The notes under the pieces are model-generated. The model did not search any database and was not told the DNA's origin. It saw nothing but the letters and a program-made list of their open reading frames with translations. The position numbers and the translations under genes are program-made. From the NCBI RefSeq assembly GCF_030408355.1, contig NZ_CP046606.1, positions 1,550,001-1,614,000 of the forward strand: 64,000 nucleotides of DNA. The letters run 5' to 3'. This DNA is from Corynebacterium afermentans subsp. afermentans (lineage in GTDB: Bacteria; Actinomycetota; Actinomycetes; Mycobacteriales; Mycobacteriaceae). How positions within the stretch are numbered: position 1 is the stretch's first letter; every line of letters begins with the position of its first letter. Shown piece after piece: positions 1-64,000 of this stretch.

Positions 1-1673
1 CCTGCCTGCGGGAACTTGTTGGCGAGGGGCTTATCGATGGCGTCCGCGTCGACCACCCCGACGGCCTGACCGACCCGTTCGGCTACCTCACCCGGCTGCG
101 CGAGCTCATCGGGCCGGACACCTGGCTGATCGTGGAGAAGATCCTCGGCGTGGACGAGCCTTTGGATCCACGCCTGAACGTCGACGGAACCACCGGCTAC
201 GATGCCTTGCGCGAATTCGACGGCACGTTTGTCAACACCGACGCCGCCACCGCGCTGGGTGCGGTGGCGTTGCGCTTCAGCGGCACCACTTGGGACGCGC
301 ACGCTGTGGAAAAGGCCGAGTGGATGCTCAAAGCGCGCGTTGCGGAAGACGAGCTCGCTGCGGAGATCCGCAGGCTCGCCCGCGCGGTGCGCCACGACAG
401 CCTCTCTTCCGCAGGCTCCCAGGTCAGCGACACGGCGCTCACCGAGGTGCTTGTGGAACTGGTTGCCGGCATGCCCGTCTACCGCGCTGACTACCGTTCG
501 CTATCGAGAGTGACCGCGACGCTGATTGCGGAATTGGCCCAGAGCCCAATCGGGTTTGACGCGGCGGCGCTCGACCTTGTTGCGGCTGCCTTGGCCGCGC
601 ACGGCGAGGCGGCCCACCGCTTCGCCCAGGTCTGCGGAGCGGTGATGGCCAAAGGGGTGGAGGACACCCTGTTCTACCGCGCGTGCCGTCTGGTAGCACT
701 GCAGGAAGTCGGCGGCGCACCCGGGCGATTCGGCGTCAGCCAGGCTGAATTCCACCTCCTGCAGGACGAGCGCAGCAGGTTATGGCCGCGCACCATGACA
801 ACGCTGACCACGCACGACACGAAACGCAGCGAAGACACCCGCGCCCGCATGATCGAGATCTCTGAGGTGCCGGGCGAATTCAGCCAGCTCGTCGACGACG
901 TGTTCGCGCTCACCCCGCCGCCTGACACCGCCACTGGCCTGTTTCTGTTGCACAACGTGCTGGGCGCGTGGCCGCGTGACGGCCGCGCGGACGAAGCATT
1001 CACCCAGCGCCTGCAGTCGTACGCGGTCAAAGCTGTGCGTGAGGCGGACACGCTGACGAGCTGGTACGACAACGACCATGACTACGAGGCACAAGTGACC
1101 GAGTGGATTGCGCACCTCACGCATGGCCCCGCTACGCGCCTCGTCGCGGACTTCGCCCGCGACCTCGACCGCGGCGGCGTGGCGGTCTCCCTCGGCAGGA
1201 AACTGCTGCAACTAATCGGACCGGGCATCCCGGACACCTACCAGGGCACCGAGTTTTTGGACTTCTCGCTGGTGGACCCGGACAACCGCCGCTTCGTCGA
1301 CTATCAGGCGCTTTGTGCTGGTGAGGGGGCACCGGAGGACGTCGATAAGCAACGTATTGTGCGCGCCGCCCTCACCTTGCGCCGCGAGCGCCCACAGCTC
1401 TTCCTCGACGGCGGTTACCGCGCGATCTTCGCCGCAGGCCCCGCGCGCGAGCACGTAGTGAGCATGGCTCGCACACTTCACGACGAACCGCAGGTCATCG
1501 CCGTAGCAACCCGCACCCCGCTCAGCTTGGAGCGCGCCGGAGGCTGGCGCGGCACCACCCTCACCCTTCCCGAAGGCACCTGGACCGACCAGCTCACCGG
1601 GCAGAAATATTCCGGCACTGTGGAAATGTCGCAGCTGTGCGCCGAACTACCTGCGGCGCTGTTGTCCATGTAA
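1..1673 (+). CDS. treY: Maltooligosyl trehalose synthase TreY, 3' part (5' end outside window)
   Basis: TreY is an intramolecular transglucosylase that turns the reducing end of maltodextrins into a trehalosyl unit; TreZ then releases trehalose. The reading frame is open from base 3, so the N-terminus lies upstream of the window and about 556 residues are visible of an enzyme usually near 800. GH13 motifs are readable: GVRVDHPDGLTDP (bases about 42-80, region II with the catalytic Asp), VEKILGVDEPL (about 135-167, region III with the catalytic Glu) and TTHDTKRSEDTRAR (about 803-847, near region IV). The Met at base 132 is internal and not a start. Trehalose also feeds mycolate transfer in corynebacteria. 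The next gene starts 14 bases downstream on the same strand. Confidence 0.95.
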   Translation, partial: CLRELVGEGLIDGVRVDHPDGLTDPFGYLTRLRELIGPDTWLIVEKILGVDEPLDPRLNVDGTTGYDALREFDGTFVNTDAATALGAVALRFSGTTWDAHAVEKAEWMLKARVAEDELAAEIRRLARAVRHDSLSSAGSQVSDTALTEVLVELVAGMPVYRADYRSLSRVTATLIAELAQSPIGFDAAALDLVAAALAAHGEAAHRFAQVCGAVMAKGVEDTLFYRACRLVALQEVGGAPGRFGVSQAEFHLLQDERSRLWPRTMTTLTTHDTKRSEDTRARMIEISEVPGEFSQLVDDVFALTPPPDTATGLFLLHNVLGAWPRDGRADEAFTQRLQSYAVKAVREADTLTSWYDNDHDYEAQVTEWIAHLTHGPATRLVADFARDLDRGGVAVSLGRKLLQLIGPGIPDTYQGTEFLDFSLVDPDNRRFVDYQALCAGEGAPEDVDKQRIVRAALTLRRERPQLFLDGGYRAIFAAGPAREHVVSMARTLHDEPQVIAVATRTPLSLERAGGWRGTTLTLPEGTWTDQLTGQKYSGTVEMSQLCAELPAALLSM

Positions 1674-1687
1674 GCTATCCCGCCGTT

Positions 1688-2737
1688 ATGAGCACAGCAA
1701 AGCATCCCGCGAAGCCGGAGAAACCCAGGAACAAGGCGATGGACGACACCATCGCCCGCCTCGGGTCGACCTACTTTGCCTGGATGCGCGAACACGACGA
1801 CATCGCGACGGCGTTTCGGCACGCGCTGCACGAACTCATGCGCGACGCCGGCGTCAACTTCGACCGCGTGGACGCGCGCGTGAAGTCCTGGACCTCGCTG
1901 AAGGAAAAGGCCCGCAAGACGCGCGACGACGGCGAGATGGTCTACCCCGACCCGTGGCACGACATCAAAGACATCATCGGCGCGCGCATCACGGTGCTGC
2001 ACTCCACCGAGATCCCGGCAGTCCAGCGCCTCCTCGCGGACCAGTTCGAGGTTTTGCGCAGCGTGGACAAGGCCGAAGAAACGCGCGTAGCCGGCGGCTT
2101 CGGTTACGGCTCGCACCACATGATCGTGCGGGTGCAGGAGCAATCCGAAGGCCTGGAAGAGTACGTCGGGCAGGTCTTCGAGGTGCAGATCCGCACCGTG
2201 CTGCAGCACGCCTGGGCCGAGTTCGAGCACGACATTCGGTACAAGCGCGCCACCGAGAACCTGGACCCACAGGTGGACCGGGCGTTCACCCTGGCGGCCG
2301 GCCTGATAGAGCTTGCGGACCAGCAGTTCGACCAGATCGCGTCGCTGGCAAACCCGGAGGACCCGGCAGACAAGGTCAACACCGATGTGGACGCGGAGAT
2401 CTCCCCGGAGACCCTGCCGGGCATCCTTACCGTACTGCTGGGCAACCAGTTCCCGCTGTCGCGCGCGGGCGACTACCGCTTCTGCACGGAGCTTTTGCGC
2501 GCCCACGGCATGGAGCACGTCTCCGAGGTTGCGGAGCTGACCAACCCGGCGGACATCGAGGCGATCTCGAACTCGCTGTCCTACCCCTTCGTGCCGGGCC
2601 AAGTGCGCATCGTGGACGATTTGCTGCTCAACCGCTACGGCACCGAGCACATCGAGCGCACCTGGGACGCCGGCAACCGCCCGCAGGTACGGCGCAAACG
2701 GCTGACTAACCGTTTGCGGCTTTTGCGCGGCGAGTAG
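1688..2737 (+). CDS. RelA/SpoT-domain protein, putative small alarmone synthetase (RelS-like)
   Basis: A 349-residue protein that probably makes (p)ppGpp or pGpp from ATP and GDP/GTP/GMP. Synthetase-domain motifs are seen in order: RVKSWTSLKEKARK (residues ~63-76, ATP-binding), DIKDIIGARI (~92-101, catalytic Asp), GYGSHHMIV (~138-146) and EVQIRTVLQHAWAEFEHD (~164-181, acceptor binding). No HD hydrolase domain precedes it and no TGS/ACT domains follow, so it is a stand-alone synthetase. It has a longer C-terminal extension (~140 residues) than RelP/RelQ. Start: the ATG at 1688, 12 nt after the treY stop; an upstream in-frame start inside treY is less likely. Corynebacterium RelS-type proteins have this size. 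Activity on each substrate is inferred from the family only. Confidence 0.85.
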   Translation: MSTAKHPAKPEKPRNKAMDDTIARLGSTYFAWMREHDDIATAFRHALHELMRDAGVNFDRVDARVKSWTSLKEKARKTRDDGEMVYPDPWHDIKDIIGARITVLHSTEIPAVQRLLADQFEVLRSVDKAEETRVAGGFGYGSHHMIVRVQEQSEGLEEYVGQVFEVQIRTVLQHAWAEFEHDIRYKRATENLDPQVDRAFTLAAGLIELADQQFDQIASLANPEDPADKVNTDVDAEISPETLPGILTVLLGNQFPLSRAGDYRFCTELLRAHGMEHVSEVAELTNPADIEAISNSLSYPFVPGQVRIVDDLLLNRYGTEHIERTWDAGNRPQVRRKRLTNRLRLLRGE

Positions 2738-2738
2738 T

Positions 2739-3107
2739 TCAGTTGCGCCGGCCCATCAGCCGGTCGATCTCGCGTCGCTGTTTCTTCGTCGGCCTGCCTG
2801 TGCCGCGGTCGCGCACCGGCGGTGCTGCGAACAGCTCGCGCGGCGGGGGCGGCGGCGAGTGGTCGACGTAGCACGACCGGGCAACCGGCGCGCCGACGCG
2901 CTTGCTCACGGTCGCCGCCACCTCGAGGATGTATTCGCGGTGGTCCTTCCACACGCGCACCGCCTCGCCGGGGACGACCTGCTGGGCGGGTTTGACGGCC
3001 TTGCCGTCGATTTTCACGTGCCCGGCGCGCACCGCGTCCGCGGCTTGGCTGCGGGTTTTGAATATGCGCACGGCCCACAGCCAGGCGTCGATGCGCACCG
3101 CTGCCAT
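2739..3107 (-). CDS. S4-domain RNA-binding protein (Hsp15/HslR-like)
   Basis: A 122-residue protein whose first ~55 residues form an S4 RNA-binding fold (IDAWLWAVRIFKTRSQA, then AGHVKIDGKAVKP). This matches the heat-shock protein 15 family, which binds stalled 50S subunits carrying peptidyl-tRNA. The tail is rich in Pro, Arg and Lys (SPPPPPRELF, then TKKQRREIDRLMGRRN), as in actinobacterial members. The ATG at 3107 sits directly before the S4 domain. It is tail-to-tail with the preceding alarmone synthetase gene, with 1 nt between the stops. Confidence 0.8.
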   Translation of the reverse strand: MAAVRIDAWLWAVRIFKTRSQAADAVRAGHVKIDGKAVKPAQQVVPGEAVRVWKDHREYILEVAATVSKRVGAPVARSCYVDHSPPPPPRELFAAPPVRDRGTGRPTKKQRREIDRLMGRRN

Positions 3108-3123
3108 GGTTGGCTGGGTCAAG

Positions 3124-3357
3124 CTAGTACTGGTCCTTGTGGTTGACGATTCGCTGGACCTTGTTCCAGTTGGTAAACCCGCCTGCAACAGCAACGACCA
3201 GGCCGAGGAACAAGATGGTCCAGGAACCGAAAATCAGGCCGAAGGCGATGCCTCCGGCAACGCCGCCGCCGGCCCACAGGACGGCGTTGCGGGAGTACTG
3301 GCGCACGGCGGCCTTGCGCTGTGCGATCGGGTCATTGGGGCGCGGCTGCATGGTCAT
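3124..3357 (-). CDS. Small membrane protein, two predicted TM segments
   Basis: A 77-residue protein. A polar N-terminus (MTMQPRPNDPIAQRKAAV) is followed by two hydrophobic segments separated by a short turn (AVLWAGGGVAGGIAFGLIF and TILFLGLVVAVAGGF), then a charged tail ending in HKDQY. I do not recognise a named family. It is co-directional with the S4 gene (16 nt) and the YigZ-type gene (19 nt), so it may be co-transcribed with them. An alternative ATG is two codons in (3351). Confidence 0.65.
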   Translation of the reverse strand: MTMQPRPNDPIAQRKAAVRQYSRNAVLWAGGGVAGGIAFGLIFGSWTILFLGLVVAVAGGFTNWNKVQRIVNHKDQY

Positions 3358-3376
3358 GAGGTCTAAGTGTAGCGCC

Positions 3377-4018
3377 TTACACGCCGCGTTCGACCCAGCG
3401 GTAGCCGGCCTCTTTCATCTCGGCGCCGCCGTGAGTGGTGGCGGCCAACAGGGCGTCCACACGCTCGCGCTCCCCCGGCGTGAACGCCAGGGTGTAGGTG
3501 GCGGCGCGTCCGTACTCCACATCCACGATGTCGATGCCTGCGGTGCGCAGCTCCGACTCAATGCGCCCAGCTTCGGCGTGCGGGAAGTCCACGGTGCCCA
3601 GCTCGCGCACTTCGCGGGTGACGCGGGTGACGTGCTCGAGTGTGTCGGCCACGGACTCGGTGTATGCGCTGACCAACCCGCCGGTGCCGAGCTTGATACC
3701 GCCGAAGTAGCGGATCGCAACCGCCACCACGTCCTGCATGCCGGAGCCTTTAAGCACCTCCAACATGGGTTTGCCGGCTGTGCCGGAGGGCTCGCCGTCG
3801 TCGGATGAGCGCTCGATGGGCTGCGCTGCGTCCTGGTGCACAATGAACGCGGAGCAGTGGTGGCGCGCGTCCGGGTATTCTTCGCGGGCGGCGTTGATAA
3901 CCTCGCGCGCCTCTTCCTCTGTGATTGCGCGGGCGATCCAGCCGATGAACCGGGAGCGTTTGGCTTCGAACTCGTGGGTGACCAGCTCATCTGCGGGGCG
4001 TACGTACGACTGCTCCAT
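3377..4018 (-). CDS. YigZ/IMPACT family protein
   Basis: A 213-residue protein of the YigZ/IMPACT (UPF0029) family, whose bacterial role is not settled; links to ribosome or translation stress have been proposed. Visible features are the N-terminal FEAKRSRFIGWIARA segment, the signature DDGEPSGTAGKPML (~76-89) and VVAVAIRYFGGIKLGTGGL (~99-117), and a C-terminal alpha/beta domain (DUF1949-like). Start at ATG 4018, only 4 nt downstream of the ilvA stop, so the two genes are probably transcribed together. Confidence 0.85.
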   Translation of the reverse strand: MEQSYVRPADELVTHEFEAKRSRFIGWIARAITEEEAREVINAAREEYPDARHHCSAFIVHQDAAQPIERSSDDGEPSGTAGKPMLEVLKGSGMQDVVAVAIRYFGGIKLGTGGLVSAYTESVADTLEHVTRVTREVRELGTVDFPHAEAGRIESELRTAGIDIVDVEYGRAATYTLAFTPGERERVDALLAATTHGGAEMKEAGYRWVERGV

Positions 4019-4022
4019 CGGT

Positions 4023-5324
4023 TTACCCCGCCACGATGTAGTCGTACTCGGGCGTGCCCGGCTCCAGGCGGCGGCAGTCGATCGCCGACTCATCCATCCG
4101 CCCCAACAGCGGAGCAAGGTCCTCGGCGCGTGCAAGCTCGATGCCCACGAGGGCTGCGCCTGTTTCGCGGTTGTTCTTTTTCAGGTACTCGAACAGCACG
4201 ATGTCGTCTTCCTCGCCGAGGATGTCGTTGAGGAAGTGGCGCAGTTGGCCTGCCTCCTGCGGGAAGTTGACCAAAAAGTAGTGGCGCAGGCCGCGGTGCA
4301 CCAGGGAGCGCTCCATCACCTCGGCGTAGCGCAGCACGTCGTTGTTGCCGCCGGAGATGATGCACACCACGGTCGAACCGGGCGAAAGTTCCGCCAGCCC
4401 CAGGCCCGCCACGGACAGCGCGCCGGCGGGCTCGGCGATGATGCCCTCGTTTTGGTACAGCCCGAGCATCTCGGTGCACACCGCGCCTTCGTCCGCGGCG
4501 TAGAGCTCGGTGGCGTCGCGGTGGGCGTTGAAAACCTGCCACGGGATGTCGCCGATGCGCTTTACCGCCGCGCCGTCCACGAACGGGTCGATGGCCTCCA
4601 GGGTGACGGGTCCGCCCGCATCGTGCGCCGCGCCTAACGATGCCGCACCTTTCGGCTCCACCCCAACCACCTTCGTCGCCGGAGACATGTCGGCCAGGTA
4701 GGACAGCACGCCGGAGATAAGCCCGCCGCCGCCCACCGGCACCAGCACGGTGTCCAGCTCTTTGCCCAGGCTGGCCAGCTGCGCCACGATTTCGGCGGCG
4801 ACGGTGCCCTGGCCGACCACGGTGTCGCGGGAGTCGAACGGCTCGATCACCGTCGCACCGCGTGCCGCGGCGTCCGCGCGGGCGGCCTGCGCGGCCTCGT
4901 CGAACGTGTTGCCCGTGACCACAAGTTCGATGGCGTCGCCGCCGTGGACGCGGATGCGGTCGCGCTTCTGCTTCGGGGTGGGCTTGGGCACGAAGATCCT
5001 TCCCTGGATGCCCATCGCGCGGCAGGCGTAGGCCACGCCTTGGGCGTGGTTGCCGGCGGATGCCGCCACGACACCGGCGGCGCGGGCGTCTTCGCTCAGC
5101 CGGGAGATGCCGTAGTAGGCACCGCGGATCTTGTAGGAGCGCACGTCCTGCAGGTCCTCGCGTTTGAGGTAGACATCCACGCCGTACTGCTCCGACAGCC
5201 GCGGGCAGTACTGCAGTGGAGTCGGAGAAATCACCGATGAGATCCGGCCTTGCGCGAACCGGATGTCGGCTGCGCGGACTTCCTCGAAGTCGGAGTCGGA
5301 CGTGTTCGGTGTGGCTGTGCGCAT
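4023..5324 (-). CDS. ilvA: Threonine ammonia-lyase (threonine dehydratase) IlvA
   Basis: PLP enzyme converting L-threonine to 2-oxobutanoate and ammonia, the first step to isoleucine. At 433 residues it has the length of the corynebacterial enzyme. The PLP lysine lies in KREDLQDVRSYKIRGAY (~54-70), the substrate loop ASAGNHAQGVAYAC is at ~88-101, and the phosphate-binding glycine loop VPVGGGGLISG is at ~192-202. The last ~90 residues form one ACT-like regulatory domain (HYFLVNFPQEAGQLRHFL), consistent with isoleucine feedback control; this is the short, single-ACT form. No leader-peptide attenuator is evident upstream. Confidence 0.95.
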   Translation of the reverse strand: MRTATPNTSDSDFEEVRAADIRFAQGRISSVISPTPLQYCPRLSEQYGVDVYLKREDLQDVRSYKIRGAYYGISRLSEDARAAGVVAASAGNHAQGVAYACRAMGIQGRIFVPKPTPKQKRDRIRVHGGDAIELVVTGNTFDEAAQAARADAAARGATVIEPFDSRDTVVGQGTVAAEIVAQLASLGKELDTVLVPVGGGGLISGVLSYLADMSPATKVVGVEPKGAASLGAAHDAGGPVTLEAIDPFVDGAAVKRIGDIPWQVFNAHRDATELYAADEGAVCTEMLGLYQNEGIIAEPAGALSVAGLGLAELSPGSTVVCIISGGNNDVLRYAEVMERSLVHRGLRHYFLVNFPQEAGQLRHFLNDILGEEDDIVLFEYLKKNNRETGAALVGIELARAEDLAPLLGRMDESAIDCRRLEPGTPEYDYIVAG

Positions 5325-5460
5325 GGTTATCGAGTCTACAACTGCCCGTCTTGTTTACTCCCCCTTCACCTCACCGTAACTTCGCGCCCACCTTCAGGCT
5401 GTACACAAGAGCACGTACTCATTTTCAGTTCGTTTTTACAGCCCCCTGAAAGGTTCACCT
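5325..5460. promoter_or_regulatory. Divergent intergenic region between ilvA and the anchor-I gene
   Basis: 136 bases separate two divergent starts, so both promoters should lie here. A GAAAGG ribosome-binding site precedes the ATG at 5461. No clear operator or leader ORF was recognised. Confidence 0.5.
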
Positions 5461-7320
5461 ATGTCCGGAAACCGCATCTCCCGCACCGGCCTCGCCGCCG
5501 GGTGCGCCACCGCCCTCACCCTCGGCCTTGTCTCCCCGGCAACCGCCGCCGTCGTTGCTGAGCCGGTGAAGGATCTTGCCGACGGTGCTACCGCCGACAT
5601 CTCGGTGCTGGGTTCCTACGGCGCAGGCGCCTTTGACGATTCCGCCGCCGAGATTGTCGCCTTCCACGCCGATTCCAAGCGCATCCTCACCGTCAACGCG
5701 CTCTCCGGCAAGATCGACGTCCTCGACGCGGCTGACCCCTCCACACCCACCAAGGTCGGCGAGGTTTCCGGCGGAGAGAACACCACCATCAACTCCGTCG
5801 CTGTGCGTGCCGACGGCCTCGCGGTGGCCACCGTCGAGCCAGAGAACAAAACCGATGCCGGTGAACTGATCTTCTTCGACGCCGGCGCTGACACGCCCGG
5901 CACCGTGCTCGGCCGCGTGGGTGTCGGTGCCCTGCCGGACATGGTGACCATCACCCCGGAGGGCGATTACGCACTGGTGGCTAACGAAGGCGAGCCCGCT
6001 GAGGATTACTCGGTTGATCCGGAGGGCAGCGTAGCCGTCGTAAAGCTGCCTGATGCTCTAAAGGCCGCGACCCAGGCCGATGTGCGCACCGCTGACTTCA
6101 CCGCGTTCGAGGGCACCTTGGCGGACAAGGGCGTGCACATCTACGGCCAGGTGGGCGCCTCCACCACCGAGGCACAGAACCTCGAGCCGGAATACATCGC
6201 AGTTTCAGGCGGCAAGGCGTACGTGACGCTGCAGGAAAACAACGCCGTCGCCGTGGTGGACATCGCCACCGCCACCGTCGAGGACGTGTGGCCACTGGGC
6301 TACACCGACCGCCGCGAGGTGCCAATGGACATCTCCGACAAGGACGACAAGATCGACCTCCGCACCGCACCGGTCAAGGGCATTCTGCAGCCGGATTCCA
6401 TCGCCGCCTACGAGGTCGACGGCACGACCTACCTGGTCACGGCCAACGAGGGCGACGCGCGCGACTGGGATGCCTACTCCGAGGAGAAGCGCATCAAGAA
6501 GCTGGGCGGCAAGAAGGCGGCCCCGATCTGCGAGGGCTACGCGGGCATGACCGCCGGCGAAATCGAGGAATTCCAGGCCGACGAAAACGCGGGCCGGTTG
6601 AAGATCACCACCGCGTTCGGTTTGAACGAAGAGAAGGACTGCTACGAGGACCTTTACACCTACGGCGGCCGCAGCTTCTCTATCTTCACCGCCGACGGCA
6701 AGCGCGTGTTCGACTCCGGCGCCGAGTTCGAGGAGCTCACCGCGAAGCTTCTGCCGGAGCACTTCAACACCAACCACACGGAAAACGAGTTCGAGTCCCG
6801 CTCCGACGACAAGGGTCCGGAGCCCGAAGGTGTCACCGTCGGCGAGATCAACGGCCGCACTTACGCGTTCATCGGCTTCGAGCGACTCGGCGGCGTGATG
6901 GTCTACGACATCACCGATCCGGCGAAGCCGACCTACACCGCCTACATCAACAACCGCGACTTCTCCATCAATATGGAAGAACTTGCCGACGAGAGCGATG
7001 ACGCCGTAAAGGCCGGGCTAGAGAAGGTTGGCGACTTGGGAGCTGAGGGCCTCACGTTCGTGTCGGAGAAGGACTCCCCGAACGGCGAGAACCTGCTGAT
7101 CGTGGGCAACGAGGTCTCCGGCACCACCACCGTGTTTAAGGTGGACTCGCTTATCGAGGCACCCGCCAAGCCTACCGAGCCCGCGCAGCCGGGCCAGGAC
7201 GCTGCCGGCAGCACCCTTTCTCACGGCGGTGTGATTGCGATCGCACTTGCTGCTGTGGCGCTGGCGATCGGCGCACTGGGCGCACTCGGCAACGTTGTGA
7301 ACTCGGTGTTTGCCAAGTAA
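5461..7320 (+). CDS. Secreted choice-of-anchor I family protein (YVTN/beta-propeller-like) with C-terminal TM anchor
   Basis: A 619-residue surface or secreted protein. Residues 1-~30 form a signal peptide (GCATALTLGLVSPATAA). The body carries propeller-type repeats (SKRILTVNALSGKIDVLDAA; YALVANEGEPAEDY; YIAVSGGKAYVTLQENNAV; YLVTANEGDARDWD) typical of choice-of-anchor I proteins, some of which are annotated as alkaline phosphatase-like. The C-terminus is a Pro-rich linker (KPTEPAQPGQ) and a hydrophobic helix (GGVIAIALAAVALAIGALG) with a short VFAK tail, so it is held by a membrane helix and not by an LPXTG sortase signal. No enzyme activity can be assigned from the sequence. Confidence 0.8.
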   Translation: MSGNRISRTGLAAGCATALTLGLVSPATAAVVAEPVKDLADGATADISVLGSYGAGAFDDSAAEIVAFHADSKRILTVNALSGKIDVLDAADPSTPTKVGEVSGGENTTINSVAVRADGLAVATVEPENKTDAGELIFFDAGADTPGTVLGRVGVGALPDMVTITPEGDYALVANEGEPAEDYSVDPEGSVAVVKLPDALKAATQADVRTADFTAFEGTLADKGVHIYGQVGASTTEAQNLEPEYIAVSGGKAYVTLQENNAVAVVDIATATVEDVWPLGYTDRREVPMDISDKDDKIDLRTAPVKGILQPDSIAAYEVDGTTYLVTANEGDARDWDAYSEEKRIKKLGGKKAAPICEGYAGMTAGEIEEFQADENAGRLKITTAFGLNEEKDCYEDLYTYGGRSFSIFTADGKRVFDSGAEFEELTAKLLPEHFNTNHTENEFESRSDDKGPEPEGVTVGEINGRTYAFIGFERLGGVMVYDITDPAKPTYTAYINNRDFSINMEELADESDDAVKAGLEKVGDLGAEGLTFVSEKDSPNGENLLIVGNEVSGTTTVFKVDSLIEAPAKPTEPAQPGQDAAGSTLSHGGVIAIALAAVALAIGALGALGNVVNSVFAK

Positions 7321-7323
7321 CTC

Positions 7324-7364
7324 GGTGGCGGCGGACAACTGTTGTCCATGAAATAAACGCCACC
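7324..7364. other. Nested inverted repeat after the anchor-I gene
   Basis: An outer stem GGTGGCG/CGCCACC (7324-7330 with 7358-7364) encloses a tight inner hairpin GGACAACTGTTGTCC (7333-7347). It begins 3 nt after the stop at 7320. A run of T appears only 12 nt later, so it may be a weak terminator or an mRNA-stabilising structure. Confidence 0.45.
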
Positions 7365-7473
7365 GCTTCACTACATTTTTAACCATAAACCTGCTAGGTT
7401 CATCGGGGTGTCATGTAAGGCACAGCGCCTACATCGACAGTTTTGGATCTTTTACGAGGAGAATAAGAAAACA

Positions 7474-7944
7474 ATGAAGCGTATTTCCACCGCAGCTGTG
7501 GCTGCCGCAACCGCTCTGTCCCTGGCCACCGTCCCGGCGATGGCTCAGGAGGCTGAGACCAACCAGACGGCATCTGACCAGCCGGCAACTGACCAGCCGG
7601 CAGGCCAGCAGGAGGGCGAGTCCGACCAGCAGGAGGGCGAGTCCGACCAGCAGGAGGGCGAGTCCGACCAGCAGGAGGGCGAGTCCGACCAGCCGGCCGA
7701 CCAGGGCAAAACCAACCAGGGCAAAACCAACAAGTCCTCCGGCTCCTCCCAGGGCACCTTGGTGGGCGTCTTCTCCGGAACGCTCGGTGCTGTGCTGACC
7801 ACCGCTCTGATCGTGTTCTCCGACCCGCGTGGCGCGAACAAGATCGTCGACATGGTCAACGCTCAGTTCGGCCTGGGTCTGCCGCACCTGCACACCCCGA
7901 AGGTTGAGCTGCCTAACTTCCAGCTCCCAAACCTTCCCTTCTAA
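7474..7944 (+). CDS. Small secreted protein with QQEGESD repeats and a TM helix
   Basis: A 156-residue protein of unknown function. The ATG at 7474 follows a GAGGAG ribosome site and begins a clear signal peptide (KRISTAAVAAATALSLA...AMAQ). The mature N-terminus is disordered and Gln/Glu/Ser/Asp-rich, with four exact heptads QQEGESD. A hydrophobic segment (TLVGVFSGTLGAVLTTALIVF) follows, then a Pro/Leu/His tail ending NFQLPNLPF. Composition and topology suggest an envelope-exposed protein held by one membrane helix. It is paired with the next gene (36 nt), which has the same architecture. Confidence 0.65.
   Translation: MKRISTAAVAAATALSLATVPAMAQEAETNQTASDQPATDQPAGQQEGESDQQEGESDQQEGESDQQEGESDQPADQGKTNQGKTNKSSGSSQGTLVGVFSGTLGAVLTTALIVFSDPRGANKIVDMVNAQFGLGLPHLHTPKVELPNFQLPNLPF
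7606..7689 (+). repeat. Four perfect 21-nt tandem repeats inside a CDS
   Basis: The unit CAGCAGGAGGGCGAGTCCGAC occurs four times without mismatch (starts 7606, 7627, 7648, 7669), encoding QQEGESD each time. Identity at third positions implies recent expansion; copy number may vary between strains. Confidence 0.9.
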
Positions 7945-7980
7945 CCCACCCGCTCTCTTTCGCCTGAGGAAGGTCAATCA

Positions 7981-8505
7981 ATGAAGTCCCGTTTCGTAGC
8001 CGTGTCCTTCGCGGCCACCGCAATTGCAGCTGGCTCCCTTGCGGGTGCCGCAGCCGCCGCCGAAGCTGATACTTCGACGACGACCACGTCCGCCTCTGCG
8101 GAGCCGACCACCACGGCAACGCAGGATTCCGCCCCGACCACCACGGCGTCCACCAAGACCAACGAGCCAGCCCCCACAAAGGAGGGTCCGGTAGTGGTCG
8201 AGCCGACCGGTACTACCACCACTCCGGCGACCACCGGCACCACCACCCCGGCTACCACCACTCCGTCCACCACCGGCAAGGAGAAGCCGACGGGCAGCAA
8301 CGTCGCGACCGTCACTCCGACGGCGACCTACACCCCGCCGGCATGGCTGCAGCCTTCCTCCTACGAGGAGCAGGCGCTCGATATCATCGGCAAGATCTCG
8401 CTCTGGGTCACTGCACTCGCAGCGGCGATCAGCTCCCTCATGGTTGTCGTGGGCGCTGTCCCAGGGCTGAAGGAGAGCATCAAGAAGATGGCTAACAAGA
8501 AGTAA
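7981..8505 (+). CDS. Thr-rich secreted protein with C-terminal TM helix and Lys tail
   Basis: A 174-residue protein of unknown function. Signal peptide at ~1-27 (VAVSFAATAIAAGSLAGAAAAA). Residues ~30-110 are a low-complexity Thr/Pro/Ala/Ser stretch (TSTTTTSASAEPTTTAT, TTTTPATTGTTTPATTTPST), of the kind that is often O-mannosylated in actinobacteria. A helix follows (LDIIGKISLWVTALAAAIS, then LMVVVGAVPGLK) and a basic end (SIKKMANKK). The ribosome site GAGGAAGG precedes the ATG by 8 nt. Like its upstream neighbour it combines signal, disordered stalk and hydrophobic C-terminus. Confidence 0.65.
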   Translation: MKSRFVAVSFAATAIAAGSLAGAAAAAEADTSTTTTSASAEPTTTATQDSAPTTTASTKTNEPAPTKEGPVVVEPTGTTTTPATTGTTTPATTTPSTTGKEKPTGSNVATVTPTATYTPPAWLQPSSYEEQALDIIGKISLWVTALAAAISSLMVVVGAVPGLKESIKKMANKK

Positions 8506-8524
8506 GGCCTGCTGCGTATACGCC

Positions 8525-8560
8525 AAGCCCCGTCCGGTGTGACCGGACGGGGCTTTCCGT
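8525..8560 (+). terminator. Intrinsic terminator after the surface-protein genes
   Basis: Perfect 13-bp stem AAGCCCCGTCCGG / CCGGACGGGGCTT (8525-8537 with 8543-8555), loop TGTGA, followed by TTTCCGTTTGGTTT. It lies 20 nt after the stop at 8505 and faces the convergent dnaE end. Confidence 0.9.
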
Positions 8561-8578
8561 TTGGTTTGGGGCCGAGCG

Positions 8579-11500
8579 CTAGCCCAAGATCCCGGCGCCG
8601 AGTGTCGCCTTGAGGTCACCCATCAAGCTAGCTGAGCGGTTCACGCGCAGGTGGTCACCCAGAATCATCAGCTGGCTGTGTTCTCCGTTGACCAGATTCA
8701 GGTAGACATCGGAATCGCCAGCGTTGTTCACCAGCACGCCTTTAAGCTTGGCGATGTTCTCCGCTGTGCACTGATCGGTGCGCATGGTCAACCGCAGCGG
8801 CAGCCCGGCACCGTTGCCGGGGCCAAGCTCCGGCACCTTCACGTCGTCGCCGAACAGGCTCATACGATCGTCGCGGATGGAAACATGCGCCTTGACCAGA
8901 ATGATGTTGTCCTCCACGATCTGAGGCGCGACCAGTGCGTACACCTTGTTAAACAGCAGCACATCCACCTGTGCGCCGTGGTGGTCCTCGATGGTCACGA
9001 TCGCCCACGGAGAGCCATCCTTCTTGGAAAAACGGCGGTCCACGGTGGAGATCAGCCCGCCGATGGTCACTTCTGCCCCGTTGCGCATTTCGCCGGAGAG
9101 GATGGTGGTCAGCTGGGTATCCGTCTGCGCGTCGATGGCCTCCTCGAAGCCGTCGAGCGGGTGGCCGGAGACGTACAGGCCGAGCATCTCACGTTCCAGT
9201 GCGAGCTTGTGTTTGCGGTCCCATTCGTCGTCAGGCACCTCGATGGTGAACGCGGAGTTGTCGGCGCCATCTTCCCCGCCGAAACCGGCGAAGAGGTCGA
9301 ACTGCCCCTTGTCCGCCGCCTTCTTTGTGGCAAGAACGGAATCGACGGCGTCTTCCTGGATGAGCATGAGCCCCTTGCGCGGGTGCTCCAGCGAGTCGAA
9401 TGCCCCGGCTTTAATCAGCGATTCTGTGATTCGCTTGTTGCAGGCCGCCAGCTCGATCTTGTCTAGGTAGTCCGAGAAGCTGGTGAAGGAGCCCTTTTCC
9501 TTCCTGGTTTTCTTGATGGACTCCACCACTTCCACGCCTACGTTTCGCACAGCGGCAAGCCCGTAGCGGATGTCTTCGCCAACAGCCATGAAGTTTTCTT
9601 CGGACTCGTTGATGTCCGGCTGCAGCACGCTAATGCCCAGGTGGCGGCAGTCCGACAGGTAGATCGCGGACTTATCTTTCTTGTCGCCCACAGAGGTCAG
9701 CAGTGCCGCCATGTACTCGGCGGCGTAGTTCGCCTTCATGTACGCCGTCCAGTAGGACACCAGCGCGTAGCCCGCGGCGTGGGACTTGTTAAACGCATAC
9801 GAGGCGAACGGCTCGATCGTGCCCCACAGCGCATCCACGGCCTCCTTGGAGTAGCCGTTGGAAAACATGCCGGCGGAAAACGTCTCGTACTGCTTCGCCA
9901 GCACCTCCGGCTTTTTCTTACCCATGGCCTTGCGGAAGCCGTCTGCTTGGCCCGCCGTATAGTTCGCCACTTTCTGCGAGATGTTCATGATCTGCTCTTG
10001 GTAGACGATCAGGCCGTAGGTCTCATCCAGGATCTCCTTGAGCGGTTCTTCCAGCTCCGGGTGGATCGGCGTGATCGGCTTGCGCCCGTTCTTACGGTCG
10101 GCGTAATCCCAGTGGGCGTTCACACCCATCGGACCCGGGCGGTACAGCGCCAGCGAGGCGACAATATCGTTAAATCCGGTCGGTTTCATGCGCTTGAGCA
10201 GCTCCTGCATGCCGCCCGAGTCCAGCTGAAACACGCCTAGTGTGTCGCCGCGCGAGAGCAGCTCGTAGACCGCCTGGTTGTCGGTGTCGAGTGTCTCAAG
10301 GTCGATGGTTTCGCCGCGGTTTTTCTTCACGTTCTCCAGCGCGTCGCCCAACACCGTGAGGTTGCGCAGCCCCAGAAAATCCATCTTCAGTAGGCCGATG
10401 GCCTCGCACGCCGGATAGTCCCAGCCGGTGATGATCGCACCGTCCGCCGGACGTTTCCACATCGGAATGTGGGCCATCAGCGGCACCGACGCCATAATCA
10501 CGGCACACGCGTGCACGCCTGCCTGCCTGACCACGCCTTCTAGGCCGCGGGCCGTCTCATAGATCTTGGCCACGTCCGGATCCGTCTCAATCAGCGAGCG
10601 GACCTCCGCAGCCTCGTTGTAGCGTTCATGCTCCGGGTCTGTGATACCGGATAGCGGAATGTCCTTCGCCATGACCGCCGGCGGCAGTGCGCCGTTGATG
10701 CGGTCCGCCATCTGAAAGCCGGGCTGGCCGAAGTTCACCTTGGCCGAGTCCTTAATCGCCTGCTTGGTCTTCACCGTGCCGAAGGTGATCACCTGGGCGA
10801 TCTTGTCTTCGCCCCAGCGCTCTGCGGCGTAGGTGATCATTTCTCCGCGGCGGCGGTCATCGAAGTCGATATCGATATCCGGCGCGGACGGGCGCTCCGG
10901 GTTCAAGAATCGCTCGAAGAGCAGGCCGTGTTCCATCGGGTCAATGTTGGTGATCGTCAGCGCGTACGCTACCAGGGCGCCCGCCGCAGAACCACGGCCC
11001 GGTCCGACGCGGATGCCAATCTCACGGGCGTGCTTGATCAGCTCCGCCACGATAAGGAAGTAGGACGGGTAGCCCTTCATGTCGATGACGTCGATCTCGT
11101 AGCTCGCGCGCGTCAGGTATTCCTCCGGCACCTCTCCACCATCGAAACGCTCCTTTAGACCGCGCAATACCTCTTCGCGCAGCCAGGTCGTCGGGGTGTG
11201 ACCTTCGGGCACGTCCGCGATCGGCATGCGGTCGTGCGGGTGCTCCTCCCACAGCTCGCCGTAGTCGCCCACGCGCTCCGCGATCCAAAGTGTGTTGTCG
11301 CAGCCGTCCGGCACCGTGGAATCCCACAGTTCACGCATCTGCTCTGCGGTTTTGATGTAGTAGCCGGAGCCGTCGAACTTAAAGCGGTCCGGATCAAGCA
11401 GCGTCTTGCCCGTCTGCACGCACAGCATCGCCTCGTGCGCCGGCGCCTGGGACTCGAGCACATAGTGGCAGTCGTTGGTCACCAGCGGCGGCAGGTCGAG

Positions 11501-12139
11501 CGTTTCACCGATGCGCAGCAGATCCTCGCGAACACGACGCTCGATGTGCAGGCCGTGGTCCATCAACTCCAGGAAATAGTTGTCCTTGCCGTAGATGTCC
11601 TGCCACATCGCAGCCGCCTCGAGCGCGGCGTCGTACTGGCCGAGGCGCAGGCGTGTCTGCACATCGCCCGACGGGCAGCCCGTAGTGGCGATGATGCCGT
11701 CCGCATGCTCGGCGATCAGCTCCGCGTCCATGCGCGGCCACTTGCCTAGCTGGCCCTCGTAGGACGCCAGCGACGACAGCTTGAACAGGTTACGCAGACC
11801 AGTCGCGTTTTCCGCCAACATCGTCTGGTGCAAGTACGCGCCGGAAGCGGAAACGTCGTCACGCTTCTGATCCGGGGTGCCCCAAAGCACGCGCTTTTTG
11901 TTGAAACGGGACTCCGGGGCCATGTACGCCTCGATGCCGATGATCGGCTTGACCCCGGCATCCACCATGCGGCGGTAGAACGCGTTCGAACCGAACATGT
12001 TGCCGTGGTCGGTCATGCCCACTGCAGGCATGCCCTGGCGCACAACTTCGTCGGCGAGCATGTCCACCTTCGCCATGCCGTCCAACATGGAGAACTCGGT
12101 GTGGTTATGCAGATGCACGAAGGAGGATTTTTTGGCCAT
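8579..12139 (-). CDS. dnaE: DNA polymerase III subunit alpha DnaE (replicative, DnaE1 type)
   Basis: The 1186-residue catalytic subunit of the chromosomal replicase. It opens with the PHP domain ([15 protein letters not shown], ~6-20), which provides Mg/Zn-dependent proofreading in actinobacterial DnaE1. The polymerase active site is the acidic [12 protein letters not shown] motif (~403-414). Beta-clamp/HhH and OB-fold regions follow ([21 protein letters not shown] near 1020-1040). The start is ATG 12139 ([13 protein letters not shown]); two in-frame upstream ATGs lack the family alignment. It is a single gene, convergent with the surface cluster and separated from it by the terminator. Confidence 0.97.
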
Positions 12140-12196
12140 GCGGGTCATCTTAGACGGCACGCCGACAGGCGCGAATCCCCTCGAAAACCGGTGCGG

Positions 12197-13465
<1,269 letters not shown>

Positions 13466-14203
13466 TTAGCTCGCTCCTCCCGGTGCTCGCACGCCGGCGA
13501 TGCGGCCGTCCATCATTTCCACCACGCGCCCGGTCTCTTCGGCGAGCTCCGGGTTGTGGGTAATAAACACGATGGCCTTGCCTAGGTCCTGGTTCAACTC
13601 GTGGAACAGGTCCATCACCATGCGGCCGGTCTTGGAGTCCAGCGCGCCGGTGGGCTCGTCCGCGAGCAGCAAATTCGGGTCGTTGGCCAGGCTGCGCGCG
13701 ATTGCCACGCGCTGCTTCTGGCCGCCGGAGAGCTCGTTCGGGTTGTGGTGCAGACGGTCGCCCATACCCATCCGGTCCAACAGCTCGGCGGCGCGCTCGT
13801 CACGCTCCTTGCGCTCCACGCCCGCGTACATCATGGGCATGGCCACGTTCTGCAACGCATCCATGCGGCCGATCAGGTTGAAATTCTGGAAAATGAAGCC
13901 GATGTTCTTGCTGCGGTAGGAGGCGAGTTCTTTGTCCTCCTTGGCGTACACCGGTTCGCCATTGAATGCGTAGGCCCCTTCGGTCGGCCGGTCCAGCATG
14001 CCAATCAAGTTCATCAATGTGGACTTGCCGCAGCCTGACGGGCCGACGATGGAGACGAACTCGCCCTGGTCGGCGTAGAAGTCCACTCCGTGCAGAACCG
14101 TCAGCTCGCTGGGTTCGCCCTCGTTGTAGGTTTTGACCACGTTGCGCATGTCGATGAGCAAGCCGGAATCGGCCATGCCATTGTGCTTCGAAGCTTGCGT
14201 CAT
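13466..14203 (-). CDS. ABC transporter ATP-binding protein, MacB/LolD type
   Basis: A 245-residue ATPase. Walker A GPSGCGKSTLMN (~54-65), Q-loop region NIGFIFQNFNLIGRM, signature LSGGQKQRVAIARSL (~158-172), Walker B NLLLADEPTGALD (~177-189) and the H-loop FITHNPEL are all intact. It energises the adjacent MacB-like permease. The start at 14203 abuts the stop of the adaptor gene at 14204, indicating one operon. A shorter start at MADSGLL is possible. Confidence 0.93.
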   Translation of the reverse strand: MTQASKHNGMADSGLLIDMRNVVKTYNEGEPSELTVLHGVDFYADQGEFVSIVGPSGCGKSTLMNLIGMLDRPTEGAYAFNGEPVYAKEDKELASYRSKNIGFIFQNFNLIGRMDALQNVAMPMMYAGVERKERDERAAELLDRMGMGDRLHHNPNELSGGQKQRVAIARSLANDPNLLLADEPTGALDSKTGRMVMDLFHELNQDLGKAIVFITHNPELAEETGRVVEMMDGRIAGVRAPGGAS

Positions 14204-15958
14204 CTACTGCTGCCCCTCGGCCGCACGACGGGTGCTGGTGACCGTCACCGTGGCCGTGGTGCGCTCTTTCTTCTCCCGCGCCTCGCGCACCTGGTCCGGG
14301 TTGAAGTTCGGGTCCGTGATCTCCACGTTCTCACCGACTCGGTCTTGGTACTCCTCCGGCCAGTTGATCACGATGTCGCCCGGCTTCAGCTCGCCGCTGG
14401 TGACTGCGATGTCCACGTCGTTGGATGCGCCGGTTTTCACAGAACGCTCCTCGACGGTGCCCGACGTCGCATCATCGCCGTCCGTGGCGAGCACGAGCAC
14501 CTTCTTGTCGCTGTCCTCGCCGTAGACGGCGTCTAGCGGTACGTTCAGCGCGTCCTTCGCCTCGGCGGTGATGATTTCCGCGCGGGCGGAACCGCCGAGC
14601 AGCAGGCCTTCCTTGTCGCCGGTGACTTCGATCTCCACCGGGAACGTCACCTCGTTGGACTTGTTGTTGCCCTGCTGCGGCATACCTTGCATCGGGTTCT
14701 GGTTGCCGCTGGCAACGGAATCAGAGGCCGGCGCGATACGGGTGACGCGGCCCTTAAACGTCTTCTTGCCAGTCGCGGCGGTGGTGAACTCCACCCGGTC
14801 GCCTTCCTTGATATTGGGCACGTCTGATTCGCGCACGTCGGTGCGGATGACCAGGCGGGAATCGTCCGCGATGGTCAAAAGCTTGCCCTGCGGGATGTCA
14901 CCTTCGCGCACGTCCACGCTGGTGACCAGTCCCGCCATCGGGGCGTAAATGGTGGATTCGCGCACTTGGTATTCCAGGGTGCCGTCACCGTCGCCGAGCT
15001 GGGCAGTTTCGGCCTGTCGAATCGCGGAATCCAACTGCGCCTGCAGCTGGTTGCCCTCCTGCGCGGCCGCGGACTGCGCCGCAGCCAGGGCCGCCTTCGC
15101 GTCCTGCAGCGCCGCGCTTGCTTCTTCGACGCTCATGCCCGGGCCCACGGCAGCGCCGCCACCAGCACCGCCAGCGCCAGCACCACCAGCAGCGCTTTCC
15201 CCCGTCAGCTGCGCCAGCTGTTCAGGGCTCAGCTCACCGGGCATGCCCGGCTGGCCCGGCTGGCCCGGCTGGCCCGGCTGGCCAGGCATGGCCGGGGCCT
15301 CCGGTGCCGCCGGGGCCTCCGGCGCAGCCGGTGGTGCCGGAGGCGCCGTCCTGATGCCGAGGTCCGAGGAAATTCCGCCGGCGACACGCTCGACGGCCGC
15401 GATGCCACGGTTGACAATGCGAGCGCCGCCGTTGGCGGCCACGGCAGCGTCGTACGCCGCCTGCGCCTGATTAACCTGCGCCTGGGCGGCGCGGATGGCC
15501 TCGTTAGTGCCGTTGTTCACGCTTTCCTGGTGGGCGTTAAGCGCCGCGCGGGCCTGATCCACCTGCGCTTGGGCGTCCGCCTGCGCGTTGGCCTGCTGCT
15601 TCTGCTGAATCTCCAGCTGGCGCTCCAGCTGCTCGGAGTTCATGGAGGCCAAGAACTGCTGCGGCTGCACGCGATCGCCGGCCTTGACGGCCACCTGCTC
15701 CACCTCGGACTGCACCGAGGTGGAGATGTTCACGGAACGGATCGGCTCAATGGTGCCGTTGACCACAACACTGTCGGACACGCCTTCGTTGGTGGCCACG
15801 GTGTAATCGCCGGGGTTCAGGCCAGCCCCCTCAGCGTTGTCGTCGTCGCCTCCGCCGAATCCGCACGCGCTGAGGAAAAGCGCGGAGGTTGTCACCAACG
15901 CAAGTCCTGCTCGGCTAAGACGCTTGTGTCCGGTTGATTTTTCGGTAGAGGAAGTCAA
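14204..15958 (-). CDS. MacA/HlyD-like periplasmic adaptor lipoprotein of the ABC exporter
   Basis: A 584-residue adaptor. The start is taken as TTG 15958 because AAGGAG lies 5-6 nt before it and it is followed by a lipoprotein signal (LVTTSALFLSACGFGGG; lipid Cys in LSAC). A barrel/lipoyl half-motif (SEVEQVAVKAGDRVQP) is followed by a long helical hairpin with many Gln/Ala (LERQLEIQQKQQANAQADAQ). The hairpin is interrupted by a Pro/Gly-rich insert of GQP units and a Gly/Ala stretch. The second lipoyl half is YAPMAGLVTSVDVREGD, then a beta-barrel (DRVEFTTAATGKKTFKGRV). It would link the MacB-like permease to the outer envelope in a diderm-like mycolata. Substrate unknown. Confidence 0.88.
   Translation of the reverse strand: MTSSTEKSTGHKRLSRAGLALVTTSALFLSACGFGGGDDDNAEGAGLNPGDYTVATNEGVSDSVVVNGTIEPIRSVNISTSVQSEVEQVAVKAGDRVQPQQFLASMNSEQLERQLEIQQKQQANAQADAQAQVDQARAALNAHQESVNNGTNEAIRAAQAQVNQAQAAYDAAVAANGGARIVNRGIAAVERVAGGISSDLGIRTAPPAPPAAPEAPAAPEAPAMPGQPGQPGQPGQPGMPGELSPEQLAQLTGESAAGGAGAGGAGGGAAVGPGMSVEEASAALQDAKAALAAAQSAAAQEGNQLQAQLDSAIRQAETAQLGDGDGTLEYQVRESTIYAPMAGLVTSVDVREGDIPQGKLLTIADDSRLVIRTDVRESDVPNIKEGDRVEFTTAATGKKTFKGRVTRIAPASDSVASGNQNPMQGMPQQGNNKSNEVTFPVEIEVTGDKEGLLLGGSARAEIITAEAKDALNVPLDAVYGEDSDKKVLVLATDGDDATSGTVEERSVKTGASNDVDIAVTSGELKPGDIVINWPEEYQDRVGENVEITDPNFNPDQVREAREKKERTTATVTVTSTRRAAEGQQ
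15245..15280. repeat. 9-nt tandem repeat in the adaptor gene
   Basis: GCCCGGCTG repeats four times exactly (15245-15280). On the coding strand it encodes alternating Pro-Gly-Gln, a collagen-like low-complexity insert in the middle of the adaptor's helical hairpin. Confidence 0.85.
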
Positions 15959-16009
15959 GAGCTCTCCTTGCCTAACGGTGCAAAACGGGCCTGCGTACAA
16001 CTCCGCAAA

Positions 16010-16504
16010 CTATACACCCCCGCGTGTTGCGGAAGCCGAGAGAGAAAACGCTCCCCACACCGCATCGGCTTGCAGCATTTCCACAGCAAGAACTGTCTCC
16101 GTGGCGTTAATCTGCTCCAGTTGTGTGCGCGGGGCAAACACCACTGCTCCGGCGATTGGAGATGCGGTGGCGGACCGGAGGACGTCGATACGCATTTTGC
16201 CTATCGACGCCTCCGGGACCACCACCGGAGCTACCCCCGGCACCACAAGCGCACTGACGCGCGGGGCGGGTGCAAGAGCTGCGGCGGCCTCGTCGGGACC
16301 GAGCGGCCGGGCGAACGTCACCAGCGCAAAGGACGATTCCTCATGGTCGAGGGTTGCTGCGGCGCGCTGGGCGTACTGCTGTGGGGTTTCCCCGTCCTCC
16401 GGGCCGAGCTGGTCGCCCTGCAGCACTGGTGGGGCGGGCGGGTTGGCCTCCCCCACCAGCCAGAATCCGGCGACCAGCGCAAGGACCACCGCGAGCGCGC
16501 GCAT
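16010..16504 (-). CDS. Hypothetical secreted/membrane-anchored protein downstream of rluD
   Basis: A 164-residue protein of unknown function. One N-terminal hydrophobic segment (RALAVVLALVAGFWLVG) could be a signal anchor. The rest is a soluble extracytoplasmic domain rich in Ala/Val/Pro (SFALVTFARPLGPDEAAAAL; IGKMRIDVLRSA). The ATG immediately follows the rluD TAG (no gap), so it is translationally linked to rluD. No family recognised; its position next to rluD-lspA suggests an actinobacterial envelope protein. Confidence 0.65.
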   Translation of the reverse strand: MRALAVVLALVAGFWLVGEANPPAPPVLQGDQLGPEDGETPQQYAQRAAATLDHEESSFALVTFARPLGPDEAAAALAPAPRVSALVVPGVAPVVVPEASIGKMRIDVLRSATASPIAGAVVFAPRTQLEQINATETVLAVEMLQADAVWGAFSLSASATRGGV

Positions 16505-17434
16505 CTAGCCGTTCCGCACTTTATCCAGCGCGGCGCGCAGATCCTCCGGGTATTCGGAGGCGACCTCCATGTATTCGCCGGTGCGCGGGTGGGTAAAGCC
16601 CAGCTTGGTGGCGTGAAGCCACTGACGCTTCAGCCCCAGCTCCTTGGCCAGGTTCGGGTCCGAGCCGTACATGGGGTCGCCCACGCACGGGTGCCCCACA
16701 GACGACATGTGCACGCGGATCTGGTGGGTGCGCCCGGTTTCCAGATGGATGTCGAGCAGGCTCGCACGGCGGAATGCCTCGATGACGCTGTAGTGCGTCA
16801 CGCTCTGACGGCCGTCCTGGGTCACGGCGAACTTCCAGCCTGCCGACGGGTGGCGCGCGATCGGCGCGTCGATGGTGCCCTCGATCGGGTCCGGCAGGCC
16901 CTGGACCAGCGCGTGGTAGGTCTTGTCCACCGTGCGCTCCTTGAAGGCGCGCTTGAGCACGGAATACGCGGGCACGCTGGCCGCCACGATCATCACGCCG
17001 GAGGTGCCCACGTCTAAGCGCTGCACAATGCCCTGGCGCTCCGGGGGCCCTGCGTCCGGCAAGGTGAAGCCCATCGCCTGCAACCCGCCGACCACGTCCG
17101 GGCCCTCCCAGCCCAGCGTCGGGTGCGCGGCCACGCCCACCGGCTTGTCCACGGCGATGACGTCCGCGTCCTGGTAGAGGATCTCCAGGCCCTCCACCAG
17201 CTCGGTCACTGGCTGCGGGGCGCGCTTCGGCTCGGGCAGGGTGACTTCCAGCATCGCGCCTGCGGTGACGCGGTCGGATTTCTGGGCGGCAGCTCCGTCG
17301 ACAAGCACATCGCCCTCCGCCGCCATCTCGGAGGCGACGGAGCGGGACACGCCGAACAGTTTGGCAATCGCCGCGTCCACCCGCATGCCCTCAAGCCCCT
17401 CGGGCACGGGCAAAGCCCTGAACTCACCGCCCAT
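16505..17434 (-). CDS. rluD: 23S rRNA-type pseudouridine synthase RluD
   Basis: A 309-residue RluA/RluD-family enzyme that isomerises uridines in rRNA. An N-terminal S4 domain ([21 protein letters not shown], ~18-38) precedes the catalytic domain with [14 protein letters not shown] (~139-152; catalytic Asp in RLD) and KTYHALVQG. Near the end is [11 protein letters not shown] (~232-242). The start overlaps the lspA stop by 11 nt, the common lspA-rluD pairing. Confidence 0.93.
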
Positions 17435-17933
17435 CGTCGCCCCCGTTCAGCTCGCCCGTGAGCGCCGCGATGAAATACACCACCACGCCGACGGTAATCG
17501 CCGCATCGGCCAAGTTGAACACCGCGAAATTGCCCACAGAGATGTAGTCCACCACGTGCCCGAACCAGAAGCCCGGGTCCCGGAACAGCCGGTCGACCAG
17601 GTTACCCAGTGCCCCGCCCGCGATCATCGCGACGCCGAGCGCCTCCCACTTCGAGGACATGCGTGGTCCAAACCACAGCGCCCCCAGCACGAACGCCAGT
17701 TGAATCGCGGTGAACACCCAGGTGAGGTTCTCCCCCATGGAAAACGCCGCGCCGGAGTTGAACAGCAGGTAGAAGCGGAACCAGTCACCAATCACCGGCT
17801 GCGGCACGCCAGGCTCCAGCCAGTTCAGCATCAGCTGTTTGACGCCTTGGTCCACCGCGCCAATAGCGAGCATGACGGCCACCACCAGTCCGAGGTAACG
17901 GGGGGTGCGTTGTGCTGTCGTGTCCTGCTTCAT
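17424..17933 (-). CDS. lspA: Lipoprotein signal peptidase (signal peptidase II) LspA
   Basis: A 169-residue four-TM aspartic protease that cleaves prolipoproteins after lipid attachment. The catalytic motifs [12 protein letters not shown] (Asp ~121) and [11 protein letters not shown] (Asp ~148) are both present, as is the NSGAAFSM motif. Start taken at ATG 17933; a TTG two codons upstream (17939) is possible, and neither has a strong ribosome site. At least three lipoproteins in this window (adaptor, 18006 and 19531 genes) are likely substrates. Confidence 0.93.
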
Positions 17934-18005
17934 CGCCAAACCACTTTAGCCGGTCGCACACGGCCTGTCTGTATTCCGCTGCGCGGGCCAGGTAGCTTGA
18001 GAAGG

Positions 18006-18944
18006 ATGTTCCGCACCCTCCGCAGTATCGCCGCCGCAGCCACCCTCACCCTCGCGCTCACCGCCTGCTCCTCCGCCGAGGACGATCCGGTGGCAGGGGT
18101 GCCGGCATTTCCTCTCGACGCCCCTTCGGTCACTCTGGTCAACCCCGGCGAGAACCCGGAGGAAGTGCGCTACTCACCGGGCGAGGAGTGGGACACCGCC
18201 GTCGCCGTGTCCGCCGGCGTGGATCAGCACGTGGCCGCCGCTGGCGAAGCCGAGGTCGCGGACGCCCCCGCCGGCGGTAGCGTGAACAAAACCACCCTGC
18301 CGCTGACCGCGACGGCCGACGAGGCCCCCGCCCCGGGCGACGGCGAGGAGGACGCCGATTCCCGCATCGACTTCGTGGTCGGCTCTGGCAAGCACTCCGA
18401 CTTGGGCATCGGTCAGGACGTCGCCGCTTCCGAGGGGTTCCGCATGAGCTGGCGTACCGACGACACCGGCCGCATCTCCACCCTGAAACTGCTTGCGCCC
18501 GCCGACGCGCCGCAGCGCGGCCTCCAGCTTGTCGAGCCCACCCTGATCACCCTGATCAACAACTCCGTCGTCTTCCCCGACGAGCCCATCGGCCCCGGCG
18601 CGACCTGGACCGTGGAAAGCCGTGTCGCGGGAGACACCTCGATGACGCGGACCACCACCTACACCCTGCTCTCCCGCGACGGCGACACGCTGACCCTGGA
18701 CACGAAAGTTGAGGAGCGCCCCCAGAACAACACCCTCACTATCGACGGCCCCGGCGAGCTCGAGGGCGAAAGCGTGCAGGTAGATTCCTCCCGCACCACC
18801 TCCGAGGGCCAGATCGTGGTGGACCTTCAACGCCCGCTGCCAGTGTCGGGCCAGACCGCCTGGACCACCCGCCTGATCTATGGCGGAGACGACAAAGCGC
18901 GGGTGGTCCAAGACATCACCCGCGCTGTGGAGTTTGGCGTTTAG
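18006..18944 (+). CDS. Putative lipoprotein of unknown function
   Basis: A 312-residue protein with a lipoprotein signal (FRTLRSIAAAATLTLALTAC; lipobox LTAC-SS). The mature part starts with an acidic, Ala/Pro-rich linker. It then has a beta-rich domain with repeating Asp/Thr-rich strands (EPIGPGATWTVESRV, TLTLDTKVEERPQNN, SGQTAWTTRLIYGG). No catalytic motif is seen and I do not recognise the family. ATG 18006 follows GAAGG. It is divergent from lspA and overlaps the next gene tail-to-tail by 4 nt. Confidence 0.7.
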   Translation: MFRTLRSIAAAATLTLALTACSSAEDDPVAGVPAFPLDAPSVTLVNPGENPEEVRYSPGEEWDTAVAVSAGVDQHVAAAGEAEVADAPAGGSVNKTTLPLTATADEAPAPGDGEEDADSRIDFVVGSGKHSDLGIGQDVAASEGFRMSWRTDDTGRISTLKLLAPADAPQRGLQLVEPTLITLINNSVVFPDEPIGPGATWTVESRVAGDTSMTRTTTYTLLSRDGDTLTLDTKVEERPQNNTLTIDGPGELEGESVQVDSSRTTSEGQIVVDLQRPLPVSGQTAWTTRLIYGGDDKARVVQDITRAVEFGV

Positions 18945-19531
18945 AGGGCCGGCGCCTCGGCCGGCGCTTCTTCCGGCGCCTGCTCTGCCGGCGCTTCTGC
19001 CGGCGCCTCGGGGGCAGCCGGCGCACCGGTCTTGCACATGTCCGGCACCTGCTCCGGGGCGAGGGTGTTGCTGACCAGGAAGCAGGCCCAGCTCTGGGAG
19101 ATCTTCCACTGGCCGCCTTCGTTAATGAACTCCACGTCCTCCGCCAGCTGGGACTCCGCGTTCGGGCGGGTGAAGTTCACGGTGGCCAGCACCGAGTTGG
19201 CCGTGTAGCCCGGCAGCACCGGGTCGACCACCTGGAAGTTCGCGCCGGATTCCTGCTGCGATTGCGTCATCAGGTCGAACAGCTCCGGCGTGGTTTCGCC
19301 CCCCTGCACGGTGTTCGCACGCTCGGCGATGGGCAGGTTCGGGTCAGCAGCGCGCTGCAGCACAGCGTTGAGCTCTTCCGCCGTCGGCATTTCGGCCACC
19401 GGCGCGGCCTCGGAGGAGGCCGCCTGGGACGAGGCGGTGGTTTCGGTCGTGTCCGAATCCTCGGAGCAGGCCGTCAAGCTCAGTGCGAGGCTAGCGACAG
19501 CTGCGGCTGCGACAAGTTTCGGTGCTTTCAC
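18941..19531 (-). CDS. MTB12-like low-molecular-weight antigen lipoprotein
   Basis: A 196-residue protein. The GTG at 19531 follows AAGGAG (5 nt spacing) and begins a lipoprotein signal (LVAAAAVASLALSLTAC). The domain at ~48-165 matches the M. tuberculosis MTB12/CFP-2 antigen family: PTAEELNAVLQRAADPNLPI followed by TVQGGE resembles the MTB12 start PTAAQLTSLLNSLADPNV and VEGG, and VEFINEGGQWKIS corresponds to its VTFVNQGG end. The C-terminus is a low-complexity Ala-Pro-Glu tail (APAAPEAPAEAPAEQAP). Function unknown; a secreted antigen in mycobacteria. Confidence 0.82.
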   Translation of the reverse strand: MKAPKLVAAAAVASLALSLTACSEDSDTTETTASSQAASSEAAPVAEMPTAEELNAVLQRAADPNLPIAERANTVQGGETTPELFDLMTQSQQESGANFQVVDPVLPGYTANSVLATVNFTRPNAESQLAEDVEFINEGGQWKISQSWACFLVSNTLAPEQVPDMCKTGAPAAPEAPAEAPAEQAPEEAPAEAPAL

Positions 19532-19605
19532 GTGTTCTCCTTGCGTAGCGTAAATCTCTTGCTTCACGTTACTGCACACCCGCAACTTTCTGGCACTCTG
19601 TGTGC

Positions 19606-20496
19606 ATGAACGTGTTAGTCATCTCAACCGGCGGCACGATCGCCTCCACCACAAACGACCGTGGCGCGCTCGTGCCCACGCTCACCGGCGACGATCTCGT
19701 TGCCCGATGCGGCACCACGCGCCAGGTGCGCGCCATCGACGTGGCCAGCCTCGACTCCTCGTCCATGGACTTGGCTGAGATCGATCTGCTGCGCGAAACC
19801 GTGCGCACTTCGCTTCTCGACGACTCCGCCTCCCTTGTCATCACCCACGGCACCGACTCCATGGCCGAGACTGCCCTCGCGCTGGACCTCGTCCACGCCG
19901 GTCCCCGCCCCGTTGTGCTCACCGGCGCGATGCGCTCCGCCGACCACGCCCACCCCGACGGCCCCGCCAACCTGCGCGGCGCGATCGAGGTGGCCGCCAC
20001 CCGGCGCGACTGCGGCGTCCTCGTCCATTTCGCGGGCGAAACCCTCCCGGCGCGCGGGTTGATGAAGACGCAAACCACCGCCGAGCACGCCTTCACCCTC
20101 ACCAGCGGCACACCCCTGCCCCGCCCCATGGCGGTGTCTGCCGCGCCGCTGGCCGGGTTGAACATCCCCATCATCCGCGCGTGGGCAGGCGCCGACGACG
20201 CCCTCATCCGCGCACTCGGGCCTGTCGACGGGCTCGTCTTAGAAGCCCTCGGCTCCGGCAATGTGTCGGCGTGCATGGGCAGCGCCGTCGCAAAGCTGCT
20301 GCGCCGCGGGGTACCTGTGGTCGTCGCAACGTCGGTGCCCTACGGCGAGGTGTCGTTCGCCTACGGCGGCGCCGGCGGCGGCTCCACCCTCGGCGACCTG
20401 GGCGCGTTGCCCGCCGGCTACCTCAGCGCCGGGCAGGCCCGCATCGCGCTGGCCACCGCGCTGGCCACCGGTGTTAACCCGCGCTTACTGCTGTGA
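19606..20496 (+). CDS. L-asparaginase
   Basis: A 296-residue cytoplasmic asparaginase (no signal peptide) hydrolysing asparagine to aspartate and ammonia. The nucleophile motif STGGTIAST is at ~7-15 and the second catalytic motif ITHGTDSMAETA at ~79-90. GAMRSADHAHPDGPANL (~109-125) is the usual family block. ATG 19606 places the TGGT motif immediately at the N-terminus. The 3' end overlaps the convergent dinB stop by 12 nt. Confidence 0.92.
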   Translation: MNVLVISTGGTIASTTNDRGALVPTLTGDDLVARCGTTRQVRAIDVASLDSSSMDLAEIDLLRETVRTSLLDDSASLVITHGTDSMAETALALDLVHAGPRPVVLTGAMRSADHAHPDGPANLRGAIEVAATRRDCGVLVHFAGETLPARGLMKTQTTAEHAFTLTSGTPLPRPMAVSAAPLAGLNIPIIRAWAGADDALIRALGPVDGLVLEALGSGNVSACMGSAVAKLLRRGVPVVVATSVPYGEVSFAYGGAGGGSTLGDLGALPAGYLSAGQARIALATALATGVNPRLLL

Positions 20497-21867
20497 GAAC
20501 CAGTCCTCCCATGCCAACGAATCCAGCGGGTCAGCTTGCTGGAGCTGCGGATCATCCGCGCGAAGGCTTTTGATCCTGCCCGGCCCCGTCGCCCGCGTTT
20601 CAAACCGCACCGTCACCCACCCCTTGCCGGCACCTTGGACCCAGCCGTGCCCGTAATCCGGGTGATAGACGTCCTGCGTCGCGCGCCACACGCCGCGCTC
20701 CGGAGCGGTCTCCTGGTGCACCTCCGTGTCGAAAGGCGTTTCGTGGTCGCTGACGCCGGTTTCGTAGTCTGCCGACACCGGCGAAGGCTTCACAATCGCC
20801 TGGTCCAACTCCGGAAACAGCACGTCCTGCAGCGTCTCCTCCAGGCCCGAGTATGACACTCCCACCAGCCGAATCGGGCCCACCTCGTCGGGGTAGCGCA
20901 CGATCCGGAAAGCGGTGGCCAGCAGCGTCTCCGCGTCGTCGGTGGCGTACGGCAACGTCGCCGAGCGCGACTCAATGCGAAAGTCCGCCATCCGCAGCTT
21001 CACCGTCACCGTTCGCGCCCCGCGCCCATCCTTGCGCAACCTGCGGTGCGACTCTGCAGCCGCCCGTTCCAACGCCGCGTCCACCTCCGGCGGGGTGGTC
21101 AAGTCTTGCGGGTACGTGTGCTCCGATGAGATCTGCTTCGACTCCGCCCTTGGCGCCACCGGCCGCTCATCCACCCCGCGCGCCAACCACCACAGCTGCC
21201 TGCCCACAGCGCCTCCGATGGCGATGTCCAGCTCTTTCTCGCTGAGGTTCGCTAGGTCCCCGATCGTTTCAATCCCGGCACTGAGCAACTTCGACTCAGT
21301 CACAGGTCCCACTCCCCACAGCTCGCTGACCGGCATCGGGTGGAGGATCTCTAGCTGCCGGTCGTGCGGAATGACAAACACACCGTCCGGCTTCGCCCGA
21401 CCCGAGCCGATCTTGGCGTACTGCTTTCCCGGACCCGCGCCGATCGAACTGGGCAGGCCTGTCTCTTCCTTGATCGCCGCCCGCAGCTCGTTCGCCCATT
21501 GCTCCACGTCTTCCGGGCTCGCCCCGACCAAATCTTCCGGCTCCATGAACGCCTCGTCGATGGACAGCTGCTCCACCACGTCCACGTACCTGCCGATGAT
21601 CTCGAACACCCGGCGCGACGCGACCGCGTAAACCGGCCTGCGAGGCGCCACCAGCACCGCTTTCGAACCCACCAGCCGCGCGGCCCGGTGCGTCGGCATC
21701 GCCGAGTGCGCCCCGTACTTGCGCGCCTCGTAGCTGGCGCCTGCGACCACGCCGCGGCCGGACACTCCCGCCACCAACACGGGGCGTCCTTTGAGCGTCG
21801 GGCGGGTCAGCTGCTCGCACGACGCGTAGAACGCATCCATGTCGATGTGCAGCACCCAACGGTTCAT
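20485..21867 (-). CDS. dinB: Y-family DNA polymerase IV (DinB)
   Basis: A 460-residue translesion polymerase. HIDMDAFYASCEQL (~7-20) holds the first catalytic Asp, SYEARKYGAHSAMP the nucleotide-binding region, and QLSIDEAFMEPEDL (~100-113) the catalytic Asp-Glu. A little-finger domain follows. The last ~60 residues (YHPDYGHGWVQGAGKGWVTV, RIKSLRADDPQLQQ) form an actinobacterial extension. ATG 21867 directly precedes the first motif. No good LexA box was found in its upstream 45 nt. Confidence 0.93.
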   Translation of the reverse strand: MNRWVLHIDMDAFYASCEQLTRPTLKGRPVLVAGVSGRGVVAGASYEARKYGAHSAMPTHRAARLVGSKAVLVAPRRPVYAVASRRVFEIIGRYVDVVEQLSIDEAFMEPEDLVGASPEDVEQWANELRAAIKEETGLPSSIGAGPGKQYAKIGSGRAKPDGVFVIPHDRQLEILHPMPVSELWGVGPVTESKLLSAGIETIGDLANLSEKELDIAIGGAVGRQLWWLARGVDERPVAPRAESKQISSEHTYPQDLTTPPEVDAALERAAAESHRRLRKDGRGARTVTVKLRMADFRIESRSATLPYATDDAETLLATAFRIVRYPDEVGPIRLVGVSYSGLEETLQDVLFPELDQAIVKPSPVSADYETGVSDHETPFDTEVHQETAPERGVWRATQDVYHPDYGHGWVQGAGKGWVTVRFETRATGPGRIKSLRADDPQLQQADPLDSLAWEDWFSQQ

Positions 21868-21910
21868 GCCCACCACTGTGCACCACCGGTAGCACCATGT
21901 TCCAATCCGA

Positions 21911-23209
21911 TCACACGGCGAACGAATCCCCGGTGACGTACTCCATTCGCCTCGGCAGCGACCTGTTGCGCGAGACGAACCTGGCACCGTTTTTGAACGT
22001 GAAGAACAGGTCAGCCCCTTGGCGCTCGATGGTGACCACTCCGTGGCTCACCTGAGAGTGGCAGCTCGAGCACAACGGGATCAGATTGTCTAAATCAGTC
22101 ATGCCTCCGTGCTCCCACTCCTTAATGTGGTGCATTTCTATGAAGCGCCTATGCGAACATCCAGGCATAGCGCATTGATACCCCCAGATCGCCAACAGTG
22201 CCTGCACTTGGCCGTCGGTGGCGAACCGGCGCGAACGGCCGACGCGGATCGTCAGTCCCGTGTCATCCAGCAAGTGCAAACGCACCATCGCATTTGCAAG
22301 GTAGCTGCGCACATCCTCAGAACAGGCTGAGCGGTTTTCCGGCATCCAACATTGACCGAACTGGTTGACCATGAGGTTGACCTGCACGCCGGGACTGCGA
22401 AGCGGACTCTTTGGGTTCGCGCGAACCATATCGACCATGGCCAACAACGCCGCGTAAACGTCTTGCTTTTCTGGAGGCCCGTACCGCGACACCGAACGCA
22501 CGATGTCATCCATGGTGATCTTCGTGCGCTTTCGCGGAGCGCGGTCTTGCTCTGATGGGACGGCGTCTTCGGCGGCAACTGCGTCGTCGATAAGCTTCTG
22601 CACCTTCTCCGGATCCTGCAGATCATCTGGGTCCACATCCTCGAGACCGAAACTGGCAAGCTGAGCCACCTTTAACGCGGTCAGGAGCTTTTGGCCAGCT
22701 ACCGCCGGAAGCCGCGCCTCGAAGGCAAGCATGCCGTCGTCGCACTCGCGGGCGCGGGCATACGGCTCAGTCGGGTCCTTCTCTTTGGGCCTTGCCCCGG
22801 CAAGCACAAGCTGGAGATCAGCAAACGACATGCTCAACGCGAGTTGGACGTATTGCTCCTCGTTGCACTCCTCCAAATACTGGAGCAGGAAGCGGACTGT
22901 CGAATACGGCATCACCCCCGATTCGAATGCGTCGAACAAGAGCCTGAACTTTCTCAGCCCTCGCGCCACGCGCACGTACTCGAATGCCGTGGCCTGCGGG
23001 AGGTTGAGCTCGCTGCGCAACCACGTTGCCGTCGACTTCTCCCCGTACTTTTCCGCAAGCTCCTGTTCGTCGAACTGCCCCACCGCATCGAGCATCCGCG
23101 CCCGGTGGTGGTTCGCCGACAATTGATTGCACTTGATCTGATCCTCGAGCACCTCTGCCGACAGGTCACTCGTTCGATCTTCTGTCCGTTCGTCCACCGC
23201 AATTGTCAT
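21911..23209 (-). CDS. HNH endonuclease family protein (DUF222/13E12-like)
   Basis: A 432-residue protein of the actinobacterial multi-copy HNH family. The N-terminal two-thirds is a helical DUF222-like region (ELNLPQATAFEYVRVARGL). The C-terminal HNH motif is CAMPGCSHRRFIEMHHIKEW followed by LDNLIPLCSSCHSQVSHG (~350-393), with two Cys pairs for zinc and the catalytic His-His. Such genes are common and expanded in corynebacteria and mycobacteria, and their substrate is unknown. ATG 23209 follows AAGGGG. A palindromic repeat array lies just upstream (23351-23504). Confidence 0.85.
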   Translation of the reverse strand: MTIAVDERTEDRTSDLSAEVLEDQIKCNQLSANHHRARMLDAVGQFDEQELAEKYGEKSTATWLRSELNLPQATAFEYVRVARGLRKFRLLFDAFESGVMPYSTVRFLLQYLEECNEEQYVQLALSMSFADLQLVLAGARPKEKDPTEPYARARECDDGMLAFEARLPAVAGQKLLTALKVAQLASFGLEDVDPDDLQDPEKVQKLIDDAVAAEDAVPSEQDRAPRKRTKITMDDIVRSVSRYGPPEKQDVYAALLAMVDMVRANPKSPLRSPGVQVNLMVNQFGQCWMPENRSACSEDVRSYLANAMVRLHLLDDTGLTIRVGRSRRFATDGQVQALLAIWGYQCAMPGCSHRRFIEMHHIKEWEHGGMTDLDNLIPLCSSCHSQVSHGVVTIERQGADLFFTFKNGARFVSRNRSLPRRMEYVTGDSFAV

Positions 23210-23350
23210 GGTTGATCCCCTTACTCATGAACATTGACACCTTTATAGAACGCTCATGTGTTCGAGTCAAGGGTTTTGCAGAAAATGTCCATTGAAGTGG
23301 ACAACACACACGGTTTCACGAGTCCGGGGATCGAACATAAAACCCATTCG

Positions 23351-23504
23351 CTATGCCGCTGCATAGTTGGTGCCACCCCAGTATTGGCACGAGAAACTAT
23401 GCAGCTGCATAGTCAGCAACCCACACGAACGCCCCCAAAAACTATGCAGCTGCATAGTGGGTGCCACCCCAATATTGGCAAGAAAAACTATGCAGCCGCA
23501 TAGT
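23351..23504. repeat. Array of four 18-bp palindromes at ~46-bp spacing (repeat locus A)
   Basis: The palindrome ACTATGCAGCTGCATAGT is perfect at 23396-23413 and 23441-23458. It has one mismatch at 23487-23504 (GCAGCC) and is degenerate at 23351-23366 (GCCGCT). Intervals of 27-29 nt separate them; the first and third are near-identical (GGTGCCACCCCA, then TATTGGCA) and the second is different. The family recurs at 52.6-53.5 kb. The remainder of the 385-nt gap between the HNH gene and ileS holds the HNH promoter region and the ileS terminator, with no convincing ORF. Confidence 0.9.
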
Positions 23505-23546
23505 GCGAATCATCGAACGACGGTGCAACGCCCCCGCTGAGCAGCC

Positions 23547-23581
23547 AAAAAAGGGGCCCCACTCTGCACGAGTGAGACCCC
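23547..23581 (-). terminator. Intrinsic terminator of ileS
   Basis: On the minus strand GGGGTCTCACTC, loop GTGCA, GAGTGGGGCCCC (with G-U pairs) is followed by TTTTTT. It starts 13 nt after the ileS stop. Confidence 0.88.
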
Positions 23582-23594
23582 AGCCCGAAAGAAC

Positions 23595-26500
23595 CTAGCT
23601 GTTCTTACGAACAGTGGTGGTCACGCCATCGATGACGTCGTGTCCCTCGACCGGCTCGGTGACCACGTCGAAGGATGTCGCCAGGGTTTCGGCGGCGATG
23701 TGGTCGGCGTGGGTGCGGGCCCACTCCTCCTTCTCCGCAGGCACGGCCAGCACCACAGCGATGCGGTCGGAAACGTCGAAGCCCTCGCGCTTGCGGGCAT
23801 CCTGCAGACCGCGGATCACGTCGGCAGCCCAGCCCTCAGCCTCGAGTTCCTCGGTGACCTCGGTGTCGAGGACGACCAGGCCAACGGTGCCGTCGGCGTC
23901 GACACGCGCGGTGCTCTCCGGGTTCTCCGCCACCAGACGCTCGGTGTAAAGCTCCGGGGTGAGCACGATGTCGCCGTCGACCACCACATCGTCTCCGCGG
24001 CGCTCGTAGTTGCCGGCCTTGACGTTCTTGATGGCGCGCTGCACGTCCCTACCCAGCGACGGGCCAGCCACCTTGGCGTTAACCACGACTTCGAAGGATC
24101 CGGCCGCGTCGACGTCGTCAGTCAAAGCGACGTCCTTCACGTTCACCTCGTCGCGGATGGTGGAGCGGAACGCCTCAAGCTTGGCCGAATCCGGCAGGGC
24201 GACGGTGAGCTTCGGCAGCGGCAAGCGGTTGCGCAGCTTGTTCGCCTTGCGCACTGACGACGCCGCAGAGCACACCGCACGGGTCGCATCCATGGCGGCG
24301 ACCAGCTCGGCATCCGCCGGCAACTCGGAGGCATGCGGGTAGTCCGTCAGGTGCACCGAACGGCCGCCGGTGAGCCCGCGCCAGATGACCTCGGAGACGT
24401 ACGGCAAAAGCGGCGCCACCGCACGGGAGACGACCTCCAGCACCGTGTAGAGCGTATTAAACGCCTCGGGATGCGCCTCCTGCCCCTCCCAGAAACGGTC
24501 GCGGGAGCGGCGCACGTACCAGTTGGTCAGCGTGTCGGCGAAGCGACGCACCACGTCGCAGGCGTCGGCGATGCGGGTGTCGTCGAGCGCCTCGCCCACA
24601 GCTGCCACCATGTCGTGCGTCTTGGCCAGGATGTAGCGGTCGAGCACGTTGTCCGAATCCACAGACCACTGGGCGTCCGAGGACGAGTACAGCTGCAGGA
24701 ACGTGTACGCGTTCCAGATCGGCAGCAGCGCCTGGCGCACGCCCTCGCGGATGCCCTGCTCGGTGACGATCAGGTTGCCACCTCGCAGGATCGGCGAGGA
24801 CATGAGGAACCAGCGCATCGCGTCGGAGCCGTCGCGGTCGAAGACCTCCATCACGTTCGGGTAGTTGCCCTTGGACTTGGACATCTTCTGCCCGTCCGAG
24901 CCCAACACGATGCCGTGAGCGACGACCTTCTTGTACGCCACACGGTCGAATAGTGCGGTGGACAGCACGTGCTGCACGTAGAACCAGCCGCGGGTCTGCC
25001 CGGAGTACTCCACAATGAAGTCCGCGGGTTGGCGGGTGTCGAACTCCTCGCGATTCTCAAACGGGTAGTGGTATTGCGCGAACGGCATTGAGCCGGATTC
25101 GAACCAGCAGTCCAACACGTCCGGCACGCGGCGCATCATGGACTTGCCGGTCGGGTCGTCCGGGTTCGGGCGCACCAGCTCGTCGATGTGCGGGCGGTGC
25201 AGGGACTTCGGGCGGGTGCCGAAGTCGCGCTCCAGCTCATCCAGGGAGCCGTAGACGTCCACGCGCGGGTAGTCCGGGTTGTCGGAAACCCACGCCGGCA
25301 CAGGCGAGCCCCAGTAGCGGGTGCGCGAGATGTTCCAATCGCGCGCGCCTTCCAGCCACTTGCCAAACTGGCCGTCGCGGATGTGCGACGGGATCCACTC
25401 GATTTCCTGGTTCAGCTCCACCATCCGGTCGCGGATGTCGGTGACCTTCACAAACCACGCCGGCAGCGCCATGTAGATCAGCGGCTCGCCGGAGCGCCAG
25501 GAGTGCGGGTAGGAGTGCACGATGGTCTGGTCGCGCACGACGCGGCCCTTGGCGCGCAGGTCGCGGATGATGTCGCGGTTCGCGTCGAAAACGAGCTTGC
25601 CCTCGTATTCCGGCACGAGCGAGGTGAACTTGCCGTCGGCGTCGACGGGGATGGCCAGGTCGATGCCGTACTCCTGGCAGGTGAGCATGTCGTCCTCACC
25701 GAAGGCGGGTGCCTGGTGCACCACGCCGGTGCCGTCTTCGGTGGTCACGTAGTCCGCGTTGAGGATCATGAACGCGTTGTCGTGGTCGCGGAAATAGTCG
25801 AAGACTGGCTCGTACTCCAGGCCCTCCAGTTGCGCGCCCTCAAAGGTAGCCACTACCTCGTACTCACCGAGCTCCTTCGCAAAGGCGCCCAGCAGGGTCG
25901 AGGCAAGAAGCAATTGCTTATCGACGAACCCTGCGGCCCCATCCGCACCGACCTTGACCAACGAGTACTCCACCTCGGGATGGACAGCCAGAGCCAGGTT
26001 GGACGGCAGGGTCCACGGGGTCGTGGTCCAGGCGATGGCTGCGGCATCGTGAAGCTCAGGGTGCTCCGCCCACGTCTTTTCCGCCGCGTAGCCTGCGCGC
26101 CCACCGGTGAACGGCATAGTGACGGTGACGGTGGGGTCCTGGCGGTCGCGGTAGGAATCGTCCAGGCGGGTCTCCTGGTTCGACAGCGGAGTGTGCTCGG
26201 CCCACGAGTACGGCAGAACGCGGAAGCCCTGGTAGATCAAGCCCTTGTCGTAGAGCTCCTTGAACGCCCACATGACGGACTCCATGTACTCCGGGTCCAT
26301 GGTCTTGTAGCCGTTTTCGAAATCCACCCAGCGGGCTTGGCGGGTGACGTAGTCCTCCCACTCGCCCGCGTAGTGCATGACGGACTTGGCGCAGTACTCG
26401 TTGAACTTCTCCAGACCCATGTCCTCGATCTGGGCCTTATCGGTGATGCCGAGCTGCTTTTCCGCCTCAAGCTCTGCGGGCAGGCCGTGGCAATCCCAGC

Positions 26501-26771
26501 CGAACACGCGCGGCACGTGGTAACCGTACATTGTGCGGAAACGCGGCACGATGTCCTTGACATAGCCGGTGAGGAGATGGCCGTAGTGAGGCATGCCGTT
26601 GGCGAACGGCGGGCCGTCGTTGAACACGTACTCCTCGCAGCCCTCGCGCTGATCCAGGGACGCCTTGAACGTGCCGTCCGTGTTCCAATAATCGAGGACG
26701 ACTCGTTCCATCTCCGGGAAGCGGTCGCTGCCGCCGGTCATGTCCACTTTGGGGTAAACGTTGCCAACCAT
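23595..26771 (-). CDS. ileS: Isoleucyl-tRNA synthetase IleS
   Basis: A 1058-residue class I synthetase charging tRNA-Ile. The HIGH-equivalent motif is [14 protein letters not shown] (~54-67) and the KMSKS motif is [12 protein letters not shown] (~610-621). A CP1 editing domain lies between them, and the C-terminus is of the eukaryote-like long type found in actinobacteria, without a terminal zinc finger. The ATG at 26771 has GAAGGAG 8 nt upstream, and that ribosome site is part of the T-box leader that controls translation. Confidence 0.97.
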
Positions 26772-26774
26772 GAC

Positions 26775-26955
26775 ATCACTCCTTCAGCCGTGCAGGGACG
26801 CATTGCTGCGCGGTACCACCCTGCTTGGGGCGCGCGATGCGCCCCCACTTCATTGCGGTGAAGGAAGTTACGTCTTCCGTGTGTGACGTCCGGTTCTATT
26901 AAGCACAAGCCGTTCTTCCGGATACGCTCCCCGGTGATGGCCGGATCATTGCGTG
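26775..26955 (-). promoter_or_regulatory. T-box riboswitch (Ile, translational type) controlling ileS
   Basis: The minus strand carries the canonical T-box sequence AGGGTGGTACCGCG at 26809-26822. It is flanked by GCAGGG and CCCTGC, which pair as the anti-sequestrator helix. Upstream is the conserved actinobacterial block GGCCATCACCGGGGAGC, with the likely specifier codon ATC at 26936-26938, then CCGGAAGAACGGC. No terminator follows the T-box; the ribosome site GAAGGAG comes directly after, as in the actinobacterial short stem-I ileS T-boxes that act on translation. A CTTCCTTC stretch near 26868-26876 could pair with the ribosome site in the off state (inferred). Confidence 0.93.
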
Positions 26956-26963
26956 TTACGAGT

Positions 26964-26997
26964 AACGCCCAGCATCCTACAGGGATGCTGGGCGTTT
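26964..26997 (-). terminator. Hairpin terminator between divIVA and the ileS leader
   Basis: Perfect 14-bp stem AACGCCCAGCATCC / GGATGCTGGGCGTT with a 5-nt loop, 16 nt beyond the divIVA stop. The U-tract is poor on the minus strand, but the stem is very stable. It separates the dcw transcript from the ileS leader. Confidence 0.75.
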
Positions 26998-27012
26998 GTG
27001 AAGATCCTGGAA

Positions 27013-27978
27013 CTACTTCTCGTTCGGCGCGGTGGTGGTGCGCGACTCCAGCTCTTCCAGCTGGGACTCCAGCAGCGTCTTCAGGCGCGTGCGGTACTCG
27101 CGCTCGAAGGTGCGCAGCTCCGCGATGCGGTTCTCCAGCGCGGTCTGCTGCTGCTTCACCGTGTTCATGATTTCGGTGTGCTTGCGCTCGGCGTCAGCCT
27201 TGAGCTTGTTCGCCTGCTCCTCAGCCTGGCGGATCTGCGCCTCAGCACGAGAGTGCGCCTCGTTGGTGGTCTCCTCGGCCTTCTTCTGCGCGTCGGTGAC
27301 CAGCTGCTTGGAGCGGGTCTCCGCGTCCTGCAGCTGGGTGCGGGAACGGGTCTGCGCGTCCTCGATCTGCTTCTTGGACTTGGACTCGGCCTCGGCGATC
27401 TCGCGCTCTGCAGCGGCACGAGCGTCGGCCAGCATGGAGGAAGCCTCCGCCTGCGCGTCGCTGGTCAGGCGGTCTGCCATCTCCTGCGCGAGGCCGAGCA
27501 CCTTGGCCGCCTGCACGTGGGTGTCAGCGGAAACGTCGCCGCGGGCCGGCTGGGATACGGCAGCGGCCGGAGCGGTCGCCTGCTTCGGAGCCTTCGCGGC
27601 CTCCTCAGCCTGCTTGCGGACCTTGGCGGCCTCGTCCTTGGCGGAGCGGGCCTCAGCTTCAGCCTTCTCCTGCGCCTGCTTCGCGGAACGCAGCTGCGCC
27701 TCGAAGTCAGCGCGGACCTTCTGCTCCACCTCGCGGCGGATGGCAGCCTCGTCGACCTTCGCGGAATCATCGGAACGCTTCACCGGCGCTGCAGCAACTG
27801 CGTCCGTGCCGCCTTCCTCGAGACGGGAACGCAGCTCGTCGTTCTCATCCTGCAGCTGTGCAAGCGTGTCCTCGACGAGGTCGAGGAACTGGTCGACCTC
27901 GTCCTCGTTGTAGCCTCGCTTGCCAATCGGCGGCTTGCTGAAAGCGACATTGTGCACGTCAGCTGGTGTCAGCGGCAT
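27013..27978 (-). CDS. divIVA: DivIVA/Wag31 polar growth and division protein (antigen 84)
   Basis: A 321-residue cytoplasmic coiled-coil scaffold that marks the cell poles and recruits peptidoglycan synthesis in apically growing actinobacteria. The N-terminal DivIVA membrane-binding module is [24 protein letters not shown] (residues 2-25 in two short blocks), followed by [17 protein letters not shown]. After a Pro/Ala-rich linker (~75-160) comes a long Glu/Ala/Lys/Arg coiled coil ([18 protein letters not shown] onward). Mycobacterial Wag31 is a PknA substrate. The gene stands alone after yggT, with a 126-nt promoter-bearing gap. Confidence 0.95.
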
Positions 27979-28104
27979 TTGCGTTCCCTTCGATAATCGT
28001 GTGAGTACTCGCTAGCGCGAAGCATTATTTGCTGAATTGTAACGGTTTCGCTCGACGAGTGTAGCCCAGCCTAGCTGTAAAGCCGGGTTAAAGCTCAAGT
28101 AAAG

Positions 28105-28416
28105 CTACCGCAGTGCCGGATTAATCAGCACGGCGCCGACGAGCATTTGGATGAGCATGAGGATGAAAAACAGGACAATGACACTCACATCCAGGCCCAC
28201 CCCGCTACCGCCGAGCTTTAGCGGCGGGATAAGTTTGCGCAGCGCATTCACTGGCGGGTCCGTCATCCGGAAGATGGGCTCGGCCACCATGATGAACCAG
28301 TGCGGCGGGTCGAACTGCTTGGAAAACGCCTGCACCATCTCGATGATGATGCGCACAATAACCAAAAGCGAGTACAGCCCCACAAGGGCGTAGATGATTG
28401 CTCCGAAAAGTGCCAC
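28105..28416 (-). CDS. YggT family membrane protein
   Basis: A 103-residue protein with two TM segments (FGAIIYALVGLYSLLVIVRI at ~4-23 and VSVIVLFFILMLIQMLVGAVL at ~77-97). The cytoplasmic loop carries the family signature EPIFRMTDPPVNALRKLIPP. YggT genes accompany sepF in many Gram-positive dcw clusters and are needed for normal growth or osmotic tolerance in some bacteria; the molecular role is unclear. It starts 18 nt after the sepF stop. Confidence 0.9.
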   Translation of the reverse strand: MALFGAIIYALVGLYSLLVIVRIIIEMVQAFSKQFDPPHWFIMVAEPIFRMTDPPVNALRKLIPPLKLGGSGVGLDVSVIVLFFILMLIQMLVGAVLINPALR

Positions 28417-28434
28417 GCCGAACCACCCTACCGG

Positions 28435-28929
28435 TTAGCGCAAGCCAGCAGCACGCTTGAGGTCGTCTTTCTCCAGGTTTGCGTTCTCCGGCACGATGGC
28501 GAACATCCGCTTGCGCGTCTCAACGCCGCGGGAGAGGTTGTGCATGCTACCGCGCAGCGCGAAGCACAGGCCAGCGGCGAAGTCCACAATGCGCTTCGCG
28601 TCGGCGGTGTCCAGGTCGGTCAGGTCCATGACCACAGCGTCGCCGTCGCGGAACGGCTCGCCGATCTCCTTGGCGTCGTTGTAGTTGCGCGGCGCTGCGG
28701 TCACGATATGCGGAGTGGAGCGGTAGCTCGGGCGCACAGCGTCGCGGCCGTAATCGCGGGGGGTGGGGCGGTCCATGCGGGACGGACGCTCGGCGCGCGG
28801 GGTGCGGTCATACGCGGTAGAACCGGCGGAGTTTGAGTTGTACTGCGGGTCGTCGTAGTACGCGTCGTCCTCGGCGTTTTCCACGGGGCCGAGGCCGAAA
28901 AAGTCTTTAGCACTGTCGAAGAAGGACAT
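28435..28929 (-). CDS. sepF: Cell division protein SepF
   Basis: A 164-residue FtsZ-membrane anchor. It has an amphipathic N-terminus (SFFDSAKDFFGLG), a disordered charged linker (~20-80, many Asp/Tyr/Arg) and the SepF core at ~85-160 (YNDAKEIGEPFRDGDAVVMD, then DAKRIVDFAAGLCFALRG). Actinobacteria of this group lack FtsA, so SepF is the main Z-ring tether. The ATG follows AAAGGAG. Confidence 0.94.
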   Translation of the reverse strand: MSFFDSAKDFFGLGPVENAEDDAYYDDPQYNSNSAGSTAYDRTPRAERPSRMDRPTPRDYGRDAVRPSYRSTPHIVTAAPRNYNDAKEIGEPFRDGDAVVMDLTDLDTADAKRIVDFAAGLCFALRGSMHNLSRGVETRKRMFAIVPENANLEKDDLKRAAGLR

Positions 28930-28968
28930 GCGGGCGGCTCCTTTTATGGGGGTGATTCGCGGTGGATT

Positions 28969-29667
28969 TCAGACTACGGGCCGGGGCCCGAGCAGCGCTG
29001 TTCCGACACGCACGATATCGGATCCGCAAGCGATAGCGTCGGCGAAATCACCGCTCATACCTGCGGAAAGTCTAAAGTTTCGGTTGAGCTTGGCGGCGTA
29101 GTCGTCCGTCAACGACCGCGCCTGAGCAAACACCTCGCGCGGCTGCGAATCCAGCGGCGGCACGACCATGAAACCGGCCATTTCAAGGTGCTCGGATTCC
29201 TCCACCGCTTCCACGATTGCGGGCACGTCGTCGAGGTGTGCGCCGCCGCGGGCAGAGTCGCCGTCGTAAGACAGCTGCACCATGCACGGCAGGATCTCGC
29301 CCGTGCGGTCGCCGCGCTCGAGCGCGAGCGCCATGCCTCGCTCGAGCCCGTGGGCCAACTTCAGCGAATCCAGCGAGTGCACTTCGGAGGCCCAGCGCGC
29401 CACCGAGTTGGCCTTCTTGGATTGAATCTGGCCGATCATGGCGATGCCGCAGCGGCCTTCAAGTTCGGCCGCCTTGTCGCGGGCCTCCTGCTCGCGGTTC
29501 TCCCCCACCAGCGCTATGCCGAGCGAGGCGAGCTCTTCGATGCGCTCTACCGGGCGGAACTTCGTCACCGGCAGAATCGCCACGCTGCCTTCTTCGCGGC
29601 CGGCGGCACGCTCCGCGTCGCGGATCTGTTGGCGGACAGTGTCGAGGTTTTTTGCGAGATCAGACAT
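28969..29667 (-). CDS. YggS/PLPBP family PLP-homeostasis protein
   Basis: A 232-residue fold-type III alanine-racemase-like PLP-binding protein without racemase activity; it maintains PLP and amino-acid balance. The PLP lysine lies in VAILPVTKFRPVERI (~27-41). The family motif GENREQEARDKAAEL is at ~53-67 and the conserved IGQIQSKKANSVARW at ~76-90. The SAGMSGDFADAIACGSDIVR phosphate-binding end is at ~201-220. Start ATG 29667, overlapping the pgeF stop by 8 nt. Confidence 0.93.
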   Translation of the reverse strand: MSDLAKNLDTVRQQIRDAERAAGREEGSVAILPVTKFRPVERIEELASLGIALVGENREQEARDKAAELEGRCGIAMIGQIQSKKANSVARWASEVHSLDSLKLAHGLERGMALALERGDRTGEILPCMVQLSYDGDSARGGAHLDDVPAIVEAVEESEHLEMAGFMVVPPLDSQPREVFAQARSLTDDYAAKLNRNFRLSAGMSGDFADAIACGSDIVRVGTALLGPRPVV

Positions 29668-30385
29668 TAGGCATCCAAATTACGCCAGCCTGCCGCCCGG
29701 TTACACCTTCTCGCCGGTGGGAGAAGAAATCCTTGTCGGTGATGGTGTCGCGCGGGTCCGCGTCGATGTGGGTCACGCCCAGGCTGAGCAGCTGGCGCAC
29801 CAGCCCGGCGCGCACGTCGATGCCTGGTGTGCCCTTCTTTGTGCGGGTGCGGGAGCCGGGCAAATGCTTCTCGACGTCCAAAGCCATCCCCTCCGGGACC
29901 TCGTACGACTCTCCGGCTGCGGCCGGCCCCAGCAGTACTTGGATGCGCGAGGGCTCGGCGCCGAGTTCCACCATCGCCTCGACGGTGTTTTTCGCGATCC
30001 CGTTGCGCGCGCCCATGCGCCCGGCGTGCGCCGCGCCGATGACGCCGGCGGTGTGGTCGGACAGCAAAACCGGAGTGCAATCCGCCACAAGCACGCACAG
30101 CGCCAGGTCCTTTTGCCTGGTGACAAGGGCGTCGGTGGCTTCCACGGGGGCGGCCGAAGGTCCGTCGACAAGCGTGACGGTGTTGGTGTGCAGCTGCTCC
30201 ATCCACACGAAGCGCTCCTCGGGCAGGCCGAGCACTTCAGCGAGCCGGGCGCGATTCGCGGCGACGTCGGCGGTGTCGTCGCCGACGTGGGCGCCGAGGT
30301 TGAACGAGTCGTAGGGGGCAGCAGAAACCCCGCCCGCACGGGAAGTGAACACCATGCGGACGGGGCGAGTGGAAAGATCTGGCAT
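29660..30385 (-). CDS. pgeF: PgeF/YfiH family (multicopper oxidase-like, peptidoglycan editing factor)
   Basis: A 241-residue DUF152 protein. Metal/active-site motifs are MEQLHTNTVTLVD (~62-74), LCVLVADCTPVLL with the active Cys (~96-108), and GAAHAGRMGARNGI (~117-130). The family has purine nucleoside phosphorylase/adenosine deaminase or laccase activity in vitro, and in E. coli it removes misincorporated Ser from peptidoglycan precursors. It is the conserved neighbour directly after ftsZ (14 nt gap). Confidence 0.9.
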   Translation of the reverse strand: MPDLSTRPVRMVFTSRAGGVSAAPYDSFNLGAHVGDDTADVAANRARLAEVLGLPEERFVWMEQLHTNTVTLVDGPSAAPVEATDALVTRQKDLALCVLVADCTPVLLSDHTAGVIGAAHAGRMGARNGIAKNTVEAMVELGAEPSRIQVLLGPAAAGESYEVPEGMALDVEKHLPGSRTRTKKGTPGIDVRAGLVRQLLSLGVTHIDADPRDTITDKDFFSHRREGVTGRQAGVIWMPNV

Positions 30386-30399
30386 GTCTGCCAGCTTAA

Positions 30400-31590
30400 C
30401 TAGCGCATGAAGTCCGGCACATCGACGTCGTCGAAACCGCCGTCAAAGCCGCCATCGCGAGGCTCGCGGGGCTCGCGAGGCTCGCGGTCGCGCTCGGTGA
30501 ACAGGCCGCTGCGGGTGGACGGCTCGTAGCGGTGGCGCGGCTGGTACTCCTCCTTCTTGGCCGGCTCAGCCTCGACGACCTTGGTGGAGGTCTGCTCCGG
30601 CTGCGGCGCTTCCTGTTCCACCGGTTCAGCCGTGCGGGCGTTGGCCTTCTCGTCGAAACCGGTGGCGATGATGGTCACGCGGACCTCGTCGCCCAGGTTG
30701 TCGTCGATAATGGTGCCGAAGATGATGTTGGCGTCCTCGTCGGCCTTTTCCTCCACGATGGAGGCTGCGTTGTTGACCTCCATCAGGCCCAGGTCGGAGC
30801 CGCCGGCGACGGAGATGAGCACGCCCTTGGCGCCCTCCATGGTGGTTTCCAGCAGCGGGGAGTTGATGGCCTGCTCGGTAGCCGTCATCACGCGGTTGTC
30901 GCCGCGGGCGGAACCGACGCCCATCAGCGCGGAGCCGGCGTCGGCCATGACGGAGCGCACGTCCGCGAAGTCGACATTGATCATGCCCGGGATGGTGATG
31001 AGGTTGGTGATGCCCTGAACACCGTTGTAGAGCACCTCATCCGCCGCACGGAAAGCCTCCATCATGGAAAGCTCGGCGTCGCCCAGCTGCAGCAGGCGGT
31101 CGTTCGGGATGACGATGACGGTGTCGCAGACTTCCTTGAGGTTCTCGATGCCCTCGAGCGCCTGCCTGGTGCGGCGCTTGCCTTCGAAGGTGAACGGGCG
31201 GGTGACCACGCCGATAGTCAGCGCGCCCATCTTCTTGGCAATGCCGGCGACCACCGGGGCGGCGCCGGTGCCAGTGCCGCCACCCTCGCCGGCGGTGACG
31301 AAGACCATGTCGGAGCCCTTCAGGGACTCCTCGATCTCTTGCTTGTGGTCCTCGGCAGAAGTGCGGCCTACCTCAGGGTTCGCGCCCGCGCCGAGGCCGC
31401 GGGTGGCCTCGCGCCCGATGTCGAGCTTCGTGTCGGCATCGGTGAACAGCAGTGCCTGGGAGTCCGTGTTGATGGCAACGAACTCAACGCCCTTGAGGCC
31501 TTCCTCGATCATGCGGTTGACGGCGTTGACGCCGCCGCCGCCGACACCGACGACGCGGATCATGGCGAGGTAGTTGGCGGGAGAGGTCAT
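30400..31590 (-). CDS. ftsZ: Cell division GTPase FtsZ
   Basis: A 396-residue tubulin-like GTPase forming the Z-ring. The tubulin signature [15 protein letters not shown] is at ~99-113, the N-terminal nucleotide loop [13 protein letters not shown] at ~14-26 and the T7 loop [11 protein letters not shown] at ~205-215. The C-terminal linker is Glu/Pro/Arg-rich, with a repeated REPREPRD stretch, and ends in the conserved peptide [10 protein letters not shown] that binds SepF/FtsW. The ATG at 31590 ([13 protein letters not shown]) is preferred because it has AAAGGCGAG upstream and matches the family N-terminus. Confidence 0.97.
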
Positions 31591-31680
31591 AGTGGTGGTC
31601 TCGCCTTTCACAAGTTGGTTTTTGAAGTTGCTTCCCATCTTGTGCGAAACTGCGCGGTTTTTTGTTTTCTGGGTCGGCGT

Positions 31681-31715
31681 GTCACAACCCTAAACCTGTA
31701 CTTTAGGGTTGTGAC
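31681..31715. repeat. Perfect 14-bp inverted repeat between ftsQ and ftsZ
   Basis: GTCACAACCCTAAA (31681-31694) and TTTAGGGTTGTGAC (31702-31715) are exact complements separated by CCTGTAC. The element starts 8 nt beyond the ftsQ stop. No T-run follows on the minus strand, so a simple terminator is unlikely; it could be an RNA processing/stability hairpin or an operator upstream of ftsZ. Confidence 0.9.
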
Positions 31716-31723
31716 CTGCGGTT

Positions 31724-32371
31724 TTAGCGCGAAGTGACCAGTTCCGGGTTGGAAATGTTGAATGTTTTTCCGTCCAACTGCAGCACCGTCTCAAGCGCAA
31801 GTGCCTTGTTCCGGTTGTCTTCGGACGCACCCCACGTAACTGTCCGGTCGCCGTCGAGCTTGAGCACGAAACTGTGGTCCCCGTCGCGGGTCAGTTCGCG
31901 GACCTGTGGGCGGGCCACATCCGTGATCGCGGAGGCGACCTCCACCGCCTTGGGCAGCTGCTCTTCGCCGATATCGACGAGCTGCACTGCCCCCACCGGC
32001 GGCTGAGCAACGACGAAATCCTTGCCCTCGCTGTTGATCAGGTGCGGCTCGCCACCCTGGTCGATCCAGGCCACTGGGGTGTGCTCCACCACCGTGACAT
32101 CCACCGCGTTGGGCCAGTTGCGCTTCACCGTCACCGAGTCCACCCACGGGTTGGTGGCCACGTCCTGGGCGGCCCTGCGCACATCCACCCGCCCCATCGG
32201 GGTGCCCGTCTCAACGCCGGAAAGCGACGTCACCTCCTCGGCGGGCAGGTTCACCGCCCCCTCGACGTTGACGTCGTCGACGGGCATGGCCGGGGTAAAC
32301 GGCAGCGCCGCCACAACCGCGAGCACAAGTGCGACGCAGCCGGCGACAATCGCGATGGCGCGGCGCGACAT
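31724..32371 (-). CDS. ftsQ: Cell division protein FtsQ
   Basis: A 215-residue bitopic divisome protein. An N-terminal TM segment (AIAIVAGCVALVLAVVAALPF, ~5-25) is followed by a POTRA domain (VDDVNVEGAVNLPAEEV, ~31-47) and an FtsQ beta domain (VTVKRNWPNAVDVTVVEHTPVAW, in blocks of fewer than 20). ATG 32371 is placed just after the murC stop at 32373 (1 nt between). It is shorter than many FtsQ proteins, with a very brief cytoplasmic tail. Confidence 0.92.
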   Translation of the reverse strand: MSRRAIAIVAGCVALVLAVVAALPFTPAMPVDDVNVEGAVNLPAEEVTSLSGVETGTPMGRVDVRRAAQDVATNPWVDSVTVKRNWPNAVDVTVVEHTPVAWIDQGGEPHLINSEGKDFVVAQPPVGAVQLVDIGEEQLPKAVEVASAITDVARPQVRELTRDGDHSFVLKLDGDRTVTWGASEDNRNKALALETVLQLDGKTFNISNPELVTSR

Positions 32372-32372
32372 C

Positions 32373-33794
32373 CTATGCCTCCTGCAGGGCGGCGAGGATC
32401 TCGTCCGCAAGCATGGTCACGCTGCCCGCACCCATGGTCAGCACCAGGTCGCCGGGTTTTACTAGCGACGCCACGGTCGCGGGCGCCGCCGAGAAGTCCG
32501 GCTCCAGATGCACCGGCACGGTCATCTTCTCGGCGATGATCCGGGAGTTCACGCCCTCCACCGGCGTTTCACGGGCGGCGAAAATGTCCAGAAGCACGCA
32601 TTCGTCGCTCAGCGAAAGTGCATCGGCGAACTCTTCGGCGAATTCCTGGGTGCGCGAGTACAGGTGGGGCTGGAAGCAGACCACCACGCGGGCGTCACTC
32701 CCCTCGGCCTCAACCTTGTCGCGCGCAGCCGTGAGCACGGCGTCGACTTCCGTCGGGTGGTGGGCGTAGTCGTCGTAGACGCGGGTTCCGCCCACCTCGC
32801 CTTTGAACTCGAAACGGCGGCGCACGCCTGTGAACTCGCTCAGGCCTTGGGCGAGTTTCTCCGGGTCGGCGCCCACGAGCGCGCCGGCAAGCAGGGCGGC
32901 GGCGGAGTTGAGCACCATGTGGCGGCCCGGAATCGCCAGCGTGTACATCACGTCGCCGGAGATGCGGTCGGTGCGAAGCTGCGCCTCGACCACGGTGTGC
33001 TCGCCCTCCTGGCGCTCGTTGGTAACCACGGCGCCTGCCGGGATCTTCGGGTGGCGCGCGGCTGCCTCCGCGGTGCCGTATCCGGTAACCGTCAGACCGC
33101 GCTCCAGGGCGCGTTCGCCGCAGGAGGCTGCGTTGTCGTCGTCGAGGCAGACAACCACGTGCTTGGCGATGTCCGCGAAGTCATCGAAAACCTGGAAATA
33201 CTTCTCGCGGGTGCCGTAGAAATCCAAGTGGTCCGGTTCGATGTTGGTGATCACCGCGACGTCCGGCGAGTAGCGCAGCAGCGAGGCGTCGGACTCGTCG
33301 GCCTCCGCCACGAACACGTCGCCGTGGCCGTGGTGCGCGTTGGTGCCGGCCCGGTTGAGCTGACCGCCGATGGCAAACGAGGGGCCCTCCCCCGCCGCCT
33401 GCAGCGCCACCACCGCCATCGAAGTCGTGGACGTCTTGCCGTGCGTGCCCGCGAGGAGCAGCTGGGTCGATCCCTCCATCAACTCCGCGAGCAGGTCGGA
33501 GCGGCGCAGCAGAGGAATGCCTTCACGTTTGGCGCGCACCAGCTCCGGGTTGTCCTGCGGGATGGCGGCGAAGCTGGTCACCACCGCGGTGGGCAACTCG
33601 CCGGACAGCTCCAGGTTGGCCTCTGCGTGGCCGAGCGCGACCCTGGCGCCCTTGGCTTTCAGCGCGCGCACCGGGCGGGAGTCCTTGGCGTCGGAACCGG
33701 TCACGGTGGCGCCGCGGTCTAACAGGATGTGCGCCACGCCGGACATGCCGGACCCGCCGATGCCGATGAGGTGGACGCGGGAGAGATCTGTCAT
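32373..33794 (-). CDS. murC: UDP-N-acetylmuramate--L-alanine ligase MurC
   Basis: A 473-residue ATP-dependent ligase adding L-Ala to UDP-MurNAc. It has the N-terminal Rossmann motif [15 protein letters not shown] (~8-22), the P-loop [13 protein letters not shown] (~114-126), the central [10 protein letters not shown], and the C-terminal Mur ligase domain with [15 protein letters not shown] (~341-355). ATG 33794 overlaps the murG stop in an ATGA arrangement, indicating translational coupling. Confidence 0.96.
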
Positions 33795-34873
33795 TTTGTG
33801 TCCTTTCCAGCAGCCGCTGCGATGCGCGCGGCAAGGTCCTCGGCAACACTGCCAGCGCCCGAATCCTTCAGCGCCGCGCGCATCGTCGCGCGTGCCTCTG
33901 GTTCAACCAGGGGCAGCAGCTTATCGACGAGCACGTCGCCGCTCAGCGCCGCATCGTCGATACGCAGGGCCGCCCCGGCGTCCACAAGGTGGGCGGAGTT
34001 GAGCCCCTGCTCGCCGTTGCCGTGTGGCAGGGGGATGTAAATGGCGGGGATGCCGGCAGCGGAGTTTTCCGCGACCGTCATCGCGCCGGAGCGGCACACA
34101 ACCACATCGGCGACGGCGTAGGCGGCCTCCATGTCATCGATGTAGGGCACGGCCGTGTAGTGGTCGTGGGTTGCGGGCGCGTCGTTTTTGCGGCCGTAGG
34201 CGTGCAGGATCTGAAACCCCGCGCCGGTGAGCCGCTCGACGGCGTCTGCCAGTGCAGCGTTGATGCTCACCGCGCCTTGGGAGCCGCCAGTGACCAGAAT
34301 GGTCGGGCGGCCCTCCTGAAGGTTCCACGTGCGCAGGCCCCGCTCGCGCTTCGCGCCGTCCGGGTCCACGCCCACGCCGGGGCGCACCGGCACGCCGACG
34401 ACCTCGCCGTCCATGCCTGAATTCGGCACCGCGTTGAACCCGGTGCCGCCAATTTTGACGCCCAACTTGTTGGCCATGCCAGCCAGCGCGTTGGTTTCCA
34501 GCACGAAAAACGGCAGTCCGAGTTGTTTGGCGGCCAGGTACGCCGGGCCGGAAACGTAGCCGCCGGTGCCGAAGACGGCGGCGGCACCGCAGCGCTTCAT
34601 CGCCTGCTTGGCTTGGCGCACACTGCGCGCCAGCTTGAACGGCACGGAGGCGAGCTTCCACGGCTTTTTGCGCGGGATCGGCACTGGGTCGATCAGGGAG
34701 AGCTCGAATCCGCGGGCCGGCACGATGGTGGTTTCAAGGCCGCGTTCGGTGCCGAGGGCGACAACGTTGGCCCCGTAGGCGTCGCGAAGCACCTCGGCGA
34801 CTGCGAGGGCGGGCTCGATATGGCCCGCGGTGCCGCCGCCTGCGATGACGACGCTGAAGTTCTGGGAAGTCAT
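33791..34873 (-). CDS. murG: UDP-N-acetylglucosamine transferase MurG
   Basis: A 360-residue GT28 enzyme that adds GlcNAc to lipid I to make lipid II on the cytoplasmic membrane face. The acceptor-side motif is [20 protein letters not shown] (~8-27) and the donor-side motif [17 protein letters not shown] (~193-209). [19 protein letters not shown] (~258-276) binds UDP-GlcNAc. A TAGGAGAG ribosome site precedes the ATG; the 3' end is coupled to murC. Confidence 0.96.
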
Positions 34874-34880
34874 AGCTCTC

Positions 34881-36281
34881 CTAACGGCGCGGGGTCCGGC
34901 GGTGCGGGGGCCTATGGTAGGCCGCGGCGACCGGCTGGGTCACCGGCGTGCCGTAGCGCTCGCGGCGCGGTACGGCGGTTGGCGCCTGGCGACGCTGTTT
35001 GAGCGCGCGAGGCTCGGCGATGAAGAAGATGCGGTCGAACACGGGGCGACCGTAGTTCTGCATGGACGAGATCGCGTCCGGCTCGTGGCGCGCCACGGAC
35101 GCCAACACACCCATCGCACCGAGGGTGAACACAGCCGAGGAACCGCCGGCGGACAGCATCGGCAGCTGGATGCCGGTGACCGGCAGAAGGCCCACGACGT
35201 AGCCCATGTTGATGAATGCCTGGGAGACCACCGCCGCGGTCAGCGAGGCGGCCATGAGCGTCTGGTACTGCGTCTGGGCACGCAGCGCTGTGCGCATGCC
35301 GAAGAAGCCGAGTAGCGCGAACAACGCGATCACCAGGGCGCCGCCCCACAGGCCGAGCTCCTCGCCGATGACGGCGAAGATGAAGTCGTTGCGCGCCTCC
35401 GGCAAGTAGAACCACTTCGCGCGGGACTGGCCCAGGCCGACGCCGAAGATGTGGCCGTCCGCCAGAGAGAGGAAGCCCTGGTGGGACTGGAACGCGACAC
35501 CCCGGGTGTCGTCGAAGTGGCCGCGCAGCGCGTCGAAGTAGACGTGGAAGCGGTCGGAGCGGAAGCTACCGGAGAGGAAAATCACCACCAGCGCCACAAT
35601 GCCCGAGGCGGCCACCACGCCGACGGCCTTCAAGGACACACCCGCAAACAGCAGGATGAACGCCACCACGACGGCGAAAGACAGCGCCATGCCCATATCG
35701 CCCTGCATGGCAATCAGCAGCACGCAGAGCAGGGAAACAGAGATAAACGCGGCAAACCCGTTGTCCGGGACGAACAGGCGGCGGGGGTCCTTGTTGGACA
35801 GGATCTTCGCGCCCCACATGGCGATGGCCACGCGGGCGAACTCGGACGGCTGCAGTCGCAGCGGGCCGGCGACCAGCCAGGACTGCGAGCCCACCTCGGC
35901 ACGGCCGGTGCCCAGCGGCGTGAGCACGGCGATGAGCAGCAGGACAGCGATGACCATCAGCCAATTGCTCAAGCTCCGCAGCCGCTCGGGCGGGGTCTTC
36001 AGCGCCGTCCAGAAAGCGATCATGCCGAGGATGACCATCACAAACTGGCGCACGGCCAAAGACCACACGCTGGCACTGGCGGCGAACGAGGTCGCCATAG
36101 AGGAGCTCATCACCATGACCACGCCGAGGCCGGCGAGGAAGAGCACGATGCTGCGAATCATGGTGTAGTCGATCAACGGCCGGGAGTCGAGCGCCTCCTG
36201 AATGCGCCTGACCCCTGCGCTGAGCTTCGATGGGGCGTCCGGCCGTGGTGCGCGTTGCCGGGGTGCGCGTTGAACCGTCAT
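34881..36281 (-). CDS. ftsW: SEDS-family peptidoglycan glycosyltransferase FtsW
   Basis: A 466-residue polytopic septal polymerase that works with FtsI. About ten TM helices are visible. The SEDS motif region is in RLQPSEFARVAIAMWGAKIL (~151-170), and TRGVAFQSHQGFLSLADGHI is followed by GVGLGQSRAKWFYLPEARND (extracellular catalytic loop, ~255-300). The C-terminal tail is basic and Pro/Arg-rich (AYHRPPHRRTPRR). It starts 51 nt after murD, with AAAGGG upstream. Confidence 0.95.
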   Translation of the reverse strand: MTVQRAPRQRAPRPDAPSKLSAGVRRIQEALDSRPLIDYTMIRSIVLFLAGLGVVMVMSSSMATSFAASASVWSLAVRQFVMVILGMIAFWTALKTPPERLRSLSNWLMVIAVLLLIAVLTPLGTGRAEVGSQSWLVAGPLRLQPSEFARVAIAMWGAKILSNKDPRRLFVPDNGFAAFISVSLLCVLLIAMQGDMGMALSFAVVVAFILLFAGVSLKAVGVVAASGIVALVVIFLSGSFRSDRFHVYFDALRGHFDDTRGVAFQSHQGFLSLADGHIFGVGLGQSRAKWFYLPEARNDFIFAVIGEELGLWGGALVIALFALLGFFGMRTALRAQTQYQTLMAASLTAAVVSQAFINMGYVVGLLPVTGIQLPMLSAGGSSAVFTLGAMGVLASVARHEPDAISSMQNYGRPVFDRIFFIAEPRALKQRRQAPTAVPRRERYGTPVTQPVAAAYHRPPHRRTPRR

Positions 36282-36332
36282 GCTGCCCTTTCGATTGGAA
36301 CCGCGGAGGAAAACCTCAACCTTTAGTTGAGC

Positions 36333-37736
36333 TTACTTGTTGTGCGGGTTCCAGTGTCGCATTGCAGCGGCCGCGAATGCGTCGCCACGCGCAGACATGC
36401 CGGAAAACATGTCCAAGCTCGCCGCCGCGGGCGCCAAAAGCACGGTGTCGCCCGGCTGCGCCTGCGCGGCCGCCCACGCGACGACCTCGTCCATCGCCTG
36501 CGACGGGTCCTGCGCGTCGGAGACGAACACGGGCACCTCCGGCGCCACCTGCTGAAGCGAGGTGCGGATCAGCTCCCGGTCCACGCCCAGAAGCGCCACC
36601 GCACGGAACTGCTCGGCGTGGGCCTTGACCACAGCGTCCACGGACGCGCCTTTGAGCTGCCCGCCTGCGACCCACACCACGGTGCCCGCGCCGGTAAGCG
36701 CCGAATCCGCCGCGTGCGGGTTGGTGGCCTTGGAGTTGTCCACCCAGTCCACCCCGCCACCGGAGTGCACGAGCGCGCCGCGGTGGCCCGCCACCTGGTA
36801 TGCGTCCAGCGCGCGCTGGATGTGCTCGGGCGTGGCCCCCTGCGTCAGTGCTACCGCGGTGGCGGCCAGCGCGTCCAGCACTCCGGCGGCACCGGCGGGC
36901 TCGATGCCGTCAGCCGATGCGACATCCACCGTCGCACCGCCAAGCTTTGCGACGATGCGTCCGCCAACCACACCAACCTGACCGTCCGCCGGCACGCCGA
37001 GCGTGAACCCGACGATGTCGTTGCGTCCCATGTCGGCGGCGATCCGCGCCACCTCGGTGTCGTCGACGCCCGCCACCGCAACAGGCGCCTTGAGCACCTT
37101 CGCTTTGGCCGCGGCGTACTCGGCGAAACTGCCGTGCCAGTCGATGTGGTCGTCCGCTAAGTTCAGCAGCACGCCCGCATCCGGCACCAGCTGGGAGGAC
37201 CAGTGCAATTGGAAGCTGGAAAGCTCCGCCACCAGCACATCCAGACGCTCGGGCGCGAGCATCGCCTCCCCCACCGCGACGCCGATGTTGCCGCAGGCGC
37301 CGGCTCGCAGGCCGGTGTCCTTGCCGGCCTCAATCATCATCTGCGCGAGCATGCCGGTTGTGGTGGTTTTGCCGTTGGTGCCGGTGACCACCAGCCATGT
37401 GCGGGGCTTGCCGAAGACTCCGGCGCGGTCCAGCCGGAAACACAGTTCGACGTCGCCGATGACGTCGATGCCGGCGGATGCGGCGTCGACAAGCAAGGGC
37501 GTATCCGGCCGCCACCCGGGCGAGGTGACCACAAGCCCGACCTCATGGAAGCGAGCGCGCGCTTCATCGCCGGTGCAGGCGTCGTAGCCGGCAGCCGCGG
37601 CGCGGGCGCGGCCGGCATCACTGTCGTCCACGACGGTGAAGCGGGCGCCGGCGTGCTCGAGAAGCTGCGCCGCCCCAAGGCCAGACACCCCGGCGCCAGC
37701 GACCAGGGTGTAGTCCGGCAGAATCGGCTGCGTCAC
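36333..37736 (-). CDS. murD: UDP-N-acetylmuramoyl-L-alanine--D-glutamate ligase MurD
   Basis: A 467-residue Mur ligase adding D-Glu. N-terminal [16 protein letters not shown] (~12-27), P-loop [15 protein letters not shown] (~117-131) and [13 protein letters not shown] with the metal-binding His are all present. The start is taken as GTG 37736, which overlaps the mraY TGA (GTGA coupling); an ATG seven codons upstream (37757) lies inside mraY. Confidence 0.95.
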
Positions 37737-38833
37737 AGGTTCGCCCCGTTCAGCCACTCGCCGTAGAACACAGCCAGGCCGAGCATGAAGGCCATGGCGG
37801 AGATGATCCAGAACCGCACCACGACGGTGGTTTCGTGCCAGCCGCCGCTTTCAAAGTGGTGGTGGAACGGCGCCATGCGGAACACGCGCTTGCCGGTGGA
37901 CTTAAACGACGCCACCTGAATGACCACCGAGAGTGCCTCGAGCACGAACAGCGCACCGATGATGATCATCAGCAGCTCCGTGCGCGAGCCCACGGACAGG
38001 CCAGCGACCAGGCCGCCAAGCGCGAGCGAGCCGGTATCGCCCATGAAGATTTTCGCTGGGGCGGCATTCCACCAGAGAAAACCCACGCAGGCGCCGAAGC
38101 CTGCGGACGCCAAGATGGCCAAATCCAGCGGGTCGCGGACGCTGTAGCAGCCGGCGGCCGCCACGGACTCGCACGAATTGCGGAACTGCCAGAAGGTGAT
38201 GCCCACGTACGCCGCCATCACCAGCGCGGTGGTGCCGGAGGCGAGCCCGTCCAGGCCGTCGGTGAGGTTCACCGCGTTCGACCACGCGGCCAGCAGAATG
38301 TAGATGAAAATGAGGAAGAAGATCGTGCCGATCGTCCCGCCGCCGAAGGTCAGATCGATCGTTTCAATATCGCGCACGAAGCTTAAAAACTGCGAGCCCG
38401 GGGTCAGCCCGTTCTCGTCCGGGAAGCGCAGGATAAGCCAGCCGAAGATGAGCGAGATGGCCAGCTGCGCCACCAGCTTCGCGGTCTTATTCAGGCCCAG
38501 GTTGCGCGACATGAACAGCTTGATGCCGTCGTCCGCGAAGCCGACCAGGCCCAGGGACAGGGTGAGAAACAGCACGATCAGACCGGTGGCGGTGAACGCT
38601 GCGTGGCCTGTGACCAGGGCAACGAGGCTGCCGCCGAGGTAGCCCATGGTGATGCCGACGAGGATAGCGATGCCGCCCATCGTCGGGGTGCCGCGTTTGC
38701 GGGCATGGGACGCCGGACCATCCTCGCGGATCTCCTGGCCCATGGCCCGCCGGTTAAAGTACCGGATGAGCGCAGGGGTGAGGAATATCGAAACCAAAAA
38801 GCTGATGATTCCGGCGCAGATAACTTGAACCAT
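37733..38833 (-). CDS. mraY: Phospho-N-acetylmuramoyl-pentapeptide transferase MraY
   Basis: A 366-residue polytopic enzyme forming lipid I from UDP-MurNAc-pentapeptide and undecaprenyl phosphate. The catalytic aspartates are in [16 protein letters not shown] (~186-201) and [13 protein letters not shown] (~259-271), with [15 protein letters not shown] (~324-338) as the C-terminal signature. An early loop [13 protein letters not shown] binds substrate. It lies 36 nt downstream of murF and is coupled to murD. Confidence 0.96.
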
Positions 38834-38869
38834 GGAAGTTGTACCTTGCTATTTCTCTACGTCGAGTGT

Positions 38870-40390
38870 CTACCTAAGCGTATGCCCTCGAAGGAGCGCC
38901 TCCGCCACCACCCATAGCCGGGCGGCGTTGGAAGCCTTGACCAGCACAACATCCCGGTCGTCGCGCTCGCGCCAATTGTCCTCCCCTGCTGGCGCGGACG
39001 ACAACAGCTCGCGCACGGCCTGCGCGGCTTCGTCGGTGTCGGTGACGGCGGTGGTGTGGATGCCTCTGTCCCCGGCACGCTGAGTCAGCGCTGCCATCGC
39101 GTCGGACTTGCCGACGGCCACAAGGTGCGTCACCCGGTAGCGCGCCAACTCGTCCGCGAGCAGCGCATGCTCCTGCGTGGCGCCCGCGCCAAGCTCGCTC
39201 ATCTCGCCGAGCACGGCCACCGAGCGCACGCCCGGGCGGGCAGCGGCGGTATAGCCCAGCGCAGCGATGGCCGCGCGCATGGATTCGGGGTTGGCGTTGT
39301 AGGCGTCGTTGATCACGGTCACGCCGTCGGCGCGCGTGTTGACGTCCATGCGGTTGACGGACACCGAACTCGCCGCGGAAAGCGCCTCGGCCACGGTGGC
39401 TGCGTCCATGCCCAGCTCCGTGCCCACGGCCGCCGCGGCGAGCGCGTTGCCCACCTGGTGCGCGCCGAACACGCCAAGCGTGACGCGCTGCGGCTGCTCG
39501 TTCGGGGTGTGCATAGTAAAGGACGCGCGAGCAACCGCGTCGAGCTCGACGCCCGTAGCGTAGTAGTCTGCGGCCGTGTTGCCGGATTTGGAGAAGGTGA
39601 CCACGCGCGCGTCCGTGCGGTCGGCCATGCCGGCGACGAGCTCGTCGTCCGCGTTGAGCACTGCGACGCCGGTGTCAGGCAGCGCCTCCACCAGCTCCCC
39701 CTTCGCCTTTGCGATGTTTTCGCGGGAGCCGAACTCGCCGATGTGCGCGGAGCCGACGTTGAGCACCACGCCGATCTTCGGCGGCGCGATGGCGGCCAGA
39801 TGCGCGATGTGGCCGACGCCGCGCGCCGACATCTCCGCGACCAGAAAGTCTGTGTCTTCGGTGCAGCGCAGCACCGTGTACGGGTGGCCGATCTCGTTGT
39901 TGAAGCTGCCCGGGGGCGCCACCGTCTCGCCGGCGCGCGAGAGCACAGCCGCGATGAGGTCCTTCGTCGACGTCTTGCCCGCAGACCCCGTCACACCGAC
40001 GATGGTCAGCCCGTGCGCGGCCGTCAGCTCTCGCGCGACAGCGGACGCCAGCTTGGACATGCCGGCCACCACGCCCGCCGCGGAGCCGTCCGGGTCGTTC
40101 GCCGCCAGGTCCGAGTTGTCGCCTTCGCGGGGCGGCAGCTTCTCGACGATCACCGAAGGCCTGCCCACCTCCCTCGTCGTCAACGACGCGGCGGCGCCGG
40201 CCTCGGCGGCCTTGTCCACGAAGTCGTGCCCGTCCACGCGCGCGCCCGGGAAGGCGACGAAGAGCCCGCCGGGGCCGATTTTGCGCGAATCGAACTCCAC
40301 AAACCCGGTGACGTGCGTGTCCGGGTCTGCTTCCGGGCTCAAGCGCCCGCCGGTGATCTCGGCGATGCGCGCCAGCGTCATGTCGATCAT
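38870..40390 (-). CDS. murF: UDP-N-acetylmuramoyl-tripeptide--D-alanyl-D-alanine ligase MurF
   Basis: A 506-residue Mur ligase adding D-Ala-D-Ala. P-loop VGVTGSAGKTSTKDLIAAVL (~131-150), MSARGVGHIAHLAAIAPP (~181-198) and the C-terminal NDAYNANPESMRAAI (~355-369) are typical. ATG 40390 overlaps the murE TGA (ATGA), so translation is probably coupled; an ATG three codons later (40381) is an alternative. The C-terminal part has low-complexity Ala/Glu stretches. Confidence 0.95.
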   Translation of the reverse strand: MIDMTLARIAEITGGRLSPEADPDTHVTGFVEFDSRKIGPGGLFVAFPGARVDGHDFVDKAAEAGAAASLTTREVGRPSVIVEKLPPREGDNSDLAANDPDGSAAGVVAGMSKLASAVARELTAAHGLTIVGVTGSAGKTSTKDLIAAVLSRAGETVAPPGSFNNEIGHPYTVLRCTEDTDFLVAEMSARGVGHIAHLAAIAPPKIGVVLNVGSAHIGEFGSRENIAKAKGELVEALPDTGVAVLNADDELVAGMADRTDARVVTFSKSGNTAADYYATGVELDAVARASFTMHTPNEQPQRVTLGVFGAHQVGNALAAAAVGTELGMDAATVAEALSAASSVSVNRMDVNTRADGVTVINDAYNANPESMRAAIAALGYTAAARPGVRSVAVLGEMSELGAGATQEHALLADELARYRVTHLVAVGKSDAMAALTQRAGDRGIHTTAVTDTDEAAQAVRELLSSAPAGEDNWRERDDRDVVLVKASNAARLWVVAEALLRGHTLR

Positions 40391-41871
40391 GCTCGAGATT
40401 GCCTTTCTGTGATTGCCCTGCGCATCTCTTCGCGGTCGTCGAAGTGCAGTTTCTCGGTGCCTACGAGCTGGCCGACTTCGTGGCCCTTGCCCACCACGAT
40501 CACGGCGTCGCCTGGTTGCGCCCACTCGACGAGCGCGTCGATGGCCTTGCCGCGGGGGCTGACTTCGACAATTTCAGCGTCCGCGTCGGCTTCGCGCGCG
40601 CCAGCGAGCACTGCGGCGCGGATGGCGGCGGGATCCTCGGTGCGCGGGTTATCGTCGGTGACCACCACGAAGTCTGCGCTCTTGGCGGCCTCGGCCCCCA
40701 TCAGAGGGCGTTTGGAGGAATCCCGGTCGCCGCCCGCGCCGACGGCCACGCCGATGCGGCCTTCAACCTGTCCGCGCAGGGTAGCCAGCACCGCGCCGAT
40801 GGCGGCCGGCTTGTGGGCGTAGTCCACGACGGCGACGAAGGGCTGCCCTTCGTCGATACGCTCCATGCGCCCCGGCACTGCCGCTTGCTCCAGGCCGTGC
40901 AAAAACGGTGCAAGTTCCACACCAGCGGTTGTCGCGACCGCCGCTGCGAGTGCCGCGTTGGCCACGTTGAACGCGCCGGGCATAGGCAGGGTGAACTCGT
41001 AAGTGTCGTCGGCGGTGAGCTGGATGCGTTGGCGGCCTTGGTCGTCGATACGCACAAGTTCCGCGGTCACATCAGCGTCGCCCGTCGTGGCGACGGTGAC
41101 CGGCGCCTCGGCGAGCTCGGCCATGCGCTGGCCCCACTCGTCATCGACGCAGACGACGCTGCGCTTGGCGCGCATCTCGCTGTCCGGTTCGAAGAACAGC
41201 GCCTTCGCCTGGAAGTAATCCTCCATGGTCGGGTGGAAATCCAGATGGTCCTGCGAGAGGTTCGTAAACGCCGCGACGTCGAAGTCCGAACCGGTGACGC
41301 GGCCCAGCATCAGCGCGTGGGAGGAGACCTCCATGACCACGTGCGTGACGCCCTCATCACGCATCTGCGCGAAAAGCCGCTGCAGCATCGGCGCCTCGGG
41401 CGTGGTCAGTTCCGTGGCCACGTCGCGGCCCATGATCTTCGTGCCGGTGGTGCCGATCAGCCCCACCTTGCAGCGGGCAGCGGTCAGCCCCTTTTCCAGC
41501 ATGTACGTGGTGGTGGTTTTGCCGGAGGTGCCGGTCACACCGAGGAGCGTGAAGCTTTGCGACGGCTGCCCGTACACCTCAGCCGCCACATGCCCCAAGA
41601 TGGCCCGCACGTCATCGACCACTAGCACCGGGCGGTGGTCGGCCGTCTGCTGGATAATCGCCAGGCCGGCCTCGTCGGTAAGTATGGCTCCCGCGGCGGA
41701 GTCGAACGCGTAAGTCGCGCCGTGCACCCGGGTGCCGGGCAGCGCGGCGAACAGGCCACCGGGCTCGACGTTCTGCGAATCCAGGCCCACGAACGTCACC
41801 GGCGCATCCGAGCTCGGCGGGTTAACAATGCGCGCGCCAGCGATGTCGGCGAGTTGCTGCAAGCTTGTCAT
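40387..41871 (-). CDS. murE: UDP-N-acetylmuramoyl-tripeptide synthetase MurE (meso-DAP type)
   Basis: A 494-residue Mur ligase adding the third residue of the stem peptide. The P-loop is LGVTGTSGKTTTTYML (~108-123). The amino-acid selectivity motif TDDNPRTEDP (~404-413) contains DNPR, diagnostic for meso-diaminopimelate, matching a corynebacterial A1-gamma wall. ATG 41871 is chosen because GGAGG lies 10 nt upstream; the TTG three codons before is too close to that site. It is coupled to murF downstream. Confidence 0.95.
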   Translation of the reverse strand: MTSLQQLADIAGARIVNPPSSDAPVTFVGLDSQNVEPGGLFAALPGTRVHGATYAFDSAAGAILTDEAGLAIIQQTADHRPVLVVDDVRAILGHVAAEVYGQPSQSFTLLGVTGTSGKTTTTYMLEKGLTAARCKVGLIGTTGTKIMGRDVATELTTPEAPMLQRLFAQMRDEGVTHVVMEVSSHALMLGRVTGSDFDVAAFTNLSQDHLDFHPTMEDYFQAKALFFEPDSEMRAKRSVVCVDDEWGQRMAELAEAPVTVATTGDADVTAELVRIDDQGRQRIQLTADDTYEFTLPMPGAFNVANAALAAAVATTAGVELAPFLHGLEQAAVPGRMERIDEGQPFVAVVDYAHKPAAIGAVLATLRGQVEGRIGVAVGAGGDRDSSKRPLMGAEAAKSADFVVVTDDNPRTEDPAAIRAAVLAGAREADADAEIVEVSPRGKAIDALVEWAQPGDAVIVVGKGHEVGQLVGTEKLHFDDREEMRRAITERQSRA

Positions 41872-41892
41872 GTTTTTCAAACCTCCATCTGT

Positions 41893-43875
41893 CTACTGGC
41901 CCTGCAACGGGTACGGCTCCGCCGGCGGGCTCAGCGGCACGTTCTCACGGTTGAGCAACCATCCCGAAATCTGCTTGAAAATCGGGGCTGCGGACTGCCC
42001 ACCGTTGCCGCCCTCGAGCACGCCGCGCTGTGGCTCGTCCAGCATGATGGCGACGACGAAGCGCGGGTCGTCCGCGGGTGCGACACCGGCGAAGGTGATC
42101 CAGTAGGCGCTGTTGGAATACGCGCCGGTGTCCGGATTGACCTTCTGTGCGGTGCCGGTCTTGCCGGAGAACTGGTAGCCCTCCAGATTGTTGCCCTGGG
42201 CAGTTCCGTTGTTGACACCTGCCGGGTCCTCCTGGAACGCGGCGCGGAACATATCCAGTGTGGTGTGCGCGGCCTCCTCGCTGATCACGCGGGTGCGCTG
42301 CGGTTCCTCCTGCGGGATCTCTTCGCCGTCCGGGCCGGTGATCTTGTGGATGATGCGCGGCTCGATCCGCTCGCCCTCATTCGCGATGGTCTGGAACACC
42401 CCGGCCATTTGCAGCGTGGTCCAGCTCATGCCCTGGCCGATGGGCAGGTTGGCAAACGTGCCGCCGGACCACTGTTCCAGCACAGGAAGCAGGCCCGCGG
42501 ACTCGTTGGGCAGCTCAATGCCGGTGCCCTGGCCGATGCCGAAGCGGTTCAGGTAATCCCAAAACCTCTCCTCCCCCAGGCGCTGGGCCAGCTGGAGCGT
42601 GCCCACGTTGGAGGACTTACCGAAGATACCCGCGGTGGTGTACGGCACCACGCCGTGATCCCACGCGTCGCGCACCGTAATGCCCGCCATGTCGATGGAG
42701 CCCGGGACTTGGTGCACCTCGAACGGGTCGGTCAGCCCCTGGTCAATTGCCGCGGCTGCGGTGATCACCTTTGCCACGGAGCCGGGTTCGAAGGGGTGCG
42801 ACACGCTCGGGTTTTCAAAGTCCTTGCCCTGCTTCACCTGCTGGTCCACGTTGCCGTTCGGGTTGATCGTGTCGGTGTTGGCCATCGCCAGCACTTCGCC
42901 CGTGTGGGTGTCCAGGACCACCGCCTGGGCTTCCTTCGCCAGTGAGTTGGCCTTGGCCTGTTCCAGGGTCTGCTGGACGTAGGTCTGCAGGTCCAGGTCG
43001 ATAGTCAGCTCGATCTGCGCACCGCCGACGGCCGGAACGACGTCGCGAAGCGAGCCCGGAATCGACTGGCCGTTCGCGGACACGTCCTCGGTGGAACGGC
43101 CGTCGATGCCTGTCAGGTCCGCGTCGCGGGAGGCTTCCATGCCGAACTGCCCCTGGCCGTCCATGGAGACCTTGCCAATGATGTTCTCGCCGACCGCGCC
43201 ATTCGGGTACTGGCGGATGTCCTGGTGGTCCGCCGCGATGCCGTGGAATGCCTCCGCGACGGTTGCGGCCACGTCCGGGTCGACGTTGCGCACCAGCACC
43301 TCGTAGCTGGAGTCCGCATGCAACTTGTCCAGGATCTCCTTGGCGCTGACCTGGCCGACCTTAGTGGTCGGATCGCCGGTGGCGGTGTTCGCTGGGGCGT
43401 CACGCACCACTTCTCCGTCGCCGATCATCCCCGGGATCTCGTTCGCCATGGTGCGCAGCACGTCCTCGACGCGTGCGTCCACCTGGGCTGCAATCTCCTC
43501 CGCGGACAGCCCGTCTACACGCATCTCCAGTTCCTGCTGCTCTTTGAGCTCCCTGCGCAGTTGCACGGGGGACACGGTCAGGGAGCGGGCTTGCATGGTG
43601 TAGGCCATCTTGTTGCCGTCGCGGTCTAAGATCTCGCCACGGCGCGCACGGTCCACGTAGGTGCGGCTGCGCTGGTCGTTAGCTTGCTCACGTAGTTCGT
43701 CGCCGATAATCACCTGCACCCAGAACAGGCGGCCAATGAGCAGGGCTGCCACCGCCAAAAAAGCGATGCCGAGCCAGTACACACGCTTACCCGTAATCTG
43801 CTTCTGTGAAGCCTGCGCAGGATTCGTCCCCTTTTTCTCTGGCTTTACCTGCGCATTCGCGCTAGTGCGTGGCAC
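41893..43875 (-). CDS. ftsI: Septal penicillin-binding protein FtsI (PBP3, class B transpeptidase)
   Basis: A 660-residue transpeptidase. A cytoplasmic N-terminus and one TM (VYWLGIAFLAVAALLIGRLF, ~32-51) precede the dimerisation domain. The active-site triads are all intact: SVAK in HPFEPGSVAKVI (~363-374), SSN in FGKSSNVGTL (~418-427) and KTG in FSGKTGTAQK (~571-580). No PASTA domains are seen. It pairs with FtsW for septal synthesis and follows ftsL. Confidence 0.95.
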   Translation of the reverse strand: MPRTSANAQVKPEKKGTNPAQASQKQITGKRVYWLGIAFLAVAALLIGRLFWVQVIIGDELREQANDQRSRTYVDRARRGEILDRDGNKMAYTMQARSLTVSPVQLRRELKEQQELEMRVDGLSAEEIAAQVDARVEDVLRTMANEIPGMIGDGEVVRDAPANTATGDPTTKVGQVSAKEILDKLHADSSYEVLVRNVDPDVAATVAEAFHGIAADHQDIRQYPNGAVGENIIGKVSMDGQGQFGMEASRDADLTGIDGRSTEDVSANGQSIPGSLRDVVPAVGGAQIELTIDLDLQTYVQQTLEQAKANSLAKEAQAVVLDTHTGEVLAMANTDTINPNGNVDQQVKQGKDFENPSVSHPFEPGSVAKVITAAAAIDQGLTDPFEVHQVPGSIDMAGITVRDAWDHGVVPYTTAGIFGKSSNVGTLQLAQRLGEERFWDYLNRFGIGQGTGIELPNESAGLLPVLEQWSGGTFANLPIGQGMSWTTLQMAGVFQTIANEGERIEPRIIHKITGPDGEEIPQEEPQRTRVISEEAAHTTLDMFRAAFQEDPAGVNNGTAQGNNLEGYQFSGKTGTAQKVNPDTGAYSNSAYWITFAGVAPADDPRFVVAIMLDEPQRGVLEGGNGGQSAAPIFKQISGWLLNRENVPLSPPAEPYPLQGQ

Positions 43876-43972
43876 TGCTCACCTCCCTGTCCACTGACTG
43901 GTACCCGCCGTTAACGTCGACAACCATCATGCCCCGCCCCCGGGCAGATACCTAGGTGCGCCACGCCAGCTG

Positions 43973-44626
43973 TCAGGGCCGGGCCGCAACGTTTGCCTGG
44001 TACGGCGCAAGACTGTCAATGCGCGGTGCGTTCGCGGTGCGGCCCGGGCGCTGCGTCAGCGCATCCTCGAGCTCCTTCGTCGCGCGGTCGTCGGAGGATG
44101 CGCGGGAAGCCGGGCGGCCATCGCCGTTGACGTCCACCAGCTTGGAGGCGGACTCCGGGTTATACGGGCGCTGCTCCTCAGCGTGGCCCTCTTCATTGAC
44201 CGCTACAACACCCGGCTCGCCAGCGAGCACCATGCCCATGGAATCCGCGCGCTGCGCAAGAGCTGCCGAGGAACGGCGGTCCTCCAGATCCCGGTTGAGG
44301 GACTCGACCTCGTCGACCAGCTGCTGCTCCTTGGCCTGCAGCTTCTGGATTGCGAAGGTCTGCGTGGTGGCGATGCCGGAGAGGATCATCGCCGCGGCGA
44401 TGCCGATGACCAGCAGCGGCAACGCGATCTGGGACAGCGAAGAGAACTTCGAGCGCACCCGTGTGGTGGCCACGCGGCGTCCGCGGACGGACACCACCTG
44501 GTTGGACCCCAAACGGCCGCGGGACCGCGGGTGCTCCACATGTGGCTTCACGCCAGGCATGGTGCGGCGGGCTGTGCGGGTCTGGTTACGTGTCAGCGTT
44601 GCCGATCGCGTTGCTCGTGCGGCCAT
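43973..44626 (-). CDS. ftsL: FtsL-like divisome protein
   Basis: A 217-residue bitopic protein in the invariant position between rsmH and ftsI. A basic cytoplasmic N-terminus (~70 residues) leads to one TM (IALPLLVIGIAAAMILSGIA, ~67-86) and a coiled coil with leucine-zipper spacing (AIQKLQAKEQQLVDEVESL, then NRDLEDRRSSAALAQRA). The C-terminal extension (~140-217) is longer than in E. coli FtsL. The call rests on topology and synteny, since FtsL is poorly conserved in sequence. Confidence 0.85.
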   Translation of the reverse strand: MAARATRSATLTRNQTRTARRTMPGVKPHVEHPRSRGRLGSNQVVSVRGRRVATTRVRSKFSSLSQIALPLLVIGIAAAMILSGIATTQTFAIQKLQAKEQQLVDEVESLNRDLEDRRSSAALAQRADSMGMVLAGEPGVVAVNEEGHAEEQRPYNPESASKLVDVNGDGRPASRASSDDRATKELEDALTQRPGRTANAPRIDSLAPYQANVAARP

Positions 44627-44647
44627 GGTGTCCGTCCTTTGTCGGGC

Positions 44648-45661
44648 TTAGAGGGTGGGTTGGGATGGGCTGAGTTTTTCAATGCAACGCACCCTCACGG
44701 GCGCGGCGCGGGGGTTGCGTTCGATTTCGTCTGCCGGGGCCTTCTCCGCGCCGCGGGTGACGGTACGGAACTCCGGTTCGGTGCCCGGCAGATCCATCGG
44801 CAGGCCAGCCGGGGTCTTCGATGTGGTGAGCTCGTTGAACGCGGCTTTGACAATCTTGTCTTCCAGGGACTGGTAGCTCATGAACACCGCACGCCCGCCG
44901 ACACCAAGCAGGTTGGTGATCACGGGCACGACGTTTTCCACCGCCTCGAGCTCGCGGTTGACCTCGATGCGCAGCGCCTGAAATGTGCGCTTGGCGGGGT
45001 GGCCGCCGGTGCGGCGGGTCGCCGCCGGGATGGTGGCGTACAGCAGCTCCACCAAACGCGCGGCGCGGTCGAACGGCTCGCGGTCACGCTCTGCGATGAC
45101 GGCGGATGCGATCTTGCCGGCGAAACGTTCGTCGCCATACGTCTTCAAAATCCGGGCCAGATCGCCGTGGCTGTAGGTATTGAGCACCTCGGCCGCGGTA
45201 ATGCCCTGCGTTTGGTCCATGCGCATATCCAGCGGGGCGTCGCCGCGGTAGGAAAAGCCACGTTCCTGCTGGTCCAGCTGCATAGAGGACACCCCTAGGT
45301 CGAACAAGGCGCCCGCGATGCCGTGCTCGCGGGCGGTGTCGAAGATCTCGCCGGTGTTGTTCGCCACCACCTCGTCGACATGGTCGAAGCGGGACTGCAC
45401 TGCGGTGAAGCGATCTTTGAAAGGCGCCAAACGTTCCGACGCCTGACGCAACGCGTTCGGATCCCTGTCCACACCGATCACGCGGGCGTTCGGGAACACG
45501 TTGAGGAAGTGCTCTGTGTGGCCTCCGGCGCCGAGCGTGCCGTCGATAAGCACTGCATTTGCCCCGAACGCCTCGACGCTGGGCGCGAGCAGTTCAGCCA
45601 TGCGGTCGCGCATGACGGGGACGTGACCGTGCGGGTCGTCAGCGAGCGTGAAGTCCGCCAT
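44648..45661 (-). CDS. rsmH: 16S rRNA (cytosine-1402-N4)-methyltransferase RsmH (MraW)
   Basis: A 337-residue SAM-dependent methyltransferase acting on C1402 in the ribosomal P site. [14 protein letters not shown] (~7-20), the SAM motif [16 protein letters not shown] (~39-54), [19 protein letters not shown] (~141-159) and [19 protein letters not shown] (~228-246) are family hallmarks. GGAGGG precedes the ATG. The 191-nt gap back to mraZ may hold a second promoter. Confidence 0.96.
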
Positions 45662-45852
45662 GCCATGCCCTCCGTGTCCCTCGTAGTGTCCCTAGCTCGT
45701 GCGGTGTGTAAGCGTTATCAGCGCGGGGAGCGCATAGGGCCCTGCCCGGGGCGGCTGTTCTGATGTCGGGGAAGTACACCAGAACGCTTCTCGCCCCGGA
45801 CAGAGTCCGTACACGCTCTCCGTAGTCGATGCCTGCTGCCGGGTAGTCAGCC

Positions 45853-46287
45853 CTACAGCAGACCGGAGAGAATGTCGTCGTCATCCGCCGCGGAGAACGC
45901 GGCTTCAGTCTCTTCTTGATACTTGTTCCAGGACTCGAGGTCCCAGATCTCGAGAAAATCCACCGAACCGATGACCACGCACTCCTTGGAAAGGTTCGCG
46001 TAATCGCGGTGCGCCGGAGACAGGGTGATTCGCCCAGACCCGTCGGGCGTTTGCTCATCCGCGCTGGCGGCCAGGTTGCGGATAAATGCGCGCGCCTTGG
46101 GGTTTGTGCGGGATGCCGCTGCGGCCTTGCGGGCGCGGCCGGCGAACTCATCGCGCGGGTAGACCGCTAACGAGTGATCCTGCCCCTTGGTCACCATCAG
46201 CCCGTCCGCGAGGTCCTCACGGAACTTCGCGGGGAGCGTTAAGCGACCTTTGTCGTCGAGCTTGGGAGTGTAGGTTCCCAGAAACAT
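45853..46287 (-). CDS. mraZ: Transcriptional regulator MraZ
   Basis: A 144-residue protein with two AbrB-like SpoVT/MraZ half-domains: [19 protein letters not shown] (~7-25) and [20 protein letters not shown] (~76-95). MraZ binds TGGG-type direct repeats upstream of its own gene and controls the dcw operon. It is the first gene of the cluster. The matching operator is visible 108-132 nt upstream of the start. Confidence 0.95.
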
Positions 46288-46394
46288 CCGGCGACCTACC
46301 TTCCTTCGCTTTCAGACGTTGGCTGTGAAATTTTCTCGGCTTCGTTCCGTACCGCGCACGTAGTCAAGATGCGCACCACGTCACTCCGCTGGGC

Positions 46395-46419
46395 CCCACT
46401 TTAACCCACTTTCCCCCAC
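46395..46419 (-). promoter_or_regulatory. MraZ operator (three GTGGG repeats at 10-bp period)
   Basis: Minus-strand GTGGG boxes at 46415-46419, 46405-46409 and 46395-46399, each separated by exactly 5 nt (GGAAA and TTAAA), match the known MraZ-binding pattern TGGGN-N5-TGGGN-N5-TGGGN. Position upstream of mraZ supports autoregulation. Confidence 0.9.
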
Positions 46420-46644
46420 AAACGCCACACCTCGGCGATTATTTGTTCTGGCGTGTCCTGTTGTCGCAGTTCAAAGGATACTTTTCGCTGTGGGGAGTTT
46501 ACCCGTAATGTCGCACACCATCACTCACACATGCCACTTAAAACATCGTTATCCCCACACATCACGCGCTAAATGAGACGCTGATTCCCCACTTTCGACG
46601 CATATGGGGCGCCAGTGGGGAGAAGTGGGGGATTTAGGGAAAGC

Positions 46645-46681
46645 ACGAAAAAACGCCTTCCCGCTCTAACGGAAAGGCGTT
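46645..46681 (-). terminator. Intrinsic terminator of the DUF3040 gene
   Basis: Minus-strand AACGCCTTTCCG, loop TTAGAG, CGGGAAGGCGTT (one mismatch) followed by TTTTCG. It begins 22 nt after the stop at 46704. Confidence 0.88.
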
Positions 46682-46703
46682 GTCTGTGTGCGAAGCTTAA
46701 ACC

Positions 46704-47096
46704 TTACTGACGGTCCTCAAAGCGCCGACGGAAGCTCTCCTCCATGCTTGCGCTGCGCTGGGTGCGCGGCTTCGCTGGCCGCGACGCACGGGCAGACGAG
46801 GACGGCTGGTGCGTCGGAGTACGCAGGGCCATGATGCCGCCGAAGAGCATGACGGCGAAGCCGATGATGCTCAGCACAATCGTCCAGGTGCTCAGGCTCG
46901 CCAGTGCTACGCCGCCGAGCAGCAGCACGAGACCTAAGACAATCAGCGCGACGCTGCGCATGGTCAATTGGCCGGTCTTGGGTGCGGAACCGAAGCCAGA
47001 TTCAGTCACGACACTGCTGCCGAACTTCGGGTCGTCCGCGAAGAGAGACTGCTCAATTTCGCGCAACGCCCGCATTTCCTGCTCAGATAGAGACAC
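46704..47096 (-). CDS. DUF3040 membrane protein
   Basis: A 130-residue protein. The N-terminus SLSEQEMRALREIEQSLFADD (first ~22 residues, in two blocks) is the DUF3040 signature. Two TM helices follow (SVALIVLGLVLLLGGVALASL at ~47-67, TIVLSIIGFAVMLFGGIMAL at ~71-90), then a basic Ser/Arg tail. It is found beside mraZ across actinobacteria; function unknown. Confidence 0.9.
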   Translation of the reverse strand: MSLSEQEMRALREIEQSLFADDPKFGSSVVTESGFGSAPKTGQLTMRSVALIVLGLVLLLGGVALASLSTWTIVLSIIGFAVMLFGGIMALRTPTHQPSSSARASRPAKPRTQRSASMEESFRRRFEDRQ

Positions 47097-47186
47097 TGCT
47101 CACTCTCCAGATACCGATGGCGGACTGACATTATCCGTATAACGGCCATGGTACGCAGATTGTTCCCGTGCCCCACATCCATCCCG

Positions 47187-47624
47187 TTAAGCGACCATCG
47201 GCATCTCCCCTGCCCGGGTAGACAGATAGAACTCCTCCGCATCCGAGAGCAGCCGGTGCACCACAGCCGCACCTGGATCAGTTTCAATGCCGGACGCCAC
47301 CCTGCCGCGTTGCGTCGAATAGCGCTTGAACACAGTGGCCCAATGCGCCCCATCCTCACCCGTGAGCGCCAGTTTGTCCCACGCGCTTGTGGGAAGGCGC
47401 TTGCGCTTGCGCACGATCGGCGAGCTCACATTACGCGCCCCGGCAACCCGCAGCGCCGCACGATAAGCGTTTTCCATTGCCACGTCGTGGCGGCCCGCCT
47501 CGAAGTCATCGTGCGCCAGACCAATCAGTTCCTCGGCGGCCGCCAGGAATTGGTCGGCCTTACTTACACGCGCGCCCCGCCCGTACACTGCGCCGGTTGT
47601 TGCTGAAACTACGCTTCCCATCAT
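47187..47624 (-). CDS. SAV_6107-family HEPN domain protein
   Basis: A 145-residue all-helical protein. Its helix pair KADQFLAAAEELIGLAHDDF and ENAYRAALRVAGARN fits the HEPN-type SAV_6107 family found next to dcw clusters in actinobacteria. I do not see an intact RNase R-x4-6-H motif, so a nuclease role is not supported. ATG 47624 follows GGAGG. Two LexA-like boxes lie 50-98 nt upstream, which suggests control by DNA damage. Confidence 0.8.
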   Translation of the reverse strand: MMGSVVSATTGAVYGRGARVSKADQFLAAAEELIGLAHDDFEAGRHDVAMENAYRAALRVAGARNVSSPIVRKRKRLPTSAWDKLALTGEDGAHWATVFKRYSTQRGRVASGIETDPGAAVVHRLLSDAEEFYLSTRAGEMPMVA

Positions 47625-47673
47625 TGTGTCCTCCTGCGGAAACATCGCTTTTGTCTAAGTGATGGGGTCACCC

Positions 47674-47722
47674 TAAAACACCCGTTCGACACCACCCGAC
47701 GCCCATGGGAACACTCGTTCGA
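47674..47722 (-). promoter_or_regulatory. Two LexA/SOS-box-like sites upstream of the HEPN gene
   Basis: Minus-strand TCGAACGGGTGTTTTA (47674-47689) and TCGAACGAGTGTTCCC (47707-47722) each match 10 of 12 fixed positions of the actinobacterial SOS box TCGAAC-N4-GTTCGA. They share TCGAACGRGTGTT and are 33 bp apart (about three helical turns). They lie between the HEPN gene (minus) and the GNAT gene (plus), closest to the HEPN promoter. Confidence 0.55.
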
Positions 47723-47776
47723 ATCAATCTGTGGGTTCTTTCCACGCCGAGCACCCGCAAGTGATTCCATAGAGGG

Positions 47777-48340
47777 GTGACTGCAACCATCCAGCGCCTC
47801 ACGGCAGCCGAGTTCCTCATGCTCACCCCAACACTCGTAGACATCTATATAGAGGCCATGGGGTACCCGAGGACCATGCGCCGACAACGCATCCAGGTGT
47901 GGAAGGGCGAGGTGCGCTCCCCCGGATTCACCGCGGTCGCAGCGATCGATACAGGCCAAGTCGTGGGCATCGCCTACGGCTTCATCGGCACCCGCGAGCG
48001 CTGGTGGGACCGTCAGCTCGTGCGCGCGATGCACGCCAACGGCGGGATCACAGACCAGGACCGGGACATGCTGCGCAGTTACTTCGAAGTCGCCGAGGTG
48101 CACGTCTCCCCCGCACTGCAAGGCAAGGGCCTGGGCTCCCGCCTGCTCACGGAACTGCTACGGGAGGCACCGACACGCTGGGCGCTGCTGTCCACGCCGG
48201 AAATTGCAGGCGAGGCGAACAACGCTTTCGCTCTCTACCGCAAATTCGGGTTCACGGACGTGGCGCGCAATTTTCTCTACGAGGGGGATAAACGCCCTTT
48301 CGCCATCCTCGCCCTCGAACTGCCCAACCGCACTGAGTAG
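47777..48340 (+). CDS. GNAT-family N-acetyltransferase (Rv2170-like position)
   Basis: A 187-residue acetyltransferase starting at GTG 47777. The acetyl-CoA loop is VHVSPALQGKGLGSRLLTEL (~104-123), with beta-5/alpha-4 region ANNAFALYRKFGFTDVA (~153-169). The N-terminal helix IEAMGYPRTMRRQRIQVWKG is typical of this clade. The substrate cannot be inferred. It is divergent from the HEPN gene and upstream of the polyprenyl synthase. Confidence 0.88.
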   Translation: MTATIQRLTAAEFLMLTPTLVDIYIEAMGYPRTMRRQRIQVWKGEVRSPGFTAVAAIDTGQVVGIAYGFIGTRERWWDRQLVRAMHANGGITDQDRDMLRSYFEVAEVHVSPALQGKGLGSRLLTELLREAPTRWALLSTPEIAGEANNAFALYRKFGFTDVARNFLYEGDKRPFAILALELPNRTE

Positions 48341-48383
48341 TGTTGCGGGAAGAGGAAAGATTTCAGGCACAAGGAGCGTGGGC

Positions 48384-49466
48384 GTGACAGATCTTGGGCT
48401 CAAGGACGTACCGGCACAGGTAGGTCAGCACCTGGAAGCGTTTTTCAACGAGCGCGCAGCTGCTATCGAGACCATTGGTGAGCCTGTCGCCCAGGCGGTC
48501 AGCCACCTGCGGCGCTTCGTCCTCGGCGGCGGCAAGCGTGTGCGCCCCACCTACGGCTGGGCAGGCTTCGTCGGCGCGGGTGGCTTACACGGCACCGAGG
48601 ACCCCGAGGCGGTGCTTCGTGCGGTGAGCTCGCTGGAGCTGATTCAGGCGTGTGCGCTGGTGCACGACGACATCATCGACGCCTCCGACACCCGGCGCGG
48701 CAACCCCACGGTGCACCGCGCGATCGAGGCGGAGCACCGCAGCGAGGGCCTGCTCGGCTCCGCAGAGGAGTACGGCATAAACGCCGCGATTTTGCTCGGC
48801 GACCTCGCCCTTGCCTGGGCCGAAGACATGTGGCGCTACTCCGGCGTCTCCCAGGACGCGCTCGCTCGCGCCGCGGAGCCGTGGGTGGGCATGCGCACCG
48901 AGGTCATCGGCGGCCAGTTGCTGGACACCATGCTTGAAAGCCTGGGCAGTGAGTCGGTGGAGATGGCCAATCGCGTCAACCGGTTCAAAACCGCGGCCTA
49001 CACGATCGAGCGCCCACTCCACCTGGGTGCGGCGCTTGCGGGTGCGGGCGAGCCGCTAATCCGCGCATTCCGCGGCTACGGCCGTGACATCGGCATCGCC
49101 TTCCAGCTCCGGGACGACCTGCTCGGCGTGTTCGGCGACCCAGCGGTCACCGGCAAACCAGCAGGCGACGACATCCGTGAGGGCAAGCGCACGGAGCTGT
49201 TCGCTACCGCCCTTGAGCTGCTCGACCAAGCCAACCCGGCCGCCGCGCAGGAACTGCGCGACGGGATTGGGAATACGGAGGATGAGGCGGAGCTGCGTCG
49301 ATTAGCAGAGCTCATTCGCTCCAGCGGCGCAGAAGACGCGGTGGAGGCGCGCATTGAAGAACTCACCGCCTCCGGCCTGGGCTTTTTGGACGGCGCTGGC
49401 ATCGACGACGCCACCGTGGAAGCGCTCACCGGGCTCGCGCACAAGGCCACCGACCGGCGGATGTGA
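48384..49466 (+). CDS. Geranylgeranyl/polyprenyl diphosphate synthase (IdsA2-like)
   Basis: A 360-residue trans-isoprenyl diphosphate synthase condensing IPP with allylic diphosphates. The first Asp-rich motif is LVHDDIIDASDTRRGN (~93-108) and the second FQLRDDLLGVFGDPAVTGKP (~240-259). The N-terminal FVLGGGKRVRPTYGW binds IPP. GTG 48384 has AAGGAG 8 nt upstream. It corresponds by synteny to Rv2173 (idsA2); the next gene overlaps its stop (TGATG), so it is likely co-expressed with the mannosyltransferase. Product chain length is not determinable here. Confidence 0.92.
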   Translation: MTDLGLKDVPAQVGQHLEAFFNERAAAIETIGEPVAQAVSHLRRFVLGGGKRVRPTYGWAGFVGAGGLHGTEDPEAVLRAVSSLELIQACALVHDDIIDASDTRRGNPTVHRAIEAEHRSEGLLGSAEEYGINAAILLGDLALAWAEDMWRYSGVSQDALARAAEPWVGMRTEVIGGQLLDTMLESLGSESVEMANRVNRFKTAAYTIERPLHLGAALAGAGEPLIRAFRGYGRDIGIAFQLRDDLLGVFGDPAVTGKPAGDDIREGKRTELFATALELLDQANPAAAQELRDGIGNTEDEAELRRLAELIRSSGAEDAVEARIEELTASGLGFLDGAGIDDATVEALTGLAHKATDRRM

Positions 49467-50971
49467 TGCGTCCGCAGAGTTTGGGCGTAGCCGCCTGCGC
49501 GCTGATTGCCGTGGGGTCCTTCGGCGCCGGCGCGACCCGCTACCGCGGCGGCCTGCTGCGCGCCGCCGGCCTCGAGCACCTGTCCTACGGCCACGGCCGC
49601 GCGCTGATGGACTTGCTGCTCACCGCCGGCATTTTCGGCCTGGTACTGGCGTGGGTGCTGCTGTGGAAGACCCGCCCCGGCCTGGCGCAGGTGCGCCGCA
49701 GCGTGTGCTGGTGGGCGGGCATCCTCGCGGTGTCTGCGCCGATCCTGTCGCGCGACGTGTACTCATACCTCATGCAGGGCGCGATGCTTCGCGACGGCTA
49801 CGACCCCTATTCCGAAGGCGCCGCCGTCAACCCGGGCCCGTACCTATGGGAGGTCTCCCACGACTGGCGCAACACCACCACCCCGTACGGGCCGCTCCAC
49901 CTTGGTATGGGCAAGGCAGTGACGTGGCTGGTCGGCGAGAACGTCACGTTAGGCCTGGTGGTCTACCGGCTGTTCTCGTTGGCCGGGTTCGCGCTGATCA
50001 TGTGGGCCCTGCCGCGCATTGCCAAGCAAGTCGGCGGCGACCCCGCGCTCGCTTTGTGGCTGGGCGCGGCCAACCCGGTGATGCTGCTGCACCTCATCGG
50101 CGGCATGCACAACGAGGCCGTCATGGTCGGTCTGGTCAGCGTGGGGCTGTTGTGGTGCCTGCGCAGCCGCTGGTGCACCCCCGGCATCGCGCTGATCGCG
50201 CTGGCGGTGTCGCTGAAAGCCACCGCGGCGGTGGCCCTGCCGTTCGTGGTGTGGCTGATGGTCAAGCGCCGCAGCGCAACCACCCTCGGCGCCGCCGGCA
50301 TGCTTGTGGCCTGCGGCGCGTGGGCGCTCGCCGTCAACGTCGCGGTGATCCAGCTGGTCACATGGGCGTCCGGCACCACCTGGGGGTGGCTCGAAGAGAT
50401 CACCGGCAACTCGAAGGTGATCAATCCGCTCGCCGGCCCCACCCTCGCCGCCGAACTCATCACGCCGGTGCTCCAGCTTTTCGACGACACGTTCCGCTAC
50501 AACACCGCCCTCACCTGGACCCGCACGATCTTCTCCGCGCTCATGCTCGTGGGCCTGGCTGTCGTGTGGTGGATCTTCCGCCCCCGCCGCGGCGAGGACT
50601 ACGAACGCCGCGCCGTCGCCGGTACCACCGCCGCCTACGCCGTGGCGTTTGCCACCAACGCGGTGACGCTGCCCTGGTACTACGCCTCCGTCATCTCGCT
50701 GGCTGGCACGTTTAAGCCGCCGGCTTGGGTGGTGCGGGTGACCGTCGGGGCGTCGATAGTCGTGGCACTGGCGTTCAAGGGCAGCGGCAACCACCGCCTC
50801 TACGACATGTGGTTTCTCGCCCTCGCGGCGATCGCCGCCGTGGTGGCGGTGGAGTGGCTGTTCCGGGATCCGCCTAAAACGCCATCGCCTGCGCGCGGCG
50901 GATCACTTCGCGCGCCTTTTGGCCGTGCAGCGCGTCCACAGGACGCCCCGGCAGAGACTCATCCGGCGTGA
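49466..50971 (+). CDS. mptA: Alpha-(1->6)-mannosyltransferase MptA (GT-C family)
   Basis: A 501-residue polytopic GT-C enzyme that uses polyprenyl-phosphomannose outside the membrane to extend the lipomannan alpha-1,6 backbone. The loop-1 Asp motif ISRD-type appears as PILSRDVYSYLMQGAML (~91-107), followed by RDGYDPYSEGAA and NTTTPYGPLHL; about a dozen TM helices follow. By position it matches Rv2174 (mptA) next to idsA2; the paralogue MptB has similar motifs, so the letter rests on synteny. The last ~30 residues are Pro/Ala/Arg-rich and overlap the convergent Rv2175c-like gene by 98 nt. Confidence 0.88.
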   Translation: MRPQSLGVAACALIAVGSFGAGATRYRGGLLRAAGLEHLSYGHGRALMDLLLTAGIFGLVLAWVLLWKTRPGLAQVRRSVCWWAGILAVSAPILSRDVYSYLMQGAMLRDGYDPYSEGAAVNPGPYLWEVSHDWRNTTTPYGPLHLGMGKAVTWLVGENVTLGLVVYRLFSLAGFALIMWALPRIAKQVGGDPALALWLGAANPVMLLHLIGGMHNEAVMVGLVSVGLLWCLRSRWCTPGIALIALAVSLKATAAVALPFVVWLMVKRRSATTLGAAGMLVACGAWALAVNVAVIQLVTWASGTTWGWLEEITGNSKVINPLAGPTLAAELITPVLQLFDDTFRYNTALTWTRTIFSALMLVGLAVVWWIFRPRRGEDYERRAVAGTTAAYAVAFATNAVTLPWYYASVISLAGTFKPPAWVVRVTVGASIVVALAFKGSGNHRLYDMWFLALAAIAAVVAVEWLFRDPPKTPSPARGGSLRAPFGRAARPQDAPAETHPA

Positions 50972-51236
50972 ACAGGAACGCGAGGATCTCGTCGGCGTCG
51001 TAGCCGCCGTCGGAAAGCACGGTGATCGCGCCGGAGACGAACTTGCTCAAGCCGTCCTCGCCGAGCAGGCGCGCCGGCACGACCTTCTTGCCGTCCTGGA
51101 CATAGTGCACCAGCTTCTTCGCGCCGATGTAGTCGTGCACCTTGGTCACCGGCACGCCCAGCCTCTCGGCGACATCCGGGAACGGCAGCAGGGTTTCGTC
51201 GATAAGCAATGGCTCAAGATTCGTTTGTGCGCTCAC
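50874..51236 (-). CDS. Rv2175c-like DNA-binding protein (PknL partner/substrate)
   Basis: A 120-residue winged-helix/HTH protein. VAERLGVPVTKVHDYIGAKK (~22-41) fits the recognition region, and the C-terminal VDALHGQKAREVIRRAQAMA (~101-120) is nearly identical to the end of M. tuberculosis Rv2175c. That protein is a known DNA-binding substrate of PknL. The start is set at GTG 51236; alternatives upstream (to 51263) would overlap the pknL start. Head-to-head with pknL, 25 nt apart. Confidence 0.88.
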   Translation of the reverse strand: MSAQTNLEPLLIDETLLPFPDVAERLGVPVTKVHDYIGAKKLVHYVQDGKKVVPARLLGEDGLSKFVSGAITVLSDGGYDADEILAFLFTPDESLPGRPVDALHGQKAREVIRRAQAMAF

Positions 51237-51261
51237 GGTCCGCGATTCTACTCTGGTGCAC

Positions 51262-52608
51262 ATGGCAACCTTGCGCGCAGGCACGACTCTGGACGGGCGT
51301 TACGTTGTCGACCGCCCAATCGCACGCGGTGGCATGGCAACCGTCTACCGCTGCGTCGACGCACGCCTCGGGCGCGAAGTGGCGGCGAAAGTCATGCTCG
51401 AGCAATACGTGCACGACGAAGTTTTCCGCGAACGCTTCCGCCGCGAAGCACGCGCAATGGCCCAGCTCAGCCACCCAAACCTAGTCAACGTCTACGACTT
51501 CTCCGCATCCGGCGGGGAAGTATTTTTGATCATGGAACTGATCACCGGCGGCACCCTGCGCGAACTACTCGCCGAACGCGGCCCCATGCCCCCGCACGCC
51601 GCCGCGTCCGTGATGCGCGGCATGCTCACCGGCCTCGCTGTCGCGCACGCGAAAGGCATGGTCCACCGCGACATCAAACCGGACAACGTACTCATCGACG
51701 CCTCCAGCCGCGTCAAACTCTCCGACTTCGGCCTCGTGCGCGCCGCCGCCGAAACCACCCAATCCACCGACCAAATCGTCGGCACCGTCGCCTACCTCTC
51801 GCCCGAACAAGTCGACGGCGGCGCACTGACCGCAGCCTCCGACGTCTACTCCGCCGGCATCGTGCTCTTCGAGCTACTCACCGGCCGCACCCCCTTCGGC
51901 GGCGATACTCCCCTGGCCCACGCGTACGCCCGGTTGCGTTCCGATGTGCCCGCGCCGTCGTCGCTGATCGCGGGGGTGCCAAAGCTTTTCGACGAGCTCG
52001 TGGCCACCGCCACCGCCCGCAACCCGCAAGACAGGTTCCACGACGCCGCAGAATTTTTGGCGGCGCTGGACGACGTGGCCAGCGAGCTGCGACTGCCCGC
52101 CTACACCGTGCCCGCCCCACGCAACTCTGCCGCGCACCGAGCCGCCGAACACCCGACCAATTTTGGGCTGGCTGCAGGGGTTGGCGGTGCTAGCGGTACC
52201 CCGAGTGCTCCGGGCACTCAGAGCGCCGCCCACCAGCGCCTTTTCCCCGGCGACGACGCCCCCACCCGCGTCTCCCCCTCTCCCGCCAGGCCCGCCCAGC
52301 CAGCACCCGGCCCGGCGCGCGGCCAATGGCCCGCGGCTGGTCCCGTACCTGGCCCGGCCGCAGGTCCCACACCTGTTCAGAGACCTGCTCCGAGGCAGAT
52401 CTCGCCCAACAACCCGGATGTTCCTTCCACCCGCGAGCCCGCTTCCCAGCGTCCCGTCGTTAAGCCAGTGTCGAACCGTTCCCCATTCGCCGTGGCTCTT
52501 TACACCGTGTTCGTGATAATCGCGATCATCGCCGTGGCGCTGGGGGCTTGGTGGTTCGGCTCCGGCATGTACGGCGAAATCCCCGAGATCATCGTGCCCC
52601 AGGCATAG
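51262..52608 (+). CDS. pknL: Serine/threonine protein kinase PknL
   Basis: A 448-residue Hanks-type receptor kinase. Glycine loop ARGGMATVYRCVDARLG (~21-37), VAIK-type lysine in EVAAKVML, catalytic loop GMVHRDIKPDNVLID (~132-146), DFGLVRAA (~153-160) and the APE-equivalent YLSPEQVDG are intact. A long Pro/Ala/Ser-rich juxtamembrane linker (~290-410) leads to one TM helix (FAVALYTVFVIIAIIAVALGA, ~411-431) and an external tail of only ~15 residues. There are no PASTA sensor domains, as in mycobacterial PknL. It probably phosphorylates the divergent Rv2175c-like protein. Confidence 0.94.
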   Translation: MATLRAGTTLDGRYVVDRPIARGGMATVYRCVDARLGREVAAKVMLEQYVHDEVFRERFRREARAMAQLSHPNLVNVYDFSASGGEVFLIMELITGGTLRELLAERGPMPPHAAASVMRGMLTGLAVAHAKGMVHRDIKPDNVLIDASSRVKLSDFGLVRAAAETTQSTDQIVGTVAYLSPEQVDGGALTAASDVYSAGIVLFELLTGRTPFGGDTPLAHAYARLRSDVPAPSSLIAGVPKLFDELVATATARNPQDRFHDAAEFLAALDDVASELRLPAYTVPAPRNSAAHRAAEHPTNFGLAAGVGGASGTPSAPGTQSAAHQRLFPGDDAPTRVSPSPARPAQPAPGPARGQWPAAGPVPGPAAGPTPVQRPAPRQISPNNPDVPSTREPASQRPVVKPVSNRSPFAVALYTVFVIIAIIAVALGAWWFGSGMYGEIPEIIVPQA

Positions 52609-52621
52609 CCGGGCGACTTCC

Positions 52622-52721
52622 ACTATGCAGCTACATAGTGTTAATGGGTGCGGACCAACTATTGGTGCCAGCTGAATTGTCCGCAATGCGGAGACCGCAA
52701 GCGCCCCTTCGGCCCGGGAAC
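52622..52721 (+). repeat. 100-bp palindrome-headed repeat, copy B1
   Basis: Begins with ACTATGCAGCTACATAGT (one mismatch to the palindrome), continues through GGACCAACTATTGG and CAGCTGAATTGTCC, and ends in GCCCCTTCGGCCCGGGAAC. It aligns without gaps over all 100 positions to the copy at 53223-53322. The rest of the 240-nt gap between pknL and the small membrane gene shows nothing else recognisable. Confidence 0.92.
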
Positions 52722-52848
52722 GGGCCCGAACCCCGGAAAGTGGACACGGGGACTTAATCGCGATGCGATAGTACGTGTCGCGGCTTCGAAGGCGAAATCT
52801 AGAGGGGGCTAACTGTAATTGGCCTTACAGCGACTCCATATCTATAGG

Positions 52849-53142
52849 CTATGCGAAGTTTCCATAGCCAGAAATGGTGCTCACCCATAAGAACGCTGTT
52901 ACGACGAAAGCCGCGGCGAATGTGAAGGCAAAAGCACGCCATGATCGGTCGCTAAGCCGATCCTTTTTCAACATGTAGACAGACATGGCTAATACACCCA
53001 ACGCCACCAATGAAGGTAGAGGTAGCCCATAGAAGACGAAAGGTATTGGAAGCCATGTGGACAGGAGCACTCCGCCGTAAAGGGTTGCGATGCCCAAGAC
53101 AATTCCAAAAAGTATTCCCGGAATGATCGTTCTTTCTTTCAC
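52849..53142 (-). CDS. Orphan small membrane protein in the repeat-flanked pocket
   Basis: A 97-residue protein with three hydrophobic segments: IIPGILFGIVLGIATLYGG (~5-23), LPLPSLVALGVLAMSVYML (~38-56) and FAFTFAAAFVVTAFLWVSTI (~70-89). A KKDRLSDRSWR cytoplasmic loop lies between the last two. GTG 53142 follows AGGAA with 6 nt spacing. Base composition is clearly AT-richer than the neighbours. It sits between direct copies of the repeat (B1 and a truncated copy) and has no counterpart in the otherwise conserved pknL-aroG order. I do not recognise a family. Confidence 0.6.
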   Translation of the reverse strand: MKERTIIPGILFGIVLGIATLYGGVLLSTWLPIPFVFYGLPLPSLVALGVLAMSVYMLKKDRLSDRSWRAFAFTFAAAFVVTAFLWVSTISGYGNFA

Positions 53143-53155
53143 AACAAATTCCTTA

Positions 53156-53214
53156 GGTGTAGACCAACTATTGGCACCCACCAATCAGTCCGCAATGCGG
53201 ACCCCGCGACAAGC
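53156..53214 (+). repeat. Truncated copy of the repeat (palindrome missing)
   Basis: GACCAACTATTGG and GTCCGCAATGCGGA match the 3' part of the B copies in the same orientation, but the palindrome is absent. It lies immediately upstream of the small membrane gene and 8 nt before the next full copy. Confidence 0.8.
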
Positions 53215-53222
53215 ACCCAACC

Positions 53223-53322
53223 ACTATGCAGCTGCATAGTGCTACTGGGTACGAACCAATTATTGGTGCCAGCTGAATTGTCCACAAAGTGAAGTCCGCA
53301 AGCGCCCCTTCGGCCCGGGAAC
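53223..53322 (+). repeat. 100-bp palindrome-headed repeat, copy B2
   Basis: Starts with the perfect palindrome ACTATGCAGCTGCATAGT (53223-53240) and ends in GCCCCTTCGGCCCGGGAAC exactly as copy B1. About a tenth of positions differ between the two copies. Confidence 0.92.
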
Positions 53323-53423
53323 CTCGGCTTCTCGTAAGATCTGACGACCGCCTGACATTTCCGCAGATCGCGGAACGCCAAACTCGGCAAAATGTCAACT
53401 TTTGCGAGAGCGGCCACCCAACC

Positions 53424-53509
53424 ACTATGCAGCTGCATAGTGTTACTGGGTGTGGACCAATTATTGGCCCCAGCTGAATTGTCCGCAATGCAGAGACCGC
53501 AAGCGACCC
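53424..53509 (+). repeat. Palindrome-headed repeat, copy B3
   Basis: Perfect palindrome at 53424-53441, then GGACCAATTATTGG, CAGCTGAATTGTCC and GAGACCGCAAGCG; it diverges before the CGGCCCGGGAAC end. With the other copies it fills most of the 405-nt gap before aroG; nothing else is recognisable there. Confidence 0.9.
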
Positions 53510-53547
53510 GCACGAATGGAAGACGACGCCGCGGGCGCCGTCAACAA

Positions 53548-54966
<1,419 letters not shown>

Positions 54967-55013
54967 CTACAACCGTTTTCACCTGCAATTTCCCAATATA
55001 CGAAGAACGTATC

Positions 55014-55526
55014 TCACTGTTTGGACACGGAGCCGGAGGCGTCGATAGGCAATGCCTCCATGCACACGCGGAATTTACGCAGGTTGTGGCGCGCATCCAC
55101 GAGCGCGTCGTGGTTGCCGTCCGGCACCTTGGGCAGACGCGGGCGCCCCGCCATCTGCCAATACTGCTTGAGCTCGCGCGTGTAGCGCGGCAGGTCCTTT
55201 GGCAAGCCGGCCATATCGCCCCAGAGCTGGGCGAACACGACGTGATCGTAGGCGCCGACCCAGGCCCACAGCTCCGGCTTGCCGCGGCCGGCGGTGAGGA
55301 ACTCGTGGGCCTCGTCGCGAATCTGCTGCAGCGGCTTCCACGCCGAGTGCGAGGCGCGCGGCAGCTTGTTCAGCACGTTCTCCCGCACCCATTCGTTGGC
55401 GTTGGAGGCGTTGAACTCCGTGCTCACGGCGTAATATTCGCGTCCGTCTTCGGCGACGATGCCGATGGAGACGAGCTCGATGGTGGAGCCGTCCTCGATA
55501 AATTCAGTGTCGTAGAAATACCGCAT
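55014..55526 (-). CDS. RNase AS (polyadenylate-specific 3'-exoribonuclease)
   Basis: A 170-residue DEDDh exonuclease matching Rv2179c in position and motif. MRYFYDTEFIEDG holds the first Asp/Glu pair (D6, E8), with VGAYDHVVFAQLWGDM in the middle and NHDALVDARHNLRK (~137-150) the terminal His/Asp. The mycobacterial homologue degrades A-rich RNA 3' ends. The ATG directly follows the stop of the upstream 71-residue gene. Confidence 0.92.
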   Translation of the reverse strand: MRYFYDTEFIEDGSTIELVSIGIVAEDGREYYAVSTEFNASNANEWVRENVLNKLPRASHSAWKPLQQIRDEAHEFLTAGRGKPELWAWVGAYDHVVFAQLWGDMAGLPKDLPRYTRELKQYWQMAGRPRLPKVPDGNHDALVDARHNLRKFRVCMEALPIDASGSVSKQ

Positions 55527-55742
55527 CTACTTGCGCTGCTCCGACCGGATGTCGTCGAGAAGCTCGCGTCTCGACGGCCCCTTCGGCCCGCCGCCGCGGC
55601 GGGGCCAAAACATCACCGCGGCCACCGCCAGCACGGCAAGAGGCCCGGCCAGCTTCGGGTACCAGCCGGCCTCGGAGGCGACCAGGTAGATCGCCACCAC
55701 AACCGCCACCAGCGCAAAACGGATAATCAGTGGTTTATTCAC
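55527..55742 (-). CDS. Small membrane protein (71 aa)
   Basis: Two hydrophobic segments (IIRFALVAVVVAIYLVASEAG and LAGPLAVLAVAAVMFWPRR) are followed by a basic tail ending DIRSEQRK. GTG 55742 overlaps the acyltransferase stop (GTGA), and its stop abuts the RNase AS start, so it is co-translated with both. Family not recognised. Confidence 0.75.
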   Translation of the reverse strand: MNKPLIIRFALVAVVVAIYLVASEAGWYPKLAGPLAVLAVAAVMFWPRRGGGPKGPSRRELLDDIRSEQRK

Positions 55743-56467
55743 GGGCGTGCCTCCTCCGGGTACTCCCCCGTCTCAGCCAAGGACTTTTTCACGTCCGAGG
55801 CGTAGACATCCACATAGTCCTCCCCCACCATGTCCGCGAGGCGGCGCATGCAGTAATCCGTGAACGGGCGCATTACCTCGCGCGAGTCGGGGTCGAAGCC
55901 GTTTTCGGCGGCCCAGGCGTGCGGGTGGATCTGCTCAGAAACCTTGATGCGCACCTTCACCGGCCGCGGGACTGTCGTGCCAATCGGGTTCGCTTTACCG
56001 GAGCCGATCATGCCGATGAGCACGATCGGTGCGCCGGTGGCCATGGCCACGCGCGCCATGCCGGTGCGGCCCTTGTACACGCGCCCGTCCGGGGAGCGGG
56101 TGCCCTCCGGGTAGATGCCGAACAGGTCGCCTTTGTCCAGCACGCTTTCCGCCGCGGTCTGCATCGCGGCGCCGGCGTCCTTGGCGCCGCGGTCCACGGG
56201 AATTTGGCCGACCGAGGAGAAGAAGAATTTCTGGATGCGCCCGGACAGACCCGTACCGGTGAAGTACTCCTTCTTCGCGGGGAAGGCGATTTGGCGCCGC
56301 ACCATCAGCGGCAGGTAGAACGAGTCCAGCACGGCCTGGTGGTTGGACGCCAAAATCGCGGCGCCTTCACTGGGGATGTTCTCCGCGCCCTCGATGGTGG
56401 GTCGGTTCCACACCAGCAGCGGCGGCCCGAGAAGAACCTTGAACAGGGAATACCACTTGTTGTTCAT
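55739..56467 (-). CDS. 1-acyl-sn-glycerol-3-phosphate acyltransferase (PlsC family)
   Basis: A 242-residue acyltransferase making phosphatidic acid or a related acyl lipid. The HX4D motif is in ASNHQAVLDSFYLPL (~35-49), and GIYPEGTRSPDGRVYKGRTG (~117-136) is the glycerol-3-phosphate-binding block. Syntenic with Rv2182c. It lies in an operon with glk upstream and the small membrane gene downstream. Confidence 0.92.
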   Translation of the reverse strand: MNNKWYSLFKVLLGPPLLVWNRPTIEGAENIPSEGAAILASNHQAVLDSFYLPLMVRRQIAFPAKKEYFTGTGLSGRIQKFFFSSVGQIPVDRGAKDAGAAMQTAAESVLDKGDLFGIYPEGTRSPDGRVYKGRTGMARVAMATGAPIVLIGMIGSGKANPIGTTVPRPVKVRIKVSEQIHPHAWAAENGFDPDSREVMRPFTDYCMRRLADMVGEDYVDVYASDVKKSLAETGEYPEEARP

Positions 56468-56481
56468 CGTTTACTCGCCTT

Positions 56482-57435
56482 CTACAGCAGTTCACGGGCC
56501 AGATCAGCGACCCCGATCATACCCGCCCGGGACCCCAGCTCAGCGCACAGGATCTCCGGTTGCGGGCGGTATCCGGCTCCGACGATGTTGGCGGCCATGG
56601 ACGCGCGGGCGTCGTCCAGGTACAGGTCCGCGTCTTCGCTCACACCGCCGCCGAGGACGATGTGCGCGGGGTCCAGCACATCGGCGACGATTGCTAGCCC
56701 TCGGCCCAGCCAGGTGGAGAAGCTGTCCAGGGCGGCTTGCCCCAGGGGGTCGCCGGCGCGGGCTGCGGCCATGATGTCGTGTCCGCTCGCTCGCTTCTCG
56801 ACGACCGCCCGGTACACCACCGAATCCCGAAAACTCCCCTTGGTGGCGATTTCAATCGCACAGTCCACCAGCGACGTGCCCGAGGCGTAGCGTTCCAAGC
56901 ACCCCTGCTTGCCGCAGGAGCACACACGTCCGCCGGGCACGACGGTGATGTGGCCGAACTCGGGCGCGGTACCGAACGCGCCGCGGTAGATCTCACCGTG
57001 GTGCATCAGTGTCGCACCGATACCGGTGCCGACGGCAAAGAACACCCAGGTATCCAGCTCGCGGCCCGCGCCGTAGCGGTACTCGCCCCAGGCCGCGGAG
57101 TTCGCGTCGTGCTCCAGGCGAACCGGCAGGCCCAGCGCCTGCTCGAGATCACGGCGCACAGGTTGGTCGTCGCGCCAGGCCAGGTGCGGCGCGAAGCGCA
57201 CGATCTCGCAGTCCGGGTCCAAAAATCCCGCCACGGCCACACCTACTGCACCGATGTCGTGGGATGCGCGCAGCTCGTCGACCATCTTCACGATCGTGCG
57301 GGTAAGCCCCTCCGTGTCATGCGGCGTATGGGTGCCGATCGAATCGACGATCACCCCGTCAACGTCCACCACTGCTGCGCGTGCGTTCGTGCCGCCAATG
57401 TCGAATCCGACGGTCATCGGTGAGTGAGCAACCAT
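56482..57435 (-). CDS. glk: Glucokinase (ROK family)
   Basis: A 317-residue ROK kinase phosphorylating glucose. ATP loop GFDIGGTNARAAVVD (~9-23), the glucose-binding EHDANSAAWGEYRYG (~105-119), the ROK signature EFGHITVVPGGRVCSCGKQG (~155-174) with three zinc-binding Cys and CLERYASG are intact. Strong similarity to C. glutamicum Glk, which also sits beside pimB'. Start ATG 57435 or the ATG six codons later (57417). Confidence 0.94.
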   Translation of the reverse strand: MVAHSPMTVGFDIGGTNARAAVVDVDGVIVDSIGTHTPHDTEGLTRTIVKMVDELRASHDIGAVGVAVAGFLDPDCEIVRFAPHLAWRDDQPVRRDLEQALGLPVRLEHDANSAAWGEYRYGAGRELDTWVFFAVGTGIGATLMHHGEIYRGAFGTAPEFGHITVVPGGRVCSCGKQGCLERYASGTSLVDCAIEIATKGSFRDSVVYRAVVEKRASGHDIMAAARAGDPLGQAALDSFSTWLGRGLAIVADVLDPAHIVLGGGVSEDADLYLDDARASMAANIVGAGYRPQPEILCAELGSRAGMIGVADLARELL

Positions 57436-57446
57436 GGAAACGCAGT

Positions 57447-58595
57447 CTAGTCCCGCCGCGTTTCAGCGCCGCATAGCGCAGCCAGCCGCGCCCCGAGCAC
57501 GTCCCAGGAGAAGTGCTCGGACACATGCGCGCGTCCGGCGCGGCCCATGAGTGTGCGCCTTTGGTCGTCGAGAAGCAGCTGCGAAATCGCCCTGGCGACG
57601 GCACCGGCGTCGCTGCCGTCAACCACCACCCCAGTTTCCGCGGTGACTGTCTCGGGCGCGCCACCGGACTCGCCCGCGACGACGGGCACGCCGCACGCCT
57701 GCGCCTCCAGGTAGACGATGCCCAAGCCCTCGACGTCGAGACCGCCCAGGCGGGTGCGCGCGGGCATGGCGAACACGTCCGCGGCCGCGACGATGTCGCG
57801 CAACCGCTCCCCCGGCACCGCGCCCGTGAATGCGACGCCCTCGCCCGCCATCGCCCGCAACTTCCGCCCGTACGGCCCGGAGCCGACGATGACCAACCGG
57901 GCGCCTTTTGCCTGTCGACGAACCTCCGGCCATCCCCGAATCAGCACATCTTGCCCTTTCCTGGCCACCAGCCGCGAGGAGCAGACCACCAGCGGGTCGT
58001 CGCCGACCCCGAGACTCTGGCGAGTGGCGGCGCGCTGAGACGCGCTGGCGGGGCGGAAGAACTCGGTGTCGACGCCGGACGGCAACGCCACAAACCGGGG
58101 TCGAGTGCCGAGTGCCGTCAGCCGACACCGGGTGTAGTCGGAGATGTAGGTGACAGTGTCAGCGCTGTGGCCGATGATGCTCAAGACCCGGCGGGCGACG
58201 GGCAGCATGCCCCAGCCGACTTCGTGGCCGTGAGTGGTGGCGATGACGTTGGTGGCTCCCGCGCGCTTCGCGGCTGCGCCCATCAGCGCCAGCGGTGCCG
58301 CGGCACCGAACCACACCGTTGCAATACCGTGCACGCGGATCAGGCGCTGCACCTCCCGCGCCGTGGCCGGGGTGGGAAGCATGACGCGGCGCGGCCAGCG
58401 AACGACCGTGTAGGGCACGGAGGCATCCCACTGGTGTGCAGCCTCGGCGTCCTGCGTGGAGGCGAACACCACGAGGTTTTCCGGGCCCACACGGTTTGCA
58501 AGCTCGGCGGCGAAGTCCCGCAGATACGACTGAATCCCGCCCACGGTGGGCGGGAAGTCGTTGGTGACCAGCAGCGTCCTAATAGCGGACTGCAC
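57447..58595 (-). CDS. pimB: PimB' mannosyltransferase (GT4)
   Basis: A 382-residue GDP-mannose-dependent enzyme adding the second mannose to phosphatidylinositol monomannoside. The N-terminal VTNDFPPTVGGIQSYLRDFA (~10-29) fits the acceptor side. The donor site is in GLDVEGLGIVYLEAQACGVP (~283-302), with the GT4 E-x7-E pair, followed by VAGESGGAPETV. The start overlaps the next upstream gene's stop by 17 nt. Position matches Rv2188c/cg2400. Confidence 0.93.
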   Translation of the reverse strand: MQSAIRTLLVTNDFPPTVGGIQSYLRDFAAELANRVGPENLVVFASTQDAEAAHQWDASVPYTVVRWPRRVMLPTPATAREVQRLIRVHGIATVWFGAAAPLALMGAAAKRAGATNVIATTHGHEVGWGMLPVARRVLSIIGHSADTVTYISDYTRCRLTALGTRPRFVALPSGVDTEFFRPASASQRAATRQSLGVGDDPLVVCSSRLVARKGQDVLIRGWPEVRRQAKGARLVIVGSGPYGRKLRAMAGEGVAFTGAVPGERLRDIVAAADVFAMPARTRLGGLDVEGLGIVYLEAQACGVPVVAGESGGAPETVTAETGVVVDGSDAGAVARAISQLLLDDQRRTLMGRAGRAHVSEHFSWDVLGARLAALCGAETRRD

Positions 58596-59601
58596 CTTGG
58601 ACCGGCATGGAGTTCAGCGGCACCACCTGGATCGGGATGCCGTAGTCCGAGGAATGGACCACCATGCCGTTGCCGACGTACATGCCGACGTGCGTCACAC
58701 CCGGGTAGTAGCCGATGATGTCGCCGGGCTGCAGGGCGTCCATGGACACCGGGGTGCCGCCTGCGAGCTGCGCCTGCGAGGTGCGCGGGATGCCAATGCC
58801 GTTTTGGGCGTAGGCCCACACCATCAGACCCGAGCAGTCGAACGCGTCCGGGCCGGCAGAGCCCCAGCCGTACGGCTTGCCCAACTGCGCCATGGCAGCG
58901 CCGACGATGCCGGAGTCCACGCCCGGAAGGGACGCGGAGTCCACCGGGTTGTCCTTGTTCATCCAACGCTGGCGGTCCGCCTCGCTCAGGCTGTCCACGC
59001 GGCGCTCGATGTCGGCGACGCGCAGCTCGAGCTCCTCGCGCTCCCCCTCGAGCTGCTTGCGCTTGCCGTCCAGCTCGTTGCGGGCGTGCTGCGCCTCAGC
59101 CACCGCCATGCTGGCCACGCTTGCGCGCTCGCCGGCAGCACGGTTGGCGTCCTCCAGCTCCGTCAGCGCACGCTGCGAGTTGCGCCCGAGAGCAGCCAGG
59201 TATGCCGAGCGGTCGATCGCCTCCTGCGGGTTGCCGGAATCCAGGGTGGTCAAAATAGCGTCGGACTTCGGGATGCGGTAGCGGGACTGCGCGATGTCGC
59301 CGACATTCTTGCGCTGCGCATCGGAGACGCCGCGCAGAGACTCCAGCTGCGACTTGGCCTCAGCCGCGCGCGCATTCGCCGACCGCAGCTTCGCCTCGGA
59401 CTGGGCGATCTCGTCTTCCAGTTCCTTGATCTCCTCTGATTTCGCCGTAGCGTCGTGGGAGACGGACTCCATTTCCTCAATCAACGCGTCAACGTCGTCC
59501 GCGTGCGCAATGGGAGCCACCGTTGTGGCGATGACGGCACCAGCGACGGCGGCCGCAAAAACAGCGCGGGGGCGGTTGGAGTGCAGCGAGTGTTTACCCA
59601 C
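58579..59601 (-). CDS. NlpC/P60 peptidoglycan endopeptidase with coiled coil (RipC-like)
   Basis: A 340-residue secreted hydrolase. GTG 59601 follows AGAGGTG and begins a signal peptide (AVFAAAVAGAVIATTVAPIAHA, cleaved near 34). A long coiled coil (~40-200) similar to FtsEX-controlled hydrolases precedes the NlpC/P60 domain at ~225-340. There the catalytic Cys is in GPDAFDCSGLMVWAYA and the His in VTHVGMYVGNGMVVHSS. It probably cleaves the D-Glu/DAP bond during cell separation; FtsEX control is inferred from the architecture. Confidence 0.92.
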   Translation of the reverse strand: MGKHSLHSNRPRAVFAAAVAGAVIATTVAPIAHADDVDALIEEMESVSHDATAKSEEIKELEDEIAQSEAKLRSANARAAEAKSQLESLRGVSDAQRKNVGDIAQSRYRIPKSDAILTTLDSGNPQEAIDRSAYLAALGRNSQRALTELEDANRAAGERASVASMAVAEAQHARNELDGKRKQLEGEREELELRVADIERRVDSLSEADRQRWMNKDNPVDSASLPGVDSGIVGAAMAQLGKPYGWGSAGPDAFDCSGLMVWAYAQNGIGIPRTSQAQLAGGTPVSMDALQPGDIIGYYPGVTHVGMYVGNGMVVHSSDYGIPIQVVPLNSMPVQGAVRY

Positions 59602-59712
59602 GTTGGACACCTCTTTAGATTTCGGCGAGACCGAACAAACTATAGCTGCTCCGGAGGCCGCAGCCAAGCAAAATGCTCAACGTGTGATTTGAGTGATCAC
59701 TGAGGTAAAAGA

Positions 59713-59752
59713 GAAAAAATGCCCCGTCCGCGTGATGCGGGACGGGGCAAAA
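59713..59752 (-). terminator. Intrinsic terminator of the second NlpC/P60 gene
   Basis: TGCCCCGTCCCGC / GCGGACGGGGCA stem flanked by TTTTTT on the minus side and AAAAA on the other, directly after the stop at 59762. It is probably bidirectional. Confidence 0.9.
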
Positions 59753-59761
59753 AGTCTGCTG

Positions 59762-60532
59762 TTAGAAGCGGACCACAGAGTGGATCGGCATCATGTGCAG
59801 ATCGCGGTAGCCGACAGGGATACCGGAGTTCAGTGCGTCGATGATCTGGCCGTTGCCGGCGTAGATAGCGACGTGGGACGCGCCACCGTAGTAGGCAACG
59901 ATGTCACCCGGCTGAATATCGCTCAGAGCGACCTGCTGGCCGGCGGCGGCCTGAGCCTGGGAGGTACGCGGAATGGACTTGCCAGCCTGAGCGTAAACCC
60001 AGGAGGTGAAGCCGGAGCAGTCGAAGGCGTTCGGGCCGGCAGCGCCGTAGACGTACGGGGAGCCGATCTTGGACTGCGCGATGGAAACGATGCGCTCGCC
60101 AGCGGACGGCTCCGGAGCCGGCGCTGGAGCGGCAACCGGTGCGGAGTAGGTCTGCTGGACCGGAGCCGGAGCCGGAGCTGCCGGGCGGACCTGCTGCTCA
60201 ACGTTTGCGAGGAACTGGCTGAATCCCGGAACGTTAGCGACGCCCGGCATTGCCTTCACGGAAGCGATAGCGTTCTGAACGTTGCCGCTTGCAGGTGCAC
60301 CTGCGAGCGACGGGATCCAGGCGTCGATGCCCGGAATGGAAGTGATACCCGGGACATTCTCAATGCCCGGAACCTGGGCGGAAACCGGAGTGGTGGGAAC
60401 ACGGACCTCTGCTGCGGAGGATGCGGCCGGCGCGACCAGTGCAGCGCCTGCTGCGACGGCTACGGTAGCCGCTGCTGCGCGTGCTGCGGTGTTGTTCTGG
60501 CGACGGTGCTTTGCCACGATAGTTTTCTCCAT
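59762..60532 (-). CDS. Secreted NlpC/P60 peptidoglycan hydrolase
   Basis: A 256-residue hydrolase. Signal peptide ~1-41 (VAVAAGAALVAPAASSAA). The linker contains short VPGI/IPGI repeats and a Pro/Ala stretch (PAPAPVQQTYSAPVAAPAPA). The NlpC/P60 domain (~145-256) has catalytic Cys in GPNAFDCSGFTSWVYA and His in ASHVAIYAGNGQIID. There is no coiled coil, unlike its neighbour. Start ATG 60532; a GTG at residue 7 (VAKHRR) with GGAGAA upstream is an alternative. A c-di-AMP riboswitch precedes it. Confidence 0.92.
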   Translation of the reverse strand: MEKTIVAKHRRQNNTAARAAAATVAVAAGAALVAPAASSAAEVRVPTTPVSAQVPGIENVPGITSIPGIDAWIPSLAGAPASGNVQNAIASVKAMPGVANVPGFSQFLANVEQQVRPAAPAPAPVQQTYSAPVAAPAPAPEPSAGERIVSIAQSKIGSPYVYGAAGPNAFDCSGFTSWVYAQAGKSIPRTSQAQAAAGQQVALSDIQPGDIVAYYGGASHVAIYAGNGQIIDALNSGIPVGYRDLHMMPIHSVVRF

Positions 60533-60540
60533 ATCTTCTC

Positions 60541-60670
60541 TTCGCCAACCGGGTTAGCTGTCGGGCGGGGTGCTGAGAAATGGCCCTGCGCCCCAAGGAA
60601 GCATTTGACTCCCCTTTGGTTCCCCGGTCCCCGTGGCGCGCGTTCCGCGGGTGCGGATCGCCGCTTCGGG
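60541..60670 (-). promoter_or_regulatory. c-di-AMP riboswitch (ydaO/yuaA type)
   Basis: On the minus strand the conserved blocks appear in order: ACGGGGACCGGGGAACC, GGGGAGTCAA, CCTTGGGGCGCAGGGCC, and CCGACAGCTAACCCGGTTGGCG close to the start codon. These are the ydaO hallmarks, as found before B. subtilis ydaO and actinobacterial rpf/NlpC genes. The riboswitch binds c-di-AMP and usually lowers expression of wall hydrolases. Exact 5' boundary is approximate. Confidence 0.9.
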
Positions 60671-61000
60671 TTACGGCTCATATGTTGTTTTTCGGTACAT
60701 GCTGCCAACGGCTGTTGTCGCAATGTCTCGAACAGGTTACGAAACGGCAACAACGGTGTCCACCCGCCACGCCGTTACAGTTCCGTTACCAAGAAAAAAT
60801 GCGTGTGACGCGTCCGCATCTCAGCTTTTTTCATCTGACACTCAGTCACCCCAAAATGCCCCATTTACCCATATTGCGCTGCATGTTCACACCGTCACGA
60901 CGCCGAACATACCGGCGCCCGCAACTTGCACGCTGCCACAACCTGAAAATCTCTGTGGTCTTTGTCACATGCCCTTGTTTACGGGTTTGTAATCAAGAAA
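60671..61000 (-). promoter_or_regulatory. Promoter/5' UTR region of the NlpC/P60 gene with MtrA-like site
   Basis: About 330 nt without a convincing ORF, AT-richer than the surroundings. On the minus strand GTAAC is repeated at 60785-60789 and 60774-60778 (11-bp period), resembling the GTAAC-N-GTAAC site of the MtrA response regulator. Another GTAAC is at 60736-60740. MtrA controls NlpC/P60-type genes in corynebacteria. Confidence 0.6.
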
Positions 61001-61031
61001 AAGCCCCTTCCCCGAAGCCGGGAAAGGGGCT
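61001..61031 (-). terminator. Intrinsic terminator after qcrB
   Basis: Minus-strand AGCCCCTTTCCCG, loop GCTT, CGGGGAAGGGGCT (one mismatch) followed by TTTTTCTT, 27 nt past the qcrB stop. It ends the qcr operon. Confidence 0.92.
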
Positions 61032-61057
61032 AAATCGCGACCGCTAAGGCGTTATAT

Positions 61058-62689
61058 CTACTCCGCGTTCTCGTTGGTGGCGTCGCGGTCGGAGCGGTCC
61101 TTCGTGGCCTCGAGCGCGCGCAGCGTCTCGACGGCCTCGTGGTGCTTCTGCTCCTCTGCGTCGCGCACACGCTCGGTGACACCGAGCTCTGCCGGGGAGA
61201 ACTTGCCGATGGTGTCGGAGTCCGCGAAGCCGAGCTGGTTCATCTGCTTCGGCACGCGGGCGCCGGCGTAGTCCAGCGGCACCGGGTGGCCGTGCTCGTC
61301 CACCGGACCCAGCGGCTGGTGGATCTCCACGAACGCACCGTTAGGCAGGCGCTTGATCACGCCGGTCTCGATGCCGTGCTCCAGTACCTCACGGTCGGAG
61401 CGCTGCAGACCGATGCATAGGCGGTACGTGATGAAGAAGGCCAGCGGCGGCAGCACGATCAGGCCGATGCGGCCGACCCAGGTCATCGCGTTGAGCGAGA
61501 TCTCGAAGAAGTGCGCCACGTGGTCGTTACCACCGGAGATTGTCAGCAGCAGGAAGAAGGTCAGGCCCATGACGCCGACACCGGTACGTACAGGAACGTC
61601 ACGCGGACGCTGCAGCAGGTTGTGGTGGGCGGTGTCGCCGGTGACCTTCTGCTCGATGAACGGGTAGGTGATCAGCAGGACAACCATCAGGCCACAGAGC
61701 AGTGCCACCCAGAATGCACCCGGGATGGTGTAGTTGCCCAGGTAGAGCTCCCACGCCGGCATGACACGGGCAGCGCCGTCAGTCCACAGCATGTAGATGT
61801 CCGGCTGGGAACCTGAGGAGACCTGCGACGGGTTGTACGGTCCGATGTTCCAGATGCCGTTGATTGTGGTCAGACCAGCCATTGCGGCCAGGACCGCGAA
61901 CACGACCATCATGTAGCCGATTGCCTCGGTGGCGAACACCGGCATGATGCGCACGCCGACAACGTTGTTCTCGGTGCGGCCCGGGCCCGGGAACTGGGTG
62001 TGCTTCTGGAACCAGACAAGTGCGAGGTGAGCTGCAACCAGGGCGAGGATGATGCCCGGCAGGATCAGCACGTGGAGGATGTAGAAGCGGTCCAGCATCA
62101 GGTCCGACGGGAAGTCGCCGCCGAAGATAGCCCAGTGAATCCAGGTGCCGATGATCGGCAGGCCCAAGATGATGGCGGACATGATTCGCAGGCCGACGCC
62201 GGAGAGCAGGTCGTCCGGCAGGGAGTAACCCATGAAGCCCTCGATCATGCCCAGCAGCACGAGGGTGACACCGATGAGCCAGTTGGCCTCACGCGGGCGA
62301 CGGAACGCGCCGGTGAAGAACACGCGCATCATGTGGGCGAACATCGCCATCATGAACATCAATGCGGCCCAGTGGTGCATCTGGCGGACAAACAGGCCGC
62401 CACGCACGTCGAAGGAAATATCCAGCGCGGTTGCGTATGCGCGGGACATCTCGACGCCGTTGAGCGGCAGGTACGCACCGTCGTAGATGACCTTTGTAAT
62501 AGAAGGGTCAAAGAACAGTGCCAGGTAAACACCGGTCAGCAGCAAGATGATGAAGCTGTACAGCGCCATCTCGCCGAGCATGAAGGACCAGTGGGTCGGG
62601 AAGACCTTGTTCAGCTGCGGGCGCAGGACGCCCGAGATTGTGTAGCGCGAATCAACGTTGTCCGCGACTTGCTCAAGTTTAGTGCTCAT
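61058..62689 (-). CDS. qcrB: Cytochrome bc1 complex cytochrome b subunit QcrB
   Basis: A 543-residue menaquinol oxidation subunit of the bc1-aa3 supercomplex. Eight or nine TM helices. Heme-ligand His pairs are in [22 protein letters not shown] (two blocks, ~101-122) and in [20 protein letters not shown] (~203-222). A ~120-residue charged C-terminal extension (from ~430) is typical of actinobacteria. The start overlaps the qcrA stop (TAATG). Confidence 0.97.
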
Positions 62690-63909
62690 TAGGACTGACG
62701 CTCCCAGAATGCCGGGCCGACGGGCTCAATGAAGTTCCCGTTGGCGATGAGGTAACCGTCTTCGTCAACAGTCACAGGCAGCTGCGGCAGTGCACGAGCG
62801 GCCGGGCCGAAGACCGGCTTGCCGTACTGCAGAGCATCGAACTGCGACTGGTGGCACGGGCACAGGATGCGGTTGGTCTGAGCCTCGTAGAGCGAGGTCG
62901 GGCAACCGATGTGCGTGCAGATCTTGGAGTAGGCGTAGTAGTCGCCGTAGTGGAAGTCCTCCTGGCCCTCACGCTCGATCGCCTTCTTCGCGTCCTGAGA
63001 ACGAAGACGAATGAGCATGACAGAGTTGCGCGGACCGTGGAGGGAGTGCATGTGGTGCTCGTAGACATCGCGCTCAGGGTCGTAGTCTTTGCCGTCGTTG
63101 ACGTCCTCCGGGTAGAGCGGGAACACCGTCTCCATGGCACCGGCCGGAAGATCCTCCGGGCGCATACGCACCAGGCGGGACACACCAGCGGTGGTGTAGT
63201 GGGAACCCGTCTGGCCCTCGTGCAGCTCGGCGATAGCGCCGGTGTCGCGGCCGAGGTAGACCTTCACGCCCTTGTCCTGAATGGTCCAACCGTGGGTCCA
63301 CAGGGTGCCGTCGCCGTGGTAGTCCAGCTCGTGGCGGACCTTCCACGGGTTCTTAATCATGCCGCCGAGCGGAGCGATGACCATCAGACCGGCGAGAACA
63401 CCCGCGGTGCCCAGCAGACCCTTCAGCGCCGAGCGGCGGCCCAGCGTCGAGGTCTCCCACGCGTCGTTCAACAGCGCGGTAGTGGTGCGGCGGTCCAACT
63501 CGCTGGAGCGGCCGTCGTGGCGACGCTGCACCGCGATCTCTTCGGGCACGAACTTCTTCACGTATTGGATGATGGCGACGCCGAGGCCGCAGAACGCCAG
63601 CGCGGCGGTCAGGCCGAGCAGCGGCGTGTAGAGGGTGTAGATAAACAGGCCCTCATCGCCGTGGAACTTCGGCTCCCACGGCCAGAACAGGTAAACGCCG
63701 AGGAAGGCCAACGCCGAGATGATCGAGATGGTCAGCCAGATACCAATGCCGGTGGCAGCGGACTTCTCGCGCGGGTCGCCCTCGACCGGGAAGCGCTCCT
63801 TGCGGTACGCCACCGTGACGTCGTCGAGCTCGGTGCCCAGGGCGGCCAGCTCCGCATTGCTCATGCGGTCCAGCTCTTCCTTCGTGTAATTCTTCTTCAC
63901 ATCACTCAT
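62689..63909 (-). CDS. qcrA: Cytochrome bc1 complex Rieske iron-sulfur subunit QcrA
   Basis: A 406-residue Rieske protein with three N-terminal TM helices ([19 protein letters not shown] at ~57-75, then ~92-120 and ~170-190), the actinobacterial form. The [2Fe-2S] ligands are in [12 protein letters not shown] (~333-344) and [16 protein letters not shown] (~353-368). ATG 63909 overlaps the qcrC TGA (ATGA) and is preferred over a start upstream. Confidence 0.97.
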
Positions 63910-64000
63910 GAGCGAGATCCAATCCACATAGCAGCGGCAGCGACCAGGGTCACGCCGATGATCCACATCGCCATACCTTCAGAAACCGGGCCGAGGCCAC
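63906..64000 (-). CDS. qcrC: Cytochrome bc1 complex diheme cytochrome c subunit QcrC, C-terminus only
   Basis: The last 30 codons of the gene are inside the window: [18 protein letters not shown] followed by [12 protein letters not shown]. This is the C-terminal TM anchor of QcrC. Its TGA overlaps the qcrA ATG by 4 nt. The CXXCH heme motifs lie beyond the window edge. Confidence 0.88.

Follow-up and report, generated by a model that had tools for sequence, protein, structure and literature searches.

The dRS3/NIME repeats of Neisseria combine conserved short half-sites with a variable centre and form intergenic arrays together with other short repeats, the dRS3 sequence being ATTCCC-N8-GGGAAT; the BOX elements of Streptococcus pneumoniae are mosaics of modules whose internal copy number varies. 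The REP and BIME sequences of enterobacteria are likewise short palindromic modules in extragenic mosaics, and BIMEs are reported to bind gyrase and IHF (PMC2267715). CGTC-tagged REPs have been described as palindromic repeats without a dedicated transposase, in a paper whose main text has no occurrence of Corynebacterium (PMC3733652). For the MarR-family regulator AesR of C. glutamicum, an operator is reported with half-sites ACTATG/CATAGT and N3 spacing, in a divergent promoter (PMC13413800).

Here we describe repeats of Corynebacterium afermentans subsp. afermentans whose likeness to BIME and NIME is one of form. They lie in a window (the whole stretch of DNA analysed, 64,000 nucleotides; NZ_CP046606.1, 1,550,001-1,614,000) of a genome of 2,375,453 bases, called G000 below, in which a sequence-only reading had noticed a unit of about 100 bp, repeated four times around an orphan membrane gene. 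As in BIMEs, palindromic modules are combined with other motifs outside genes, and, in likeness to the CGTC-tagged REPs, no RAYT transposase was found with them. Unlike REP/BIME, the repeats show constrained half-sites around a free loop with no long stem, and they form arrays after rRNA operons. From dRS3/NIME they differ in sequence and spacing (ACTATGC-N4-GCATAGT), and from BOX in that their modules are independent dyads with different genomic ranges. The half-site is the same as that of the AesR operator, but its spacing is N6, and the window copies lie between convergent genes or behind ileS. The AesR operator proper (ACTATG-N3-CATAGT) was tried and rejected: it has 0 matches in G000 and, at up to one mismatch, occurs in 2 of 17 genomes against 9 of 17 for a reversed control. 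A CRISPR array was also rejected, neighbouring A dyads being 20 to 203 nt apart and the units diverged. Literature searches found no paper with the exact motifs, and no description of these repeats under their topic, judging by titles and the starts of abstracts; as far as their available text goes, PMC5401885 has the 7-mer in primers only and PMC5217627 reports CRISPR motif pairs for Corynebacterium.

The repeats are genuine and not a chance pattern; they are conserved and restricted to one clade. We give about even weight to the reading that they are an extragenic mosaic of palindromic modules serving as arrays of sites to which at least one dimeric protein binds in a sequence-specific manner. 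If protein-bound, they would constitute a site system in corynebacteria (C. mucifaciens, C. haemomassiliense and relatives) of which we found no description in the literature, and the many arrays in 11 genomes, as natural replicates, would make the function of extragenic palindromes testable.

Two arrays built of separable modules

Three modules that can occur apart make up the unit: dyad A (ACTATGC-N4-GCATAGT, 18 bp, with two 7-bp half-sites and a 4-nt loop), a CCAAY-type dyad B, and dyad C, the 16-mer TTGTCCGCAATGCGGA, referred to as the C box (Table 1). A repeat search of the window found the copies where the sequence-only reading had placed them, at 52620-52721, 53221-53322, 53422-53523 and, partial, 53156-53207, all on the + strand; copies 2 and 3 are 89% and 82% identical to copy 1 over 102 nt. 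The shared sequences that had been named were present too: GGACCAAYTATTGG exactly in two copies, CAGCTGAATTGTCC in the three full copies and GCCCCTTCGGCCCGGGAAC in two. These units sit between the convergent kinase gene, which we take to be pknL, and aroG. They surround a gene that is indeed intact and has no Pfam family, its membrane nature being a judgement by eye only.

Table 1. Modules of the two arrays and the genes around them (positions in the window)
Feature	Position	Strand	Basis or remark
HNH-endonuclease gene	21911-23209	-	flanks 23.4-kb array opposite ileS
Dyad A, 2 mismatches, ileS array	23350-23367	.	motif search
Dyad A, ileS array	23396-23413	.	motif search
Dyad A, then B-like dyad (CCAATATTGG), ileS array	23441-23458	.	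motif search
Dyad A, 1 mismatch, ileS array	23487-23504	.	motif search
ileS	23595-26771	-	TIGR00392
Ser/Thr kinase gene (presumably pknL)	51142-52608	+	closest NCBIfam model PknB_PASTA_kin, score under cut-off
Dyad A (ACTATGCAGCTACATAGT, one mismatch), first composite unit	52622-52639	.	motif search
B-C module, first composite unit	52641-52697 (G000 1602641-1602697)	+	B-C model; C box TTGTCCGCAATGCGGA at 52677-52692
Orphan 97-aa gene	52849-53142	-	start taken as GTG; intact; judged hydrophobic by eye
B-C module without dyad A ('truncated' copy)	53150-53206	+	B-C model
Dyad A, perfect	53223-53240	.	motif search
B-C module, second full unit; box = TTGTCCACAAAGTGAA	53242-53298	+	B-C model
Dyad A, perfect	53424-53441	.	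motif search
B-C module, third full unit	53443-53499	+	B-C model
Class II DAHP synthase gene (called aroG)	53548-54936	-	TIGR01358

When searched as a 20-nt palindrome with up to three mismatches, the head of the unit has seven matches in the window, against none in 100 dinucleotide-preserving shuffles. Three lie at 52.6-53.4 kb and four at 23349-23505, where the sequence-only reading had recognised the family core; a profile of the four copies also picks up this second place (best E ~5e-4).

At both loci the arrays turn over in place. Related genomes keep the order A, B, C in the pknL-aroG gap, with a tandem period of ~92 nt in G187, and copy number runs from four B-C and three A modules in G000 through one unit in G154 and a degenerate A only in G236 to none in G079. 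The ileS gap holds 3-7 A dyads, with differing spacers, in each of nine genomes viewed, the stretches having been fetched where dyads were already known (G079 and G154 are outside the nine). The ileS locus of G032 (L159 1769-2932) has a gene for a trypsin-like protein between two pairs of A dyads.

Distribution in genome, genus and order

A model made from 39 of the 43 B-C copies (three identical and one near-identical copy left out) matches G000 43 times at E values of 5.7e-18 to 1.6e-9, the next candidate standing well apart at 0.0035. Depending on grouping, the matches form 10 to 12 clusters, near 12.8 kb, 652 kb, 1.153-1.155 Mb, 1.603 Mb, 1.895 Mb, 2.248 Mb, 2.273, 2.287, 2.305-2.316 (three) and 2.355 Mb. 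Dyad A (18 bp, up to three mismatches) has ten places in G000, and all ten fall between 1,497,115 and 1,603,441, a span of 106 kb. In G000, B-C is genome-wide and A regional, and because the two differ in this way, the earlier picture of one dispersed family in two gaps, correct in that repeats are present at both, is too simple for what is a composite. The modules lie mostly between genes, by an approximate gene call, and there they occur in the combinations A, A-B, B-C and A-B-C.

Corynebacterium genomes were searched, as the sequence-only reading had proposed. The C box (16-mer, up to one mismatch) is found in 57 of 242 Corynebacterium genomes, with at least six copies in 11 only (G000, G032, G052, G079, G091, G095, G099, G116, G154, G187 and G236), and the B-C model matches (E <=1e-4) in 13 of 17 chosen genomes, 150 candidates per genome being scored. 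Dyad A (AGCT loop, up to two mismatches) is found in 17 of the 242, including all 11 C-box-rich genomes at 3 to 21 places each; the other carriers are G023 (1), G039 (2), G093 (7, variant), G146 (1), G152 (7) and G240 (40). Both modules occur in number in 11 of the 242. Among the named records, the C box is present in C. mucifaciens, C. haemomassiliense, C. wankanglinii, Corynebacterium sp. HMSC05H05 and MSK008, among others; outside the genus the box has five single matches, judged to be chance. In a sample of 397 genomes from the whole order, exact A, whatever its loop, is present in two, G000 and G039, which both belong to Corynebacterium; none of the 387 sampled genomes from outside the genus has it.

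The 2355-kb locus keeps its C boxes in five genomes, at 3 to 13 per locus. G240 carries 48 exact A dyads scattered over the entire genome; its 58 A dyads with up to one mismatch, at 31 loci, stand between convergent genes in 25 cases, co-oriented in 21 and divergent in 10, with one intragenic and one undetermined by the approximate gene calls. As for structure within single arrays, L043 (about 4310-4990) has a direct duplication with a period of ~340 bp and two B-C modules per copy, and runs of N lie beside the gyrA-downstream unit in L037 (from about 4866) and in L193.

Constraint on the half-sites, mobility and folding

We compared G000 with orthologous non-coding stretches of up to three relatives in eight blocks. 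Half-sites change less than loop and spacers: substitutions number 9 of 292 in A half-sites, 9 of 84 in the A loop, 20 of 367 in the C box and 445 of 4164 in spacers (Fisher 5e-6 for A, 9e-4 for C), figures that could overstate constraint in that the motifs were chosen in the reference, the comparisons share that reference and hence are non-independent, and the local alignment covers some blocks in part and is biased toward similar stretches. Gene conversion among copies, restoring the motifs, could also inflate it. The A loop, though within the dyad, behaves like spacer and therefore serves as an internal control, and the pattern suggests a selection-like constraint on the half-sites. Dyad A has in this respect the form of dRS3/NIME (half-sites 9/292, loop 9/84), a likeness without sequence membership.

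The logo of the B-C module rests on 145 unique sites from 11 genomes (from 161 matches, reduced to 155 by leaving out six that lacked a clear core or lay too close to an end). In it a conserved TTGG block is followed by a variable spacer and then by TTGTCCGCAATGCGGA, whose left half is strongest: TCCGC is 97-100% conserved. Among the 58 A dyads of G240 the half-sites reach 1.45-2.0 bits (conditioned by the search), the loop 0.83-1.51 and the flanks at most 0.67, so that strong conservation is confined to the 18-bp dyad with no longer element.

The main alternative is selfish DNA: a MITE- or REP-like repeat, non-autonomous and mobilised by some transposase acting in trans, that is concentrated where insertions do no harm. 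We consider it possible but unlikely. The empty-site comparison proposed by the sequence-only reading did bring out presence/absence differences: at leuS-DUF488 the C box is present in G000 and G099 and absent in G095 and G052, downstream of gyrA it is present in G000 and G095 and absent in G052 and G099, and on the rnhB side dyad A is present in G000 and G095 and absent in G187, G091 and G052. The opposite orientation of units after rRNA operons in two genome sets and the 48 scattered exact A dyads of G240 are also in keeping with movement. Loss, however, fits the presence/absence differences as well as gain, and no fixed ends or clean target duplication could be defined when occupied and empty sites were compared by eye at four loci. 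REP proper has GTAG or a similar tetranucleotide at the foot of its hairpin; beside the dyad in the 58 A copies of G240 no fixed tetranucleotide stands out. The positions compared are for the most part syntenic from species to species, and at them the dyads persist while spacers and copy number change. A loop that varies like spacer while the half-sites stay is unexpected of passive copies. Finally, the Y1/RAYT domain (Y1_Tnp, PF01797) was found in 0 of 26 genomes, whereas 5 of 14 control genomes, E. coli included, were positive.

The proposal of a small non-autonomous element was not borne out by these comparisons, although past mobility may lie behind the presence/absence differences. Its companion, a REP-like sequence, fits broadly, as short palindromic modules, mostly intergenic and clustered, but membership in REP proper fails for want of a RAYT transposase; that the unit matched no named family agreed with the absence of Rfam matches at the stretches searched and with the literature searches. 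Were the repeats mobile instead of protein-bound, they would have spread without the RAYT transposase to which REPs are usually tied. They come in tens of copies, not hundreds as dRS3/NIME do, and exact dyad A with the AGCT loop has 0 matches in viral contigs, on which ground, together with two matches of the 18-mer of C that were judged to be chance, a viral origin was rejected.

A second alternative places the function in RNA or in a hairpin, as terminator, attenuator or small RNA. Several units follow a terminator-like hairpin and T run (by eye), units lie downstream of rRNA operons, and the ileS array stretch, taken as single-stranded DNA, has a much stronger fold than its shuffles (z -5.3, 0 of 200 shuffles). 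Yet most changes in the dyads hit a single arm, contrary to what a maintained hairpin would lead one to expect: in dyad C, 32 are one-sided and broken, 20 are G-T and 2 compensatory (145 sites), and in dyad A 26 are one-sided against 4 two-sided, three of the latter compensatory (109 dyads, 27 loci, 10 clade genomes). Moreover, the three full window units fold weakly as DNA (z -1.8, -0.5 and -2.1), and the two terminator-like sites in 52500-53700, where shuffles would give 1.1, are both away from the units. With one-sided changes dominating, window units folding weakly and no Rfam match, we set this aside as the main reading and regard it as highly improbable; the folding of the ileS stretch is expected of paired palindromes, which leaves room for a structural role of the arrays.

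It is scarcely likely, too, that the units are DnaA-box clusters titrating the initiator. TTGTCCACA is the actinobacterial DnaA box, and TTGTCCGCA is one base off it; 8 of the ~12 clusters lie within 130 kb of the contig ends, where DnaA-like boxes are seen. Those boxes, however, are TTATCCACA (six) or TTGTCCACA (one), with A at position 7, where the units carry G in 97% of 145, and initiator binding would need no right half of the C dyad. We rejected this candidate because the unit boxes differ from those at the contig ends.

Places of the arrays, probable gene exchange and a putative binding protein

Four B-C clusters of G000 are directly downstream of rRNA operons. At 15 fetched rRNA 3' ends from five genomes, G000 (4), G095 (4), G091 (3), G032 (3) and G099 (1), the nearest C box is ~80-195 nt downstream of 5S; the ends were fetched for carrying units, so this is an association without a denominator from which no rate follows. 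Units run antiparallel to the rRNA in 11 cases (G000, G095, G091) and parallel in 4 (G032, G099), place thus being kept better than orientation. Although 11 of 12 B-C clusters of G000 point the same way along their replication arms, assuming a terminus opposite the origin, the idea that replication fixes orientation was dropped, since the rRNA-end units are flipped in G032 and G099. In L039 (about 5035-6760) a further palindromic stretch (TCGAGTACGCCC...) of an rRNA-downstream array is, to judge by eye, interrupted by an IS whose transposase has an rve domain.

Returning to binding-site arrays, we infer that a putative protein binds the dyads. In dyad A, a dimeric protein would contact the two 7-bp half-sites (ACTATGC) on either side of four free bases; the B-C site would be an asymmetric 16-mer, TTGTCCGCAATGCGGA, at a near-fixed distance from the CCAAY-type dyad. 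Arrays would lengthen and shorten by tandem duplication and recombination, and selection would retain the sites within them. Speculatively, the bound protein may have a local effect on DNA topology or insulation where transcription units end. This is suggested by the places of the arrays, which follow rRNA operons in both orientations and often fall between convergent genes; against it, 10 of the 58 A dyads of G240 are placed between divergent genes by the approximate gene calls. We think it quite unlikely that they reflect a clade-specific chromosome organisation, in which a dedicated putative DNA-binding protein would use dyad arrays to mark rRNA operon 3' ends and the 106-kb domain that contains the ileS and pknL loci, in the manner of a boundary or a centromere.

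The orphan gene of the window raises a further alternative, that the arrays are recombination platforms which give short homology for swapping accessory genes in and out at fixed loci. The gene stands at the same place in G052, G095 and G187; it was not found in the fetched pknL-aroG loci of G154, G091, G236 and G079, nor, with its neighbours, in the fetched stretches of G032, G099 and G116. Among the matches listed it has 25 relatives, and the few with a source name are Corynebacterium. Between G000 and G052 its DNA is 98.0% identical, against 92.7% for aroG and 87.6% for pknL (differences 6/294 for the orphan and 102/1389 for aroG, Fisher 3e-4), and toward G187 the figures are 97.3% and 93.1% (Fisher 0.005). 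We read this as recent interspecies exchange: the gene at the window locus was probably exchanged between species. Recombination platforms would account for the excess toward G052, for the end of the 360-bp matching segment with the orphan at window 53155, at the partial unit, for the trypsin-like gene between A pairs in G032, and for a second small gene, hydrophobic by eye, that is flanked by B-C modules (L045 3921-4175) and recurs in G052 and G095.

Against this, the orphan shows no excess identity toward G095 (Fisher 0.44), and the second orphan has no clear excess, judged by percentages alone (93.7% in G052 against 88.8-89.1% for its neighbours; 91.9% in G095 against 97.7% and 87.4%). Most arrays read are without a gene, and platforms leave unexplained why the half-sites, and not the whole unit, are constrained. 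We rate recombination platforms as decidedly improbable; binding-site arrays of a putative protein, with array turnover and some gene exchange at the same loci, are most likely. The orphan genes also suggested integron-like cassettes as a possible reading, which we do not favour. By eye, both orphans are membrane genes.

Several neighbours and companions of the dyads deserve record. At L044 15093-15641 two B-C units flank an 84-aa ORF beside a small HTH_3 gene (15417-15641), which lies 14 nt from a B-C unit; this neighbourhood is possibly a putative binder or a toxin-antitoxin remnant. MarR_2 matches in G000 and G240, compared by position only, have 0 of 35 within 1 kb of a known dyad A, the nearest being ~1.3 kb away in G240. 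In that genome (L162-L192) a second palindrome, TTACGCACGTGCGTAA (up to three mismatches), lies within 25 nt of 30 of 45 exact A dyads, 9-20 nt away; its centre is CACGTG, which is also the centre of parS. The A dyads of L116 (G039) alternate with GTCCACACGTGTGGAC- and TGTCCAGACGTCTGGACA-like palindromes. A variant dyad, ACTCTGC-N4-GCAGAGT, occurs in L120 and L124 (G093 and G146), and in G093 it adjoins TCCGCATTGCGGAC, followed by a T run.
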